IMG/VR virus record: IMGVR_UViG_3300045996_000537
Span: 1-42,672 of that record
Length of the DNA: 42,672 bases
Reading direction: 5' to 3' (one strand)
DNA from: a virus
Below, in pieces: positions 1-42,672 of the stretch. The notes beneath the pieces were generated by a model that was given only the letters and a program-made list of their open reading frames with translations, had not been told where the DNA came from and did no database searches. Every line of letters starts with the position of its first letter. Position 1 is the stretch's first letter. Made by a program: the position numbers and the translations under genes.

Positions 1-47
1 GGCCAGTCCTCGGCATTGGAGGCGGCGGCGAATGATCCCGTGTACAT
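1..47 (-). CDS. 5' end of a tail-associated gene (second copy of the 42669 gene start, cut by the window edge)
   Basis: ATG at 47 on the minus strand, preceded by CTGAGGCGCGC (GAGG about 7 nt upstream), gives 15 codons MYTGSFAAASNAEDW plus two bases before the window ends. The same 15 residues begin the 118-aa gene at 42669, with only synonymous differences (Ser TCC against AGC, Asp GAC against GAT). If the molecule is circular this is the true start of that gene, directly following the tail-collar gene that stops at 55. The alternative is a second, paralogous gene running off the window. Confidence 0.75.
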   Translation of the reverse strand, partial: MYTGSFAAASNAEDW

Positions 48-50
48 GCG
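1..50. repeat. Terminal near-repeat, left copy (matches 42623-42672)
   Basis: Bases 1-50 align without gaps to 42623-42672 with 46 of 50 identical. Mismatches are at base 6 and bases 19-21; bases 22-50 are identical. The match lies in the same reading frame of the same gene start, which is what an untrimmed overlap of a circular or terminally redundant molecule from a mixed population would give. Confidence 0.85.
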
Positions 51-54
51 CGCC

Positions 55-1014
55 TCAGAGCCGGATGTAGATGGTTGCGAGCTTGGTCGGCTGAACGTTG
101 TTGTGCGCTTCGCCGCCTCCGAACTGCGTTCCCGTGAACGAGCCAGTTGCAGTCGCTGTCGCAATCGCGGTGTCACTGAAATTTACGGCGCCGCTGAAGT
201 TCACAGCCACGCCACCACCAGCACCGACCGCAAGGTTGGTAAACGTGAGCCGTTGTGGATTGACAGTTACAGCGACCGTGCCGGCCGGCGTGATCAGCGG
301 GATTTTTGCGATGCTGAGCGTGTTAGACTCTGCGCCGCCAACCGCGCCGAGAACATTCGCCGCTGTGCCAAAGTAAGCTGCGGTCAACCTGTTTTTCGAG
401 CCCGCGCCCAAATCATCAAGGGCGGTGAGCGTGTAACCAGCCCAGTCAGGAAGCGCTATGGTCTTATTGACCGCCCAATCTGCCGCGCCGCTCGCACCGC
501 GCCCACCCGAAACAGACAAGTTTGCGTCAGCACCCCACAGATAAATAAACAGCGCTTGGCAGTCTGAATTGGCCCGCTCGGTTCCGCCCGAAGTCGCAGA
601 ACCAACCGTGCGGCCGTTAGCGCGCACGAAGCCGGAATGCGCCCCGGTCCCGTATCGCGCTTTTAGATCGCCGGTTTGCCAGACGGATGTGGGATCAACA
701 CCGCCGCCACCGCCCTCGCCTTCACCGATCGACGGGCCCTGGACGAGAACGTAATCGTTGACGAAGTCCTGTAAGACGCCGTCTGCATCTCGGATTTCAT
801 ACTTGATAAAGCCGTCCGCGAAATAGAGCTGCGGCACACGGCCAGAGGCCGGAAGCGTGATCGGGTTCGGATGCGCAAAGGCCAGATTGAAGTCCTGATA
901 GGCGCTCTGTGGCGTCGTGGTGCCAGCCTCAAAGAACGACACGGTCCCGCCCGCGAGCGGGACGCCCTCCAGATCTAGGACCTGGCTAAGTGATAGGCTG
1001 ATTGATCCGGCCAT
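55..1014 (-). CDS. Phage tail collar / short tail fibre protein
   Basis: 319 aa. The N-terminal third (LSQVLDLEGVPLAGG, FFEAGTTTPQSAYQD, LPASGRVPQLYF) is the beta-rich opening common in phage tail fibres. A glycine linker (about residues 98-105) follows, then a collar-type region with NKTIALPDWAGY and a C-terminal HNNVQPTKLATIYIRL typical of tail-collar domains that end in an exposed receptor-binding tip. It probably sits at the distal end of a short tail fibre. ATG 1014 has GGAG about 9 nt upstream. A strong minus-strand terminator lies just upstream (1033-1058), so expression needs read-through or an unseen promoter. The gene after it starts at 47. Confidence 0.8.
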   Translation of the reverse strand: MAGSISLSLSQVLDLEGVPLAGGTVSFFEAGTTTPQSAYQDFNLAFAHPNPITLPASGRVPQLYFADGFIKYEIRDADGVLQDFVNDYVLVQGPSIGEGEGGGGGVDPTSVWQTGDLKARYGTGAHSGFVRANGRTVGSATSGGTERANSDCQALFIYLWGADANLSVSGGRGASGAADWAVNKTIALPDWAGYTLTALDDLGAGSKNRLTAAYFGTAANVLGAVGGAESNTLSIAKIPLITPAGTVAVTVNPQRLTFTNLAVGAGGGVAVNFSGAVNFSDTAIATATATGSFTGTQFGGGEAHNNVQPTKLATIYIRL

Positions 1015-1032
1015 TCAGGCGGCTCCAAATAG

Positions 1033-1058
1033 AAAAAGCCGCCCGGAGGGGCGGCTTT
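1033..1058 (-). terminator. Intrinsic terminator (minus strand)
   Basis: A perfect 10-bp stem AAAGCCGCCC / GGGCGGCTTT (1035-1044 with 1049-1058) closes a 4-nt loop and, read on the minus strand, is followed by five T. It would stop transcripts coming from the ejection-protein genes before the tail-collar gene. On the plus strand only three T follow, so it is weaker that way. Confidence 0.8.
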
Positions 1059-1085
1059 GGTCAGTTCGTGGGGTCGTGCTATAGG
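1057..1085 (+). promoter_or_regulatory. Candidate sigma70-like promoter for the lipoprotein/membrane gene pair
   Basis: TTGGTC (1057-1062), a 17-nt spacer and TATAGG (1080-1085) lie just before the ATG at 1092. The expected start point falls at or next to the ATG, so the mRNA may be leaderless, although GGGGCGG also lies where a ribosome site would be. The -35 partly overlaps the terminator stem. Read from sequence only. Confidence 0.4.
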
Positions 1086-1091
1086 GGCGGG

Positions 1092-1421
1092 ATGATCCGG
1101 CCCTGGCTTACGTGCTTAGCTCTCGTTACGGCTTTGGCCGGGTGCGCTACCTCGCCCCCCGACAACATGACGCCGGCCGCCAGCCCGCCGGACCGGGCGG
1201 TACAAAGCACCCAACTGCGTCAGGGCATGACCGGCCAAGAAATGGACGACATTCTTGGCCCACCAGACAGCGCCGAAATGTCAACTTGCGGAGGCCTTAC
1301 ACCTCGCCTTTGGCATTGCCGCACGCTCAAGTATCGCGGTCACTTCGGGCAAGAACTGACCGCAACGATGCAGCATTCAACTGGCCAATGGCTCCTGAAC
1401 TCATGGTCGGTCCGCAGATGA
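1092..1421 (+). CDS. Small lipoprotein with BamE/SmpA-like fold (possible moron)
   Basis: 109 aa. The N-terminus is a lipoprotein signal peptide: MIR, a hydrophobic run, then lipobox LAGC with the acylated Cys near residue 17. After a Pro/Ser/Asp linker comes LRQGMTGQEMDDILGPPDSAE, the repeat-like signature of BamE/SmpA/OmlA outer-membrane assembly lipoproteins. The C-terminal strands (LKYRGHFGQELTATM) fit a small beta sheet. It runs opposite to all surrounding late genes, with its own candidate promoter and a terminator behind it, as expected of a lysogeny-expressed moron. It could modify the lysogen's envelope, for example to exclude superinfecting phage. An o-spanin role is unlikely because a spanin pair exists at 37.6-38.1 kb. 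ATG 1092 is chosen because it starts the signal peptide. Confidence 0.7.
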   Translation: MIRPWLTCLALVTALAGCATSPPDNMTPAASPPDRAVQSTQLRQGMTGQEMDDILGPPDSAEMSTCGGLTPRLWHCRTLKYRGHFGQELTATMQHSTGQWLLNSWSVRR

Positions 1422-1729
1422 GGCGGCAGTGGCCCTGGTATCTCTTGCAGTTCGTCGTCACGATGGGCGTGTTCGGCGCTCTGATGATGGTCGTGGACGT
1501 CAAAGAGTTCGGCGTTGCGCCGATGGTAATTTCCCTCTTTGTCGCTTGGATAGTGACGGGGCTTTCGGCCCGCTTCATCGACTGGCGCCGCTCGAGGTCA
1601 GTCTCGAGAGCCAGCCATTTGAGTCAGAAGCCGCTCGGTGACGTTCCGAGCGCTAGCGGAATTGACCGGCATCCGGGCGATAGCGCGGAGCTGATTAGCC
1701 GCGCGCGGATCGGTAAGGATCGTCGCTAG
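1418..1729 (+). CDS. Two-pass membrane protein coupled to the lipoprotein
   Basis: 103 aa; ATG 1418 overlaps the lipoprotein stop (ATGA), so the two are probably translationally coupled. Two hydrophobic segments are clear: WYLLQFVVTMGVFGALMMVV (about residues 6-25) and APMVISLFVAWIVTGLSA (about 33-50). A basic tail starting RFIDWRRSRS is presumably cytoplasmic. The last 132 bases overlap the 3' end of the opposing gene at 1598. No family was recognised; the pairing with an envelope lipoprotein suggests an envelope function. Confidence 0.6.
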   Translation: MRRQWPWYLLQFVVTMGVFGALMMVVDVKEFGVAPMVISLFVAWIVTGLSARFIDWRRSRSVSRASHLSQKPLGDVPSASGIDRHPGDSAELISRARIGKDRR

Positions 1730-3604
1730 CTCATTCAGGTTAGCACCAAGGCGATAACGCTCGTACTTTTCAGCCAAGAATTGAGCACCGCGACCGAACG
1801 GGTTGACGAGGCCCTTTGCAGCCTCTCCGACAACGCCACTCGTGGCTTGGCTTTTGAGCATTTCTGCATTGTAGGCGGTGCGAGACCCAACATTTGCTCG
1901 CGTCCCTGTCGCCTGCAACACCTCGAGCATATTCTCGAACCCCCGCCAGCGATCTGCACCATGCGGCAACGCTTCGACGGCGGCTTGAAGATTGGCGCGC
2001 TGCTGAGGATTCCCAACCAATTGAGAGACAAACTTTGCCCCGCCCATCTGGTTGGCTCCGCTTTGGAGCGCTTGCGATGCCTCGTTGAACACGCCCTCGG
2101 CGTGCGACCGAACTAGGTCACGAGCAACGCGTGGGCTGCGAGCGGCCAATACACCCATCGTGTCGGCAATAACGGCCTGGCTGTTCGGTAACGGGTTTGC
2201 GGGGAACAGCGCATCTATGGCGCTCTTTGTCGTGGGGTCGCGGCTGGCAAGCTTGCCAATGGGGCCATCTAAGATCGGCTGTAAGACGTTCTCTCGAGCC
2301 CACGACTGCGTAGCTAGCGCTTGGCCGTATTCAGGGGAGGCCCGTTCGGCAGCGCCGCGCACCGCTGCCGCGTCCTGCCCATATCCGGCCGATCGCTGCA
2401 TATTGCGCTGCGCATTGACCGGTGCGGATGCGTTATCCGCAGCGTTGTCGAGATATTTTTTGACCTCGTTCAGAAAACCGACGCTGTTTTCCGGCTGGCC
2501 TTGGGTGTAGCGCGCCAGTTGAGGATCGCTGCGCACTGCTCGAGCGGCCTCAGCATATCCTGGCAGAGCGCGAACTTGCGCCATTTCCTGCGCATTGAGC
2601 AGCACGTTTCGCGAGGCGTCGTATAGCGGCTGTGTGCCTTGGTTGATCGCCCCGCGCACATCGTTCGCAAAGCCTTCCGCAGCGCGCCCCGCCTGCGGCC
2701 CGATTGTGTCCGGCGTCATATTGGGCGGCGCGATATTGTCGAACTGTCCTCGAGCAGCTTGCTCAACCTGCTGGGGGCGACCAGCGTAAAACTCGGCCAT
2801 TCTGGCTTCTGTTTGCGGCGCTGCCTCGAGATGGCGCATCGCATTCGTCATCACTGGCCGGCCAGCCGTTTGGCTCAATGCCTCTGGCCACGAGAGCGTC
2901 ACGCCCTGTTGTTCGGCACGCTGAATGAGCGCACCCGCCTGATCGACCATCTGCGGCGTTACGCCTTCCGGCAGCTGTTGCCGAACGGCTTGCGCGGTCG
3001 TTCCGGGGCGCATGGCAAGTGAAGTACCGATGCCGCCCGCCAAAGCGCCGCCCGCTCGAGCCCACGGCTCTGCCGCGCTTCCCTTTGTTAACTGGCCAGC
3101 AGATTCGCTAGCCAAGGCAGGAACGACGACCTGCGCCGCTCGAGCGGCTGCGCCACCAGGGCCGATCACTGCCGCAGGTGCAAATTCGCCTATCGTGTTT
3201 GCGTATTGGCCAGGAGTAGTCTGCGGCTTGTAAAACGGGCCAGTAAAGGTCTCGATTCCTTGCGCGACATCTCGAGACCCGTAGTCTGTTGGCCGGGCGG
3301 CTCGGGCGGGAACATCAACGCCAAGCGCACCGCCCACCTTTCGCGTTGCCCAATCGATCCCCTGCGCGCCTAGTTCGGCAAGGTCACCCGGCAGCCCGAC
3401 GAGCCCCGATACCCCGCGCCCGACGCCCCCCGCAAAGGACTTCGCCATGTCTTCGGCATAGCCCGGTTTGGCCGTCGCAAACGGATCGAAATCAACTTCC
3501 GTCAACTTCGGCTGCTTTGGCGACACCGTAACGCGCGGCACGCCATTCGGCCCCATCGGAGCGGCTTCGAACGGATCGAAGTCAACTGGCGTCAATGTCG
3601 CCAT
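1598..3604 (-). CDS. Internal virion / DNA ejection protein (large, helical)
   Basis: 668 aa, Ala/Gln/Arg-rich and largely helical. The N-terminus carries two copies of a VDFDPF motif (about residues 7-12 and 37-42) followed by a Gly/Ala-rich region that may insert in membrane (KSFAGGVGRGVSGLVGLPGD). It is the third of three consecutive genes between tail hub and tail collar, the position of the P22 gp7/gp20/gp16 ejection proteins. Its likely role is to leave the capsid with the DNA and help form the conduit across the cell envelope. Its ATG overlaps the upstream stop (TAATG). The gene contains an unusual cluster of CTCGAG sites. Assignment rests on composition and position. Confidence 0.65.
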   Translation of the reverse strand: MATLTPVDFDPFEAAPMGPNGVPRVTVSPKQPKLTEVDFDPFATAKPGYAEDMAKSFAGGVGRGVSGLVGLPGDLAELGAQGIDWATRKVGGALGVDVPARAARPTDYGSRDVAQGIETFTGPFYKPQTTPGQYANTIGEFAPAAVIGPGGAAARAAQVVVPALASESAGQLTKGSAAEPWARAGGALAGGIGTSLAMRPGTTAQAVRQQLPEGVTPQMVDQAGALIQRAEQQGVTLSWPEALSQTAGRPVMTNAMRHLEAAPQTEARMAEFYAGRPQQVEQAARGQFDNIAPPNMTPDTIGPQAGRAAEGFANDVRGAINQGTQPLYDASRNVLLNAQEMAQVRALPGYAEAARAVRSDPQLARYTQGQPENSVGFLNEVKKYLDNAADNASAPVNAQRNMQRSAGYGQDAAAVRGAAERASPEYGQALATQSWARENVLQPILDGPIGKLASRDPTTKSAIDALFPANPLPNSQAVIADTMGVLAARSPRVARDLVRSHAEGVFNEASQALQSGANQMGGAKFVSQLVGNPQQRANLQAAVEALPHGADRWRGFENMLEVLQATGTRANVGSRTAYNAEMLKSQATSGVVGEAAKGLVNPFGRGAQFLAEKYERYRLGANLNELATILTDPRAANQLRAIARMPVNSASARNVTERLLTQMAGSRD

Positions 3605-5391
3605 TACGGATCAACCCGGTAGGTTTTGCCGTTCTGCTGAATGTAATACTTCCCATCCGGCGCTAGCCGCGCGCCTTCCATCGGAGGCGGCGCAGTGGTC
3701 TGTTGCGCTTGCGGTGCAGCTGCGGCTTCACCGCCGCCCGCCACGCCTTTGAGTGCCTGCCCGTAAATCTGCCCGTTGGCTTTGCGCCATTCCTTGAAAC
3801 CCGTCATCGGGTCAGGTAGCGCGCGCAGTGCCTTCTCGGCCTCGTGGCGCTTCATCTCGCCGGCCGCCAACTTCGATCCGATTTCGGCCTGCGCCATCTC
3901 GTGGCGCGCCAAGGCTTCCATCGTGTTGAGTGTGATTTCGCGAGCTGCCGGGTTCTGAATGAGTCCCGGCATGGACTTCACGAAGCCCTTAAACTCAACG
4001 TCAGAGGTCGAGCCCGAGCCTGGCGCACGTTGCTGAGGCGCGAGACGCTGAACAATCGACTCGTAAGCTTGAATGTCGCTCAGGCCCTTGATGTCAATGC
4101 CCATTGCTTCCGCGAGCGGGCCAACGACTTCCTTTGCCGTCACCAGCGCGCCTTGCGAGCCAGCGCGGTTTGAAATCTCGCGCATCTGGTTGATGTCTAC
4201 GAGCTTCTTTTCGGCGGCCTCGCCACCGTCGATAATCTTAGACCAGCGATCGGCTTGCTTCTTGCCAAGCTCCTTTTCGAACGAGCTTTCCCCCTGCTGA
4301 TTAAGGTTCACTTCGGTCTTGGCTGCGGCCTTGTTCTTCCTGATCCAGGTGGTGAAGCTGTCCGTTTCACCCTGGAGCAACGCCTGCCCGTATTCCTTCT
4401 GATCGTTTGTCAGGTCGCCTTGCTTTAGGGCGTGCTCGGTCAGCGCCTTGAGCATCTCGCGCGCGGGCTGCGGCAGACGCGGATTCATCGCGCCCTGCAT
4501 GAAGACCGGGAGCGCCTGTTGCATCTTCTGGGAAAGTGGAGGGGCGCCCTGCGGCTGAACCGGGGGAGGACCGGCAGCCGCAGGGGCACCAGCGATTGGC
4601 GGGGCAGCGGCCGTCGCACCAATCGGAGGGGCATCACTCATAACGCCGCCGCTACCGGCAGCAGAGGCCATCTGGATCGGCCGGCCGTTCTCGTGCTGAC
4701 CCATAAACTGGATCAGCTTCGAACGCACCTCGGGGCTCGACATATCAAGGGGCTGGTTCGGATCGACGCCCATACCCTGCGCGACCGCATTGGCGTAGGC
4801 CGAGACGTTGTTGCCGTCTCCAGCGGGAGCCCAGCGACCGACGATCCCCGCAACCGTGTTCAGGCCGTGCTTGGTGCCGTAGGTTTGCAACAGCCGGTCG
4901 GCTGCCATCACGCCTTGCTCGGGTGACTGGAAGCGAGCAAAGCGGCCATCGGAGCCGGCGTAACCGGGCAGACCCTGAGTGAAGTTGCCAGCCTCGATGT
5001 TCAACGGATTGTTGTTGCGAATGCCGCGCGGTAACTGCCCGGTCGGTTGCTGAGCGGGAGCGGCCGGTGCGGCCTGCGGCGACTGCGCCCCGAACAAACC
5101 GCCGAGACTGCGCCCGAGGTCGCCGAGCGTTTGCCGGTCTTCAAGTTCCTTTTGCTTCGTCTCGGCCATGCCGACGAACTTCATCGCCCCGTCAAGACTC
5201 CCGAGGTCCGCCGCCTTACCGGCCAGCTGCCGATAATCAACGCCCTCTGTCGCGAGCGCGCGTCCGAGGTCGGATAGTTTCTGCTGCTGCTGCTGTGCCT
5301 TCAACTGCTGCCCGAGCTGAGCAAGCGGCGTCTGAAAATCAAACGGCTGTGGCGCGTAATATTGCGGCAGTTGCAGCGGATTGATCGCCAT
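3604..5391 (-). CDS. Internal virion protein with peptidoglycan-degrading (muramidase/transglycosylase-like) domain
   Basis: 595 aa. Residues about 1-35 include a Gln-rich stretch. A domain at about 118-235 begins PRGIRNNNPLNIEAGNF and continues with SPEQGVMAADRLLQTY and VAGIVGRWAPAGDGNN; this is the virion-associated lysozyme-like fold found in phage structural proteins that open the cell wall during DNA entry. A Pro/Ala linker (about 245-285) leads to a long helical C-terminal half. It lies between two other ejection-type genes with single-base TAATG overlaps, supporting an ejection complex. The catalytic residues cannot be fixed by eye. Confidence 0.75.
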   Translation of the reverse strand: MAINPLQLPQYYAPQPFDFQTPLAQLGQQLKAQQQQQKLSDLGRALATEGVDYRQLAGKAADLGSLDGAMKFVGMAETKQKELEDRQTLGDLGRSLGGLFGAQSPQAAPAAPAQQPTGQLPRGIRNNNPLNIEAGNFTQGLPGYAGSDGRFARFQSPEQGVMAADRLLQTYGTKHGLNTVAGIVGRWAPAGDGNNVSAYANAVAQGMGVDPNQPLDMSSPEVRSKLIQFMGQHENGRPIQMASAAGSGGVMSDAPPIGATAAAPPIAGAPAAAGPPPVQPQGAPPLSQKMQQALPVFMQGAMNPRLPQPAREMLKALTEHALKQGDLTNDQKEYGQALLQGETDSFTTWIRKNKAAAKTEVNLNQQGESSFEKELGKKQADRWSKIIDGGEAAEKKLVDINQMREISNRAGSQGALVTAKEVVGPLAEAMGIDIKGLSDIQAYESIVQRLAPQQRAPGSGSTSDVEFKGFVKSMPGLIQNPAAREITLNTMEALARHEMAQAEIGSKLAAGEMKRHEAEKALRALPDPMTGFKEWRKANGQIYGQALKGVAGGGEAAAAPQAQQTTAPPPMEGARLAPDGKYYIQQNGKTYRVDP

Positions 5392-6158
5392 TAGTAGCGT
5401 GCTCCGGTAGCGCCACGGATCGGATTAAAGCCAACTGCGCCGGAGAGGGCCGAGCCCATGCCCCCCATCCCGCCCATCCCGCCCATGCCGCCCATTCCCA
5501 GCGATGCGAGACCAAGGCCAGCGCCGAGCAAGTTCTTCGCGCCAGCGGACTCGCCCTGAGCCTGGAACGTGTTCGCCCCTGCCATGCCGCTGGCGACATT
5601 GCCAGCCACGCCGACGCGGTTGGTCGCATCTGTCTGGTAAAGGCTGGAAAGCCCGCCCAGCACGCCCGCCTGCCCCTGCGCGACCTGCCCCGTGGCCGCC
5701 AGCGCGTTGTTGTTCAGCCCGCTCAGGTTTGCCAGCCAGCTATTGTAGCCCTGATCAGCGAGCCCCTGCGAAAAGCGCATCGTGTCCATATCGGCATTGC
5801 CCGAGGCATACATGCCCGAGACGGCGCGGCGGCGGTCAATCGCTTGTTGGCCTTGGTCGAGCTGCGCCTGATAGCCCGGCCCCTGCTGAAACGCCCCGGT
5901 CGCCCGCGCATTACCCGCGCCGCCGTTTACGCCGAGCGCATCCATGTAGAGGTCCGTGCCTTGGCGGTATTGACCGGCGAGATCGGACAGCGGCGCGTAT
6001 GCGCCGTAAGCCTGGTCTAGGTATCCCTTCGATGCGCCAAGCCCCTTATCGAGGTAGCCCATCGAGTCAGTGCCGTACTGAGCATAAAGCGCGCGGTTCT
6101 TTTCCGCCGCTTCCTTCTCTGCGCCGCCGCCGAACATCGTGGAGAGAAAACCAGCCAT
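5391..6158 (-). CDS. Small internal virion / DNA transfer protein
   Basis: 255 aa, Gly/Ala-rich. It starts MAGFLSTMFGGGAEKEAAEKN, contains Gln/Tyr-rich helices and ends in a low-complexity GMGG repeat (about residues 215-233) that could insert in membrane. First of the three-gene ejection block (gp7-like position in P22-type phages). Its stop overlaps the ATG of the next gene, indicating coupled translation. Function is inferred from position and composition; sequence identity to P22 gp7 was not established. Confidence 0.6.
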   Translation of the reverse strand: MAGFLSTMFGGGAEKEAAEKNRALYAQYGTDSMGYLDKGLGASKGYLDQAYGAYAPLSDLAGQYRQGTDLYMDALGVNGGAGNARATGAFQQGPGYQAQLDQGQQAIDRRRAVSGMYASGNADMDTMRFSQGLADQGYNSWLANLSGLNNNALAATGQVAQGQAGVLGGLSSLYQTDATNRVGVAGNVASGMAGANTFQAQGESAGAKNLLGAGLGLASLGMGGMGGMGGMGGMGSALSGAVGFNPIRGATGARY

Positions 6159-6170
6159 GTGAATTGCCTC

Positions 6171-6983
6171 TTAGTAAAAGTTCTCGACAACCATTCGGCC
6201 CGCTTCGAACGTTGCCGCTGAGTTGCTTGAGCCCGTGTATCCAGCGCCGTAGTAGAAGAGCACCGCGAAGGTGTGAGCGCCGGCCGATAGGGCCTGCGTC
6301 GTGTAGCTAAAGTTCACGGCCTGCCGAGCTATGAAATGGCTCACGGGACCAGCGGTCGAATTGGAGAAGTCCTGCGTGATGCGATTGGGCGCGACCACGA
6401 CGCCATCGATGAGAAATTCCACGACGATGGAATTAGGACCGTTGGCATCGCCGAAGATGTATGGATTCTCGTAACGCATGATCACGGTCCCGGCTTCCAC
6501 CGAGATCGATTGCGTCGCGAGCGTTGTAGTGCTGGTGAGCGAAGCCGTCGCAGCGTGCGCGACAATCGTGTGGGCGAACTTGCCGATCCCGATCGCTGGA
6601 TTGAGCGTCAGCGCTCCCGCGCCATCGTCAACAAAGGGCTCAATGAAGGACGCATCGTCGCCAGGAAGCCCGACCCGCAGAGAAGGCGCGCCGAACCAAA
6701 ACTGATTATCTGCGCCGTCGCGAACCAAGCGAAGCCCGCCGCCCTGCTCCGGGTCTTTCCAATCGTAGGACCACGCCTCATCAAATCCACTTGGCGTTGC
6801 CGTGACAGAAAACGAGAACGGGAAGCTCGCGTTGATCCCGTTGACGGCTTTGTTCAGCGCGTTGACGCCCTTGCCCGTCGCATCCCAATGCGTGAACCAG
6901 TCTGTGGAGATTTGCTTGCCGCTCTCGGTCGTTACCGCCAACGAATAGGCTGGCGTTTTGATCTCCTTGAGTTCGTCAGGCAC
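6171..6983 (-). CDS. Tail-associated structural protein, unknown
   Basis: 270 aa from a GTG start at 6983, chosen because GTGCCTGA overlaps the stop of the preceding gene; longer readings run far into that gene. The protein is beta-rich and Gly/Ser/Thr-rich, with no signal peptide or membrane span. Segments such as SISVEAGTVIMRYENPYIFGD and LSAGAHTFAVLFYYGAG look like a jelly-roll or lectin-type sandwich. It sits between the tail-hub gene and the ejection genes, so a minor tail or head-tail role is likely. No family was recognised. Confidence 0.6.
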   Translation of the reverse strand: MPDELKEIKTPAYSLAVTTESGKQISTDWFTHWDATGKGVNALNKAVNGINASFPFSFSVTATPSGFDEAWSYDWKDPEQGGGLRLVRDGADNQFWFGAPSLRVGLPGDDASFIEPFVDDGAGALTLNPAIGIGKFAHTIVAHAATASLTSTTTLATQSISVEAGTVIMRYENPYIFGDANGPNSIVVEFLIDGVVVAPNRITQDFSNSTAGPVSHFIARQAVNFSYTTQALSAGAHTFAVLFYYGAGYTGSSNSAATFEAGRMVVENFY

Positions 6984-8415
6984 GAAGTGCGTCCGCCTGC
7001 ATGTCAGCGCCCATAATTCCAAAATCCACTGCGCTCGAGAAATCAAACCGCCAGCGAACGCCCTGGTTATCCGCCTGCCCCCAGATCGAGGAGCGCACGC
7101 GGCCCGCCGTTACCGACTGTCGGCCGACCTTCAACCGTCGCGGCATCGTCCAATCCTGTCCGCCGTTCTTCGAAATGGAGACGAGGATCTCCGGGTCGGT
7201 TTCTTCCGGGTCGCTGCCTGCCGCGATGCCCGGCCCGCGCGTCACATAGACCTCGATCCCGTTGATACGGAGCGTTTGAGGAAACGCGCCGAACGGCCCT
7301 GTTTCGATCCGCTCCACGAGGGGATTTCCTACCTCGTCCTGCGCGTCTCGCGTGATTTCCAAGATGTTGACGCTCTCGGTGTCGCCGCATAGCCACTTGT
7401 CGAACGCCTTGAACGGAAACCGAGCGCGCCAGTAAGACTTCGTGTAGCTCTCGCGCTCAACCCAACAGCGCAGGTCGCAATCGTAAGTCCAGCACCATGC
7501 ATTCGACTGCACGACCACGAACGAATGTCCGCCCGCGCCGTAGCACGACACAACAATCTCGTTCTTGTCCGCTGTGGCTGCAATCAACCGATCCAAATCG
7601 GGCGGCGAGATTTTGGCTGGCGCATATCCGTCTAGTTGATGCACCGCGTTATCGTCGCCAGCAAAGAAGATGCCCTTACCGAATCCGTCCTGATGCCCAC
7701 AGATGGCGTAGGGGCTGATCGTCCCTCTTGGCACGGTTGCGACATACGAGAACGGATAGCCCTCGTCATTGACCCCGCCCCACGCCTCCATGCTGCCGGA
7801 GCCGACTAACAGCAATTGGCCATTTCCGAGCGGGACCGAATACCAAAGCGTGTCCGGCTTGCTCTCTGCCGTCGCGGTGTTGAGCGTGTTGATATTGGTC
7901 GAGTTCACGTCCGACGCGACGGTCGAGCCATCGCCATACGTGAAGATGAAGAAGCCCTTGTGAAACTGGACGCTGTTCGGCTGGCCTACGTCCGCGTCCG
8001 GGTAGTCATCTACAATCGAGCCGCCCGTATCGAGAATGAACGCGCCGTCTCCCGGCACGACCAAGACAACATCGGGCGTCGCAGCGTTATTGCGCGCGAG
8101 GAAGACCGGCACGGTCCCCGGCACAGTGCCGGACAGCGGCGTTATCGTCCCGTCGCTCGCCAGCTCATAGGCCGTATTGCTATTGACGAAGTATGCGACC
8201 GATCCCACCAAGATAGCGCCGCGAAAGAATGGCTCTTCCGGCTCGTCGCCCTCTTCCATCTCTCCATACAGACGCAGGCCAGCAGCGCGCCAGTACGCGA
8301 TTTTTGAGCCTGCGGTTTCGCCCAGGCTTTCGAGCATCACGTTAACCAGGCGCCCGCCCGACGCTTGCGGTTTACGCCCTGGCGCTGAGCTGACCGGGAA
8401 CGGAATCGCAGTCAT
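6976..8415 (-). CDS. P22 gp10-like packaged-DNA stabilisation / tail hub protein
   Basis: 479 aa, starting at ATG 8415 (MTAIPFPVSSAPGRKPQASG). The pattern matches the P22 gp10 stabilisation family: LVNVMLE near the start, then repeated beta blades including KGFFIFTYGDG, WYSVPLGNGQLLLVGSGSMEAWG, GIFFAGDDNAVHQLDG and a late VLVSISKNGGQDW. In P22 this protein forms the hub that closes the portal after packaging and holds the tailspikes. The start overlaps the stop of the 8762 gene (TAATG), and the stop overlaps the next GTG. An in-frame extension to 8550 exists but lies within the preceding gene. Confidence 0.8.
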   Translation of the reverse strand: MTAIPFPVSSAPGRKPQASGGRLVNVMLESLGETAGSKIAYWRAAGLRLYGEMEEGDEPEEPFFRGAILVGSVAYFVNSNTAYELASDGTITPLSGTVPGTVPVFLARNNAATPDVVLVVPGDGAFILDTGGSIVDDYPDADVGQPNSVQFHKGFFIFTYGDGSTVASDVNSTNINTLNTATAESKPDTLWYSVPLGNGQLLLVGSGSMEAWGGVNDEGYPFSYVATVPRGTISPYAICGHQDGFGKGIFFAGDDNAVHQLDGYAPAKISPPDLDRLIAATADKNEIVVSCYGAGGHSFVVVQSNAWCWTYDCDLRCWVERESYTKSYWRARFPFKAFDKWLCGDTESVNILEITRDAQDEVGNPLVERIETGPFGAFPQTLRINGIEVYVTRGPGIAAGSDPEETDPEILVSISKNGGQDWTMPRRLKVGRQSVTAGRVRSSIWGQADNQGVRWRFDFSSAVDFGIMGADMQADALRA

Positions 8416-8762
8416 TAATAGTAGGTCGCTTTTTGCGGCTCGTAGGTAACGGTTCCCGCAGCCAGCTTGCGCAGCTCCTTGCGGCACGCCTCCACCGACG
8501 CATGCCGTTCGGCCAGGGACATGGGCAACTGCGAGAAGTGCGGCCCGCAATACAGCGCGACAAGATCGCTCAGCGCTTGGAAGAACCGCCCCGGAATTTC
8601 ATTGCGATCAACCGATATGATGTCCTCAACGCTCTCAAGCGCGGAATCGATCTGACCGTTAATCACCGTCTCATCGATCGCGGATAGCGACTCGCCCGGC
8701 ACCTTTTTGCCGAAGAGCGCCGCAACCTGATCTATCAGTTGCTCGGTCGTGTAATCCGTCAT
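8415..8762 (-). CDS. Head-tail connector / tail accessory factor (gp4-like position)
   Basis: 115 aa, mostly helical (TTEQLIDQVAALFGKK, INGQIDSALESVEDII, FFQALSDLVALYCGPHF), the profile of small head-completion adaptors that dock on the portal. It is directly upstream of the gp10-like tail hub, where P22-type phages encode gp4. It is shorter than P22 gp4 (166 aa), and any gp4 muramidase function cannot be judged here. Translation is coupled to both neighbours by overlapping start and stop codons. Confidence 0.6.
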   Translation of the reverse strand: MTDYTTEQLIDQVAALFGKKVPGESLSAIDETVINGQIDSALESVEDIISVDRNEIPGRFFQALSDLVALYCGPHFSQLPMSLAERHASVEACRKELRKLAAGTVTYEPQKATYY

Positions 8763-8944
8763 CGAACAGGCCCGCCTTTAGAGGGGCGCTTTGGCTTGCG
8801 CTTGGGCCGCCGATCCGCCATGCCGTTCGGCAGCGGAGGCCGATGCGCATCGAGGTCGTCCGATCTGTCAGCGCGATCAATCGCGCCCGCATCACGCTCC
8901 GGAAGGCGAATGTTCGGCGGCGGCTCTGGCAGCGGACGGTTCAT
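8759..8944 (-). CDS. Small Pro/Arg-rich protein, unknown
   Basis: 61 aa from ATG 8944 (MNRPLPEPPPNIRLPERD), with GAGG about 8 nt upstream. Very rich in Pro, Arg and Asp and ending RRPKRKPKRPSKGG, it is probably disordered and could bind nucleic acid or a structural partner. ATG 8944 is chosen because an upstream in-frame ATG (8995) would precede the terminator at 8961-8982. Its stop overlaps the next start (ATGA). Confidence 0.55.
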   Translation of the reverse strand: MNRPLPEPPPNIRLPERDAGAIDRADRSDDLDAHRPPLPNGMADRRPKRKPKRPSKGGPVR

Positions 8945-8960
8945 GCGGACCTCACAAATG

Positions 8961-8982
8961 AAAACCCCGGCTTTCGCCGGGG
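8961..8982 (-). terminator. Intrinsic terminator (minus strand)
   Basis: Stem CCCCGGC / GCCGGGG (8965-8971 with 8976-8982), 4-nt loop, followed on the minus strand by four T. It separates the capsid group from the head-tail connector group, 10 bases past the stop of the gene at 8992. Confidence 0.75.
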
Positions 8983-8991
8983 CTTCTTGGT

Positions 8992-9459
8992 TCACTTCTT
9001 CTTCGAAGGGGGCGCCTGCTTCTTCTTGTCGCCCACCTCGTCGGGCTGGGCTTCAATCGAGGGATTGCCGCCCGTGCGCTCGATGATGCGCTGCGCCTCT
9101 TTCTCTTTGGCCTCAGCCGTCATCGCCGCACCCTGAGCGCCCGGCTCCTCTGCGGTTTCCGCCGCAAGCGCTGCCGGATGCTTGCCGTCGCCGACCGCGT
9201 AGCCAGCCACCTCAGCGCGCCGGATAGCAGCCTCGCGTTGCTCGGTACGGACCTTCTCGGCCGCCTCTTCGGCTTCCTTCCGTGCCTTGGCCACATCACC
9301 CTTGCCTTCGGTGAAGTGTGAATTGGTTTTCAGCTTTTCGGCTTCCTCGTCGGTCACATCGACCATTTCGCCGAGGGGGAATTTCTTGCCGAACATCTCT
9401 GCGCTGGCCGGATCATGCCCACGCGCCTTCGGGTCGCCAGTAAAAGCAAACTGCGCCAT
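8992..9459 (-). CDS. Charged helical virion-region protein, unknown
   Basis: 155 aa. The N-terminal 45 residues look folded (MAQFAFTGDPKARGHDPAS, FGKKFPLGEMVDVTDEEAEK). The rest is a long Ala/Glu/Lys helix or coiled coil (VAKARKEAEEAAEKVRTEQREAA) and a Lys-rich end. The start has a good ribosome site, GAGGAGA before ATG 9459. It follows the capsid and decoration genes, so it may be a head-associated protein. It ends just before the terminator at 8961-8982. Confidence 0.55.
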   Translation of the reverse strand: MAQFAFTGDPKARGHDPASAEMFGKKFPLGEMVDVTDEEAEKLKTNSHFTEGKGDVAKARKEAEEAAEKVRTEQREAAIRRAEVAGYAVGDGKHPAALAAETAEEPGAQGAAMTAEAKEKEAQRIIERTGGNPSIEAQPDEVGDKKKQAPPSKKK

Positions 9460-9521
9460 TGTCGTCTCCTCTATAAACTGGGGCGATAACCTATAAACGG
9501 CTACCGCCCCAATTCGTTGCG

Positions 9522-9989
9522 TTACAGGTACGTGTAATAAACCACCGCAGTGATCATGCCCGTGCCGGTGGCCGCAGCCGTGGCAACGATCGTGATCTGC
9601 AAGATGGTTTCTTTGGTGAACGTCTTCGGCCCTGCCGTACGCAGGACACCACCGAGAGCGCGATCAATGCCAACCTCGTTGCCATCGATTGCATCGCCCG
9701 ACACGACGCCGAAGTTGCCGAACCCATCCGGGTCAGCAACCTCGTCACCATTCGCCGCCCAACCGAAGTCGAAGTCGAGCGTCTCGGTGCCAGTGTCGAT
9801 GTCGGCGCCGTAGATGCGGCCACCGACAACAGTTGCCCCGGCCGGGACGCGGCACATCTGAATGATGTCCGCAGCGGTCGGGTTGACCAAGAGGTTGTAC
9901 GAACCCCAAGCCACCTTCAGATCGCCCGCCTGGCTTGCACCGGCAACCGGGAAGGTAGAAGCGGCGCGAGCCGCCGTAAGAGTAGCCAT
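9522..9989 (-). CDS. Probable head decoration protein
   Basis: 155 aa, beta-rich with almost no charged helices: SYNLLVNPTAADIIQMCRVPAGATVVGG, then GADIDTGTETLDFDFGWAANGDE and a C-terminal strand pair AATGTGMITAVVYYTYL. Proteins of this type are often encoded directly after an N4-gp56-type major capsid gene and are taken as capsid decoration or fibre subunits. ATG 9989 has AGGAG 8 nt upstream. High expression with the capsid is expected because no terminator lies between them. Confidence 0.65.
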   Translation of the reverse strand: MATLTAARAASTFPVAGASQAGDLKVAWGSYNLLVNPTAADIIQMCRVPAGATVVGGRIYGADIDTGTETLDFDFGWAANGDEVADPDGFGNFGVVSGDAIDGNEVGIDRALGGVLRTAGPKTFTKETILQITIVATAAATGTGMITAVVYYTYL

Positions 9990-10007
9990 GCTGTGTTCTC
10001 CTTCCGA

Positions 10008-11123
10008 TTAGGCAGCGGTGGACGAGGCAAAGAAGCCAGTCACGATGCCGTTGTCCTTCGGCGTGTCACGGTCGCCCGTGCCCGTTCCGAAAGTAACCTT
10101 GTCAACACCGTAGATGGCCGAGATTTCGACGCCGCGCTTATCGCCGTAGTCGAAGGTCTCGGTGACGGACTTCCAGCGGCGCGCATACGCAACACCAACC
10201 GCCTGAGCACCGCAGAGGAACGCCGGCACAACCGTGGACGAGTCGCCAACGCCCGTGAGCGTCGAGTAATCGTACAGGTCGTGAGCTTCCTTGATGATGA
10301 CGCCGTTCCAGAGCATATCGCCGCCCTTGAACAGCCGGTTGTTCTCCATCTCAAGCGAGACTTCGCGCTGCGCCTGCCGCAAAGCCGTATCGGCCTTGAG
10401 GTCGCGGAACGCGAGCGGATGAGCATAGAGAATGTAGTAATAGCGGCCACTCGACTCCGTGCGGATCGGACGAATCTTCGGGTTGGCCCGGTTCATCGCC
10501 ATGAACTTCATCTGATCGATTGCGTCGATCGTCAGACGTTCAGCAGCCGTCGCTGCCGTCAGCGTCGCAAGGCCAGCCGAAAGGTCGGTGTTGGCCGAGT
10601 ACGCATTGTTGCCGAAGTACACGCGGTCAGCATTGGCGACCAGCCAAGCATCAAGCGCCGTCTGGTTGGCAGCGGCAGCAACATCGGTCGAGTTCATCGC
10701 GATGCCGCCCATCTTGCCGAGGCCGATGGAGATCAGGCGCTCGGTATCCTTCATCGACCAATCCTTGAGGACGAACTTGCCCGCCTCGCGAAGGTCAATT
10801 GCGGAATACTGCTCATCGATTTCCGCGATGCGCACCGCGTTGCGGCGCTTATCGACGGCAAGCTCGAACGAGCGAGTGCCCATTTCTTCTTCAAAGCCCT
10901 CCATCGTGTTGCGGCCAGTGACCGCCTGCTGGGTGAGCTTGTTGACGAGCGCGAAGTTGATGCGATCGCCCTTCTTCTTGGTCAAATCCTCGCGGATTTG
11001 GATAGCCGCGTTTTCGTTGGTCCCCATCTCGCCCGAGTAGCGATTTTCCGTCAGGTACTCGGTGAAGAAGTTGTCGTCCCAAATCTCTGGAGTGAGATTG
11101 GCATTGGCGCGTGTGTCGGCCAT
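10008..11123 (-). CDS. Major capsid protein, N4-gp56 family
   Basis: 371 aa. Signature segments of the N4-gp56/DUF4043 capsid family are visible: ENAAIQIREDLTKKKGDRINFALVNKL near residues 38-65, then TMEGFEEEMGTRSFELAVDKRRNAV, and the late VIIKEAHDLYDY followed by LCGAQAVGVAYARRW. The fold is HK97-like and would form the icosahedral shell. It follows the scaffold gene across a strong terminator (11166-11191), so it may need its own promoter or antitermination. The upstream leader also holds a hairpin (11131-11148). Confidence 0.88.
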   Translation of the reverse strand: MADTRANANLTPEIWDDNFFTEYLTENRYSGEMGTNENAAIQIREDLTKKKGDRINFALVNKLTQQAVTGRNTMEGFEEEMGTRSFELAVDKRRNAVRIAEIDEQYSAIDLREAGKFVLKDWSMKDTERLISIGLGKMGGIAMNSTDVAAAANQTALDAWLVANADRVYFGNNAYSANTDLSAGLATLTAATAAERLTIDAIDQMKFMAMNRANPKIRPIRTESSGRYYYILYAHPLAFRDLKADTALRQAQREVSLEMENNRLFKGGDMLWNGVIIKEAHDLYDYSTLTGVGDSSTVVPAFLCGAQAVGVAYARRWKSVTETFDYGDKRGVEISAIYGVDKVTFGTGTGDRDTPKDNGIVTGFFASSTAA

Positions 11124-11130
11124 GTGAGCC

Positions 11131-11148
11131 TGTCCTTAAGGCAGGACA
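11131..11148 (-). promoter_or_regulatory. Hairpin in the capsid mRNA leader
   Basis: TGTCCT (11131-11136) pairs with AGGACA (11143-11148) around a 6-nt loop, 8 bases upstream of the capsid ATG and just after the terminator. It has no T run, so it is not a terminator. It might protect the 5' end of the mRNA or affect ribosome access. Confidence 0.35.
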
Positions 11149-11165
11149 CCCTCACGTCAGCCCAA

Positions 11166-11191
11166 ACAAAAACCCCGCCTTAAGGGCGGGG
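11166..11191 (-). terminator. Intrinsic terminator between scaffold and capsid genes (minus strand)
   Basis: Stem CCCCGCC / GGCGGGG (11173-11179 with 11185-11191) with a 5-nt loop; on the minus strand five T follow (plus-strand AAAAA 11168-11172). The stop codon of the scaffold gene lies in the loop. Termination here would separate scaffold from capsid expression. Confidence 0.8.
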
Positions 11192-11998
11192 CTGCGGAGG
11201 CTTTGCGAAGATGTCGTTTATGTCTCGCGGCGCGAATGGCTGCACTGAGCGTGAGCCCACGTTTCGAGCCGCAGCGAGGTTGCTGGGCATGGCACCGGGG
11301 GCGCGCTGTTGCGTCGCCTGCGGCTGTCCGCCTTGCTGCAATTCGGCCAGGACTTTCTCGCGGATTTCAGCTTCAACCTTGGCTTTGTAGGCCGCTGGGT
11401 CGGTGCCGATTTCCTTCTGAGCTTCCTGGCGCTGATGCCACTGCACGGCCGCCGCAAAGCGGTTCGGCGCGTTTACAACTCGCTGGTAGTCGGCTTGGTC
11501 GAGCGCTTGCGTTTGCACGGCCTGCATAAAGGCTTGCTCGGCAGCGTTGACCTTCTCCTCGGTGAACCGCGTTTCGGCGGTCAATCGAGCGTTGGCCATC
11601 AACATTTTGCTTAGCTCCTGCATTTGAGGCGCGACGGCGTGACGAGCCGCCCCGTTGAAGTCCTCAAATTGGTCAGGAGCCTGCTGCTGCGGTTGCGGCG
11701 GTTTGACCGCTTCAACCATCTGCGTGAAACGGCGCTCCCACGCTGCATTCGATTCCGCCATCTGCTTTTCAAAGGCAGCGACTTGCTCGGTGTAGCGTTT
11801 GACCTTCTCCCGCGAAGCATGAAGCGCCTGTTGGGGGACCATCTTCTGGCCACCAACGTCGAGCGCTTCCGGCTCTTCGGTGTCGGTCTGTGCAGGCGTT
11901 TCCGTCTGCGATTGCGTCGTCTCTTGCGTTACAGGCTTTTCAGCTTCCGGGGACACGGCTTCGCCGCTCCCGGACAAAATGTTGTCCAGAGGTTGCAT
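11180..11998 (-). CDS. Scaffolding protein
   Basis: 272 aa. A disordered acidic N-terminus rich in Thr/Gln/Pro/Glu (TQETTQSQTETPAQTDTEEP) is followed by a long helical core (LHASREKVKRYTEQVAAFEKQM, FTEEKVNAAEQAFMQAVQ, AEIREKVLAELQQG) and a Pro/Arg-rich tail (ARNVGSRSVQPFAPRDIND). This is the usual makeup of phage scaffolds, and it sits between the portal and the major capsid gene as expected. It should drive procapsid assembly and leave before maturation. ATG 11998 follows about 120 bases in which nothing was recognised. Confidence 0.75.
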   Translation of the reverse strand: MQPLDNILSGSGEAVSPEAEKPVTQETTQSQTETPAQTDTEEPEALDVGGQKMVPQQALHASREKVKRYTEQVAAFEKQMAESNAAWERRFTQMVEAVKPPQPQQQAPDQFEDFNGAARHAVAPQMQELSKMLMANARLTAETRFTEEKVNAAEQAFMQAVQTQALDQADYQRVVNAPNRFAAAVQWHQRQEAQKEIGTDPAAYKAKVEAEIREKVLAELQQGGQPQATQQRAPGAMPSNLAAARNVGSRSVQPFAPRDINDIFAKPPQPRP

Positions 11999-12118
11999 AG
12001 TGGCTTCCTGTTATTGTGCGAGGTCACAGACGCCCGTTATCGACGGCGGCTCGAACTGGTTTTACGGCTCAGCAGCCGATCGCCCGATAACCCTCGGCGG
12101 CAGGGATTGGTTAAAGCC

Positions 12119-12973
12119 TCAGCGGCGCGCGTTGAGCCAGGTTTGCACGGCCGTCGCCTCGGTCGTGAGGGGCTTGGTGACAAGCAGCGCCGCGATCTTG
12201 CCATTCATCAGTAGACTGGCCGTTGTCGCGGAGTTAGCGCCCATGCGCGTGCGCGTGTTTCCGGTTGAAGGGACCACCGAAAATGAACCTTCGGCCACCC
12301 CATCGACAGTCAGAGACGATGATGTTGCGCCAAACTGCGCTCGGATGACATGTCGAGAACTGGCGTCAACGTTCGTGCCCGTGATGGTCTGCGCTGCCGC
12401 ACCATCACCGATTGTCATTTGAACGCGGTTTACGCCGCCCACAACGACGCGCTGTATCGATCGGTAGTTGCCAACACCGCCGCCACCGTAGCTGAAAATG
12501 CGACGCTCAGTGGTGTTGGCCGGGAGCGCGTCCTGCTGGATCAACGCCCATATTTCGCAAGGCGTCGCCACAGTCGGAAACGGGACAGATGCGAGCAGCA
12601 AGCTATCGTCAGTACCGTCAAATGTTAGGCCGGGCTGGCCATTGAAAGAAGTCGCCGAGTATGCAGGCTGCGCTCCGGCTGTCACTTGAGCGAGATCGTA
12701 AGCCGCTACAATATCTTTCCACGACGACGCGCCGGTTGCGATTGTAACCAAGTCGGATCGGTTCGCCTCCCAATATCCAAGAAGGTCAGAACCAAGAGCC
12801 GCGACCGGATTGTAGACAGGGGGCGCCGCGCTGGGAAAGCCCGGCTCCTCAAAGAGCACCCCGGCCTGCATCTCACCGATCTGCGCGTTGATACCGATGA
12901 TCAGCTTGCGGCGACGCGCTATCTCACGCGCGCTTAGCTCCTTCTTCCGTAGAATCTCCTCGATGTCGGTCAT
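12119..12973 (-). CDS. LamG/concanavalin A-like lectin-fold protein in the head gene cluster
   Basis: 284 aa. Residues about 1-35 form a charged helix (TDIEEILRKKELSAREIARRRK) that could anchor it to a virion partner. Residues about 65-284 have the layout of a ConA-like/LamG sandwich: LGYWEANRSD, SFNGQPGLTFDGTDDSLLLAS, CEIWALIQQD, RRIFSYGGG, RVQMTIGDG, HVIRAQFGATSSSLTVDGV, MNGKIAALLVTKPL. It lies between portal and scaffold and overlaps the portal stop (ATGA), so it is probably a virion component made with the head. A carbohydrate-binding surface role is inferred. Confidence 0.65.
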   Translation of the reverse strand: MTDIEEILRKKELSAREIARRRKLIIGINAQIGEMQAGVLFEEPGFPSAAPPVYNPVAALGSDLLGYWEANRSDLVTIATGASSWKDIVAAYDLAQVTAGAQPAYSATSFNGQPGLTFDGTDDSLLLASVPFPTVATPCEIWALIQQDALPANTTERRIFSYGGGGVGNYRSIQRVVVGGVNRVQMTIGDGAAAQTITGTNVDASSRHVIRAQFGATSSSLTVDGVAEGSFSVVPSTGNTRTRMGANSATTASLLMNGKIAALLVTKPLTTEATAVQTWLNARR

Positions 12974-15012
12974 GCGACCTTCGCCGGCTTACGCGCAGCG
13001 ATGCGTCTGTCTTCCGCCTTATCCCACGCTTCCTGCGCAAACTTCGCGGGCGCTAGGTCAGCCTCGCGCGTCGCCTTGTAGGCCGCAGCTTCCGACTGCG
13101 CAGCGCCAGCCAACAGCTTTCGAATCTCGGCGACGAGCTTCTGATCCTGCAACTCAGGCGGCGGCTCGTACTCGACCTGCTGCGGCTGGCCCGGGGCCTG
13201 AATGTCTGGCGTCAACGCTTCTTGCGCCTTCGCCTGCTTAAGCATCGTGTCGGCCTCGAGGTTCTGCAATTCAGCGTGAGCACCACGGAGTTGCAGTTCT
13301 TCGGCCGCCTGCGCCTGCGGGTTCTGCTGGCTCGCCTCGTCCATCTTCTGCAAGATGCGCTGCTTCACGCGGGGTTGCGGGAATGCCTCGATGATGGCCC
13401 GGAACGGCAACTCGCCCTTCACGTCCATTTGCTTGAGGTTCACCAGCGCCTCAAATTCCTCGTAGACCAGGCCCGGCCCTTGCTGGACCTCATCAATGAT
13501 GATGTCGCAGTCCAATTCCGAAACGTTCCCAACGACGCCCGCGATCTTCTGCGCAGCCTCCGGGTTCTGCTGCATCATCATCTGGATTTGCATCGGGTCG
13601 ATGTTGATGCCTGCCCACTTCACGTTCTTGTCGTCGTCTGTGACGCGAACCCACTTCTCTGCTGTGTAGAACTGACGAACGCGGTTGTAGATCGCGCGAA
13701 AGACGCGAATGTCCAGGTGGCGCAGGTTGTCCAAAAGATCGCCAAGGGAGACCATGCCGCCCTGCTGGCTCGCGAGGATGGCCTTGCCCGACGCAGCAGC
13801 CGAACCCCCCGCCTTATCCCCCATTGCGGTGGCGTTCGGCCCCTTGAGGTCAATCGAGTTCTTTGCTTCTTGCAGCAGCAGAAACTGAGCCTGCGCCAGG
13901 TCGGTTCGGGTGTTGAATTGGAAGCTGTCTTGAACGCCGTTCCCGCTCACGGGGTTAACGAGGATCACGCCATCGGGGCGCGCAGCCTCACGCCTAGCGA
14001 CCTCAACGTCATCAACAGCACCCTTCGTCATCACGATTTGGGCAGTGTTGAGCTGATGCAAGGCTTTCGAGTTGCGCTTGTTGATGGCGTCTTGCAACAG
14101 CACCATCTCGCGCACGAGGCCGAAGCGGTTGTTGTCGCGATCGACATAGGCCGACTGGAAGAACAACTCGGGCTCTGTGCCGCCGTGCTCATCCTGATAG
14201 GGCGAGGGGCCGGACTTGAGAATGCCGCCCTTCGTGTACTCCGCGAAGTGCCACTCCTCCGCCTGCTTGATCCAAATCTGGACGATGCGAACGCGCTTGC
14301 GCTTGCGGTCGGCCCATACGGTGTACTTGGGCTTATCGTCGTAAGTGTCGCTCTGCGTCGAGGTCGTGAGCGTCGCGTTTAGTTCTTCTTCTCCGTCGGG
14401 GTAAAGCGCGATCGCGTCGCGATAGTCCATCCATTGGACCGTGCCGTAGTAGCCAGCATCCGAGAAGTCAGGCTCGCTCGATGCCGGGTCCCAGAACATG
14501 CGGTCCCAAGGGATACGGCGCAGTTCAATCTCGGGCTCTCCATTGTAGCCAGTCTTGATGGCAACGGCGACGCCGCCTGAGCCCTCGATCAGCAGGTTGC
14601 GCCACACACCGGAGCGCTTGTAGTCGTAGTTTTGCTCGTCCGACACATAGCGGAGCACTTGCCCCATTGCGTCGGCGTCTTCCTCATGCGCCGGCGTGCG
14701 AGGCAAGCAACGCGGATCAATGCGCTGCTGCTTTTCCATGCCTACGAGGTAATCCACCTTCGACTTGATGCGGTTGTCGATATAGGGGGGCTGACGCCGC
14801 TTGCGCAGCTCTTTCAGCTCATCCGATGTCAACTGCTTGTTGTCGTGGTAGTCGCGGTCTCGCTCGCTTTCCTTGCGGGCCTCAGAGCTTGCGTCCTCGG
14901 CCTCTTCGAACATGCGGACGAGATCGGTCACGGTCAGCAGCGAGTCGTCTGGGTCGATGGGCGGTGCGCCCGTTAGTATCTCGCCGCTGAGAACCGCTTG
15001 GATGTCAGCCAT
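12970..15012 (-). CDS. Portal protein, P22 type
   Basis: 680 aa, about the length of P22-type portals. Recognisable features are the helical start (DLVRMFEEAEDASSEARKES, RDRDYHDNKQLT), RQPPYIDNRIKSKVDYLVG, the IPWDRMFWDPASSEPDFSDAGY segment and the long helical C-terminus rich in Gln and Ala (about residues 555-640), which resembles the barrel region. A ring of twelve such subunits forms the DNA entry vertex. The gene follows terminase and precedes scaffold and capsid, the usual order. Its start overlaps the stop of the small gene at 15292. Confidence 0.88.
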   Translation of the reverse strand: MADIQAVLSGEILTGAPPIDPDDSLLTVTDLVRMFEEAEDASSEARKESERDRDYHDNKQLTSDELKELRKRRQPPYIDNRIKSKVDYLVGMEKQQRIDPRCLPRTPAHEEDADAMGQVLRYVSDEQNYDYKRSGVWRNLLIEGSGGVAVAIKTGYNGEPEIELRRIPWDRMFWDPASSEPDFSDAGYYGTVQWMDYRDAIALYPDGEEELNATLTTSTQSDTYDDKPKYTVWADRKRKRVRIVQIWIKQAEEWHFAEYTKGGILKSGPSPYQDEHGGTEPELFFQSAYVDRDNNRFGLVREMVLLQDAINKRNSKALHQLNTAQIVMTKGAVDDVEVARREAARPDGVILVNPVSGNGVQDSFQFNTRTDLAQAQFLLLQEAKNSIDLKGPNATAMGDKAGGSAAASGKAILASQQGGMVSLGDLLDNLRHLDIRVFRAIYNRVRQFYTAEKWVRVTDDDKNVKWAGINIDPMQIQMMMQQNPEAAQKIAGVVGNVSELDCDIIIDEVQQGPGLVYEEFEALVNLKQMDVKGELPFRAIIEAFPQPRVKQRILQKMDEASQQNPQAQAAEELQLRGAHAELQNLEADTMLKQAKAQEALTPDIQAPGQPQQVEYEPPPELQDQKLVAEIRKLLAGAAQSEAAAYKATREADLAPAKFAQEAWDKAEDRRIAARKPAKVA

Positions 15013-15292
15013 TCAGTGGGACTTCCCCGGCGCGGCGGAAGTTCATAATGCAATCCTGAATGGCGAACAGAGGCGAGCAATCGGCAGCGCAGTGATAGGA
15101 AACATCGTCCTGACCGCGCTTCATGAACACCCACTCGATGCGAAGCGTCCGGTCCATGAAGCCAGCCACCTTCACGTCGAAGCCGAACCCGAGCGCCACG
15201 GCATTGATCGCAAGCATGAGGGCGCGAACGTTGGCCGAGCTGGCGGCCTTCTTCGCTCGTGCCTTGTCGAGAACGGCTATACCGTTTTCCAT
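15005..15292 (-). CDS. Small conserved-position protein between terminase and portal
   Basis: 95 aa, no recognised domain. It is predicted to be alpha/beta: KARAKKAASSANVRALMLAIN is helical, then VALGFGFDVKVAGF and LRIEWVFMKRG are strand-like. Three Cys lie near the end (HCAADCSPLFAIQDC). The start lies within the end of the large terminase gene (16-nt overlap) and the stop overlaps the portal start. Placement suggests expression with the packaging module; its role is unknown. Confidence 0.55.
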   Translation of the reverse strand: MENGIAVLDKARAKKAASSANVRALMLAINAVALGFGFDVKVAGFMDRTLRIEWVFMKRGQDDVSYHCAADCSPLFAIQDCIMNFRRAGEVPLNG

Positions 15293-16701
15293 GAATCCTC
15301 GTCCTCGCGGTCATTGCGGCTGTATCGATCGCGCACGGGCTTCTCGGTCGGGCGCGCTGGCGCAACCCAGGGCCGAGACATGCAGCCGTAGCGCCACTCG
15401 TCAGCGGCGTGATCTTCTGACTCGGTGTTTAAATCTTCGGGGCGGTCGTCGTCGTGCTGGAGCACGGGTATCGTACGTATTGAATCTCGGCACGTTGAAA
15501 AACAGTAGATCATTGGGCGCTCGCCATCGCCCTTTAGCCGAGCGCGGAATTGATCCCACCCGCCCATTGCACCGCGCTGCGTCACGCGCTTGTTGTCGGC
15601 AGGCCGGAAGATAACCCCTGCCATCAGCATGCGCTCTGCGATTGATGGCCCCCCATCACGGGCGAATGCTGCCGGGTCCAGAACACCGTAGGCGATTTTG
15701 TCGCCCTGATCTCTTTGCTTGATGCCGAGAGCTACTTCGTCGGCCGTGAGTTTTAGCCCCACGCCCGGCGCGGATGCGCCGTACCATTCTCGGTATCGGA
15801 CCATCGCGCCGCGAGGGATAGTGCGGCCATCATGCCTATGATCGTCCGATGCCACTGCCCACCAACCAACACTGAAAGGTGCAGCAGAGCCCCAGTCAGC
15901 AGATCGGAAGCGAAGCCATTGATCTGGAATCTCAAATGGCTTGATGACGTGCTTCGCGTTGGACCATTCATCGAAGAATGCTCCCTCGATTGCCGACCAA
16001 TCGCCGTCGAGCCAAGCTTTAACGAGAGCGTCAGAGCCGGACATCTGCAAGCGCTGCACGTAGTCAGCGCCGAGATAGTGATTGTCCCCTATGCGAGAGG
16101 GTATGTAGACGCGCTCAAGTCCTGACTTCGCATCCCTTATGACCTGCCAACCAGAAGGCGCGGGGTCGATGTAGCGTGCTCGCACCCAACTGTGGCCTGG
16201 CCCGCCTGGATTGCCCGTCGCCCGAAAGCCTGTTGGCACGCCAGCACCCGAGCGCAGCGTTGCCATCAACTTGAGGATCGGACGATCCGACGGGAAGTTG
16301 CCGATCTCCTCAACATAAACGCGCGTGTAGCTGTGGCCTTGGTAGGCTTCGGCATCCGCGTCGCGCTCAAGGTATGCGAAGCGCAATCGAGCCCCATCAG
16401 GAGCCCGCCACATCTTGTCCTGCTCGTGGAACTTCCAGCCCAGCGGCGTGTATATCGCCTTGGATCGCTCGATGGTCTCAACAAGCTCGGTGCGCTGGCG
16501 GCGCAGCATCAGGCCGATGGCATGTTCGCCGTAAGTGTCCGCGTGTTCGAGAAAGTCACCCAAGACACCATCGGTCTTGCCGCCGCCGCGCGCTCCGCCG
16601 AAGAACACCTCGAATACCGGGCATGAGATTAGTGCAGTTTGCGGCCCCGTCTGCGCTTCCCAAGCTACTGAATAGTCGGCTGCGAGTTCTGCTTCTGCCA
16701 T
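15277..16701 (-). CDS. terL: Terminase large subunit
   Basis: 474 aa. ATPase domain: Walker A GGARGGGKT at residues 35-43, an adenine-motif-like Gln upstream (WEAQTGPQ) and Walker B VYVEEI near residue 128. The RNase H-like nuclease domain starts near RFRSADWGSAAPFSVGWW, where the first Asp would bind metal, with later acidic residues (YGVLDPAAFARD; ESEDHAADEWRY near the end). It cuts and pumps DNA into the procapsid through the portal. The start overlaps the end of the small subunit gene. By eye the headful or cohesive mode cannot be decided, but the circular end-match fits a circularly permuted headful phage. Confidence 0.9.
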   Translation of the reverse strand: MAEAELAADYSVAWEAQTGPQTALISCPVFEVFFGGARGGGKTDGVLGDFLEHADTYGEHAIGLMLRRQRTELVETIERSKAIYTPLGWKFHEQDKMWRAPDGARLRFAYLERDADAEAYQGHSYTRVYVEEIGNFPSDRPILKLMATLRSGAGVPTGFRATGNPGGPGHSWVRARYIDPAPSGWQVIRDAKSGLERVYIPSRIGDNHYLGADYVQRLQMSGSDALVKAWLDGDWSAIEGAFFDEWSNAKHVIKPFEIPDQWLRFRSADWGSAAPFSVGWWAVASDDHRHDGRTIPRGAMVRYREWYGASAPGVGLKLTADEVALGIKQRDQGDKIAYGVLDPAAFARDGGPSIAERMLMAGVIFRPADNKRVTQRGAMGGWDQFRARLKGDGERPMIYCFSTCRDSIRTIPVLQHDDDRPEDLNTESEDHAADEWRYGCMSRPWVAPARPTEKPVRDRYSRNDREDEDSWKTV

Positions 16702-16949
16702 TGCTCGGTGCTTTTGGCCTTCTCAGGAACGCGGGCGACGTAGCGGTGCACAACCTCAGTGGTGTTGTCAGTTTGGCTGAGGTCGGGCAGGACTTTGCGC
16801 AACAAAGCGATGCCCGCAGAAACCTGCGTGGCGCTCATTTCTCTGCCCTCCACCACATGTTCGATAAGGGCATTGAGAATGTTAGAGTTTTGGATTTTAA
16901 CCCGGTGCTCGTCTGACATGGAGAAACCGGGCTTACGGCCTCTAGCCAT
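16665..16949 (-). CDS. Probable terminase small subunit
   Basis: 94 aa. It starts MARGRKPGFSMSDEHRVKIQN, a basic HTH-like opening, then helices NILNALIEHVVEGREMSATQVSAGIALLRKVLPDLS, as in small DNA-recognition subunits of phage terminases. It overlaps the start of the large subunit gene by 37 nt. It should choose the packaging start (pac) site and recruit the motor. The call rests on the basic N-terminus and on position. Confidence 0.7.
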   Translation of the reverse strand: MARGRKPGFSMSDEHRVKIQNSNILNALIEHVVEGREMSATQVSAGIALLRKVLPDLSQTDNTTEVVHRYVARVPEKAKSTEQWQKQNSQPTIQ

Positions 16950-17169
16950 TCTCAGCTTCCGTTGGCTGTTCCCACTGTCCTGCGAGATTGTTGAGGGCGT
17001 ATGCGCAACGGGCTTCTATGCTGTTGGGCTTAGCGCCTTTGCCGATAATGGCGGCAGCTTTACGAAACAGTTCAGCGTCCTGCTTCGTCTTGGCCGGTGA
17101 TATGGCGAGCCATTTATCTTCGGAGCCCTCAAAGGTGATGAGGTCTCGGGAACGATTAGGGGCTTGCAC
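16942..17169 (-). CDS. Small protein upstream of terminase, unknown
   Basis: 75 aa: MQAPNRSRDLITFEGSEDKW, then helical DAELFRKAAAIIGKGAKPNSIEARCAYALNNLAGQW. No family was recognised. The stop overlaps the small terminase start by 8 nt, and the ATG lies one base from the stop of the mini-ORF at 17171, so it belongs to the packaging operon. Confidence 0.6.
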   Translation of the reverse strand: MQAPNRSRDLITFEGSEDKWLAISPAKTKQDAELFRKAAAIIGKGAKPNSIEARCAYALNNLAGQWEQPTEAENG

Positions 17170-17170
17170 G

Positions 17171-17239
17171 CTACTTCGCCCCGGCGAACCTGTAGAGCGC
17201 GTCAGCGGCTTTGATCGCGGCGCGATACAAGAGCTTCAT
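17171..17239 (-). CDS. 22-aa basic amphipathic mini-protein
   Basis: Reads MKLLYRAAIKAADALYRFAG plus AK and stop, preceded by AGAAGGG about 9 nt upstream. The sequence would form one amphipathic helix with Lys/Arg on one face. It fits exactly between the stop of the 17366 gene and the ATG of the 17169 gene, which argues for a real coupled ORF, but it is short enough to be chance. Confidence 0.4.
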   Translation of the reverse strand: MKLLYRAAIKAADALYRFAGAK

Positions 17240-17240
17240 G

Positions 17241-17366
17241 CTAGTATCCCTTCTCTGGGTTCATGCCGCGATTCAGCAACTCTCGCTCGATCTCCTCAAC
17301 CTCAAGCAGGCGGCGAAACTCGGCCTCGCACTCTCGCATGAACCGGGCGGACTGTTCTTCCGTCAT
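17241..17366 (-). CDS. 41-aa acidic helical protein
   Basis: ATG 17366 overlaps the stop of the gene above (TAATG). The protein (MTEEQSARFMRECEAEFRRL, LEVEEIERELLNRGMNPEKG) is one long charged helix, probably a coiled coil. No family was recognised. Longer readings in this frame start inside the neighbouring gene and are not supported. Confidence 0.55.
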   Translation of the reverse strand: MTEEQSARFMRECEAEFRRLLEVEEIERELLNRGMNPEKGY

Positions 17367-17545
17367 TAGGCGTTCACCTTTTGCTGGGAGCCTTTGAGCA
17401 GTTCGTGAAAGTCCGGCTTCCGGTAGCCGTCCTGCACCCAGTGCCAAAGCTCGTTTGCCATTTCTACGGCGCGACTTTCGGGAAGCCCCTGGTACTGCGC
17501 GAGGACGAGCTTCAAGCACTCCAATCGCATTTCCGCTGGTGACAT
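17366..17545 (-). CDS. 59-aa helical protein, unknown
   Basis: ATG 17545 (MSPAEMRLECLKLVLAQYQG) has GGGAGAG about 8 nt upstream and lies 16 bases past the terminator at 17561-17585, so it is the first gene of the packaging group. WHWVQDGYRKPDFHELLKG near the end suggests a small alpha-helical domain. No function can be given. Confidence 0.6.
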   Translation of the reverse strand: MSPAEMRLECLKLVLAQYQGLPESRAVEMANELWHWVQDGYRKPDFHELLKGSQQKVNA

Positions 17546-17560
17546 GCTGTCTCTCCCATG

Positions 17561-17585
17561 AAAAACCCCGCCTTGTGGGGCGGGG
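17561..17585 (-). terminator. Intrinsic terminator at the early/late boundary (minus strand)
   Basis: Stem CCCCGCC / GGCGGGG (17566-17572 with 17579-17585), 6-nt loop, followed by five T on the minus strand. It separates the replication-side genes from the packaging and structural genes, so it is a natural control point for late expression. Confidence 0.8.
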
Positions 17586-17636
17586 TGCGGTGTTCGTGCG
17601 CATCCTGGCGCAGTTCTGCAAATCACATTACGCCAC

Positions 17637-18227
17637 TCAGGAATTACGCCATCGATTTGTCAAGCGGTGGTCTGTGGGTATCCCGAAGAACTTCACAAGA
17701 TTGGCAAGGCCGCGCTTGTAATTTACGAAACCCCCAGCATAAAGCTTCTGATCTCTCAGAACCACGAGCGACACCGCATATGAGGCTCGATGGTCTCCTA
17801 CCCCGACAACCTTGGGATTGCTGCCGCAGGCGTCATCGAAATAAGCGATAGCCTTTTTAACCGCGGCGGCTGACCAGTCCCCTCCGCTTGCAGTCGAGCG
17901 GCGCAACGAGTCCCTCGCCAGGATTGCAGCAAGGTATGCCTCGTTCGCGTCGCGATACTCGATGCCGGCCAAATACTCAGCATCTGATATCTCACCACGG
18001 AGAGAATGCCGACCATGCTCACTTTCGGCACGCTGGTCTATCGCTGCGGCTGGCTCAAAGCAGCGGCGGTGCGGTTGAGCGAGGACAACGGCCATAACGC
18101 TTTCGGCCGTCTCCCCTCTCGACTTCCCCGACGCATCCCTGAGCACGCCCGGCTTACGAGGCCGTCCGCTTTTGGAGATTCGGCCCTTACGGTTCTTGCG
18201 CATCACGATCAGTGCCCCTGCGTGCAT
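17637..18227 (-). CDS. 196-aa protein at the early/late boundary, unknown
   Basis: ATG 18227 has AGAGG 6 nt upstream; a second ATG (18203, MRKNRKGRISKSGRPRKPG) is possible. The N-terminus is very basic (residues 9-37) and could bind nucleic acid. The middle has QPHRRCFEPAAAIDQRAES and LRGEISDAEYLAGIEYRDA, a helical pattern I associate with proteins near terminase in rhizobial phages. The last gene before the 17561 terminator, it is a plausible late regulator, but that is inference from position. Confidence 0.55.
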   Translation of the reverse strand: MHAGALIVMRKNRKGRISKSGRPRKPGVLRDASGKSRGETAESVMAVVLAQPHRRCFEPAAAIDQRAESEHGRHSLRGEISDAEYLAGIEYRDANEAYLAAILARDSLRRSTASGGDWSAAAVKKAIAYFDDACGSNPKVVGVGDHRASYAVSLVVLRDQKLYAGGFVNYKRGLANLVKFFGIPTDHRLTNRWRNS

Positions 18228-18235
18228 GTTGGCCT

Positions 18236-18409
18236 CTAGGTTTGGATCTTCAATTCCCTGACCGACTCCGCATAGGTGGTGAGGTCTTGTAGGGTTGGCG
18301 TGCAGTCTCGCTCGATGATGTTGTCTATGGTTGCGTCCATAAGGATTGCTGCGGTTTCGTATGCGTAGTTTGCAGCTTCGATCTCAGCTTTTGACTTAGG
18401 CTCGTTCAT
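18236..18409 (-). CDS. 57-aa helical protein, unknown
   Basis: ATG 18409, MNEPKSKAEIEAANYAYETA then AILMDATIDNIIERDCTPTL. Mostly helical and acidic; no family recognised. It is followed after a short gap by the 18227 gene. The ribosome site GAGGAAAC lies directly upstream. Confidence 0.55.
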   Translation of the reverse strand: MNEPKSKAEIEAANYAYETAAILMDATIDNIIERDCTPTLQDLTTYAESVRELKIQT

Positions 18410-18459
18410 TGTTTCCTCGGTTGGTTTCAGACGAGCCCCCGTCTGGTGGTTGGTGTGGG

Positions 18460-18519
18460 TTAAGCATCCGATTTCAGGCATAGGATTAAATCGGCACTGA
18501 TGTAGAGCGCGATCTTCAT
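18460..18519 (-). CDS. 19-aa mini-ORF coupled to the gene above
   Basis: ATG 18519 overlaps the stop of the 18719 gene (ATGA) with GAGGCGAGG upstream, and the product is MKIALYISADLILCLKSDA. It is hydrophobic enough to touch membrane. It may be a genuine mini-protein or a chance continuation. Confidence 0.3.
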   Translation of the reverse strand: MKIALYISADLILCLKSDA

Positions 18520-18719
18520 CCTCGCCTCCTCGGCCTGCGGTTGCGGTTCCAGGGGAGGCGACCGCCCACCTCAAACCGGCGTGCGTTGCGATTAAACACG
18601 CCGCCGGGATATCGGCCCGTAGATGGCTGCCGCCTAAGCAGTAGCCGGATAAACACCAGCGGAACGGCCGACAAGAATAGGCCCGCGCCGAGTCCTATGT
18701 AGTTGAGCGCCAACTGCAT
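18516..18719 (-). CDS. 67-aa single-pass membrane protein
   Basis: ATG 18719 has GGAGGGGAG upstream and overlaps the preceding stop (ATGA). One N-terminal membrane segment, YIGLGAGLFLSAVPLVFIRLLL (residues 7-28), is followed by an Arg-rich cytoplasmic tail (residues 29-67). No family recognised. An early-region membrane protein of this kind may alter the host envelope. Confidence 0.6.
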   Translation of the reverse strand: MQLALNYIGLGAGLFLSAVPLVFIRLLLRRQPSTGRYPGGVFNRNARRFEVGGRLPWNRNRRPRRRG

Positions 18720-18940
18720 CACTCCCCTCCTTGGCCGTGTGGGGGCTTCCACGCCTCAGCTTTCACAACCCGGCTTCCCGACATGACGAGAGTCGTCGCA
18801 TCGCACAGCACCGCGTTGAGCATGCAGCTTTCGTCCCATAACGGGTTGTCGTTAGGTCCGCCGTAGCGATCTTTTGCTGTCTTGCCGCACGCGCCGCAGA
18901 CCCACACCGAGCCTTCTGGGGCTATCTGATCGTCGCTCAT
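18719..18940 (-). CDS. 73-aa zinc-ribbon-like protein
   Basis: Cys pattern VCGACGKTAKDRYG near residues 14-27 and later Cys at about 39 and 46 (DESCMLNAVLCDATT) suggest a small metal-binding knuckle, though the second pair is not a clean CxxC. The start overlaps the stop of the coiled-coil gene above (ATGA). Function unknown. Confidence 0.55.
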   Translation of the reverse strand: MSDDQIAPEGSVWVCGACGKTAKDRYGGPNDNPLWDESCMLNAVLCDATTLVMSGSRVVKAEAWKPPHGQGGE

Positions 18941-19380
18941 GCCGCCCTCGCCTCTCTAGCGTGGGGAGCAGAGGCGTCTAGCTTCGATTCTACGGCCCCT
19001 GCGGGCTTCGCCTGTGCGTTCTCGTTGGCCTCGGGCTGTGGAGCACGGGCGGCCTGCTCAATCAGCGCCTCTACGGCTGGCGAGCGATGCGGCTGCACAG
19101 CGTTCAAGAGCGCCAGCGATTGAGCCGCCATCCCTCGAATGCCCGTCTCGATCTCGACCACGCGGCTTACGCTCGCGTCCCGTTCGGATTGGAGGACGCC
19201 ACAGCGGTTCTCGGCAGCGTTCAAAGCCGCTTCCAGCTCACGAATGCGTCCATCCCGTTCCGCCACCTGCTCTGCCCTCTCGGCGAACAAAGCGGCGTAT
19301 GCTGTCTCAAGCTTGTCGGCACGCGCCCGCTGCTCTGTCGCGTCACGCTCGATTCCGTCCAACTGATCTCGCATTGTCAT
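18937..19380 (-). CDS. 147-aa coiled-coil protein
   Basis: ATG 19380 (MTMRDQLDGIERDATEQRAR) begins a continuous heptad-type helix running to about residue 90 (ADKLETAYAALFAERAEQVA, RIRELEAALNAAENRCGVLQ). A Pro/Ala-rich flexible end follows. The preceding AGGGGC is near a usable distance. It may be a scaffold-like or regulatory early protein; no domain identifies it. Confidence 0.5.
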   Translation of the reverse strand: MTMRDQLDGIERDATEQRARADKLETAYAALFAERAEQVAERDGRIRELEAALNAAENRCGVLQSERDASVSRVVEIETGIRGMAAQSLALLNAVQPHRSPAVEALIEQAARAPQPEANENAQAKPAGAVESKLDASAPHAREARAA

Positions 19381-19381
19381 C

Positions 19382-19636
19382 TCATGCCCCTTTGGTTTCG
19401 GTTCTACGCGCGGCGTACATGGCTTGACGTTCTTCGGCGGAGAGAGGCCGGTCTCGGAAAAATGTTGTCTGCGGTTTGATAGCGATCGGCGCAACCACAT
19501 CGGCAGCCACTACAGGCTTGGGAGCCTCGATCTGCACAGCTGGCACAGGCAGGCCAGGACATGCCTTGTCGCGGCAGCGGTTCGGGAGGTCCGCAATAAT
19601 TTCAACTTTGCAATGAGCGCATTTGCCTAGGCTCAT
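19382..19636 (-). CDS. 84-aa Cys-cluster protein
   Basis: N-terminal MSLGKCAHCKVEIIADLPNR then CRDKACPGLPVP gives CxxC and CxxxxC pairs about 15 residues apart, a likely zinc ribbon. The remaining part is Val/Ala/Pro-rich with a charged end (RPLSAEERQAMYAARR). ATG overlaps the stop of the DUF1376 gene above, so it is expressed with replication genes. Confidence 0.6.
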   Translation of the reverse strand: MSLGKCAHCKVEIIADLPNRCRDKACPGLPVPAVQIEAPKPVVAADVVAPIAIKPQTTFFRDRPLSAEERQAMYAARRTETKGA

Positions 19637-20187
19637 GACACGAGCCCCTTGCCGCGCAGGTTCTCGACTAGGTATGAGCTGGCTTGGACGCGAGGCTTGC
19701 CGGATTTCTCTTTCTCGGTAGCCCCTTCAGTCCCACTCTCAGAAGTAGTTATAATCTTCTCTTTATGACTAGCTATACAATTGCTAGGTTTTTGCTTGGG
19801 TGTTTGCTGTAGCCCGGCTGTAGCAAATGCTACCCGTTTGCTACCCGTTTGCTTAGCAATTGCTTTCGTAATCCCCGATCTGAAACCGCCCTTTTGGCCG
19901 GCCATAGCGCGTTTTGTGCTTATTTCTTCGGCCTTTGCAATTTCCTCAAGCGCGCGCTTGTTAAAGCCATCCTCATCAAAGAAGGAATTGATAACCCCGC
20001 ACATATTTTTCCATTTGTGAAAACTGACTCGCGCAATAACTGCTCTGCTCCGATCATCTTTCGGCAGTGACAGACCCATCCAACAATGTTGCAACAGGAG
20101 GAAGTACGCCCCGTGTTGCTCGGTCGTGAGGTGCGAAGTTTTCTTCTGATAGTCGCCCATGTAGAAGGCGATCCAAGCGCGGCTCAT
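19633..20187 (-). CDS. DUF1376 (YdaU-like) replication-associated protein
   Basis: 184 aa. The N-terminal domain (residues 1-90) shows the DUF1376 signature: RAWIAFYMGDYQKKTSHLT, EQHGAYFLLLQHCWM, SFHKWKNMCGVINSFFDEDG, KRALEEIAKAEEIS. This family is found in phage replication regions, often where other phages carry an O-type initiator. The C-terminal half is low complexity (KQTGSKRVAFATAGLQQTPK) and its DNA is AT-rich with 11-bp direct repeats, so the origin may lie inside the gene as in lambda O. ATG 20187 overlaps the stop of the T5orf172 gene. Confidence 0.75.
   Translation of the reverse strand: MSRAWIAFYMGDYQKKTSHLTTEQHGAYFLLLQHCWMGLSLPKDDRSRAVIARVSFHKWKNMCGVINSFFDEDGFNKRALEEIAKAEEISTKRAMAGQKGGFRSGITKAIAKQTGSKRVAFATAGLQQTPKQKPSNCIASHKEKIITTSESGTEGATEKEKSGKPRVQASSYLVENLRGKGLVS
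19779..19865. repeat. Iteron-like repeats in an AT-rich stretch (candidate replication origin)
   Basis: CTACCCGTTTG occurs twice in tandem (19830-19840 and 19841-19851), followed in phase by CTTAGCAATTG (19852-19862). TTTGCT elements also occur near 19791 and 19803, and a palindrome AGCAATTGCT at 19855-19864. The flanking 19741-19800 is much more AT-rich than the rest of the genome. No cluster of consensus DnaA boxes was found here. Confidence 0.5.
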
Positions 20188-20561
20188 GGCATCTTGCTCA
20201 TTGCTTTGTCTGCGATGACCCGGACGACTTCTTCGAGGCTGGCGAAGATCCATTCACCGCGCCGCTTGTCGTCAAAGTGCTTGAGGACTACTCGCTCGGC
20301 GGCGATGCAACTGCCGCGCGGTCCCCAGAAGATGTATTTGAGAGCCAGCGGGCGAGCATTGCTGCACTGATGCGTGCGGAGACGCTTCCAAGGGTCAGAG
20401 GCTATGCCGACCTTAACCGGCCCCTCATCACCCTCCTGGAGGACGTACAGCACGTCACCGTGCTTCCAATTGGCTTTCAAGCCCACACCGTCCCAGAGCC
20501 TAGGATCGAGGAAATGAACATTCCAATGGCGCTCAGGCAAAGGCTTCTTGCGGCGGCTCAT
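20184..20561 (-). CDS. T5orf172/GIY-YIG-type nuclease domain protein
   Basis: 125 aa. DVLYVLQEGDEGPVKVGIAS, then DPWKRLRTHQCSNARPLALK and CIAAERVVLKHFDDKRRGEW match the T5orf172 layout, a GIY-YIG relative: the YVL.. and VKVGIA strands carry the nuclease core, followed by a conserved Arg and a Glu on the AE helix. It may cut host or competitor DNA or process branched DNA. It is coupled by 4-nt overlaps to the methyltransferase above and the DUF1376 gene below. Confidence 0.7.
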   Translation of the reverse strand: MSRRKKPLPERHWNVHFLDPRLWDGVGLKANWKHGDVLYVLQEGDEGPVKVGIASDPWKRLRTHQCSNARPLALKYIFWGPRGSCIAAERVVLKHFDDKRRGEWIFASLEEVVRVIADKAMSKMP

Positions 20562-21349
20562 GCGAACGGGCGCTCCTTCAACTCGGCGAACATATCGTCC
20601 TGCTTTGCAGGCGCTGGGCGCTCTTGGAACATGTCAGGCTGCTTGAGAGCGTCAGAAATTCTGCGGCAGGCTATGTCGAAATACTTCGGCTCGATCTCTA
20701 TGCCGATGAACTTGCGGCCGAGCTTGACGGCGGCAACGCCGGTGGTGCCGGAGCCCATGAACGGGTCGAGAATCGTCTCTCCGAAGTTGCTGAACAGCGA
20801 GATCAGTTCTCGCATTAACGAGACGGGCTTCTCGGTTGGATGCAGGCCGCTCCGTTCAGCGTTGTTCGTCATATGAGCGAAAACTCCGCGTCTGCCACCG
20901 CCATTCCAGCGAGCATGTCCTCGGCCGCACCAAGTCGTAGTGATGCACTCGTAAGCGAGTGCCGGACCTTGCCCGTTCAACTTTGGAGTGGCGTCGGGTT
21001 TGTGCCAAATGCAGGTCGTCTTGAACTTAAGGCCTCCCGCGATTAGCGCTTGGCGCCAATGCCAGACGCCTTCGACGTTGCAGAACGCGAGAAGCCACCC
21101 ATCGTTGATGCGTTTGAGGGCAGCTATGACTTCGTCTCGGATTTCGTCTATTCCATCAAACCCGAGAGTCTTCCGTTCGCTGCCGCCATCAGTGCGCCGC
21201 AACTTCACGGCCTGATGCAGATCATGCATTAGCTGCTCATAAGGCGGATCCATGATAACGTGAGACACGCGAGCAAGGATCGGCAAGACTTCCCGACAAT
21301 CCCCGCAATACAGCGTCACTCCTTCGGCCAGTTGCTCGACCCGGCTCAT
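20558..21349 (-). CDS. DNA methyltransferase (N4-cytosine/N6-adenine, DPPY type)
   Basis: 263 aa. Catalytic motif IV is DPPYEQLMHDLHQA (about residues 33-46). The SAM-binding motif comes late, ILDPFMGSGTTGVAAVKLGR (about 193-212), followed by KFIGIEIEPKYFDIACRRI. That order (motif IV before motif I) is the beta class. The target sequence cannot be told. No partner restriction subunit is next to it, so it is an orphan enzyme, probably protecting phage DNA from host restriction or altering regulation. The neighbouring T5orf172 nuclease is not known as a restriction partner. Confidence 0.85.
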   Translation of the reverse strand: MSRVEQLAEGVTLYCGDCREVLPILARVSHVIMDPPYEQLMHDLHQAVKLRRTDGGSERKTLGFDGIDEIRDEVIAALKRINDGWLLAFCNVEGVWHWRQALIAGGLKFKTTCIWHKPDATPKLNGQGPALAYECITTTWCGRGHARWNGGGRRGVFAHMTNNAERSGLHPTEKPVSLMRELISLFSNFGETILDPFMGSGTTGVAAVKLGRKFIGIEIEPKYFDIACRRISDALKQPDMFQERPAPAKQDDMFAELKERPFA

Positions 21350-21666
21350 GTATGGATGCTCCGGTATTCGACTGGCAGCCCGGATGCTTTGGCTGCATCA
21401 ATGCCATGCTGCATGCCGCGACTGATGCCCAAGTCGGTGTAAACAACCGATGCATCCGCAACGCGCTTCCAGGCCAATCCGGCTTCAATTCCCCAATTAC
21501 GCTCCACCGGCGTGGTGTCGTCTAGAATGCCCGGTTGCGTATAAAGAAGATGCGACGCGATCGGTGCCTCGCCCCGCGACAAGGCGTCCCTAACGCACTC
21601 CCGCGCATATCGAACGTTTGCCTCTACGTCTCCAGCATACGGACTTTCGAGGATCACGAGTCTCAC
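21346..21666 (-). CDS. Nucleoside 2-deoxyribosyltransferase-like / DUF4406-type protein
   Basis: 106 aa from GTG 21666, chosen because GTGA overlaps the RusA stop. The Rossmann-like pattern is [60 protein letters not shown], and GISRGMQHGIDAAKASGLPV. This matches short phage proteins related to nucleoside deoxyribosyltransferases, with a possible substrate-side Glu in the ERNWGIEAG region. It may modify or salvage nucleotides during replication; the substrate is unknown. Confidence 0.6.
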   Translation of the reverse strand: MRLVILESPYAGDVEANVRYARECVRDALSRGEAPIASHLLYTQPGILDDTTPVERNWGIEAGLAWKRVADASVVYTDLGISRGMQHGIDAAKASGLPVEYRSIHT

Positions 21667-22052
21667 GCTTCCACCTCGCAGGGAGTGATGACGACGAGAC
21701 AATCAAAGCCAGGCGGCGCCTTGACGTTGGTCGAGCCAAAGCCACGCATGAAGTTCGGACCATCGTCTTCAATGATCTCGTAGCGCTTGAGAACGTCAGG
21801 AATGGCCTTCAAATTGTCGGCGTCTATTGACACATCAGAGGGCAAGCTGACTTGAAGCGTGAACGCGCCCTTGATCGACGGGAGCGGCTTCTGCGTCATC
21901 AGGTAGCGGCCTGCATTCTCGATCCAGGCTTTGTAAGCCTTGGTCTTGCCGCGACCGGGAAGGCGCTTGCCGTTATGACCTACAGCGCCTTTCTTGCGGT
22001 TGAAGAAAAGGGCATTCGTTGATGGGGGGAGCGGGAGCCGCAGCGCGATCAT
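21663..22052 (-). CDS. rusA: RusA-type Holliday junction resolvase
   Basis: 129 aa starting at ATG 22052 ([20 protein letters not shown]). The RusA hallmarks are the PPSTN opening, a middle [14 protein letters not shown], and the metal-binding acidic set in [20 protein letters not shown] then IEDDGPN. It resolves branched DNA, probably ahead of packaging or after annealing by the Rad52-type protein. The start overlaps the stop of the DnaA-domain gene (ATGA). Confidence 0.85.
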
Positions 22053-22624
22053 TGCGGCGTGCTCCACACCGCTGTCAGCTCGGGAATGACAGCAGTCTCC
22101 AGGTCCCGCAGTATCTGATTGACTAGAAAGTTGACTTCCGGCTGCGCCTCCATGAGTGCGCGGACTTTCCGAACCGCGTGCAGCACGGTCGTATGATCCC
22201 TGCCGCCAAAGCGCCGGCCGATTTCTGGAAGCGACTTGATCGTTAGCGTCTTCGCGATGTACATCGCGATTTGGCGCGGCAGCACGACATTGGCTGTGCG
22301 ACGAGCGGAGAGCAGGTCTCGCGTTGTCACACCAGTTCGGAACCGGACGGCGCGGATGATGTCTTCGACGCGATACCAGCGTTCCTTCGGCTCTTGTGGC
22401 TCGCCTTCAATGCTCAGGATGCGCAACGGCCGGGGCGCGAGGATCAATACTGGCTCGGACGGTTGCTCTGGCTCCGGCTCCAACGCCTCGATCAGTTCAT
22501 CTTCGGTACGCACTTCGACAAGCATCAGAACCGGCGCATGCTTTGCCTGGTGACGTTGAGCGGCGGCCGCAATCCGTGCAGTCCTCGCCTTCTTGGCTTC
22601 GTGCAACTCCATCAATAGGCTCAT
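22049..22624 (-). CDS. DnaA domain IV-only DNA-binding protein (candidate replication initiator or modulator)
   Basis: 191 aa. The first 90 residues are helical and Glu/Pro-rich, with no AAA+ motifs. Residues about 95-170 match the DnaA C-terminal DNA-binding domain: [40 protein letters not shown], and the signature [19 protein letters not shown]. Full DnaA is over 400 aa, so this is a stand-alone domain IV. It could mark a phage origin with DnaA-box-like sites, or compete with host DnaA. It overlaps the HNH gene stop (TGATG) and the RusA start. Confidence 0.85.
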
Positions 22625-22986
22625 CACCAACGCTCCACTCCGCTGAACCGCTTACGAATCCCGCTGGCGCGCGTGCCAGGCAGAGGACGACCCTTGGGAA
22701 TCTTCTTGATGCCGAGAAACCGCGCGCGCTGCCGAGCGGCCTTGGCGATCATGTTCTGATCGCGCTTCGTCTTGATTTTGGCGCAAGCGATGTGCGCTCG
22801 ACCTCGGTTGCAGGTTTTATTGGAACCGCCCAACTCCAGAGCGATGATATGCTCGTCAATGAACGGCTCGTTCGCTGCTATCGGCAGCAAGCAGACGCAG
22901 CACGTTGAGCCGTCGCGGTCGTGAATGTCCGCAAGTTGCTTCTGCGTGAGGCGGCGGCGCTTCTCTGGAATGACCGGCGCGCTCAT
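22624..22986 (-). CDS. HNH endonuclease
   Basis: 120 aa. Two zinc-type pairs (CCVC near residues 29-32 and the later [11 protein letters not shown]) flank [13 protein letters not shown], which carries the D/E-H catalytic start of an HNH nuclease. The C-terminus is basic ([20 protein letters not shown]). Located among recombination genes rather than next to terminase, it may be a recombination/replication nuclease or a free-standing homing-type enzyme. Start and stop both overlap neighbours. Confidence 0.75.
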
Positions 22987-23180
22987 TGCTCGGCCCTCAT
23001 AAGCGCTATGCGCGCGCTACTGGCTCGCTTTCGCGCACTCGCCGGTTCCGTCGTCCATGCCAGGCGTGCCGTCGCGCACAACTCCTCCCACGTCTTTCGG
23101 GCAGCCCCGTCGTGGTAGACGGGATGCTTTGCTACGTCGGCCTCATAGGCGGCCCGACCCCTGATCCGGAAGCCCCTCAC
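22983..23180 (-). CDS. 65-aa basic protein, unknown
   Basis: MRGFRIRGRAAYEADVAKHP then VYHDGAARKTWEELCATARL. Basic and helical, overlapping NinB and HNH genes by 4 nt on each side. No family recognised. Position in the recombination block suggests it works with DNA. Confidence 0.6.
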   Translation of the reverse strand: MRGFRIRGRAAYEADVAKHPVYHDGAARKTWEELCATARLAWTTEPASARKRASSARIALMRAEQ

Positions 23181-23575
23181 GCCGCATTCTCCTGCGCATC
23201 GTGGAACTTCACGTCATGGTTCGCGCCAAAGGCGAAAATGCACTCGATTAAATCTGTCATTTCGGCTTTCGACAGATCGGATGACGACCGGCCGAGATTC
23301 ACAAACCCGTTGCCGTCGATGTTCGGGACCATCCGCACTTCGCGCTTGAGCGCGTCCAGGAAGATCAACTTCCAATCGTCTGGGGTTAGCTTGATTCCGT
23401 GCCAGGGCAACTGCTGCGCTACGTCAGTCAGCATCGCCCACATGCGATCGTTCTGAGGGATGCTGCGCTTGCTCGCCTTGAACTCGACGCGCGTTCCCCA
23501 CGGGGCTTTAGCTGCCCATGCGGCGACCTTTTGTCGGTCGCCTGCGGTGTGGATGGTGACGAGCGCGCGACCCAT
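23177..23575 (-). CDS. ninB: NinB-type recombination protein
   Basis: 132 aa. Segments GTRVEFKASKRSIPQNDRMW, AMLTDVAQQLPWHGIKLTPD and DWKLIFLDALKREVRMVPNI are the recognisable NinB (Orf) core. In lambda this protein helps load recombinases onto single-stranded DNA, doing the job of RecFOR. Directly downstream of the Rad52-type gene, it forms a phage annealing module with RusA. Confidence 0.85.
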   Translation of the reverse strand: MGRALVTIHTAGDRQKVAAWAAKAPWGTRVEFKASKRSIPQNDRMWAMLTDVAQQLPWHGIKLTPDDWKLIFLDALKREVRMVPNIDGNGFVNLGRSSSDLSKAEMTDLIECIFAFGANHDVKFHDAQENAA

Positions 23576-24246
23576 TATCCGGCCATCCGAATGTTGGGCT
23601 CAAGCTCGACGCCGCGAGCGGTCACGCGCTCTGTGAGGCCCCGCACCTGTTCGCTATCAAGGCCGAAGTCGATACGGACTTGGCGCTCTCCGCGCCACCA
23701 TTCGGATAGGGTTTTCTTGTCTTTGAAATCCCTGATCTTGCGGTGGCACTCGTCAACGTAGAGGTCAGCCGCAGATGGCTCAGGCGGCATATCAGCAACT
23801 TGCCGCTGCTCCTTATCGTAAAGCGCGAGCCCGAACGGATTGCCGAACGTCATCAACGCCCGCTTCATCGCGTCCGTCTCGGCCTCCTTGGCGGCGCTCT
23901 CGATGGCTTCTCCAAGGGCTTCCGGCTTGCTCATGCCGCTGCCGAAGCCGGTGCCTTGGCGAACAACGTCCCCGACACGAACCTCAACCATCGCGAGATA
24001 GCCGACGCGCCACTGCTCGTAGCTGGTGCCGTCCCGTTTCTTCACATTGACCAGATCGCGGTTGGTTTCCTCAAGGCGTGTCGTTGTCCGCTGCCAGCCG
24101 TCGAACCCGAAAATGCGATTGGCTTCAGCGATCGCATGCCAGCCTTCAATGTAACTGACGGTGCGCCCGCCTTGATCGCGGCCCTTGACCTTTGCGCGGT
24201 CGAGCGGAGATTCCAGGGCCGCCTTCTGCTGGTCAGTGAAGGTCAC
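23575..24246 (-). CDS. Rad52/22-type single-strand annealing protein
   Basis: 223 aa. N-terminal DNA-binding fold: QQKAALESPLDRAKVKGRDQ, RTVSYIEGWHAIAEANRIFG, FDGWQRTT, then GYLAMVEVRVGDVVRQGTGF and ESAAKEAETDAMKRALMTFG, all characteristic of the Rad52 family. It would anneal complementary single strands during replication and repair. The variable C-terminus (from about 145) carries a helical region without known motif. The single-base overlap with the NinB gene suggests co-expression. Confidence 0.85.
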   Translation of the reverse strand: MTFTDQQKAALESPLDRAKVKGRDQGGRTVSYIEGWHAIAEANRIFGFDGWQRTTTRLEETNRDLVNVKKRDGTSYEQWRVGYLAMVEVRVGDVVRQGTGFGSGMSKPEALGEAIESAAKEAETDAMKRALMTFGNPFGLALYDKEQRQVADMPPEPSAADLYVDECHRKIRDFKDKKTLSEWWRGERQVRIDFGLDSEQVRGLTERVTARGVELEPNIRMAG

Positions 24247-24740
24247 GACGCCCTCACCACCAGCGACACGCCGCCGTTATCCAGCATCGCGCCGTCAACC
24301 GTCTCGCCGACCTTGAGAAGCTGGAGAACGCGAGCCTTGGATAGCGTCCGCACTTGCTTCGTCTCGTAGACGCTATCCGGCAGTTTGCTTTCGTCGGTGA
24401 TGACGGCGCTCGGCGGATTGGTCCGCAGATAGAGCGTTGCTTCCGGCAACTCCACCTTCGGCAAATCAGCAGCCTGCATCAGCGAGAAGATCACGTTGCG
24501 CAGCGAGACTTGGCGATCCTCGATGCGCTTCCGACGATCCTGCATCGTCTTGATGCGATCCGTGATGGCAGAAGCCATGGACTCGCTATCGCGCATGCGA
24601 TCAAGCAGGACGGCCAGCGCCTCGTTAAGATCGGTCGATCCCGCAAGCATGTCCTCGCGGAGAACTTCGTCCTCTGCCAGTTCTGGGTATTGCAGCAGCA
24701 GATTGTGGATCTGTTGTTTGATCATCCGAGCGTCAAGCAT
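24243..24740 (-). CDS. Gp157 family protein
   Basis: 165 aa. The layout matches siphovirus Gp157: N-terminal helices (MIKQQIHNLLLQYPELAEDE, LNEALAVLLDRMRDSESMAS), KTMQDRRKRIEDRQVSLRNV, then the beta segment LPEATLYLRTNPPSAVITDE. The family is linked to host-phage resistance in some systems but its biochemical role is unsettled. It lies just upstream of Rad52 in an ATGA-overlapping arrangement and so is probably part of replication/recombination. Confidence 0.8.
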   Translation of the reverse strand: MLDARMIKQQIHNLLLQYPELAEDEVLREDMLAGSTDLNEALAVLLDRMRDSESMASAITDRIKTMQDRRKRIEDRQVSLRNVIFSLMQAADLPKVELPEATLYLRTNPPSAVITDESKLPDSVYETKQVRTLSKARVLQLLKVGETVDGAMLDNGGVSLVVRAS

Positions 24741-25050
24741 TGGTCTCCCCCTTTGCTACCTTGAGAACTTCTGCGGTCATGCCGCTGTCGTTGGTGCGGC
24801 GAATGCCGGTCTTTACGAGCGCGTGTGTGCGGATTAGCTCGGTGCAGCGAGGGCGAACGCTCAGCTTGTCGAGCCCGCATGCCTTTGCGGCTTCGTCCGC
24901 TGTGAGGCCATCAGGAGCCCGTAGGAACGCTATGAGCACGCGAGCGCGAAGATGCGCGGCAGTCGGCGCTATCTTCTCTGCGGCTTCCTGAGAGGTGCCG
25001 TGCGCTTTGAAACCGGGATCGCGCGGATAGCTGAAAAGATCGAAGCTCAT
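24733..25050 (-). CDS. Winged-helix-like DNA-binding protein
   Basis: 105 aa. [40 protein letters not shown] and [20 protein letters not shown] give helix-turn-helix with a following wing, as in small MarR-like domains used by phages in replication regions. It may regulate early genes or assist replication. It overlaps the Gp157 and GapR genes. Confidence 0.65.
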
Positions 25051-25340
25051 CGGCGCACCGATGCCAGCGCCGCCTCTCCGAGCGGAGTATCGGCCAGCAT
25101 GCCGAGTGCAGCCATGTATGTTTCGAGGATGGCTTCGTGCTCTTTGCGTTCGTCTGCGTCCTGTTTCCGCAGGCGGACCACAGCGCGCAGCGCCTTCACG
25201 TCATAGCCATTCGATTTTGCTTCGGCGTAGACATCCTTGATGTCGTCAGCGATGGTTTTCTTTTCTTCCTCAAGCCGCTCGACGCGCTCGATGAAGGCTC
25301 GCAGATGATCTTTCGCGACCTTGCTGTTGTGTCCGATCAT
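25047..25340 (-). CDS. GapR-like (DUF2312) DNA-binding protein
   Basis: 97 aa. The whole protein matches the family: [60 protein letters not shown]. In Caulobacter, GapR binds overtwisted DNA ahead of forks as a clamp and supports replication. A phage copy may manage supercoiling of its own replicating DNA or displace host GapR. The family is alphaproteobacterial, which supports that host group. Confidence 0.85.
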
Positions 25341-25715
25341 TCAACCCTCCCCATCTTCCGCGCGAACCAGAGCCTCAGCCGCGCGAACAGCAGCGTGATC
25401 ATCCCCGGCGATTTTTTTGGTAATTTCGATGTCATGTTGCAGCCGCCTTAGCTGACGTTCGCGCTCGGCCTCCCAAGCGCATTTGATCTTGAGAAAAAGC
25501 CCGATGCCGATGTCTTTGAAGCGGTCGCGACGATAGCGAAGGCTCCACTGCGCCCAGTAATCAACGCCGTATTCGCGTTCGATTGAGCGCATTGAATTTT
25601 CCAGGTCGCCCGGTCCACGCGAGCGCATCTGCGCAAGGTCGCGAGTCCACTTGGCGGCTTGATCTACGAAGGCTGCGTCGGACATTTTTCTACTCGTCAA
25701 CCAGGATTTGAACAT
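25341..25715 (-). CDS. 124-aa helical protein, unknown
   Basis: The likely start is ATG 25715 (MFKSWLTSRK), with TGAGG 8 nt upstream; 25736 or 25685 are alternatives. It is mainly helical and rich in Arg and Trp: AAFVDQAAKWTRDLAQMRSR, YGVDYWAQWSLRYRRDRFKD. The stop is followed immediately by the GapR start. No domain recognised. The 138 bases upstream (25716-25853) hold no gene I can support. Confidence 0.55.
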   Translation of the reverse strand: MFKSWLTSRKMSDAAFVDQAAKWTRDLAQMRSRGPGDLENSMRSIEREYGVDYWAQWSLRYRRDRFKDIGIGLFLKIKCAWEAERERQLRRLQHDIEITKKIAGDDHAAVRAAEALVRAEDGEG

Positions 25716-25853
25716 CTGCAAAACCTCATGATGCATGGTGCTTTCATGAGGACGACAGACGAGGACACAGACGAAACTTGGCAGTCAGTCGGTGCGGTTG
25801 TGCGCACCGTAGTTTCCGGGATGGTGCCTTGCAGGGCATTCCCCGATGTGGAG

Positions 25854-26039
25854 TCACCGACGCTTGATGGCGTTAAAGACTGCGAACAAATGCGAGATGC
25901 CCAAAGCGATGACGGTGCCGACGCAGAACAAGGCGAACGAGGTAAACACCGCGCTTGGAACGCCACCCCAGACGATCCAATTGAGCGCCATGCAAAGGCC
26001 GCCCAAGAGGTACGAACCCCAATTCAATTGCATGCTCAT
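25854..26039 (-). CDS. 61-aa two-pass membrane protein
   Basis: Two hydrophobic stretches, SYLLGGLCMALNWIVWGGV and VFTSFALFCVGTVIALGISH, separated by a short turn, and a basic end (NAIKRR). ATG 26039 overlaps the stop of the gene above (ATGA). Small early phage membrane proteins often inhibit host functions or exclude other phages, but nothing here decides this. Confidence 0.6.
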   Translation of the reverse strand: MSMQLNWGSYLLGGLCMALNWIVWGGVPSAVFTSFALFCVGTVIALGISHLFAVFNAIKRR

Positions 26040-26209
26040 CTTCCGCCCCGAGGTTGAGTAGGCAGCGCCGACCGATCCATCGCCCCCGCGTCGGTCGGCG
26101 CGATTATCGAAGCGACCGCGCCAGCAAGCGGAGAGAACACTTGCTGGCGCGGCGCCCGGTCCGCTGCGTGGTAGGGCTTGGGGGAAAGCAGCGACGCGGC
26201 GAATTTCAT
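26036..26209 (-). CDS. 57-aa protein over two strong inverted repeats
   Basis: ATG 26209 directly follows the stop of the gene above (TAAATG), and the stop overlaps the next ATG (ATGA). The product starts MKFAASLLSPKPYHAADRAP, is rich in Ala, Pro and Arg, and has no recognised domain. Its coding DNA contains two perfect stem-forming repeats (26065-26101 and 26116-26152). The tight junctions argue that it is translated. Confidence 0.5.
   Translation of the reverse strand: MKFAASLLSPKPYHAADRAPRQQVFSPLAGAVASIIAPTDAGAMDRSALPTQPRGGR
26065..26152. repeat. Two adjacent perfect inverted repeats
   Basis: GCGCCGACCGA (26065-26075) pairs with TCGGTCGGCGC (26091-26101), loop 15. A 13-bp arm starting CCGCGCCAGC (26116-26128) pairs with 26140-26152, loop 11. 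No T run follows either, so they are not terminators. They could be protein sites or an mRNA structure inside the small gene. Confidence 0.6.
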
Positions 26210-26371
26210 TTACTCAACGATCTCGTAGCCGACGCTGAGAAACATGATCTTCAGATCGCTTCGGTCTTTGTCGGTGAGCTGCTTCACTTCCGCCAAAAAC
26301 TCACCAAGCGACTGGTTGGGCAGAAAGCCGAAATAGTCCTTGCATGCCGCAACAAATTTCAACTGCTTCAT
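26210..26371 (-). CDS. 53-aa small early protein
   Basis: ATG 26371, preceded by AAGGAG, encodes MKQLKFVAACKDYFGFLPNQ then SLGEFLAEVKQLTDKDRSDL. The pattern (K.LKF..ACKDYFG, LGEF..E.K.LTD.D) is one I associate with small phage and prophage proteins of rhizobia. Its role is unknown. Longer in-frame readings precede the ribosome site and are not used. Confidence 0.7.
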   Translation of the reverse strand: MKQLKFVAACKDYFGFLPNQSLGEFLAEVKQLTDKDRSDLKIMFLSVGYEIVE

Positions 26372-26405
26372 CGGTAGTTCTCCTTGCTGGAAAGGATGGA
26401 GGCCA

Positions 26406-26522
26406 TCAGAGCTTCCACGAGTTGCGCTCCTCGGCATCGAGGCTCATCACCCACGCGTAGACGCCGACCGAAATCGAAAGCGTGATGGCGATGCAGATGA
26501 TGGCGGACTGGAATGTCGTCAT
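26406..26522 (-). CDS. 38-aa single-pass membrane protein
   Basis: ATG 26522 overlaps the stop of the 27316 gene (ATGA). The product, MTTFQSAIICIAITLSISVG then VYAWVMSLDAEERNSWKL, has one clear membrane helix and a charged tail. Below usual ORF length cut-offs but supported by coupling. Confidence 0.55.
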   Translation of the reverse strand: MTTFQSAIICIAITLSISVGVYAWVMSLDAEERNSWKL

Positions 26523-27316
26523 GCGCGTACCTGTGGCGAGGCCGTTAGGTACGCGGCGTGCGCTAATTCCGGCGTCTCGAACAAGCCGAGACGGCGATTA
26601 ACACCGTTAAACATGCGCTGAGCGAGGAAGCGCTGACCATGAGGTCTGACCCCCATCGGCAAGTCGTGAACCTTGCCCTTCCGTTGCGAATTATTCTCGC
26701 GGGCCGGGGCAATGAACACGTTGCCACGAGCATATGGCCCCTCGTCGTCAACTCTGCACATGACGAAGCCTTGGCCCCTGCCGCGCTCAGCCCATCGCCC
26801 AGATTGCTCCCAAATGTCCCACCACTCGCCGAGTGTGAGTTGCCATCCAATTTTTCGCTTCTGGGCGTTCTTTTTCTGACTTGCAAAAGCGTGCGTTGGA
26901 CGAGTGCCGCCATCGCGTCCGGTTGCCAAGAGCTTGCGATAGGTGGCGCGCGAGCAGCCCCATTTGCTGTAGCAGTCGAGGTCACGCTTACGAGCCCGAG
27001 CATCTTTCGCGATCTGAGATCGGCGCTTTACGCCCCCGTCCTTCGCAGAAAGCCCGTACTCTTTCAGAACCTGCTGGATGCGTTGCCGAGTAACCCCATA
27101 CTGCTCGCCAATTTGTTCGAGCGTGTACCCGTTGCGATACAGCGCCTCCATCTGCGAGGCGCGGCTCTCTCCGCCCCAAGATGGGCGCTTGAACTTAATC
27201 CCCGCTGCACGCGCAGTCTTGTTGACCACTTGGTACGAGAGCCCAAGCTCGACTGCGGTCTCCCAACAAGTAAGACCCCGCGCAACATATGCGCTGATGA
27301 TCTCAGTGCGCGTCAC
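26519..27316 (-). CDS. HTH protein with HNH-like and AP2-like segments (homing-endonuclease-like)
   Basis: 265 aa. Three parts are visible. Residues about 1-100 hold helix-turn-helix repeats (LTCWETAVELGLSYQVVNKT and YTLEQIGEQYGVTRQRIQQV). Residues about 165-215 resemble HNH-family text (CRVDDEGPYARGNVFIAPAR then ENNSQRK). Residues about 230-260 look like an AP2-type DNA-binding strand set (FNGVNRRLGLFETPELAHAA). AP2 plus HNH is a known homing-nuclease pairing; the HTH front half is less usual. It sits second in the leftward operon, so it may be an early regulator or a mobile gene. Confidence 0.65.
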   Translation of the reverse strand: MTRTEIISAYVARGLTCWETAVELGLSYQVVNKTARAAGIKFKRPSWGGESRASQMEALYRNGYTLEQIGEQYGVTRQRIQQVLKEYGLSAKDGGVKRRSQIAKDARARKRDLDCYSKWGCSRATYRKLLATGRDGGTRPTHAFASQKKNAQKRKIGWQLTLGEWWDIWEQSGRWAERGRGQGFVMCRVDDEGPYARGNVFIAPARENNSQRKGKVHDLPMGVRPHGQRFLAQRMFNGVNRRLGLFETPELAHAAYLTASPQVRA

Positions 27317-27537
27317 GACGCCACCTGCTCTGGCTCGACCATGCGCCAGAGCGCAGCCGGGGCCGTCTTGCCCTTCTCAGCGAGCGCGTTGCGGATGATC
27401 AGATACGTGGTGGCGGGGAAGTCGCCCGACGCGCGCCAGTTGCGGACGGCGGGGGAAGTGCGACCAACGAGCTGCGCGACAATGGAAGCGCCACCCAACT
27501 CGTCAATCACTTCGGCTGCTGTTTGAAGTTCGACCAT
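27313..27537 (-). CDS. Cro/YdaS-like regulator, first gene of the leftward operon
   Basis: 74 aa. The helix-turn-helix lies at about residues 14-45: ELGGASIVAQLVGRTSPAVR then NWRASGDFPATTYLIIRNAL, the layout of Cro-like proteins. It faces the repressor gene at 27602 across an operator palindrome and a leftward promoter whose spacer contains that palindrome. The predicted start of transcription coincides with the ATG, so the message may be leaderless. Likely role: the lytic-side switch protein. Confidence 0.75.
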   Translation of the reverse strand: MVELQTAAEVIDELGGASIVAQLVGRTSPAVRNWRASGDFPATTYLIIRNALAEKGKTAPAALWRMVEPEQVAS

Positions 27538-27542
27538 GCCCC

Positions 27543-27571
27543 CTTATAGCGTCAAATTCCTTGACGCGCAA
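27543..27571 (-). promoter_or_regulatory. Leftward early promoter with operator in its spacer
   Basis: On the minus strand: -35 TTGCGC (27571-27566), 17-nt spacer, -10 TATAAG (27548-27543). The spacer lies inside the palindrome 27549-27567, so a bound regulator would block polymerase. Five bases separate the -10 from the ATG of the Cro-like gene. Confidence 0.6.
27549..27567. promoter_or_regulatory. Operator palindrome between divergent regulators
   Basis: GCGTCAA ATTCC TTGACGC is a perfect 7+5+7 inverted repeat. Its core CGTCAA-N5-TTGACG is repeated at 28207-28223 and in weaker form at 28175-28193. Site of a phage repressor, inferred. Confidence 0.7.
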
Positions 27572-27601
27572 GGGGTGTCAATTTTCATTGCTCACACTTT
27601 T

Positions 27602-27946
27602 ATGGATTCGAAGGCATTTTTGCGCCGCATGGAAGCGAAGAGAGACCCACTCGGTAGTGACGGCGCCGTAGCGCAGCGGGTTCGCCTGTTGCGGGCGGCA
27701 ATGGGGTATGGTGAGGTTGCCGCATTCGCCCGTTATCTCGGCGTCGAGCGCCCCCGGCTTGCCAATGTGGAAAACGGGCTTCCCCTAGGGATCGCGCTTG
27801 CTAGGCGCATCCGCGACCGCACCGGGGCGAGCCTCGATTGGTTATATGAAGGCGACGCCTCGCGCCTTGAACACGAATTGCGTGTGAAGGTGTTTCAGGC
27901 CGAGGACGGCGGCGGCGCCCGGAAGGGCAAGACCGCGAAGTCCTGA
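27602..27946 (+). CDS. XRE-family repressor-like protein (CI position)
   Basis: 114 aa from ATG 27602 (MDSKAFLRRMEAKRDP); ATG 27629 is also possible and neither has a clear ribosome site. The HTH is at about residues 22-75: AVAQRVRLLRAAMGYGEVAA, FARYLGVERPRLANVENGLP, followed by RRIRDRTGASLDWLYEGDAS, the typical end of short XRE domains. There is no C-terminal peptidase domain, so RecA-driven self-cleavage is not expected. It is the best candidate to bind the CGTCAA-N5-TTGACG sites and keep lysogeny. Confidence 0.75.
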   Translation: MDSKAFLRRMEAKRDPLGSDGAVAQRVRLLRAAMGYGEVAAFARYLGVERPRLANVENGLPLGIALARRIRDRTGASLDWLYEGDASRLEHELRVKVFQAEDGGGARKGKTAKS

Positions 27947-28098
27947 CTATCATCGGCCCGCTCGTACCACTTGGCTGCGACAAACTGACTCAGCAGTATT
28001 TGCGCATAGCGTAGGACCGCCTGTGCCTCTTCTGGGTCATCCGGCAGGCTTGCCACCACTTGAATGGCCATTCGGCGCTGAAAAGCGTCGTTCGGCAT
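27895..28098 (-). CDS. 67-aa protein convergent with the repressor gene
   Basis: ATG 28098 has a strong ribosome site (GGAGGGG 6 nt upstream) and a candidate promoter at 28153-28181. The product is helical: MPNDAFQRRMAIQVVASLPD then DPEEAQAVLRYAQILLSQFV. Its last 52 bases overlap the end of the repressor gene on the other strand, so transcription could interfere with the repressor. Function unknown; a switch-related role is a guess from place. Confidence 0.6.
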   Translation of the reverse strand: MPNDAFQRRMAIQVVASLPDDPEEAQAVLRYAQILLSQFVAAKWYERADDSQDFAVLPFRAPPPSSA

Positions 28099-28152
28099 CG
28101 GTACCCCTCCGTGCTCTTTATTAACGCTTGACTATGACAGCACTTTTTACCC

Positions 28153-28181
28153 CTTTTAAAGTGCAATCGAGCTAGCGTCAA
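28153..28181 (-). promoter_or_regulatory. Candidate leftward promoter for the 28098 gene
   Basis: On the minus strand: -35 TTGACG (28181-28176), 17-nt spacer, -10 TAAAAG (28158-28153). The -35 is one half of the imperfect operator at 28175-28193, so the same regulator would control it. Confidence 0.45.
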
Positions 28182-28193
28182 AATATTTTGCGC
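28175..28193. promoter_or_regulatory. Imperfect operator copy
   Basis: GCGTCAA AATAT TTTGCGC matches the 27549 operator in the left arm and 5 of 7 bases in the right arm. Its centre lies 31 bp (about three helical turns) from that of the site at 28207-28223. Confidence 0.5.
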
Positions 28194-28206
28194 TTGGCTA
28201 TTGCAT

Positions 28207-28223
28207 CGTCAAGAAATTTGACG
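28207..28223. promoter_or_regulatory. Operator palindrome before the rightward operon
   Basis: CGTCAA GAAAT TTGACG, a perfect 6+5+6 inverted repeat with the same arms as the 27549 site. Its right arm TTGACG could also serve as a rightward -35, but no good -10 follows at 16-18 nt. Confidence 0.65.
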
Positions 28224-28256
28224 TACGCTCCTCTCTATCAGATCGGGAGAGAGCAG

Positions 28257-28526
28257 ATGGCCGCAGAGCCCACCACCGCAGACTTGATCGCCTGGCTTGA
28301 GAAGCAACCGGCCGACGCGACCTATCATTACAGCGACCCGGAAGGATGTGTGCTCGCTCAATTTTTCCGCCAACATCATGACGACGAGACCATCACGGTT
28401 TATGGTTGGGGATATGGCCCGCCGGGAGTTAAGGATCGCTCGTACCCGCGATTTTGGGCAATCGCTGCCAACAAATATCCGATGGACTTTGGCGCCGCGC
28501 TCTCACGCCTTCGTGGGGCCGCGTGA
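28257..28526 (+). CDS. 89-aa protein, first gene of the rightward operon
   Basis: ATG 28257 has GGGAGAGAG upstream and follows the operator pair. Segments DLIAWLEKQPADATYHYSDP and EGCVLAQFFRQHH resemble small phage proteins with a 'YxYxDxxxCxLAQ' core; a shared YxY-type opening is also seen in the 29740 gene. Function unknown. A longer in-frame reading starts inside the operator region and lacks a ribosome site. Confidence 0.65.
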   Translation: MAAEPTTADLIAWLEKQPADATYHYSDPEGCVLAQFFRQHHDDETITVYGWGYGPPGVKDRSYPRFWAIAANKYPMDFGAALSRLRGAA

Positions 28527-28774
28527 TGCCCATCATCCTCGAATACGACGATCCCCGCGAGTTTCTGAACACGCTTGGCGATGTGCTCGCAAAGTACCGC
28601 CCCAAGGTGTGGACCACTGAAAGCCGCAAGGCCTACTCCGACGAAATGTTGGCTCATTACTCCCGGGTCAATTTCGAGGGCCAACATCGCTTGCAGGAAA
28701 AGCTCGCGCGGTGCGCTGGCCGTCCTTTCTCTCGTCTGGCGGATAGGCCGAAGGCTGATCGGAGGGCGGCATGA
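28526..28774 (+). CDS. 82-aa protein, unknown
   Basis: ATG 28526 overlaps the previous stop by one base (TGATG). MPIILEYDDPREFLNTLGDV then LAKYRPKVWTTESRKAYSDE is alpha/beta; the end is Arg/Ala-rich. No family recognised. Confidence 0.55.
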   Translation: MPIILEYDDPREFLNTLGDVLAKYRPKVWTTESRKAYSDEMLAHYSRVNFEGQHRLQEKLARCAGRPFSRLADRPKADRRAA

Positions 28775-28959
28775 GTGCCACCCACTGCGCCGCAAGCCTG
28801 GAAGAACTTGCGGATCACTTCGATTCAAACGCCGAGCTTGCTCGCGCTGCCGCCTCAAGGCACGCGACAGCAACCCGCAACATTCTTCGCCGTGAAGCCG
28901 CGACGTGGGAACGGGCAGCTCGCTTACTCCGCGACACGAAGTTGGAGCCAAGCGCATGA
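28771..28959 (+). CDS. 62-aa helical protein, unknown
   Basis: ATGA overlap with the previous gene. MSATHCAASLEELADHFDSN then AELARAAASRHATATRNILR is all helical, suggestive of a small coiled-coil protein. No function known. Confidence 0.5.
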   Translation: MSATHCAASLEELADHFDSNAELARAAASRHATATRNILRREAATWERAARLLRDTKLEPSA

Positions 28960-29195
28960 GCGCCCGCACTCAATCCTCCCTCCGCGAGCATGAGAAACAG
29001 ATGCTTTGCACCTACGCAGTCGCAGGCTTGATCTGCGCGCAACGGGGCATGCGCCTTGCGCTTAAGCGCATCCCATCAGGACAAATCAAAGAAGGCAAAG
29101 AGGCGATTGAAGCGGCGTTGTCGAGCGCTGATCGTGCGCTTGCCGACATGGATTCTGTAGCGCCGGGCGCGTCGAGCATGAGGGATTCCGCATGA
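28956..29195 (+). CDS. 79-aa helical protein, unknown
   Basis: ATG 28956 overlaps the previous stop (ATGA). MSARTQSSLREHEKQMLCTY then AVAGLICAQRGMRLALKRIP; the rest is helical (GKEAIEAALSSADRALADMD). No family recognised. Confidence 0.5.
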   Translation: MSARTQSSLREHEKQMLCTYAVAGLICAQRGMRLALKRIPSGQIKEGKEAIEAALSSADRALADMDSVAPGASSMRDSA

Positions 29196-29326
29196 CCAAA
29201 TCCGTCCGCGACATTCTGATTGAAGCGCGCAAGCTGATCGAGTGCCCTTGCGACCGAGATAAATGCATCGACCCGCATTGCGCGGCCGAAGGCATGTGCG
29301 TGCGGGAGGACAACGAAGATGACTGA
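29192..29326 (+). CDS. 44-aa Cys-rich mini-protein
   Basis: ATG 29192 overlaps the previous stop (ATGA), and the stop runs 8 bases into the next gene. The product MTKSVRDILIEARKLIECPC, then DRDKCIDPHCAAEGMC, has five Cys and one His in 20 residues, so a zinc-binding knuckle is likely. Too short for usual cut-offs. Confidence 0.55.
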   Translation: MTKSVRDILIEARKLIECPCDRDKCIDPHCAAEGMCVREDNEDD

Positions 29327-29666
29327 CACCTATCAGGCGATTTACGACGCCGTGCGCAGCAAGATTTGGGGCGGCGGTGATATCGGAGAAGTGGTCCGCG
29401 ACGTGACATCTGCGGCTTTCGATATAAGCCACCAACGGGCGACCATGCATCAAGAAATCTACACGGTCTCGCTGGAGTACCAGCGTCCTAGCGCTGTCTT
29501 TCGTCCTGCCATTTCCATTGACGGCAACATGTGGTGCGCGCTCTACGGTGACAACCTGCATGACGGAGTGGCTGGGTTCGGCGATACGCCAGACAAGGCA
29601 ATGCGCGAGTTCGACAAGGCTTGGCACGAGAAACTGAGCGTGCCGCCCCGCGCAGGTGCCGCATGA
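29319..29666 (+). CDS. 115-aa protein, unknown
   Basis: MTDTYQAIYDAVRSKIWGGG, DIGEVVRDVTSAAFDISHQR, then a beta part with RPAISIDGNMWCALYGDNLH and a helical GFGDTPDKAMREFDKAWHEK. The late part (a single strand-rich unit followed by 'D.P..A..EFD..W') is common among small phage proteins. No function can be assigned. The stop is coupled to the next ORF. Confidence 0.6.
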   Translation: MTDTYQAIYDAVRSKIWGGGDIGEVVRDVTSAAFDISHQRATMHQEIYTVSLEYQRPSAVFRPAISIDGNMWCALYGDNLHDGVAGFGDTPDKAMREFDKAWHEKLSVPPRAGAA

Positions 29667-29743
29667 CCCGCGAAGCTGGCCCCGTTCCAATTCTCTTAGT
29701 GCTCGCCCTTTTCATTGGCGCAATCTGGATGGTGACACCGTGA
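29663..29743 (+). CDS. 26-aa single-pass membrane mini-protein
   Basis: ATG 29663 overlaps the previous stop (ATGA), and its stop overlaps the next GTG. MTREAGPVPILLVLALFIGA then IWMVTP is almost entirely one membrane helix. Such short hydrophobic ORFs inside coupled operons are often real. Confidence 0.5.
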   Translation: MTREAGPVPILLVLALFIGAIWMVTP

Positions 29744-30114
29744 ACATAGACAAAATCAATCAGGCCATCCGTCTCGTGCGTGATGGTCTCGCGAGTGGCG
29801 ATTTGCCGATGCATAATTTCGATATGAACCATTGGACGTATTCGGCTGGTTCTCCAGAACAGGTGCACTGCGGGACGGTTGCCTGCATCGGTGGATGGGC
29901 ATGGCTAGCGCTGAAACACGCCGGTCTTGCGGCCGAGGCCGCCTACGTTGTCGGTAACGACAGCCAAGAACGCCCGAGATCAATGCTGCACCTTTTCCAT
30001 GTTTACCCCAAGCGCACCATCACCGCACAAGACGCCGTAGCGGCAATCGACAATTACCTGTCCGGATCGGATGATCCTTGGTTTGCGCCTCCCCCGCCAT
30101 CGGGTGCCGCATGA
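29740..30114 (+). CDS. 124-aa protein with CGTVACIGGW motif
   Basis: GTG start at 29740 (GTGA overlap). VNIDKINQAIRLVRDGLASG is helical; VHCGTVACIGGWAWLALKHA has the Cys-Gly-Thr-x-Ala-Cys-Ile-x-Gly motif of a phage family of unknown function. The N-terminal MHNFDMNHWTYSAGS fits the same group. Late helices carry TAQDAVAAIDNYLSG. Confidence 0.6.
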   Translation: MNIDKINQAIRLVRDGLASGDLPMHNFDMNHWTYSAGSPEQVHCGTVACIGGWAWLALKHAGLAAEAAYVVGNDSQERPRSMLHLFHVYPKRTITAQDAVAAIDNYLSGSDDPWFAPPPPSGAA

Positions 30115-30497
30115 CGAATCCCACTGACGACTTCTCCGCAGCGTCGAGCGCGGACAGCGGGATGGGGTTCACGCCGTGGTCGCCGAAGCATGAGGTGCTG
30201 GAGGCAAGCGCGCATGCTCAACAGAAATGGTGCGAAGGGGTCGTGGTCGGCGATGCGACCAGCAACGAGCTGGTGTGTTTAGCTTTTGGTTACAGCCCCG
30301 AAGGTTGTCACAAGCGCGCTTTGCAGATTGCCGCATTGCCCGAGTTGATAGCAGCGCTGTCGCGTGCTGATCAGTTCATCACCAACGGCATCGAGCTTGG
30401 ATATATCCGAATGCCTGATGCCGACACCCCGGACTCCGCGCACCATACGCCGGGGATTGTCCGCGCTGCCCTCGAACGCGCGCGGGGTGGGAAATGA
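30111..30497 (+). CDS. 128-aa protein, unknown
   Basis: ATG 30111 overlaps the previous stop. The N-terminal 35 residues are low complexity. SNELVCLAFGYSPEGCHKRA, LQIAALPELIAALSRADQFI and TPGIVRAALERARGG form helices. The 13 bases across this start are identical to those across the 29663 start. Confidence 0.55.
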   Translation: MTNPTDDFSAASSADSGMGFTPWSPKHEVLEASAHAQQKWCEGVVVGDATSNELVCLAFGYSPEGCHKRALQIAALPELIAALSRADQFITNGIELGYIRMPDADTPDSAHHTPGIVRAALERARGGK

Positions 30498-30703
30498 TGA
30501 CGAAACGCAGCATCAAGAAGTTGTCGAAGCCGGTTCTCGCGTGGGGCGGATTCCACGCCGACAAGCTCGATGTCGTGATCGAGAGCGGCTACGACCACGC
30601 TTACACGCTACTGGCTGTCTTCCGCACGCGAGCAGACGCCAAGCGCCATTTTCAAGACGTTCGTCGCATTGAGATTCGAGAAGTTGCGAGGCCCCGCCGA
30701 TGA
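30494..30703 (+). CDS. 69-aa small basic protein
   Basis: MMTKRSIKKLSKPVLAWGGF then HADKLDVVIESGYDHAYTLL and FRTRADAKRHFQDVRRIEIR: a compact alpha/beta protein with basic surface. ATGATG start, overlapping the previous stop. No family recognised. Confidence 0.55.
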   Translation: MMTKRSIKKLSKPVLAWGGFHADKLDVVIESGYDHAYTLLAVFRTRADAKRHFQDVRRIEIREVARPRR

Positions 30704-31305
30704 CGCAATCCGACCCGAGCGCACGCACACTCGATGCGTTGAGCCCCTGTCCTTTCTGTGGGTCGCAAAACGTTGACCCGCAAGGCTGGGCCACGCTCCC
30801 TGAATACGCCAACACCCCGGAGGAACGTTACGGCCCGGCGTGCGATGATTGTGGTGCAAGCGCGCCGACGATCGCGATTTGGAACACGCGAGCCCAGCCC
30901 CAGGGTGCGCCTGCCGGTGCGGAGCAGACTCACGCCGCACGAGAGAAGGCATTCGATCAGTGGTGGTATCTCCTCCATCACAACGGCCTCAAACCTCGAA
31001 GCGAGGAAAGGTTGGCGCGCGAAGCTTATTACGCTGCTTGGGGCGGAGGCTGTCCACCCGCCCCGCCAGCATCGTCCGAACCGATGAAAGCTCTCGCCGT
31101 TTTTGCGGAGGCTGCCGACAATCTCGATGACGACCACGAGGACGCATCCTCGATTTGGGAGAGCAGCGCCGCTATGTCGATCACCGCTGGCGATTTGCGT
31201 AGGGCGCAAAAGGTGATGCTAACAGAAGCGCTGGCGATCGCGATTGACGCTGAAAAAATTACCCCTCCCCATCAACCGGCGCAGACGGAGGGGGAAATGA
31301 AATGA
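30700..31305 (+). CDS. Lar-like zinc-ribbon protein with extra C-terminal domain
   Basis: 201 aa. Residues about 14-68 match the Lar (restriction alleviation) family: DALSPCPFCGSQNVDPQGWA, RYGPACDDCGASAPTIAIWN, giving CxxC...CxxC and the final W-N-T-R. Lar of Rac prophage reduces type I restriction. Beyond a linker, residues about 80-200 form a second helical unit (REKAFDQWWYLLHHNGLKPR, RRAQKVMLTEALAIAIDAEK) not seen in plain Lar proteins. Anti-restriction action is inferred from family. Confidence 0.65.
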   Translation: MTQSDPSARTLDALSPCPFCGSQNVDPQGWATLPEYANTPEERYGPACDDCGASAPTIAIWNTRAQPQGAPAGAEQTHAAREKAFDQWWYLLHHNGLKPRSEERLAREAYYAAWGGGCPPAPPASSEPMKALAVFAEAADNLDDDHEDASSIWESSAAMSITAGDLRRAQKVMLTEALAIAIDAEKITPPHQPAQTEGEMK

Positions 31306-31583
31306 GGAAAACTGAGCACAAGCTTAAATGCATCGACATTTATTGGGATGCTATCGCGTCGGGCGAAAAGACGTTTGAGGTTCGCCGCAATGATCGCGCA
31401 TTCCAGACTGGCGACACGCTGATCCTACGCAAGATCGACGCGCAGGGTTACAACGTAGCTCCACCCGGAGAGTACAGCTTCACAGAAAGCCTGCTTCGGA
31501 AGCGCATCACTTACATTTTGCAGGGCGGGCAATTCGGCATCGAACCGGCTTACTGCGTACTCGGGCTTGGGGAGGTTACATGA
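31302..31583 (+). CDS. DUF3850 (ASCH/PUA-like) protein
   Basis: 93 aa. HKLKCIDIYWDAIASGEKTF, EVRRNDRAFQTGDTLILRKI, then RKRITYILQGGQFGIEPAYC and VLGLGEV: the DUF3850 fold, a small PUA/ASCH-like RNA-binding domain. The 'K.FEVR..DR.F..GD.L.L' core is complete. It may bind RNA or nucleotides in the host-takeover phase. Confidence 0.8.
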   Translation: MRKTEHKLKCIDIYWDAIASGEKTFEVRRNDRAFQTGDTLILRKIDAQGYNVAPPGEYSFTESLLRKRITYILQGGQFGIEPAYCVLGLGEVT

Positions 31584-32098
31584 CCCCCGCCCCCACCAAA
31601 GCCGCCCTCGTGGCGGCGCGAGAGACTGAGGATGCCGAACATCGCATCCGCTTTGATGACATGTGTCGGCGCATGGAATGGTCGCCGCTCGAAAATGTAC
31701 ACCAAGCGTTGGTGATGGCGTCCCGCTTGAACCCTGCGGACGGCAGCTACAGCAAGATGACGGCGATCTACGCGAACGAGATTGCGGCCGCCGTCACCGA
31801 ACTCTCCCGCCTACGCGGAGAGGTAGAGCGTCTGACGGCCGCTAAAACGCACGACTGCGAAGCAATCGATTACGAGTACGACCGTCTACACGCTGAGAAC
31901 GTCTCCCTCCGCTCCCGCTTGGAGGCGGCCGAGAAGGCGCTGGCGGAAGTTGGTCGCCTCAGTCTGGTGATCCACTCTGCTGTTCGCTCGGCAGACCCCA
32001 ATAACCGCGAGGAAGTTGCAGCCGCCCTGACCCCATGCAACGCAGCTTTCAACGCACGCCGCGCCGCGCTCTCGCAAGCCAAGGGAGAGGCGCTATGA
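31580..32098 (+). CDS. 172-aa coiled-coil protein
   Basis: MTPAPTKAALVAARETEDAE, then SKMTAIYANEIAAAVTELSR, LRGEVERLTAAKTHDCEAID and LHAENVSLRSRLEAAEKALA. The repeated Leu spacing gives a coiled coil through about residues 68-125. No enzymatic domain. Overlaps both neighbours by 4 nt. Confidence 0.55.
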   Translation: MTPAPTKAALVAARETEDAEHRIRFDDMCRRMEWSPLENVHQALVMASRLNPADGSYSKMTAIYANEIAAAVTELSRLRGEVERLTAAKTHDCEAIDYEYDRLHAENVSLRSRLEAAEKALAEVGRLSLVIHSAVRSADPNNREEVAAALTPCNAAFNARRAALSQAKGEAL

Positions 32099-32592
32099 CC
32101 GGGTACGGAGCCGACCTCTCAAACTGCGGGCTCTATCGCTACCGGCTCTGGCGAACATGGGATGCATCGCTGCCGCGCGCTTTGTTCGTGATGCTCAATC
32201 CGAGCACCGCAGATGCCAGCGTAGACGATGCCACTATCCGCTCTTGCATCCGACTCGCGAAGTCATACGCATGCGGCGGCATAGACGTTGTGAATCTCAT
32301 GGCGTGGCGCGCGACCGATCCGAAGGATATTCCAGATCGGCCCTCAATCGCGATGGGCTCTGGCAACCCCGCCGCGATCACTCATGCCGTTGAAGGCGCG
32401 AGCATCGTTATCTGCGCTTGGGGAGCGCATCCCTACGCTCGGCGTTTTTCAGGCGGCGCGCTGGATTTGATCCGGCTTAACGGGAAAACGCCGAAGTGCT
32501 TAGGCGTGACCAAGGGCGGCGCACCTAAGCATCCGCTTTACATCAAGAGCGGAACGCCGCTGGTCGATTTCAACACCCCGAGTCCCGCATGA
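32095..32592 (+). CDS. DUF1643 family protein
   Basis: 165 aa. Family landmarks: YRYRLWRTWDASLPRALFVM, LNPSTADASVDDATIRSCIR, GGIDVVNLMAWRATDPKDIP, ASIVICAWGAHPYARR, and TPKCLGVTKGGAPKHPLYIK. The group is widespread in phages and mobile elements and is of unknown activity. The conserved N-P-S-T and the W-G segments may form an active site. Confidence 0.8.
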   Translation: MTGYGADLSNCGLYRYRLWRTWDASLPRALFVMLNPSTADASVDDATIRSCIRLAKSYACGGIDVVNLMAWRATDPKDIPDRPSIAMGSGNPAAITHAVEGASIVICAWGAHPYARRFSGGALDLIRLNGKTPKCLGVTKGGAPKHPLYIKSGTPLVDFNTPSPA

Positions 32593-32642
32593 GCACCCCT
32601 TCCGAACTGCTGGCACTCGCAAACCAAAGGAGAAAGATATGA
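32589..32642 (+). CDS. 17-aa leader ORF, remnant of a start like that of the 33046 gene
   Basis: Encodes MSTPSELLALANQRRKI between ATGA junctions (32589 with the previous stop, 32640 with the next ATG). The SELLALA stretch repeats the DELLALAEKVE start of the gene at 33046, and the DNA GAACTGCTGGCACTCGC is shared exactly. Probably a truncated duplicate that still couples translation. Confidence 0.4.
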   Translation: MSTPSELLALANQRRKI

Positions 32643-33049
32643 ATGGATGGATCGGCGTGGACCTCGACGGCACGCTTGCGCATTACGATCACTGGCGCGG
32701 GCCCGAGCATATCGGGGAGCCAATCGCCCCTATGCTTGAGCGCGTGAAAGGCTGGCTCGCCGAAGGCAAAGACGTTCGCATTTTCACCGCCCGAGCTGAT
32801 GGCGGTGAGGTGGCTTTGGCGATGGGCGATGCCGCTGGCGAATCCTGCCGCGACGTTGCGAACGTGATCCGTCACATTCAAGACTACACCGAGAAGCACA
32901 CGGGCCGCCGGTTGCCGGTCACGAACCGCAAAGACTACGGCATGATCGAGCTTTGGGATGATCGCGCCGTTCAGGTGGTGCCAAACACCGGCCGCACGCT
33001 GGCAGAAGAACATTCCGCCGAATTGTCGGCGCTGAAAGGTGCGCCGTGA
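32639..33049 (+). CDS. HAD-superfamily phosphatase-like protein
   Basis: 136 aa. N-terminal IGVDLDGTLAHYDHW holds the DxDGT nucleophile motif; the second motif is VRIFTARAD, and later NRKDYGMIELWDDRAVQVVP supplies the acidic metal site. No large cap domain, so it may act on protein- or nucleic acid-linked phosphates or small metabolites. ATG overlaps the leader ORF stop, with GGAGAAAG upstream. Confidence 0.8.
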   Translation: MNGWIGVDLDGTLAHYDHWRGPEHIGEPIAPMLERVKGWLAEGKDVRIFTARADGGEVALAMGDAAGESCRDVANVIRHIQDYTEKHTGRRLPVTNRKDYGMIELWDDRAVQVVPNTGRTLAEEHSAELSALKGAP

Positions 33050-33495
33050 CCTCGCGTCGGGACGAACTGCTGGCACTCGCGGAGAAAGTGGAAGCGGCGA
33101 AGGGGGCGGACCGCGAGTTGGATTGCCTGATCTTTGAATCGTGCCACCGGCTGTTGACGCCGGAGCGGCGCGGCACAATCGACGGTGAACCGACCGGCGA
33201 ATATTACGGTCTCGACGGCGAGCAATTGCCGGTGCGCGCGCCACGCTACACCGGATCGCTGGACGCCGCGCTGACGCTCGTGCCGCCGCTGCACGGCTAT
33301 TACGTTCGCGAGAACTGCTCACGCGATGGCGAGGTGGTTTATTGCAACGCGCAGGTCTGGCCCTACTCTGACCCGCGCGATGAGGACGCGCCCCGATATT
33401 GGGCGAATGCTCCCGAGAAACTTCCCGCGCTCGCCCTCACCGCAGGCGCCCTCAAAGCCCGCGCCCAAGCACTCCCACCATATGGGGAGGGGTAG
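33046..33495 (+). CDS. 149-aa phage protein, unknown
   Basis: GTG 33046 overlaps the previous stop. Opening TSRRDELLALAEKVEAAKGA is helical; TGSLDAALTLVPPLHGYYVR then a strand region and YWANAPEKLPALALTAGALK. The 'DAALTLVP..' segment is one I recognise from many phage hypothetical proteins. No biochemical role is known. Confidence 0.65.
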   Translation: MTSRRDELLALAEKVEAAKGADRELDCLIFESCHRLLTPERRGTIDGEPTGEYYGLDGEQLPVRAPRYTGSLDAALTLVPPLHGYYVRENCSRDGEVVYCNAQVWPYSDPRDEDAPRYWANAPEKLPALALTAGALKARAQALPPYGEG

Positions 33496-33498
33496 CCC

Positions 33499-34278
33499 GT
33501 GGGCGAAAACTCAAAGATCGAGTGGACGGACCACACCTTCAATCCGTGGATTGGATGCACGAAGGTCTCGCCCGGCTGCGATGGTTGTTACGCCGAAGCG
33601 ATGATGGATAAGCGCTATGGCCGTGTGGCCTGGGGCGCCGGCAATGATCGCTCTCGCACGTCACCTGCAAACTGGCGTAAGCCGATCCAGTGGGATCGCG
33701 AGGCCGCGCGGACAGGCGCGCGACCTTACGTGTTCTGCGCCTCTCTGGCGGACGTGTTCGACAACGAGGTTGACGAACGTTGGCGGCACGACCTGTTCCG
33801 CCTCATCGAGCAGACGCCACACCTCATATGGCTGCTACTGACGAAGCGCATCGGCAATGTGCTGCGGATGACCGATCCGGCGCGCAGCAACCCGCTGCTG
33901 CCCCGCAACGCGGCAGTCGGCGCAACGATGGTCAACCAAGAGGAATACGACCGCGACCGCATGAAACTGTGGCAGGTCAAGCAGACCTGCGAGCCGCTGT
34001 TCACGTTCGGAAGCTTTGAGCCGCTTCTAGGCCGGATCATTCTCGACAAGCACGCGCCAGATTGGATCATCGTCGGCGGCGAGACCGACCAAGGCGGCCA
34101 CCGCGCACGTTCGACCGACACCGAGTCTTTCCGCTACCTACGCGACCAATCGCGTGACCTGCGCCGCGCTTTTTTCATGAAGCAGATGACGAACAAAGCC
34201 GCCATCCCGGCTGACCTACTGATCCGCCAGACCCTCTCCCTCTCGGCTGGCGTCCCAGTCGGGGAGGTCGAGACGTGA
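33499..34278 (+). CDS. DUF5131 / phage Gp37-Gp68 family protein
   Basis: 259 aa from GTG 33499. The family is recognised by KIEWTDHTFNPWIGCTKVSP, GCDGCYAEAMMDKRYG, FCASLADVFDNEVDERWRHD, LFRLIEQTPHLIWLLLTKR and DWIIVGGETDQGGHRARS. Three Cys near the front (C-x6-C-x2-C) are a likely metal or Fe-S site and resemble radical SAM-type cysteines, but this is inference. Common in actinophages and alphaproteobacterial phages with unknown reaction. Confidence 0.85.
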   Translation: MGENSKIEWTDHTFNPWIGCTKVSPGCDGCYAEAMMDKRYGRVAWGAGNDRSRTSPANWRKPIQWDREAARTGARPYVFCASLADVFDNEVDERWRHDLFRLIEQTPHLIWLLLTKRIGNVLRMTDPARSNPLLPRNAAVGATMVNQEEYDRDRMKLWQVKQTCEPLFTFGSFEPLLGRIILDKHAPDWIIVGGETDQGGHRARSTDTESFRYLRDQSRDLRRAFFMKQMTNKAAIPADLLIRQTLSLSAGVPVGEVET

Positions 34279-34463
34279 CCTCGCGCGTTCCCTTCAAACA
34301 ATCAGACCTGCGCCGGGCAATCAAGGCCGTAGAAGCAGAGGGCATGCGCGTTGTCGGCGTCAAGGCCGATGGCACCGTGATTGTGGATAGGGGGGATAAC
34401 CCACACCCGCTCATACCCAAGCAGTCAACCGCCGACGCAAGGTGGGAGGACCTGGAGGTATGA
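34275..34463 (+). CDS. 62-aa small protein before integrase (candidate directionality factor)
   Basis: GTG 34275 overlaps the previous stop. VPFKQSDLRRAIKAVEAEGM then RVVGVKADGTVIVDRGDNPH: a short helix and a beta hairpin, a type often found immediately upstream of integrase in rhizobial prophages. It is basic and could bind DNA as an excisionase, but has no MerR-type HTH. ATGA coupling to the integrase supports a shared role. Confidence 0.5.
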   Translation: MTSRVPFKQSDLRRAIKAVEAEGMRVVGVKADGTVIVDRGDNPHPLIPKQSTADARWEDLEV

Positions 34464-35548
34464 GGGGACTTCTGTCGATGAGCGACGACATGCCGTATCT
34501 CAGCCGGGAAACGAACCGGCACGGCAACCCCAAGGTGTACGTTCGCCGTTTCGGCAAACGCATCCAGATTCGGGCTCCCGAGAAAACAATTGAGTGGCAC
34601 CAGGAATACGTGGCCGCTCGCGAGGCTCTGGATCGCGGCACCCCAGTTACCCGCCCGGAACGCAAAGCCGCACCCTCGGGCTCGCTAGGCTGGCTGGCAG
34701 CCCTTTATTTCGAGAGCGAAGCGTATCGGGGCCTAGATGCCGTTTCCCAGCGCACACGGCGGCTGATCATCGAAGATTGCCTCACCGAGCCCACCAAGCC
34801 AGGCTCCGCCCACTTGATGGCTGCCTGCCCGGTCAGTCGCTTGTCGGCGGCACACATTCAATTGCTGCGAGACCGGAAGGCCGACAAGAAAGGCGCGGCC
34901 AACAACCGGCTAAAATACCTCTCTTCGATGTTCGGCTGGGCGATTGAAGCCAAGAAGATGACCAGCAACCCGGCACGCGACGTTAAGCCGCTCGCCTACG
35001 CCACGGACGGGTTCTACACATGGACCGACGATGACGTGGAAACGTTCGAACGCTTCTACCCGATTGGCACCCGCCCCCGGCTCGCACTGGCTCTGCTGAT
35101 GTACCTTGGGGTGCGCCGCAGCGATGCGGTGATGCTGGGCAGGCAGCACGTAAAGGACGGATGGATACGCTTCGTACCTCGCAAGACGCGCCACAAGCGC
35201 GCTGGGCTTAGCGAAAAGCCCGTGGTGCCGGAACTGGAAGCGATCATCAAAGCTAGCCCTACGGGGGCTCTGACGTTCCTGGAGACCAAATTCAAGAAGG
35301 GGTTCACGGCGGCCGGGTTCGGCAATTGGTTCCGCGAATGTTGCGATAAGGCCGGGCTGCCGAAATGTTCAGCTCACGGGCTCCGCAAAGCCGGGGCGAC
35401 CCGTGCCGCCGAAATGGGAGCAACGGCGCATCAGCTTATGGCCATTTTTGATTGGAGCACGATTAGCCAAGCCGAGGTCTACACCAAGGCGGCGAACCGC
35501 AAGAAGATGGCTGGCGAGGCCATGGGATTGCTGACCAAGAGGATATAG
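34460..35548 (+). CDS. int: Tyrosine-type integrase
   Basis: 362 aa from ATG 34460 (GGAGG 5 nt upstream). The core-binding helices span about residues 75-180 (GSLGWLAALYFESEAYRGLD, AANNRLKYLSSMFGWAIEAK). Catalytic residues are visible: Arg in YLGVRRSD (about 219), Lys in PRKTRHK (about 242), H-x-x-R in AHGLRKAG (H306, R309), Trp in FDWST (about 332, in place of the second His) and Tyr in AEVYTK (341). It recombines attP with host attB. The attP-like repeats begin 13 bases past its stop. Confidence 0.9.
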   Translation: MRGLLSMSDDMPYLSRETNRHGNPKVYVRRFGKRIQIRAPEKTIEWHQEYVAAREALDRGTPVTRPERKAAPSGSLGWLAALYFESEAYRGLDAVSQRTRRLIIEDCLTEPTKPGSAHLMAACPVSRLSAAHIQLLRDRKADKKGAANNRLKYLSSMFGWAIEAKKMTSNPARDVKPLAYATDGFYTWTDDDVETFERFYPIGTRPRLALALLMYLGVRRSDAVMLGRQHVKDGWIRFVPRKTRHKRAGLSEKPVVPELEAIIKASPTGALTFLETKFKKGFTAAGFGNWFRECCDKAGLPKCSAHGLRKAGATRAAEMGATAHQLMAIFDWSTISQAEVYTKAANRKKMAGEAMGLLTKRI

Positions 35549-35560
35549 CGCGAACAGTTT

Positions 35561-35732
35561 CTGTCGCACCTGCGATTGTCGCACCTTTAAAGTAATTGAT
35601 ATTGCGGAGGAATTTAGCCTAGTGGCAGGAGTGGTAGTTCTCACCTTGTGTAATCGGATCAATGGGTGCGACAGGATTTGGGCTAAGCTAAACCCGCTCC
35701 GGACTCAATGAAACCAAACACCCTGTCGCACC
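35561..35732. other. Candidate attP with repeated integrase arm-type sites
   Basis: The 9-bp sequence TGTCGCACC occurs at 35562-35570, 35577-35585 and 35724-35732, and inverted (GGTGCGACA) at 35665-35673. Two of the copies extend to CCTGTCGCACC. Between the second and third lies about 79 bases including an AT-rich part (35587-35602) that could hold the crossover. The segment 35612-35660 is weakly tRNA-like (TAGCCTAGTGGCAGGA, GTTCTCACC) but does not fold into a proper tRNA by eye. Confidence 0.65.
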
Positions 35733-35735
35733 TTC

Positions 35736-36134
35736 ATGCCCCTCTTCCTCCACCCCGTCTCCGACTCCATCGACGGCCGCGCTCAGTTTCACGTTGCAAC
35801 GCATCTCGGGGACTACCTCGGCCAAATACGAGAGACCGGAGGGAGCTTTCATCGGGAGGGCGGAAACTGGCGCTGGCAGATAAGGGACGTGACGCCGATC
35901 CTTCGGAATTGCGTCGGGCGGGCTGATAGCTTCGAAGCCGCGAAGGCGGCGCTCGGTAGGGCCTGGAGGCTCTGGCTATCCGAGAGCGGATTTGATGAGG
36001 CTACTTGGCGCTACGAATGGCATGGGCAGGTAGGCTACGAGCACCGGGCTATGAGGTGCGCTCAGTGTGAGCAATTCGCGGGGCGTCTTACCGCCACCTC
36101 CCCTTCTTTTTCTTCGCCTCCGTCTTCACGTTGA
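35736..36134 (+). CDS. 132-aa protein beside attP, unknown
   Basis: MPLFLHPVSDSIDGRAQFHV, HREGGNWRWQIRDVTPILRN and DSFEAAKAALGRAWRLWLSE then TWRYEWHGQVGYEHR. Trp-rich alpha/beta protein without recognised domain, ending in Ser/Pro residues that overlap an opposing gene. It has no obvious ribosome site. As the last plus-strand gene next to attP it may be a lysogeny-related extra gene. Confidence 0.45.
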   Translation: MPLFLHPVSDSIDGRAQFHVATHLGDYLGQIRETGGSFHREGGNWRWQIRDVTPILRNCVGRADSFEAAKAALGRAWRLWLSESGFDEATWRYEWHGQVGYEHRAMRCAQCEQFAGRLTATSPSFSSPPSSR

Positions 36135-36294
36135 CGATCTTCACCGTCTTACGGAGCTTCTCGGCATAGGCCTCTGCGGCTTCCTTGGCCTTCCACTGGG
36201 GTAGGTCCTCATGAATCCATGCCCCGTCATGCCGGACGCCCCAGCGGGCCCCGAGGGGCGCTATCCAGACTACGGTGATGATCTTGGAGGGCAT
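36088..36294 (-). CDS. 68-aa small basic protein
   Basis: MPSKIITVVWIAPLGARWGV, HDGAWIHEDLPQWKAKEAAE and LRKTVKIVNVKTEAKKKKGR. Alpha/beta with a Lys-rich end. ATG 36294 (GAGGG just upstream) or a TTG at 36303 overlapping the previous stop may be the start. Last gene of the leftward late operon, converging on the 35736 gene with a 47-bp overlap. Unknown. Confidence 0.5.
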   Translation of the reverse strand: MPSKIITVVWIAPLGARWGVRHDGAWIHEDLPQWKAKEAAEAYAEKLRKTVKIVNVKTEAKKKKGRWR

Positions 36295-36299
36295 GGCCC

Positions 36300-36548
36300 T
36301 CAAATCCGTGTGTACCCTTCCTCGAATGCCTTGGCTGGCGAGATCGACTTATAGCCGTCCGCGTACTGCACGTAGTAATCGCCGGGGACCGGCGTGTAAC
36401 GAGAGAACAGCCCCTTCTCCGCAACCAGTGGAGCGTATCCCTTTTCGGCGAAAATGATTACGTCGCCTTCGACTTTCTCGATCTTGAGCGCCCATACTTG
36501 CTTGTGCGAACGATAGCGGGGCATTTCGACAGAAGCGTTCATTTCCAT
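36300..36548 (-). CDS. 82-aa widespread phage protein, unknown function
   Basis: ATG 36548 has AGGGAGA 3-4 nt upstream. KQVWALKIEKVEGDVIIFAE, GYAPLVAEKGLFSRYTPVPG, DYYVQYADGYKSISPAKAFE, EGYTRI. This pattern ('WALKI..V..D..I.F...GY.P', 'GGYYV.Y.DGY.S.SPA.AFEEGYT') recurs in very many unrelated phages as a small hypothetical protein. It probably has a compact beta fold; role unknown. Confidence 0.75.
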   Translation of the reverse strand: MEMNASVEMPRYRSHKQVWALKIEKVEGDVIIFAEKGYAPLVAEKGLFSRYTPVPGDYYVQYADGYKSISPAKAFEEGYTRI

Positions 36549-36601
36549 TTTCTCCCTGTGAGGGAGGCGGATTCTACCACGCCCCCGACTCCCTCCAAAG
36601 C

Positions 36602-36635
36602 AAAAAAGCCCCCAGCGCACAGGAGCGCCGGGGGC
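36602..36635 (-). terminator. Intrinsic terminator (minus strand)
   Basis: GCCCCCAGCGC (36608-36618) pairs with GCGCCGGGGGC (36625-36635) with one mismatch, 6-nt loop, then six T on the minus strand. It ends transcription of the lysis group after the 36693 gene. Confidence 0.8.
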
Positions 36636-36692
36636 AAGTTGCCTCTAGCCGGTACGCGAGCTAGAGCGAGGAACGGCGCAGCGAACGCCGAA

Positions 36693-36893
36693 CTAGGGAA
36701 GCCAGCCAGCCGCGTGTGGACGCAGCAGGCGGACCAATATCAAAAGGCATACGAGGGCGAAGATCGCCCAGATGATTTTGATGACGACTGCCGGCAAAGC
36801 GAGCCCGACAATCGACATAACCCAGAGAATGAGAAACACGCACATCGCCAGCAACAGGATGCTGATGAGTGCCTTCACGACAGCTTCAACCAT
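36693..36893 (-). CDS. 66-aa two-pass membrane protein (holin candidate)
   Basis: Two long hydrophobic segments: ALISILLLAMCVFLILWVMS (residues 8-27) and VVIKIIWAIFALVCLLILVR (about 36-55), with few charges and a short basic end. Size and topology fit a class II holin, and it is in the lysis group downstream of endolysin and spanins. No other gene there is a clearer holin. The terminator at 36602-36635 follows. Confidence 0.6.
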   Translation of the reverse strand: MVEAVVKALISILLLAMCVFLILWVMSIVGLALPAVVIKIIWAIFALVCLLILVRLLRPHAAGWLP

Positions 36894-36902
36894 GTCAGTC
36901 TC

Positions 36903-37331
36903 CTATGGTCCGGTCACATCAAACGTCACGTCAGCCGTAAGGACCGAGATCGGCCAAAGCGAGTGGATGGGATTGCACCGGTAAGTCGTGAGCGCGCGGT
37001 ATCGCCCTTCTCCCCTGGCAAAATGCGCCGGGATCGGAATGATGCTCGTATAGCCGTCTGGTCCAAGCGGGCCCGGCGATGCCTTGAACTCCAAATCCTC
37101 AAGAATGTACCTGACCCGCTTGCTGTCGTAGAGCATCCGCTCAACAGAGGTCGCGCAGGATCGCGTCCGATACACGCTGTACTTGATGCGCAACGTGCCG
37201 CCAGGGATGACATGCTGGTCTTCGGGCTCGGCGTTATAGACGGTTGTCGGCGGCGCTCTGTCCGCGATGAACATGCCAAGCGTTCCGAATGTCACGGCGA
37301 CTATTGCCAAAGTTCCTGCTCGCCAGATCAT
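36903..37331 (-). CDS. Membrane-anchored periplasmic protein, unknown
   Basis: 142 aa from ATG 37331 (MIWRAGTLAIVAVTFGTLGM), one N-terminal membrane segment (about 5-22), then a beta-rich periplasmic part: HVIPGGTLRIKYSVYRTRSC, SKRVRYILEDLEFKASPGPL, SIIPIPAHFARGEGRYRA, with Cys at about 60 and 118. The ATG overlaps the stop of the gene above (ATGA). Co-located with lysis genes; its job is not known. Confidence 0.6.
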   Translation of the reverse strand: MIWRAGTLAIVAVTFGTLGMFIADRAPPTTVYNAEPEDQHVIPGGTLRIKYSVYRTRSCATSVERMLYDSKRVRYILEDLEFKASPGPLGPDGYTSIIPIPAHFARGEGRYRALTTYRCNPIHSLWPISVLTADVTFDVTGP

Positions 37332-37612
37332 GGGCGCGCTCCACGGACGATCCATCCCAAGATTTTTTGAATGCCCTCGCCAATGGCGACGCCTGCGATG
37401 AACGTCGCCAGTATCGTCGCCAACGTCCACTTGCCAAACCTCGCGATGATGCGCGCCCGATGATAGAGTTGGACGCTTTCGATGATGTCTTTCAGGTCAT
37501 CTTCCCGAAGGCTCTCAAGCCATTTGCGGGTCGGCTCTGGGAGGTGGGCGAACCGATCGACCGGGTTGGTGATCGGGCCGAATGGCGTAACGTCCTTGAC
37601 GGGTTCTGACAC
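37328..37612 (-). CDS. Single-pass membrane protein of the lysis group
   Basis: 94 aa from GTG 37612 (VSEPVKDVTPFGPITNPVDR); ATG 37660 in frame would overlap the o-spanin gene. Residues about 29-50 are a charged helix (LPEPTRKWLESLREDDLKDI) and a C-terminal membrane segment is WTLATILATFIAGVAIGEGI. This type (amphipathic front, single late membrane helix) could be an accessory holin or antiholin. Overlaps the next ATG. Confidence 0.5.
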   Translation of the reverse strand: MSEPVKDVTPFGPITNPVDRFAHLPEPTRKWLESLREDDLKDIIESVQLYHRARIIARFGKWTLATILATFIAGVAIGEGIQKILGWIVRGARP

Positions 37613-37622
37613 AATGCCGGGC

Positions 37623-37814
37623 CTATCGCGCCTGGTTCCAGCAGCCGGCCGCCCGGCCATACTCGTTGTGCTTGATCACTTGATCACGAGTGCCCGCCGA
37701 CACCTTGTCCGCTTTCGAAGGCCGGATAGCGCTCCACCCCGCGCAATTCGATGCCGTCTGGCACCCACATAACAACGCGCACGCGAGGAGAAGGATCAGC
37801 GATCTCGCAACCAT
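37623..37814 (-). CDS. Outer-membrane spanin-like lipoprotein (Rz1-like)
   Basis: 63 aa from ATG 37814 (VARSLILLLACALLCGCQ): a lipoprotein signal with lipobox LLCGC, acylated Cys about residue 17. The mature part is short (about 46 aa) and has two further Cys. Its start lies inside the end of the i-spanin gene in another frame, the classic Rz/Rz1 arrangement. It should sit in the outer membrane and fuse it with the inner membrane at lysis. Confidence 0.7.
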   Translation of the reverse strand: MVARSLILLLACALLCGCQTASNCAGWSAIRPSKADKVSAGTRDQVIKHNEYGRAAGCWNQAR

Positions 37815-38122
37815 TCGTTCCACTTTCTTTGTTTTTCCGATTCCGGGAGTGCATCAATGCGGTTGTCAGACTTCTTGCGCTTTTCCACAGCCTGAGCATC
37901 ACGCCTCCGCTGTTCTTCGCGCGCGTTGTCACGGCCTTTATTGCGGCCCGCCAGATAGGCCAGGAGCGCGGCAACGAATCCGCCGAGCACGTAGCGCGCC
38001 CAAGACGGGAGAGCCATGTACGTGGCTAATAGAGGCTGCCAGAACAGCGCAGCGGCCATGCCTGCCGGGATGAGCCAGACCCACCACGGCAGAACGTCCC
38101 AAAACCAGTTGAGCCAGCTCAT
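37796..38122 (-). CDS. Inner-membrane spanin-like protein (Rz-like)
   Basis: 108 aa. Hydrophobic segments WWVWLIPAGMAAALFWQPLL (about 13-32) and YVLGGFVAALLAYLAGRNKG (about 44-63) are followed by a charged coiled coil (RDNAREEQRRRDAQAVEKRK) to the end. That coil plus the overlapping Rz1-like lipoprotein gene marks it as an i-spanin. Two membrane segments rather than one is unusual and changes the predicted side of the coil. ATG overlaps the endolysin stop. Confidence 0.6.
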   Translation of the reverse strand: MSWLNWFWDVLPWWVWLIPAGMAAALFWQPLLATYMALPSWARYVLGGFVAALLAYLAGRNKGRDNAREEQRRRDAQAVEKRKKSDNRIDALPESEKQRKWNEWLRDR

Positions 38123-38982
38123 GGCGCTTCCACATCCTCGCCTTCGCGCTTCTTGCGGAGCACGTCATAGATAGCGAGACCAGCGAAGTAGAGGATGGCG
38201 GACAGCACCAACACGAGCGCTACACCGAGCCCGAACTTAACGTGTTCGGACGAGAGGCCGGTAAAGGAGCTGATCGTATCGGAGAACCGATTGAACACGT
38301 CCAGAATGATCGCCATGAGCGCGCTGATGCCGGTCTTTTTGGCGACGTTACCGGCTGGCGTTTCCGTCACTGACGTATCGTTGGCGCTGCCCTTGCCGGT
38401 GTCTTCCGGCTCCATCGGAGTCGGCGACGGGACCGGCTCGTCCGGCTCCATCGGCTTGGCGGCGTTCTTCGCCATCACGAGCGCAGCCTTGCGGACCTCG
38501 TTCACGCGCCGCGTCCAGCCGGGGCCGAACGTGCCCCAAGTCTTAAGCTTGCGCAGGAACATCATGCGCTGATCGCAAATCGATCCGACAAGCTCAACCG
38601 CGTTGGCGGCCTTTGCCTTCGTGAGCGTCACGTCACCGACAACGCCATCGACGCGCTGCGTATCGAGCGCGCGTTGCAGCCATTTAGCGCCCTGCCCCGG
38701 CCCCGAGTTAACCGCCGCATCGAACACCGCGTAATCGACGCCGGACGGAAGTTCATCGCCCTTGATCACGTCCCAATACTGGGCGCGGTAAATGTCCTCC
38801 AGCTCGGTTTTCGAGATGTAGCGGACGTTCTGCGAGCCGAGACCGCGTTTGCGACGGTAAGCGTCGTACACCCGCTTGGTGACGCCCTTCATGGTCTCGC
38901 CGCCGGGATCGGCAGGATGGTTCGCATACCCGCCTTCATGGACGAGAACGCGCTTGAGCGCTTCCGCGTAGTTGGATCGCAT
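38119..38982 (-). CDS. GH108 endolysin with C-terminal membrane segments
   Basis: 287 aa from ATG 38982 (AAAGGGA 5 nt upstream; the ATG at 39000 has none). Residues about 5-170 are GH108: VLVHEGGYANHPADPGGETM with catalytic Glu16, KGVTKRVYD, YWDVIKGDELPSGVDYAVFD, then PG_binding_3-type LVGSICDQRMMFLRKL. A Pro/Thr linker leads to two hydrophobic segments, GISALMAIILDVFNRF (about 216-231) and FGLGVALVLVLSAILYFAGL (about 251-270). Tail-anchored endolysins are less common than signal-arrest ones, and may release enzyme when the membrane is depolarised. Confidence 0.8.
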   Translation of the reverse strand: MRSNYAEALKRVLVHEGGYANHPADPGGETMKGVTKRVYDAYRRKRGLGSQNVRYISKTELEDIYRAQYWDVIKGDELPSGVDYAVFDAAVNSGPGQGAKWLQRALDTQRVDGVVGDVTLTKAKAANAVELVGSICDQRMMFLRKLKTWGTFGPGWTRRVNEVRKAALVMAKNAAKPMEPDEPVPSPTPMEPEDTGKGSANDTSVTETPAGNVAKKTGISALMAIILDVFNRFSDTISSFTGLSSEHVKFGLGVALVLVLSAILYFAGLAIYDVLRKKREGEDVEAP

Positions 38983-39001
38983 ACGGTCCCTTTCAGGCAT
39001 T

Positions 39002-39023
39002 AAAAAAGCCGCCTCGCGGCGGC
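39002..39023 (-). terminator. Intrinsic terminator before the endolysin gene (minus strand)
   Basis: GCCGCC / GGCGGC stem (39008-39013 with 39018-39023), 4-nt loop, six T on the minus strand. It ends tail-fibre transcription just before the endolysin ribosome site. Confidence 0.8.
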
Positions 39024-39046
39024 GGTCAGGTTGGATATGGATGAGG

Positions 39047-41260
39047 CTAGAAGATAACGACCGCTTCCCAGGTCACGGTTGCCTCTGACGTGTGAGCGAG
39101 TTTGAAACCGGATGTCGTGATCTCGCTCGCAGTACCGGCCGAGACGGTGACGGTTGGCGCTAAGTGCATTTTTGGCGAGAAATAAACCGGGATGTAGCCG
39201 TTCGCGGAACGAACCGAGCCCGTCTGCACAAAGCGCTGGCATCGTGCCTGTTCAATGTGGGTCGGATCATAAACGAAAGGCGTGCGGTCAGCGCCAATCT
39301 CGACCTTGATCAACTCGATTTCGAATCCGTCGCTACTGGCCGTCCCAACCGGCGTATAAAGAAATCGGATGGACAATTGCGTGGTGTCGTCGTTGAGTTT
39401 GCCAGGCGTGTATTTAAACGTTTGCCAGTCTTCGGTCAGCGTCACGCCGCCACTTGACGAGCCCACGGCAGCATCACCCGTGACATAGGTGCCGCCCGAA
39501 GACGTAATTGCCTGCTCACTAGTATGATTGGTCTGCCGTAGTTGAGCGGTCAGGAAGCTGTTGACCGCCGAGAAACCTGAAAGCTTACGCGCGCGGAATG
39601 ACAGCGTTACTTGCTGCGATCGAAGCGGGATGCTGTCTGACCGCAGAATGTTCGCAACAAGATTCATCGCCTGGACGGCGGAGTTTCCATCGTCCCGGAC
39701 AATCCGCATCGCCCATTCGGCCTTGTCGCCCGCGACACGCGAAACCGTAGCGCCCGCAACGCTACTACTGCGTGCGAACGTAAATCCGTCTGCGACAACC
39801 GCACGCGATGTCGTCACAAAAGACGTTCCATGCGTCCACTGGCGCAGCCCCCCATTGGGGGTTAGGTTCGGATTGGGAATCATCTTGGCTATCGCGGGCA
39901 GCGACGCCGTAGCGATCAAATCGGGCGACAGGAGAATGAGGTTCGAGGTCCGGCTTTGCGTCGATCCCGCGTAGTCCTCAGCATTGCCGAGCGCATACCA
40001 CTTCTCGCGCACCTTCATGGTGGCGAAATATCCAGTCGGCCAGAACGGAGCGGTGGTGACGAGCTTCCACCCCTGCCAACCTAGTGCGCCGGAGGAATTG
40101 TAAACCGTATCCCCGTCAGCCGACGCGATACAAATTGAGTTCTCGGGCACACCAGGGATGAGCGGCTTGTCGCGGCGGGACGGCGCAAGAAGATGGATTT
40201 TGCCATCGTCATAGATCAGCTCAGGCGGGTTCGCATCAAGCAATAACCCGCTATCAATCACTGTACTCCAGGTTGTCAGGTTGCTCGATCGGCTAATACC
40301 GACGTTGCCATTGGTACGGATCGTTGCGATCCACTTATTCTGCGACCCCACGCGCGCGATGGAGGTTTCCGAGATGCTCGGAAATGTAACGGTCGGCACG
40401 ATTGCGTTGGCATGCTCAGTCCACGTCGCCCCGTGATAGAACAGCGCCACCGCGCCATCCGTGTCATGACCACCAGCGCTTGCAGGATACGGCGTCAACT
40501 TGCTGTGGAAGTTCATCGTGGCGGCGGTAAGCCCCGTGACCGGAACGCTAGTCCACGTTCCGGGTGCCCCGTCGCCGTCCGAATAGATGAGTATCGGATC
40601 GTAATGGCTAGCGTCCGCTTTCACACGCGCCGCGAGGATAACGAAGCGGCCGTCGATTGTGCCAAAGGTGAAGTTGCGCGTGTCGCAATCCGATTGAGTG
40701 AAAATCAGATACGGCTCTTCGAGAAACGAGTTAAGCCCATCATCGCTGCGGCCGACCATAAGCCGCGTTCCGACTTCGATGCCATGCCCCCTTGCCTCTC
40801 GCCATGCCGAGACCAACACGCCATCTGCGGATGCCTGAAAAAGCCCCGTATTCAATCCGCGATATTTATGCCGGATCGGATCAACGAACTTGATCGAACA
40901 GTTCGGCCCTTCGAACGGATGATTGCGCGGCTCGCGAGGAAGCCAGATCGTATCGGAGCCAACCTTGAACGCGCCGTTGTAATAGTTCGCGCCGGTTGGA
41001 AGTTCGGAGACCAAAAACACTTCGTTGCGAAGGTTTACGGGCTCGCCGAGGTGTGCTGTTTCCAGCGCGGCCACTGCGGCGCTATTATCCGAAGCGCCTG
41101 CAGATACGCTTAATCCGTTGCGATCGGCAAAAATATCACCTTCGCCGTCTGCCCCATCATTTCCCGGGTCTCCCTTTGCGCCCTCGGGCCCGGGCCGGCC
41201 AGGCATAACCTTGAGCTTGATAATCGGCTTTGAGGCGGCGCGTAGCTGTACGATGCTCAT
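39047..41260 (-). CDS. Tailspike / tail fibre with collagen-like stem and beta-propeller-like domain
   Basis: 737 aa. Residues 1-19 (IVQLRAASKPIIKLKVMPG) are an attachment peptide shared in pattern with the next gene. Residues about 20-41 are Gly-X-Y collagen-like (PGPEGAKGDPGNDGADGE). Residues about 80-440 hold repeated strand blocks with Asp-rich loops (VGRSDDGLNSF, LIYSDGDGAPGTW, GISRSSNLTTW) as in sialidase/BNR propellers. A C-terminal carbohydrate-binding-like part (DGFTFARSSSVAGATVSRVA) ends with YDPTHIEQARCQRFVQTG and a beta tip. Probable receptor-binding or glycan-degrading spike; catalytic residues not assigned. Confidence 0.75.
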   Translation of the reverse strand: MSIVQLRAASKPIIKLKVMPGRPGPEGAKGDPGNDGADGEGDIFADRNGLSVSAGASDNSAAVAALETAHLGEPVNLRNEVFLVSELPTGANYYNGAFKVGSDTIWLPREPRNHPFEGPNCSIKFVDPIRHKYRGLNTGLFQASADGVLVSAWREARGHGIEVGTRLMVGRSDDGLNSFLEEPYLIFTQSDCDTRNFTFGTIDGRFVILAARVKADASHYDPILIYSDGDGAPGTWTSVPVTGLTAATMNFHSKLTPYPASAGGHDTDGAVALFYHGATWTEHANAIVPTVTFPSISETSIARVGSQNKWIATIRTNGNVGISRSSNLTTWSTVIDSGLLLDANPPELIYDDGKIHLLAPSRRDKPLIPGVPENSICIASADGDTVYNSSGALGWQGWKLVTTAPFWPTGYFATMKVREKWYALGNAEDYAGSTQSRTSNLILLSPDLIATASLPAIAKMIPNPNLTPNGGLRQWTHGTSFVTTSRAVVADGFTFARSSSVAGATVSRVAGDKAEWAMRIVRDDGNSAVQAMNLVANILRSDSIPLRSQQVTLSFRARKLSGFSAVNSFLTAQLRQTNHTSEQAITSSGGTYVTGDAAVGSSSGGVTLTEDWQTFKYTPGKLNDDTTQLSIRFLYTPVGTASSDGFEIELIKVEIGADRTPFVYDPTHIEQARCQRFVQTGSVRSANGYIPVYFSPKMHLAPTVTVSAGTASEITTSGFKLAHTSEATVTWEAVVIF

Positions 41261-41269
41261 CTGAACCCG

Positions 41270-42316
41270 CTAGATCATCAACTGAAATGAGACGCCGCCA
41301 AGCGACGGATCAACGGGGGTGGTGCCGCCAGGAACGCCGTAGGTCGCTTTAACTACGAACGATGTGGTCGTTCGCGAATCGATGGAGATGTCAATCCCAG
41401 GAACGGAGGAAACCACCGTCGCAACGACGCTGTAGGTCGCGCTCGCAAGCGTGACGCTAAGATTTACTGTCCAGTTGCCGGTACTGTTTTTTGTGACCGA
41501 GCTGATATTTCCTGAGTTTGCGCCGAGCGTCCCAGCCGTCGCAAAATACGCCCATACGGTGGGGCCGCCCCCCCCGCCAGCAGGCGCGGACCAGAGCGCA
41601 TCTGTCCCGTTGAAGGTCAGAACGTTCCCGGATGATGGCGCGGTTGGTGCTCCCCAGGTTGCCGCGCCGCGCCGCAATATCATCCCTCGCGTTGAGCCGA
41701 TGATCTTGTCGAGGATGGCCGTTAGCGTGTTTGCAGCCCCCGCCGCCGAGCCACCGCTGATGTTGGCGAGAACGCGATCGTCTGCAATCGAGGCCATCGA
41801 AGCAAGCGGGATAGCGCTGAGCGTATTGCTCGCGCCGCTGATCGTCTTGTTTGTCAGCGTGGCTGTTGCGGCACGCTCCGTTGCGTTAGACGTATTATCG
41901 ACGTTGCCGAGACCCACATCGCCCTTCACGATCCCGGTCGGTGAGTTAACAACCGGCGCGGTGAGCGTTTTGTTGGTGAGCGTCTCCGAACCCGTAAGCG
42001 ACGCTTTCGCCGCAAGGTCAGAAACAAGATTTGTGACGGTCGATTGCGCTTGCGCGCCGGTATGGTTCGCGCGTGCGTAAACGTTGAGGCCGAGCCCGCC
42101 CGCGTCGTAAGTCGCAGCCAACATGTCGCCAGTGCCAGCGCCGGATGCGCCTGCCGGGCCTTGCGGGCCCGTAGGACCGGGATCGCCTTGAGGGCCTGCG
42201 GGGCCGGTTGCTCCGGCCGGGCCGGTCGCACCCTCTGGCCCAGGATCGCCCGTATTTCCTTTAACTCCCGGAAGTATCTTGAGCTTGATCGTCGCGAGTT
42301 GCGGATTGAAGGTCAC
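41270..42316 (-). CDS. Collagen-like tail fibre protein
   Basis: 348 aa. The N-terminus (NPQLATIKLKILPG) matches the pattern IKLKxxPG of the 39047 gene. Residues about 16-61 are collagen-like Gly-X-Y repeats (GDPGPEGATGPAGATGPAGP). A central repeat section is rich in TLTNKT and LSAIPLASMASIADDRVL. A Gly-rich hinge precedes a C-terminal beta domain (VWAYFATAGTLGANSGNISS, SVVSSVPGIDISIDSRT). A trimeric fibre is likely. ATG 42316 overlaps the gene above. Confidence 0.8.
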   Translation of the reverse strand: MTFNPQLATIKLKILPGVKGNTGDPGPEGATGPAGATGPAGPQGDPGPTGPQGPAGASGAGTGDMLAATYDAGGLGLNVYARANHTGAQAQSTVTNLVSDLAAKASLTGSETLTNKTLTAPVVNSPTGIVKGDVGLGNVDNTSNATERAATATLTNKTISGASNTLSAIPLASMASIADDRVLANISGGSAAGAANTLTAILDKIIGSTRGMILRRGAATWGAPTAPSSGNVLTFNGTDALWSAPAGGGGGPTVWAYFATAGTLGANSGNISSVTKNSTGNWTVNLSVTLASATYSVVATVVSSVPGIDISIDSRTTTSFVVKATYGVPGGTTPVDPSLGGVSFQLMI

Positions 42317-42669
42317 GGGCGACCCCCGCTAACGATGGGGAGGTCTAGGATCGCAATCGTTGTGGTGAAGTCGTTGAAGACTGCCGAGATGATGACCTTG
42401 TATGTTCCGGGGCAGAGCGTTTGCATCTGCGCTTTGGTCGCGTGAAACGACATCACCCAACCCTCGTCGGGATCGTCCTCTGTCGTAATCGTTCCATCGG
42501 CCAGAGAGAACGAGATTTGCGTACAGCAATTCCAGTCTTCGATCTTGACCGTCACATCGTCGGCCTCGGCCGGATCAATGATCTCGTTCGTGCTGCCGTT
42601 TTGAAGTTGCAGCCGCCCTTGCGGCCAATCCTCGGCATTGCTCGCGGCGGCGAATGATCCCGTGTACAT
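42313..42669 (-). CDS. 118-aa tail-associated protein preceding the fibres
   Basis: MYTGSFAAASNAEDWPQGRL, EADDVTVKIEDWNCCTQISF, then WVMSFHATKAQMQTLCPGTY and FNDFTTTIAILDLPIVSGGR: a beta-sandwich-like protein I associate with small proteins placed before fibre genes in podoviruses. It may connect or assist fibres. Its first 15 codons are found again at 47-1, so the genome ends meet inside this gene. Confidence 0.65.
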   Translation of the reverse strand: MYTGSFAAASNAEDWPQGRLQLQNGSTNEIIDPAEADDVTVKIEDWNCCTQISFSLADGTITTEDDPDEGWVMSFHATKAQMQTLCPGTYKVIISAVFNDFTTTIAILDLPIVSGGRP

Positions 42670-42672
42670 GCG
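42623..42672. repeat. Terminal near-repeat, right copy (matches 1-50)
   Basis: 46 of 50 bases equal the window start, with the terminal 29 bases identical. Differences are synonymous in the gene that spans the join. Confidence 0.85.

Follow-up and report, generated by a model that had tools for sequence, protein, structure and literature searches.

Three related palindromes as candidate operators of a lambda-like lysogeny switch with counterparts in Hyphomicrobiales prophages

Three related palindromes flank the repressor gene in the window (the whole 42,672-base stretch analysed, a virus record without a host assembly) and are very probably the sites where a repressor shuts the phage off. 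We consider it highly likely that they serve as operators in a lambda-like lysis-lysogeny switch, in which the repressor (Rep), and probably Cro, would shut both lytic arms. The initial annotation had proposed a lysogeny operator set controlling both arms, and this proposal is strongly supported by an architecture conserved in relatives and by covariation of the operator with the Rep recognition helix.

Results

The three sites (O1, O2 and O3; Table 1) lie exactly where the initial annotation had placed them, with O1 and O2 perfect and O3 imperfect and about three helical turns from O2. The exact motif CGTCAA-N5-TTGACG has two copies in the whole 42,672-base record (27550-27566 and 28207-28223), compared with 0.0039 expected under a first-order Markov model. 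Both are intergenic, and the whole-genome scan suggested as a check gave no other exact copy. O1 is located between the divergent cro and rep genes and is identical to the reverse complement of O2 at 16 of 17 positions. O3 and O2 are placed between m67, a small gene convergent with rep, and the rightward gene chain; O2 is 33 bp upstream of the ATG at 28257, and the O3-O2 distance of 31 bp corresponds to about 3 turns at 10.5 bp. A possible weak half-site on the repressor side of O1 is listed tentatively, and three related loci (L003, L169 and L170) show a weaker site equally far from their cro-side operator. Because the window contains 22 perfect 6-N5-6 palindromes of whatever sequence, a palindrome alone has little meaning, and it is the repetition of a single sequence, together with its placement, that counts. 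Matches with up to three mismatches numbered 44 in the window against 20 expected; these degenerate copies were mostly dispersed outside the immunity region and were left out as sites.

Table 1. Candidate operators, predicted promoters and genes of the immunity region and integrase arm
Feature	Position	Strand	Description
O1 (site 1)	27549..27567		19 bp GCGTCAAATTCCTTGACGC; perfect palindrome, 7-bp arms; inside spacer of predicted leftward cro promoter
O2 (site 2)	28207..28223		CGTCAAGAAATTTGACG; perfect 6-bp arms; whole 17-bp spacer of predicted rightward promoter
O3 (site 3)	28175..28193 (core 28176-28192)		GCGTCAAAATATTTTGCGC; imperfect copy, 2 mismatches vs consensus
Possible weak half-site	27577..27591		GTCAATTTTCATTGC; 26 bp from O1, repressor side; one arm only matches; tentative
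Predicted cro promoter	27543..27571	-	TTGCGC (27571-27566), 17-bp spacer, TATAAG (27548-27543)
Predicted rightward (integrase-arm) promoter	28201..28229	+	TTGCAT, 17-bp spacer (O2), TACGCT
Cro-like gene	27313..27537	-	74 aa; profile matches to Cro structures
Repressor Rep	27602..27946	+	114 aa; helix-turn-helix
m67	27895..28098	-	Small conserved gene, function unknown; convergent with rep, 3′ ends overlap by 52 bp
First gene of rightward (integrase) arm	28257..28526	+	89 aa; unknown
Tyrosine integrase	34442..35548	+	Rightward arm; Pfam Phage_integrase 3.1e-10, PHROG 1 2.9e-30

The assignment of the divergent genes as Cro-like and repressor-like was borne out by profile searches. The Rep family profile built from relatives (A1) matched the N-terminal domains of the 434 repressor (1.1e-7) and P22 C2 (4.2e-7), and Rep matched PHROG 2328 (transcriptional repressor). 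The helix-turn-helix was the only match in its 114 residues, and a C-terminal protease domain is lacking. The corresponding Cro profile (A2) matched the Cro structures 3bd1 (1.3e-9), 1rzs (P22 Cro; 9.7e-5) and 2hin. The single Cro-like protein scored 20.5 bits with Pfam P22_Cro, below the cut-off of 30.2, and a match to YdaS was also below cut-off. It has a sub-threshold match to the NCBIfam domain carph-isopro (3.7e-8) as well, a term that was not found in the literature searched. Homologues of m67 occupy the equivalent position in many relatives and were not detected in L168, L175, L176 and L182. The protein matched no Pfam or NCBIfam family; its family motif is approximately RRxAIQxAxxLPEDxEDAxxVLxxAxxLxxxFL, and members of this small-protein family lie convergent with the repressor in many prophages.

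Beyond cro, the leftward arm carries recombinase, DNA methyltransferase, terminase, portal and head genes, while the rightward chain also contains a Lar-like gene. Similarity to epsilon15-like podoviruses is seen in a structural protein and in the head and tail genes of the window, and the phage is probably a temperate phage of alphaproteobacteria with a podovirus-type tail. The gene after cro (26519-27316, minus strand) encodes a resolvase-like helix-turn-helix fused to an HNH-endonuclease-like C-terminal part and is possibly a homing endonuclease. An endolysin of glycosyl hydrolase family 108 is encoded at 38119-39000 on the minus strand (Pfam 1.4e-28). Tail genes are present at both ends of the linear record (39047-42316, and 55-1014 on the minus strand), which suggests that the genome is circularly permuted or was cut.

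Divergent Cro/Rep cassettes were found in ppBeUSDA76-1, in one Xanthobacteraceae contig and in further Hyphomicrobiales genomes. Most have a palindrome with a 5-base centre just upstream of cro, and its sequence differs between prophages (TTCAC/GTGAA, ATCAC/GTGAT, TTCAG/CTGAA, TACCG/CGGTA, TCCAA/TTGGA and TTCAA/TTGAA). Taking the motif from the cro-side site only and scanning about 10 kb, we found two further copies, 30-33 bp from each other, on the far side of rep in 16 of 17 loci (the window is one of the 17); Markov-shuffled sequences gave 0.15 pairs in all when any spacing between 18 and 60 was allowed. In L180 and L181, close relatives and a distal site helped in choosing the motif. These two loci are close to each other, as are L003, L169 and L170, so the 17 represent about 13 independent loci. 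In L171, the cro-side site is accompanied by a single distal site, and there is no clear pair. Good motif matches cluster in the immunity cassette of each locus. The window has the defining features of the cassette, namely a palindrome with 5-bp arms and an N5 centre upstream of cro, a pair 29-34 bp apart beyond rep (here 31 bp) and an m67 gene convergent with rep.

For replication, 20 further loci were picked by Rep or Cro similarity and subjected to an automatic rule, which took a perfect 5-N5-5 palindrome no more than 260 bp upstream of rep and then sought pairs of that motif. A scannable palindrome was present in 13 of the 20 loci and pairs were obtained in 8-9, convincing ones at 29-32 bp in L221, L222, L223, L225, L226, L229, L232 and L233 and a doubtful one in L220; the expectation for pairs at 29-34 bp, summed across 41 loci, was 0.4. 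Additional motifs from these loci include TCTAA/TTAGA, TCCAT/ATGGA and TACAT/ATGTA. Three of the 20 (L234-L236) had earlier been seen at cro, with no earlier pair scan, and none is among the successes. L183-L185, L217-L219 and some others failed the automatic rule for lack of a perfect palindrome or of a pair. L221 (genome G393, contig 525, 27738-28596) carries two tandem Rep-family genes about 570 bp apart.

The motif alone does not pick out relatives. GCGTCAA-N5-TTGACGC gave at least 119 matches in a scan of IMG/VR, about the chance level for a collection of that size, and none had a Rep homologue nearby. One locus (L033) has the identical 19-mer and no Cro or Rep homologue, and the match was taken as chance. 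An unrelated viral contig (L055) has GTCAA-N5-TTGAC four times in 11 kb (1521, 2868, 8821 and 10830), three of the four with full 6-bp arms; this is possibly another operator set. Searching viral contigs for close relatives of Cro or Rep found nothing, the first 25 kb had no megablast match among phages, and Rep matched nothing in phages (E 0.1) or plasmids. No description of this cassette family was found in the literature searched.

The promoters were predicted from positional conservation across relatives. In both predicted promoters of the window, the operator occupies the 17-bp spacer. A TTG precedes the cro-side site by 6-8 bp in 11 of 17 loci when the sequence is read towards cro, and in the direction of the integrase arm 13 of the 17 have one 7-9 bp ahead of the pair's right-hand site. 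At three control positions, this was the case in 0-1 of 17 loci. The -35 and -10 hexamers of both promoters are weak and under the threshold of a simple consensus scan. The cro -10 element ends 5 bases upstream of the ATG, which would put the start point approximately at the cro ATG, and many relatives are alike in this respect. A -10 element so near the ATG suggests a leaderless cro mRNA.

Differences between operator half-sites correlated with differences between Rep recognition helices (first set, r = 0.58, P = 0.0002, n = 15; larger set, Mantel r = 0.41, P = 0.0002, n = 22), and no such correlation was seen with the rest of Rep (r = -0.07 and r = 0.00, respectively). In the eight new loci alone, the Rep-helix correlation (r = 0.30, P = 0.05) was weak and not separable from relatedness, and this subset gave no clear result for either the Rep or the Cro helix (n = 8 and 7). 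The window Rep helix is nearest to those of L172 (62%) and L171 (54%), both of which have TTCAA/TTGAA operators; outside the helix, Rep shows no greater similarity to these two than to other loci. The reverse complement of O2 in the window and the cro-side site of L172 have the core TCAAATTTCTTGA in common.

The Cro helix also covaried with the operator, with r = 0.27 (P = 0.05) in the first set and r = 0.34 (P = 0.003) in the larger set. The weaker correlation for Cro than for Rep in the first set would fit an arrangement in which Rep alone or Cro alone uses O1-O3 and the other regulator binds elsewhere. There is a precedent for this in phiKO2, with one operator bound by Cro and five by the prophage repressor (PMC4997575), and the possible weak site at 27577 could serve one protein privately. 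Against such a division, the Cro helix covaries with the operator in the larger set as well and an RGRIP-like motif in Cro tends to accompany CAC-type operators; we therefore regard use by a single regulator as a doubtful, though serious, alternative to use by both.

Control of a leftward m67 promoter could be a further, or even the main, role of the distal sites; antisense transcription from it towards the 3′ end of rep could influence rep. A sigma-70-like leftward sequence (TTGACG-16-CAAAAT, 28212-28185) spans O2 and O3, and m67 is conserved and convergent with rep. However, no -35 element left of O3 is conserved across relatives, and the hexamers depend on an operator sequence that varies among them, which makes this role unlikely. 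Phage promoters are at times host-controlled and palindromes are frequent targets, so the sites might belong to a host regulator and not to the phage repressor; this is very improbable, because the motif varies among prophages of one host group and follows the prophage's own Rep helix, and good matches are concentrated in each immunity cassette. Chance or structural palindromes with no regulatory role (e.g. transcription terminators) are hardly credible despite the 22 palindromes of the window and a terminator-like hairpin at 27556-27576 that overlaps O1, since the exact motif is expected only 0.004 times and position and pair spacing are kept while the sequence changes.

Under the favoured reading, with Rep as the protein that would rule lysogeny, a Rep dimer would bind each palindrome by placing one recognition helix on each TCAA half-site, and a Cro dimer would probably bind the same palindromes. 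A dimer on O1 would cover the -35/-10 spacer of the promoter that reads leftward into cro and the genes behind it, and a dimer on O2 that of the promoter driving the rightward integrase arm. O3, 31 bp from O2 and on the same helix face, would probably allow cooperative binding of two dimers. Because Rep has no domain that could serve lambda-type cooperativity or cleavage by RecA, the prophage would have to be induced by another route.

Discussion

Judged from its sequence, the cassette is best described as a lysogeny switch on the lambda plan whose operator sequence is new and whose sites have a number and spacing of their own. Few alphaproteobacterial phage switches have known operators, and neither lambda nor 16-3 operators turned up when a 2025 survey of S. 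meliloti prophages searched for both (PMC12429752). The cassettes form a natural series of constant geometry and varying specificity, and both the helix-operator code and the immunity group of a prophage are thereby directly testable in soil and nodule bacteria. Since related prophages keep the layout while the sequences differ, the sites also offer a testable model of how immunity types diverge. It is possible, and we propose it tentatively, that Hyphomicrobiales prophages share one cassette of fixed geometry (O1 in the cro promoter spacer, O2 and O3 about 30-33 bp apart) in which the operator and the helices of both regulators change together, giving many non-cross-reacting immunity types predictable from sequence, with m67 as the third part of the switch.

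We know of no lambda or P22 motif that corresponds to CGTCAA-N5-TTGACG, and the initial annotation was right that the motif is new. It had also called the wiring unlike that of lambda, which did not hold: rep has an operator region at either side, the divergent cro gene follows on one flank and the integrase arm on the other, and this is the lambda plan. As in lambda, 434 and P22, an operator lies between divergent cro and repressor genes and a second operator region with the same motif (28175-28223) lies beyond the repressor on the integrase arm. The DNA-binding domain of Rep is related to those of 434 CI and P22 C2, and Cro to P22 Cro. The window differs from these phages in its operator sequence and 31-bp centre spacing, in having one strong cro-side and two distal sites instead of three and three, in a Rep without the C-terminal dimerisation and self-cleavage domain, and in the extra conserved convergent gene m67.

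Among described systems with a non-cleavable repressor, the immB region (CB, Cro) of N15 and phiKO2 comes nearest. Its repressor has no RecA cleavage site, and operators flank the repressor gene, with two in the distal arm (PMC4997575). In contrast to the window, phiKO2 carries three sites in the cB-cro interval, its operators are 16-bp TA-N10-TA sequences and its distal arm leads to a replication gene, not to an integrase.

Rhizobium phage 16-3 (C repressor) is likewise a temperate rhizobial phage. Its operators have ACAA...TTGT half-sites with a variable spacer, unlike the constant 5-bp spacer and one strong cro-side site of the window. The 16-3 operators are named oL1, oL2, oR1 and oR2 (PMC12429752). 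No homology to the 16-3 repressor was seen, as Rep matched no phage record at E 0.1.

The same cassette is found in ppBeUSDA76-1 (OP596613), with Cro 43% and Rep 35% identical, an m67 homologue, an O1 and a pair 32 bp apart, but with the operator TTCAC-N5-GTGAA. This phage is a siphophage by microscopy (PMC10127595), whereas the window has epsilon15-like head and tail genes. ppBeUSDA76-1 is spontaneously released by B. elkanii USDA 76 (PMC10127595), and the cassette therefore occurs in a working temperate phage.
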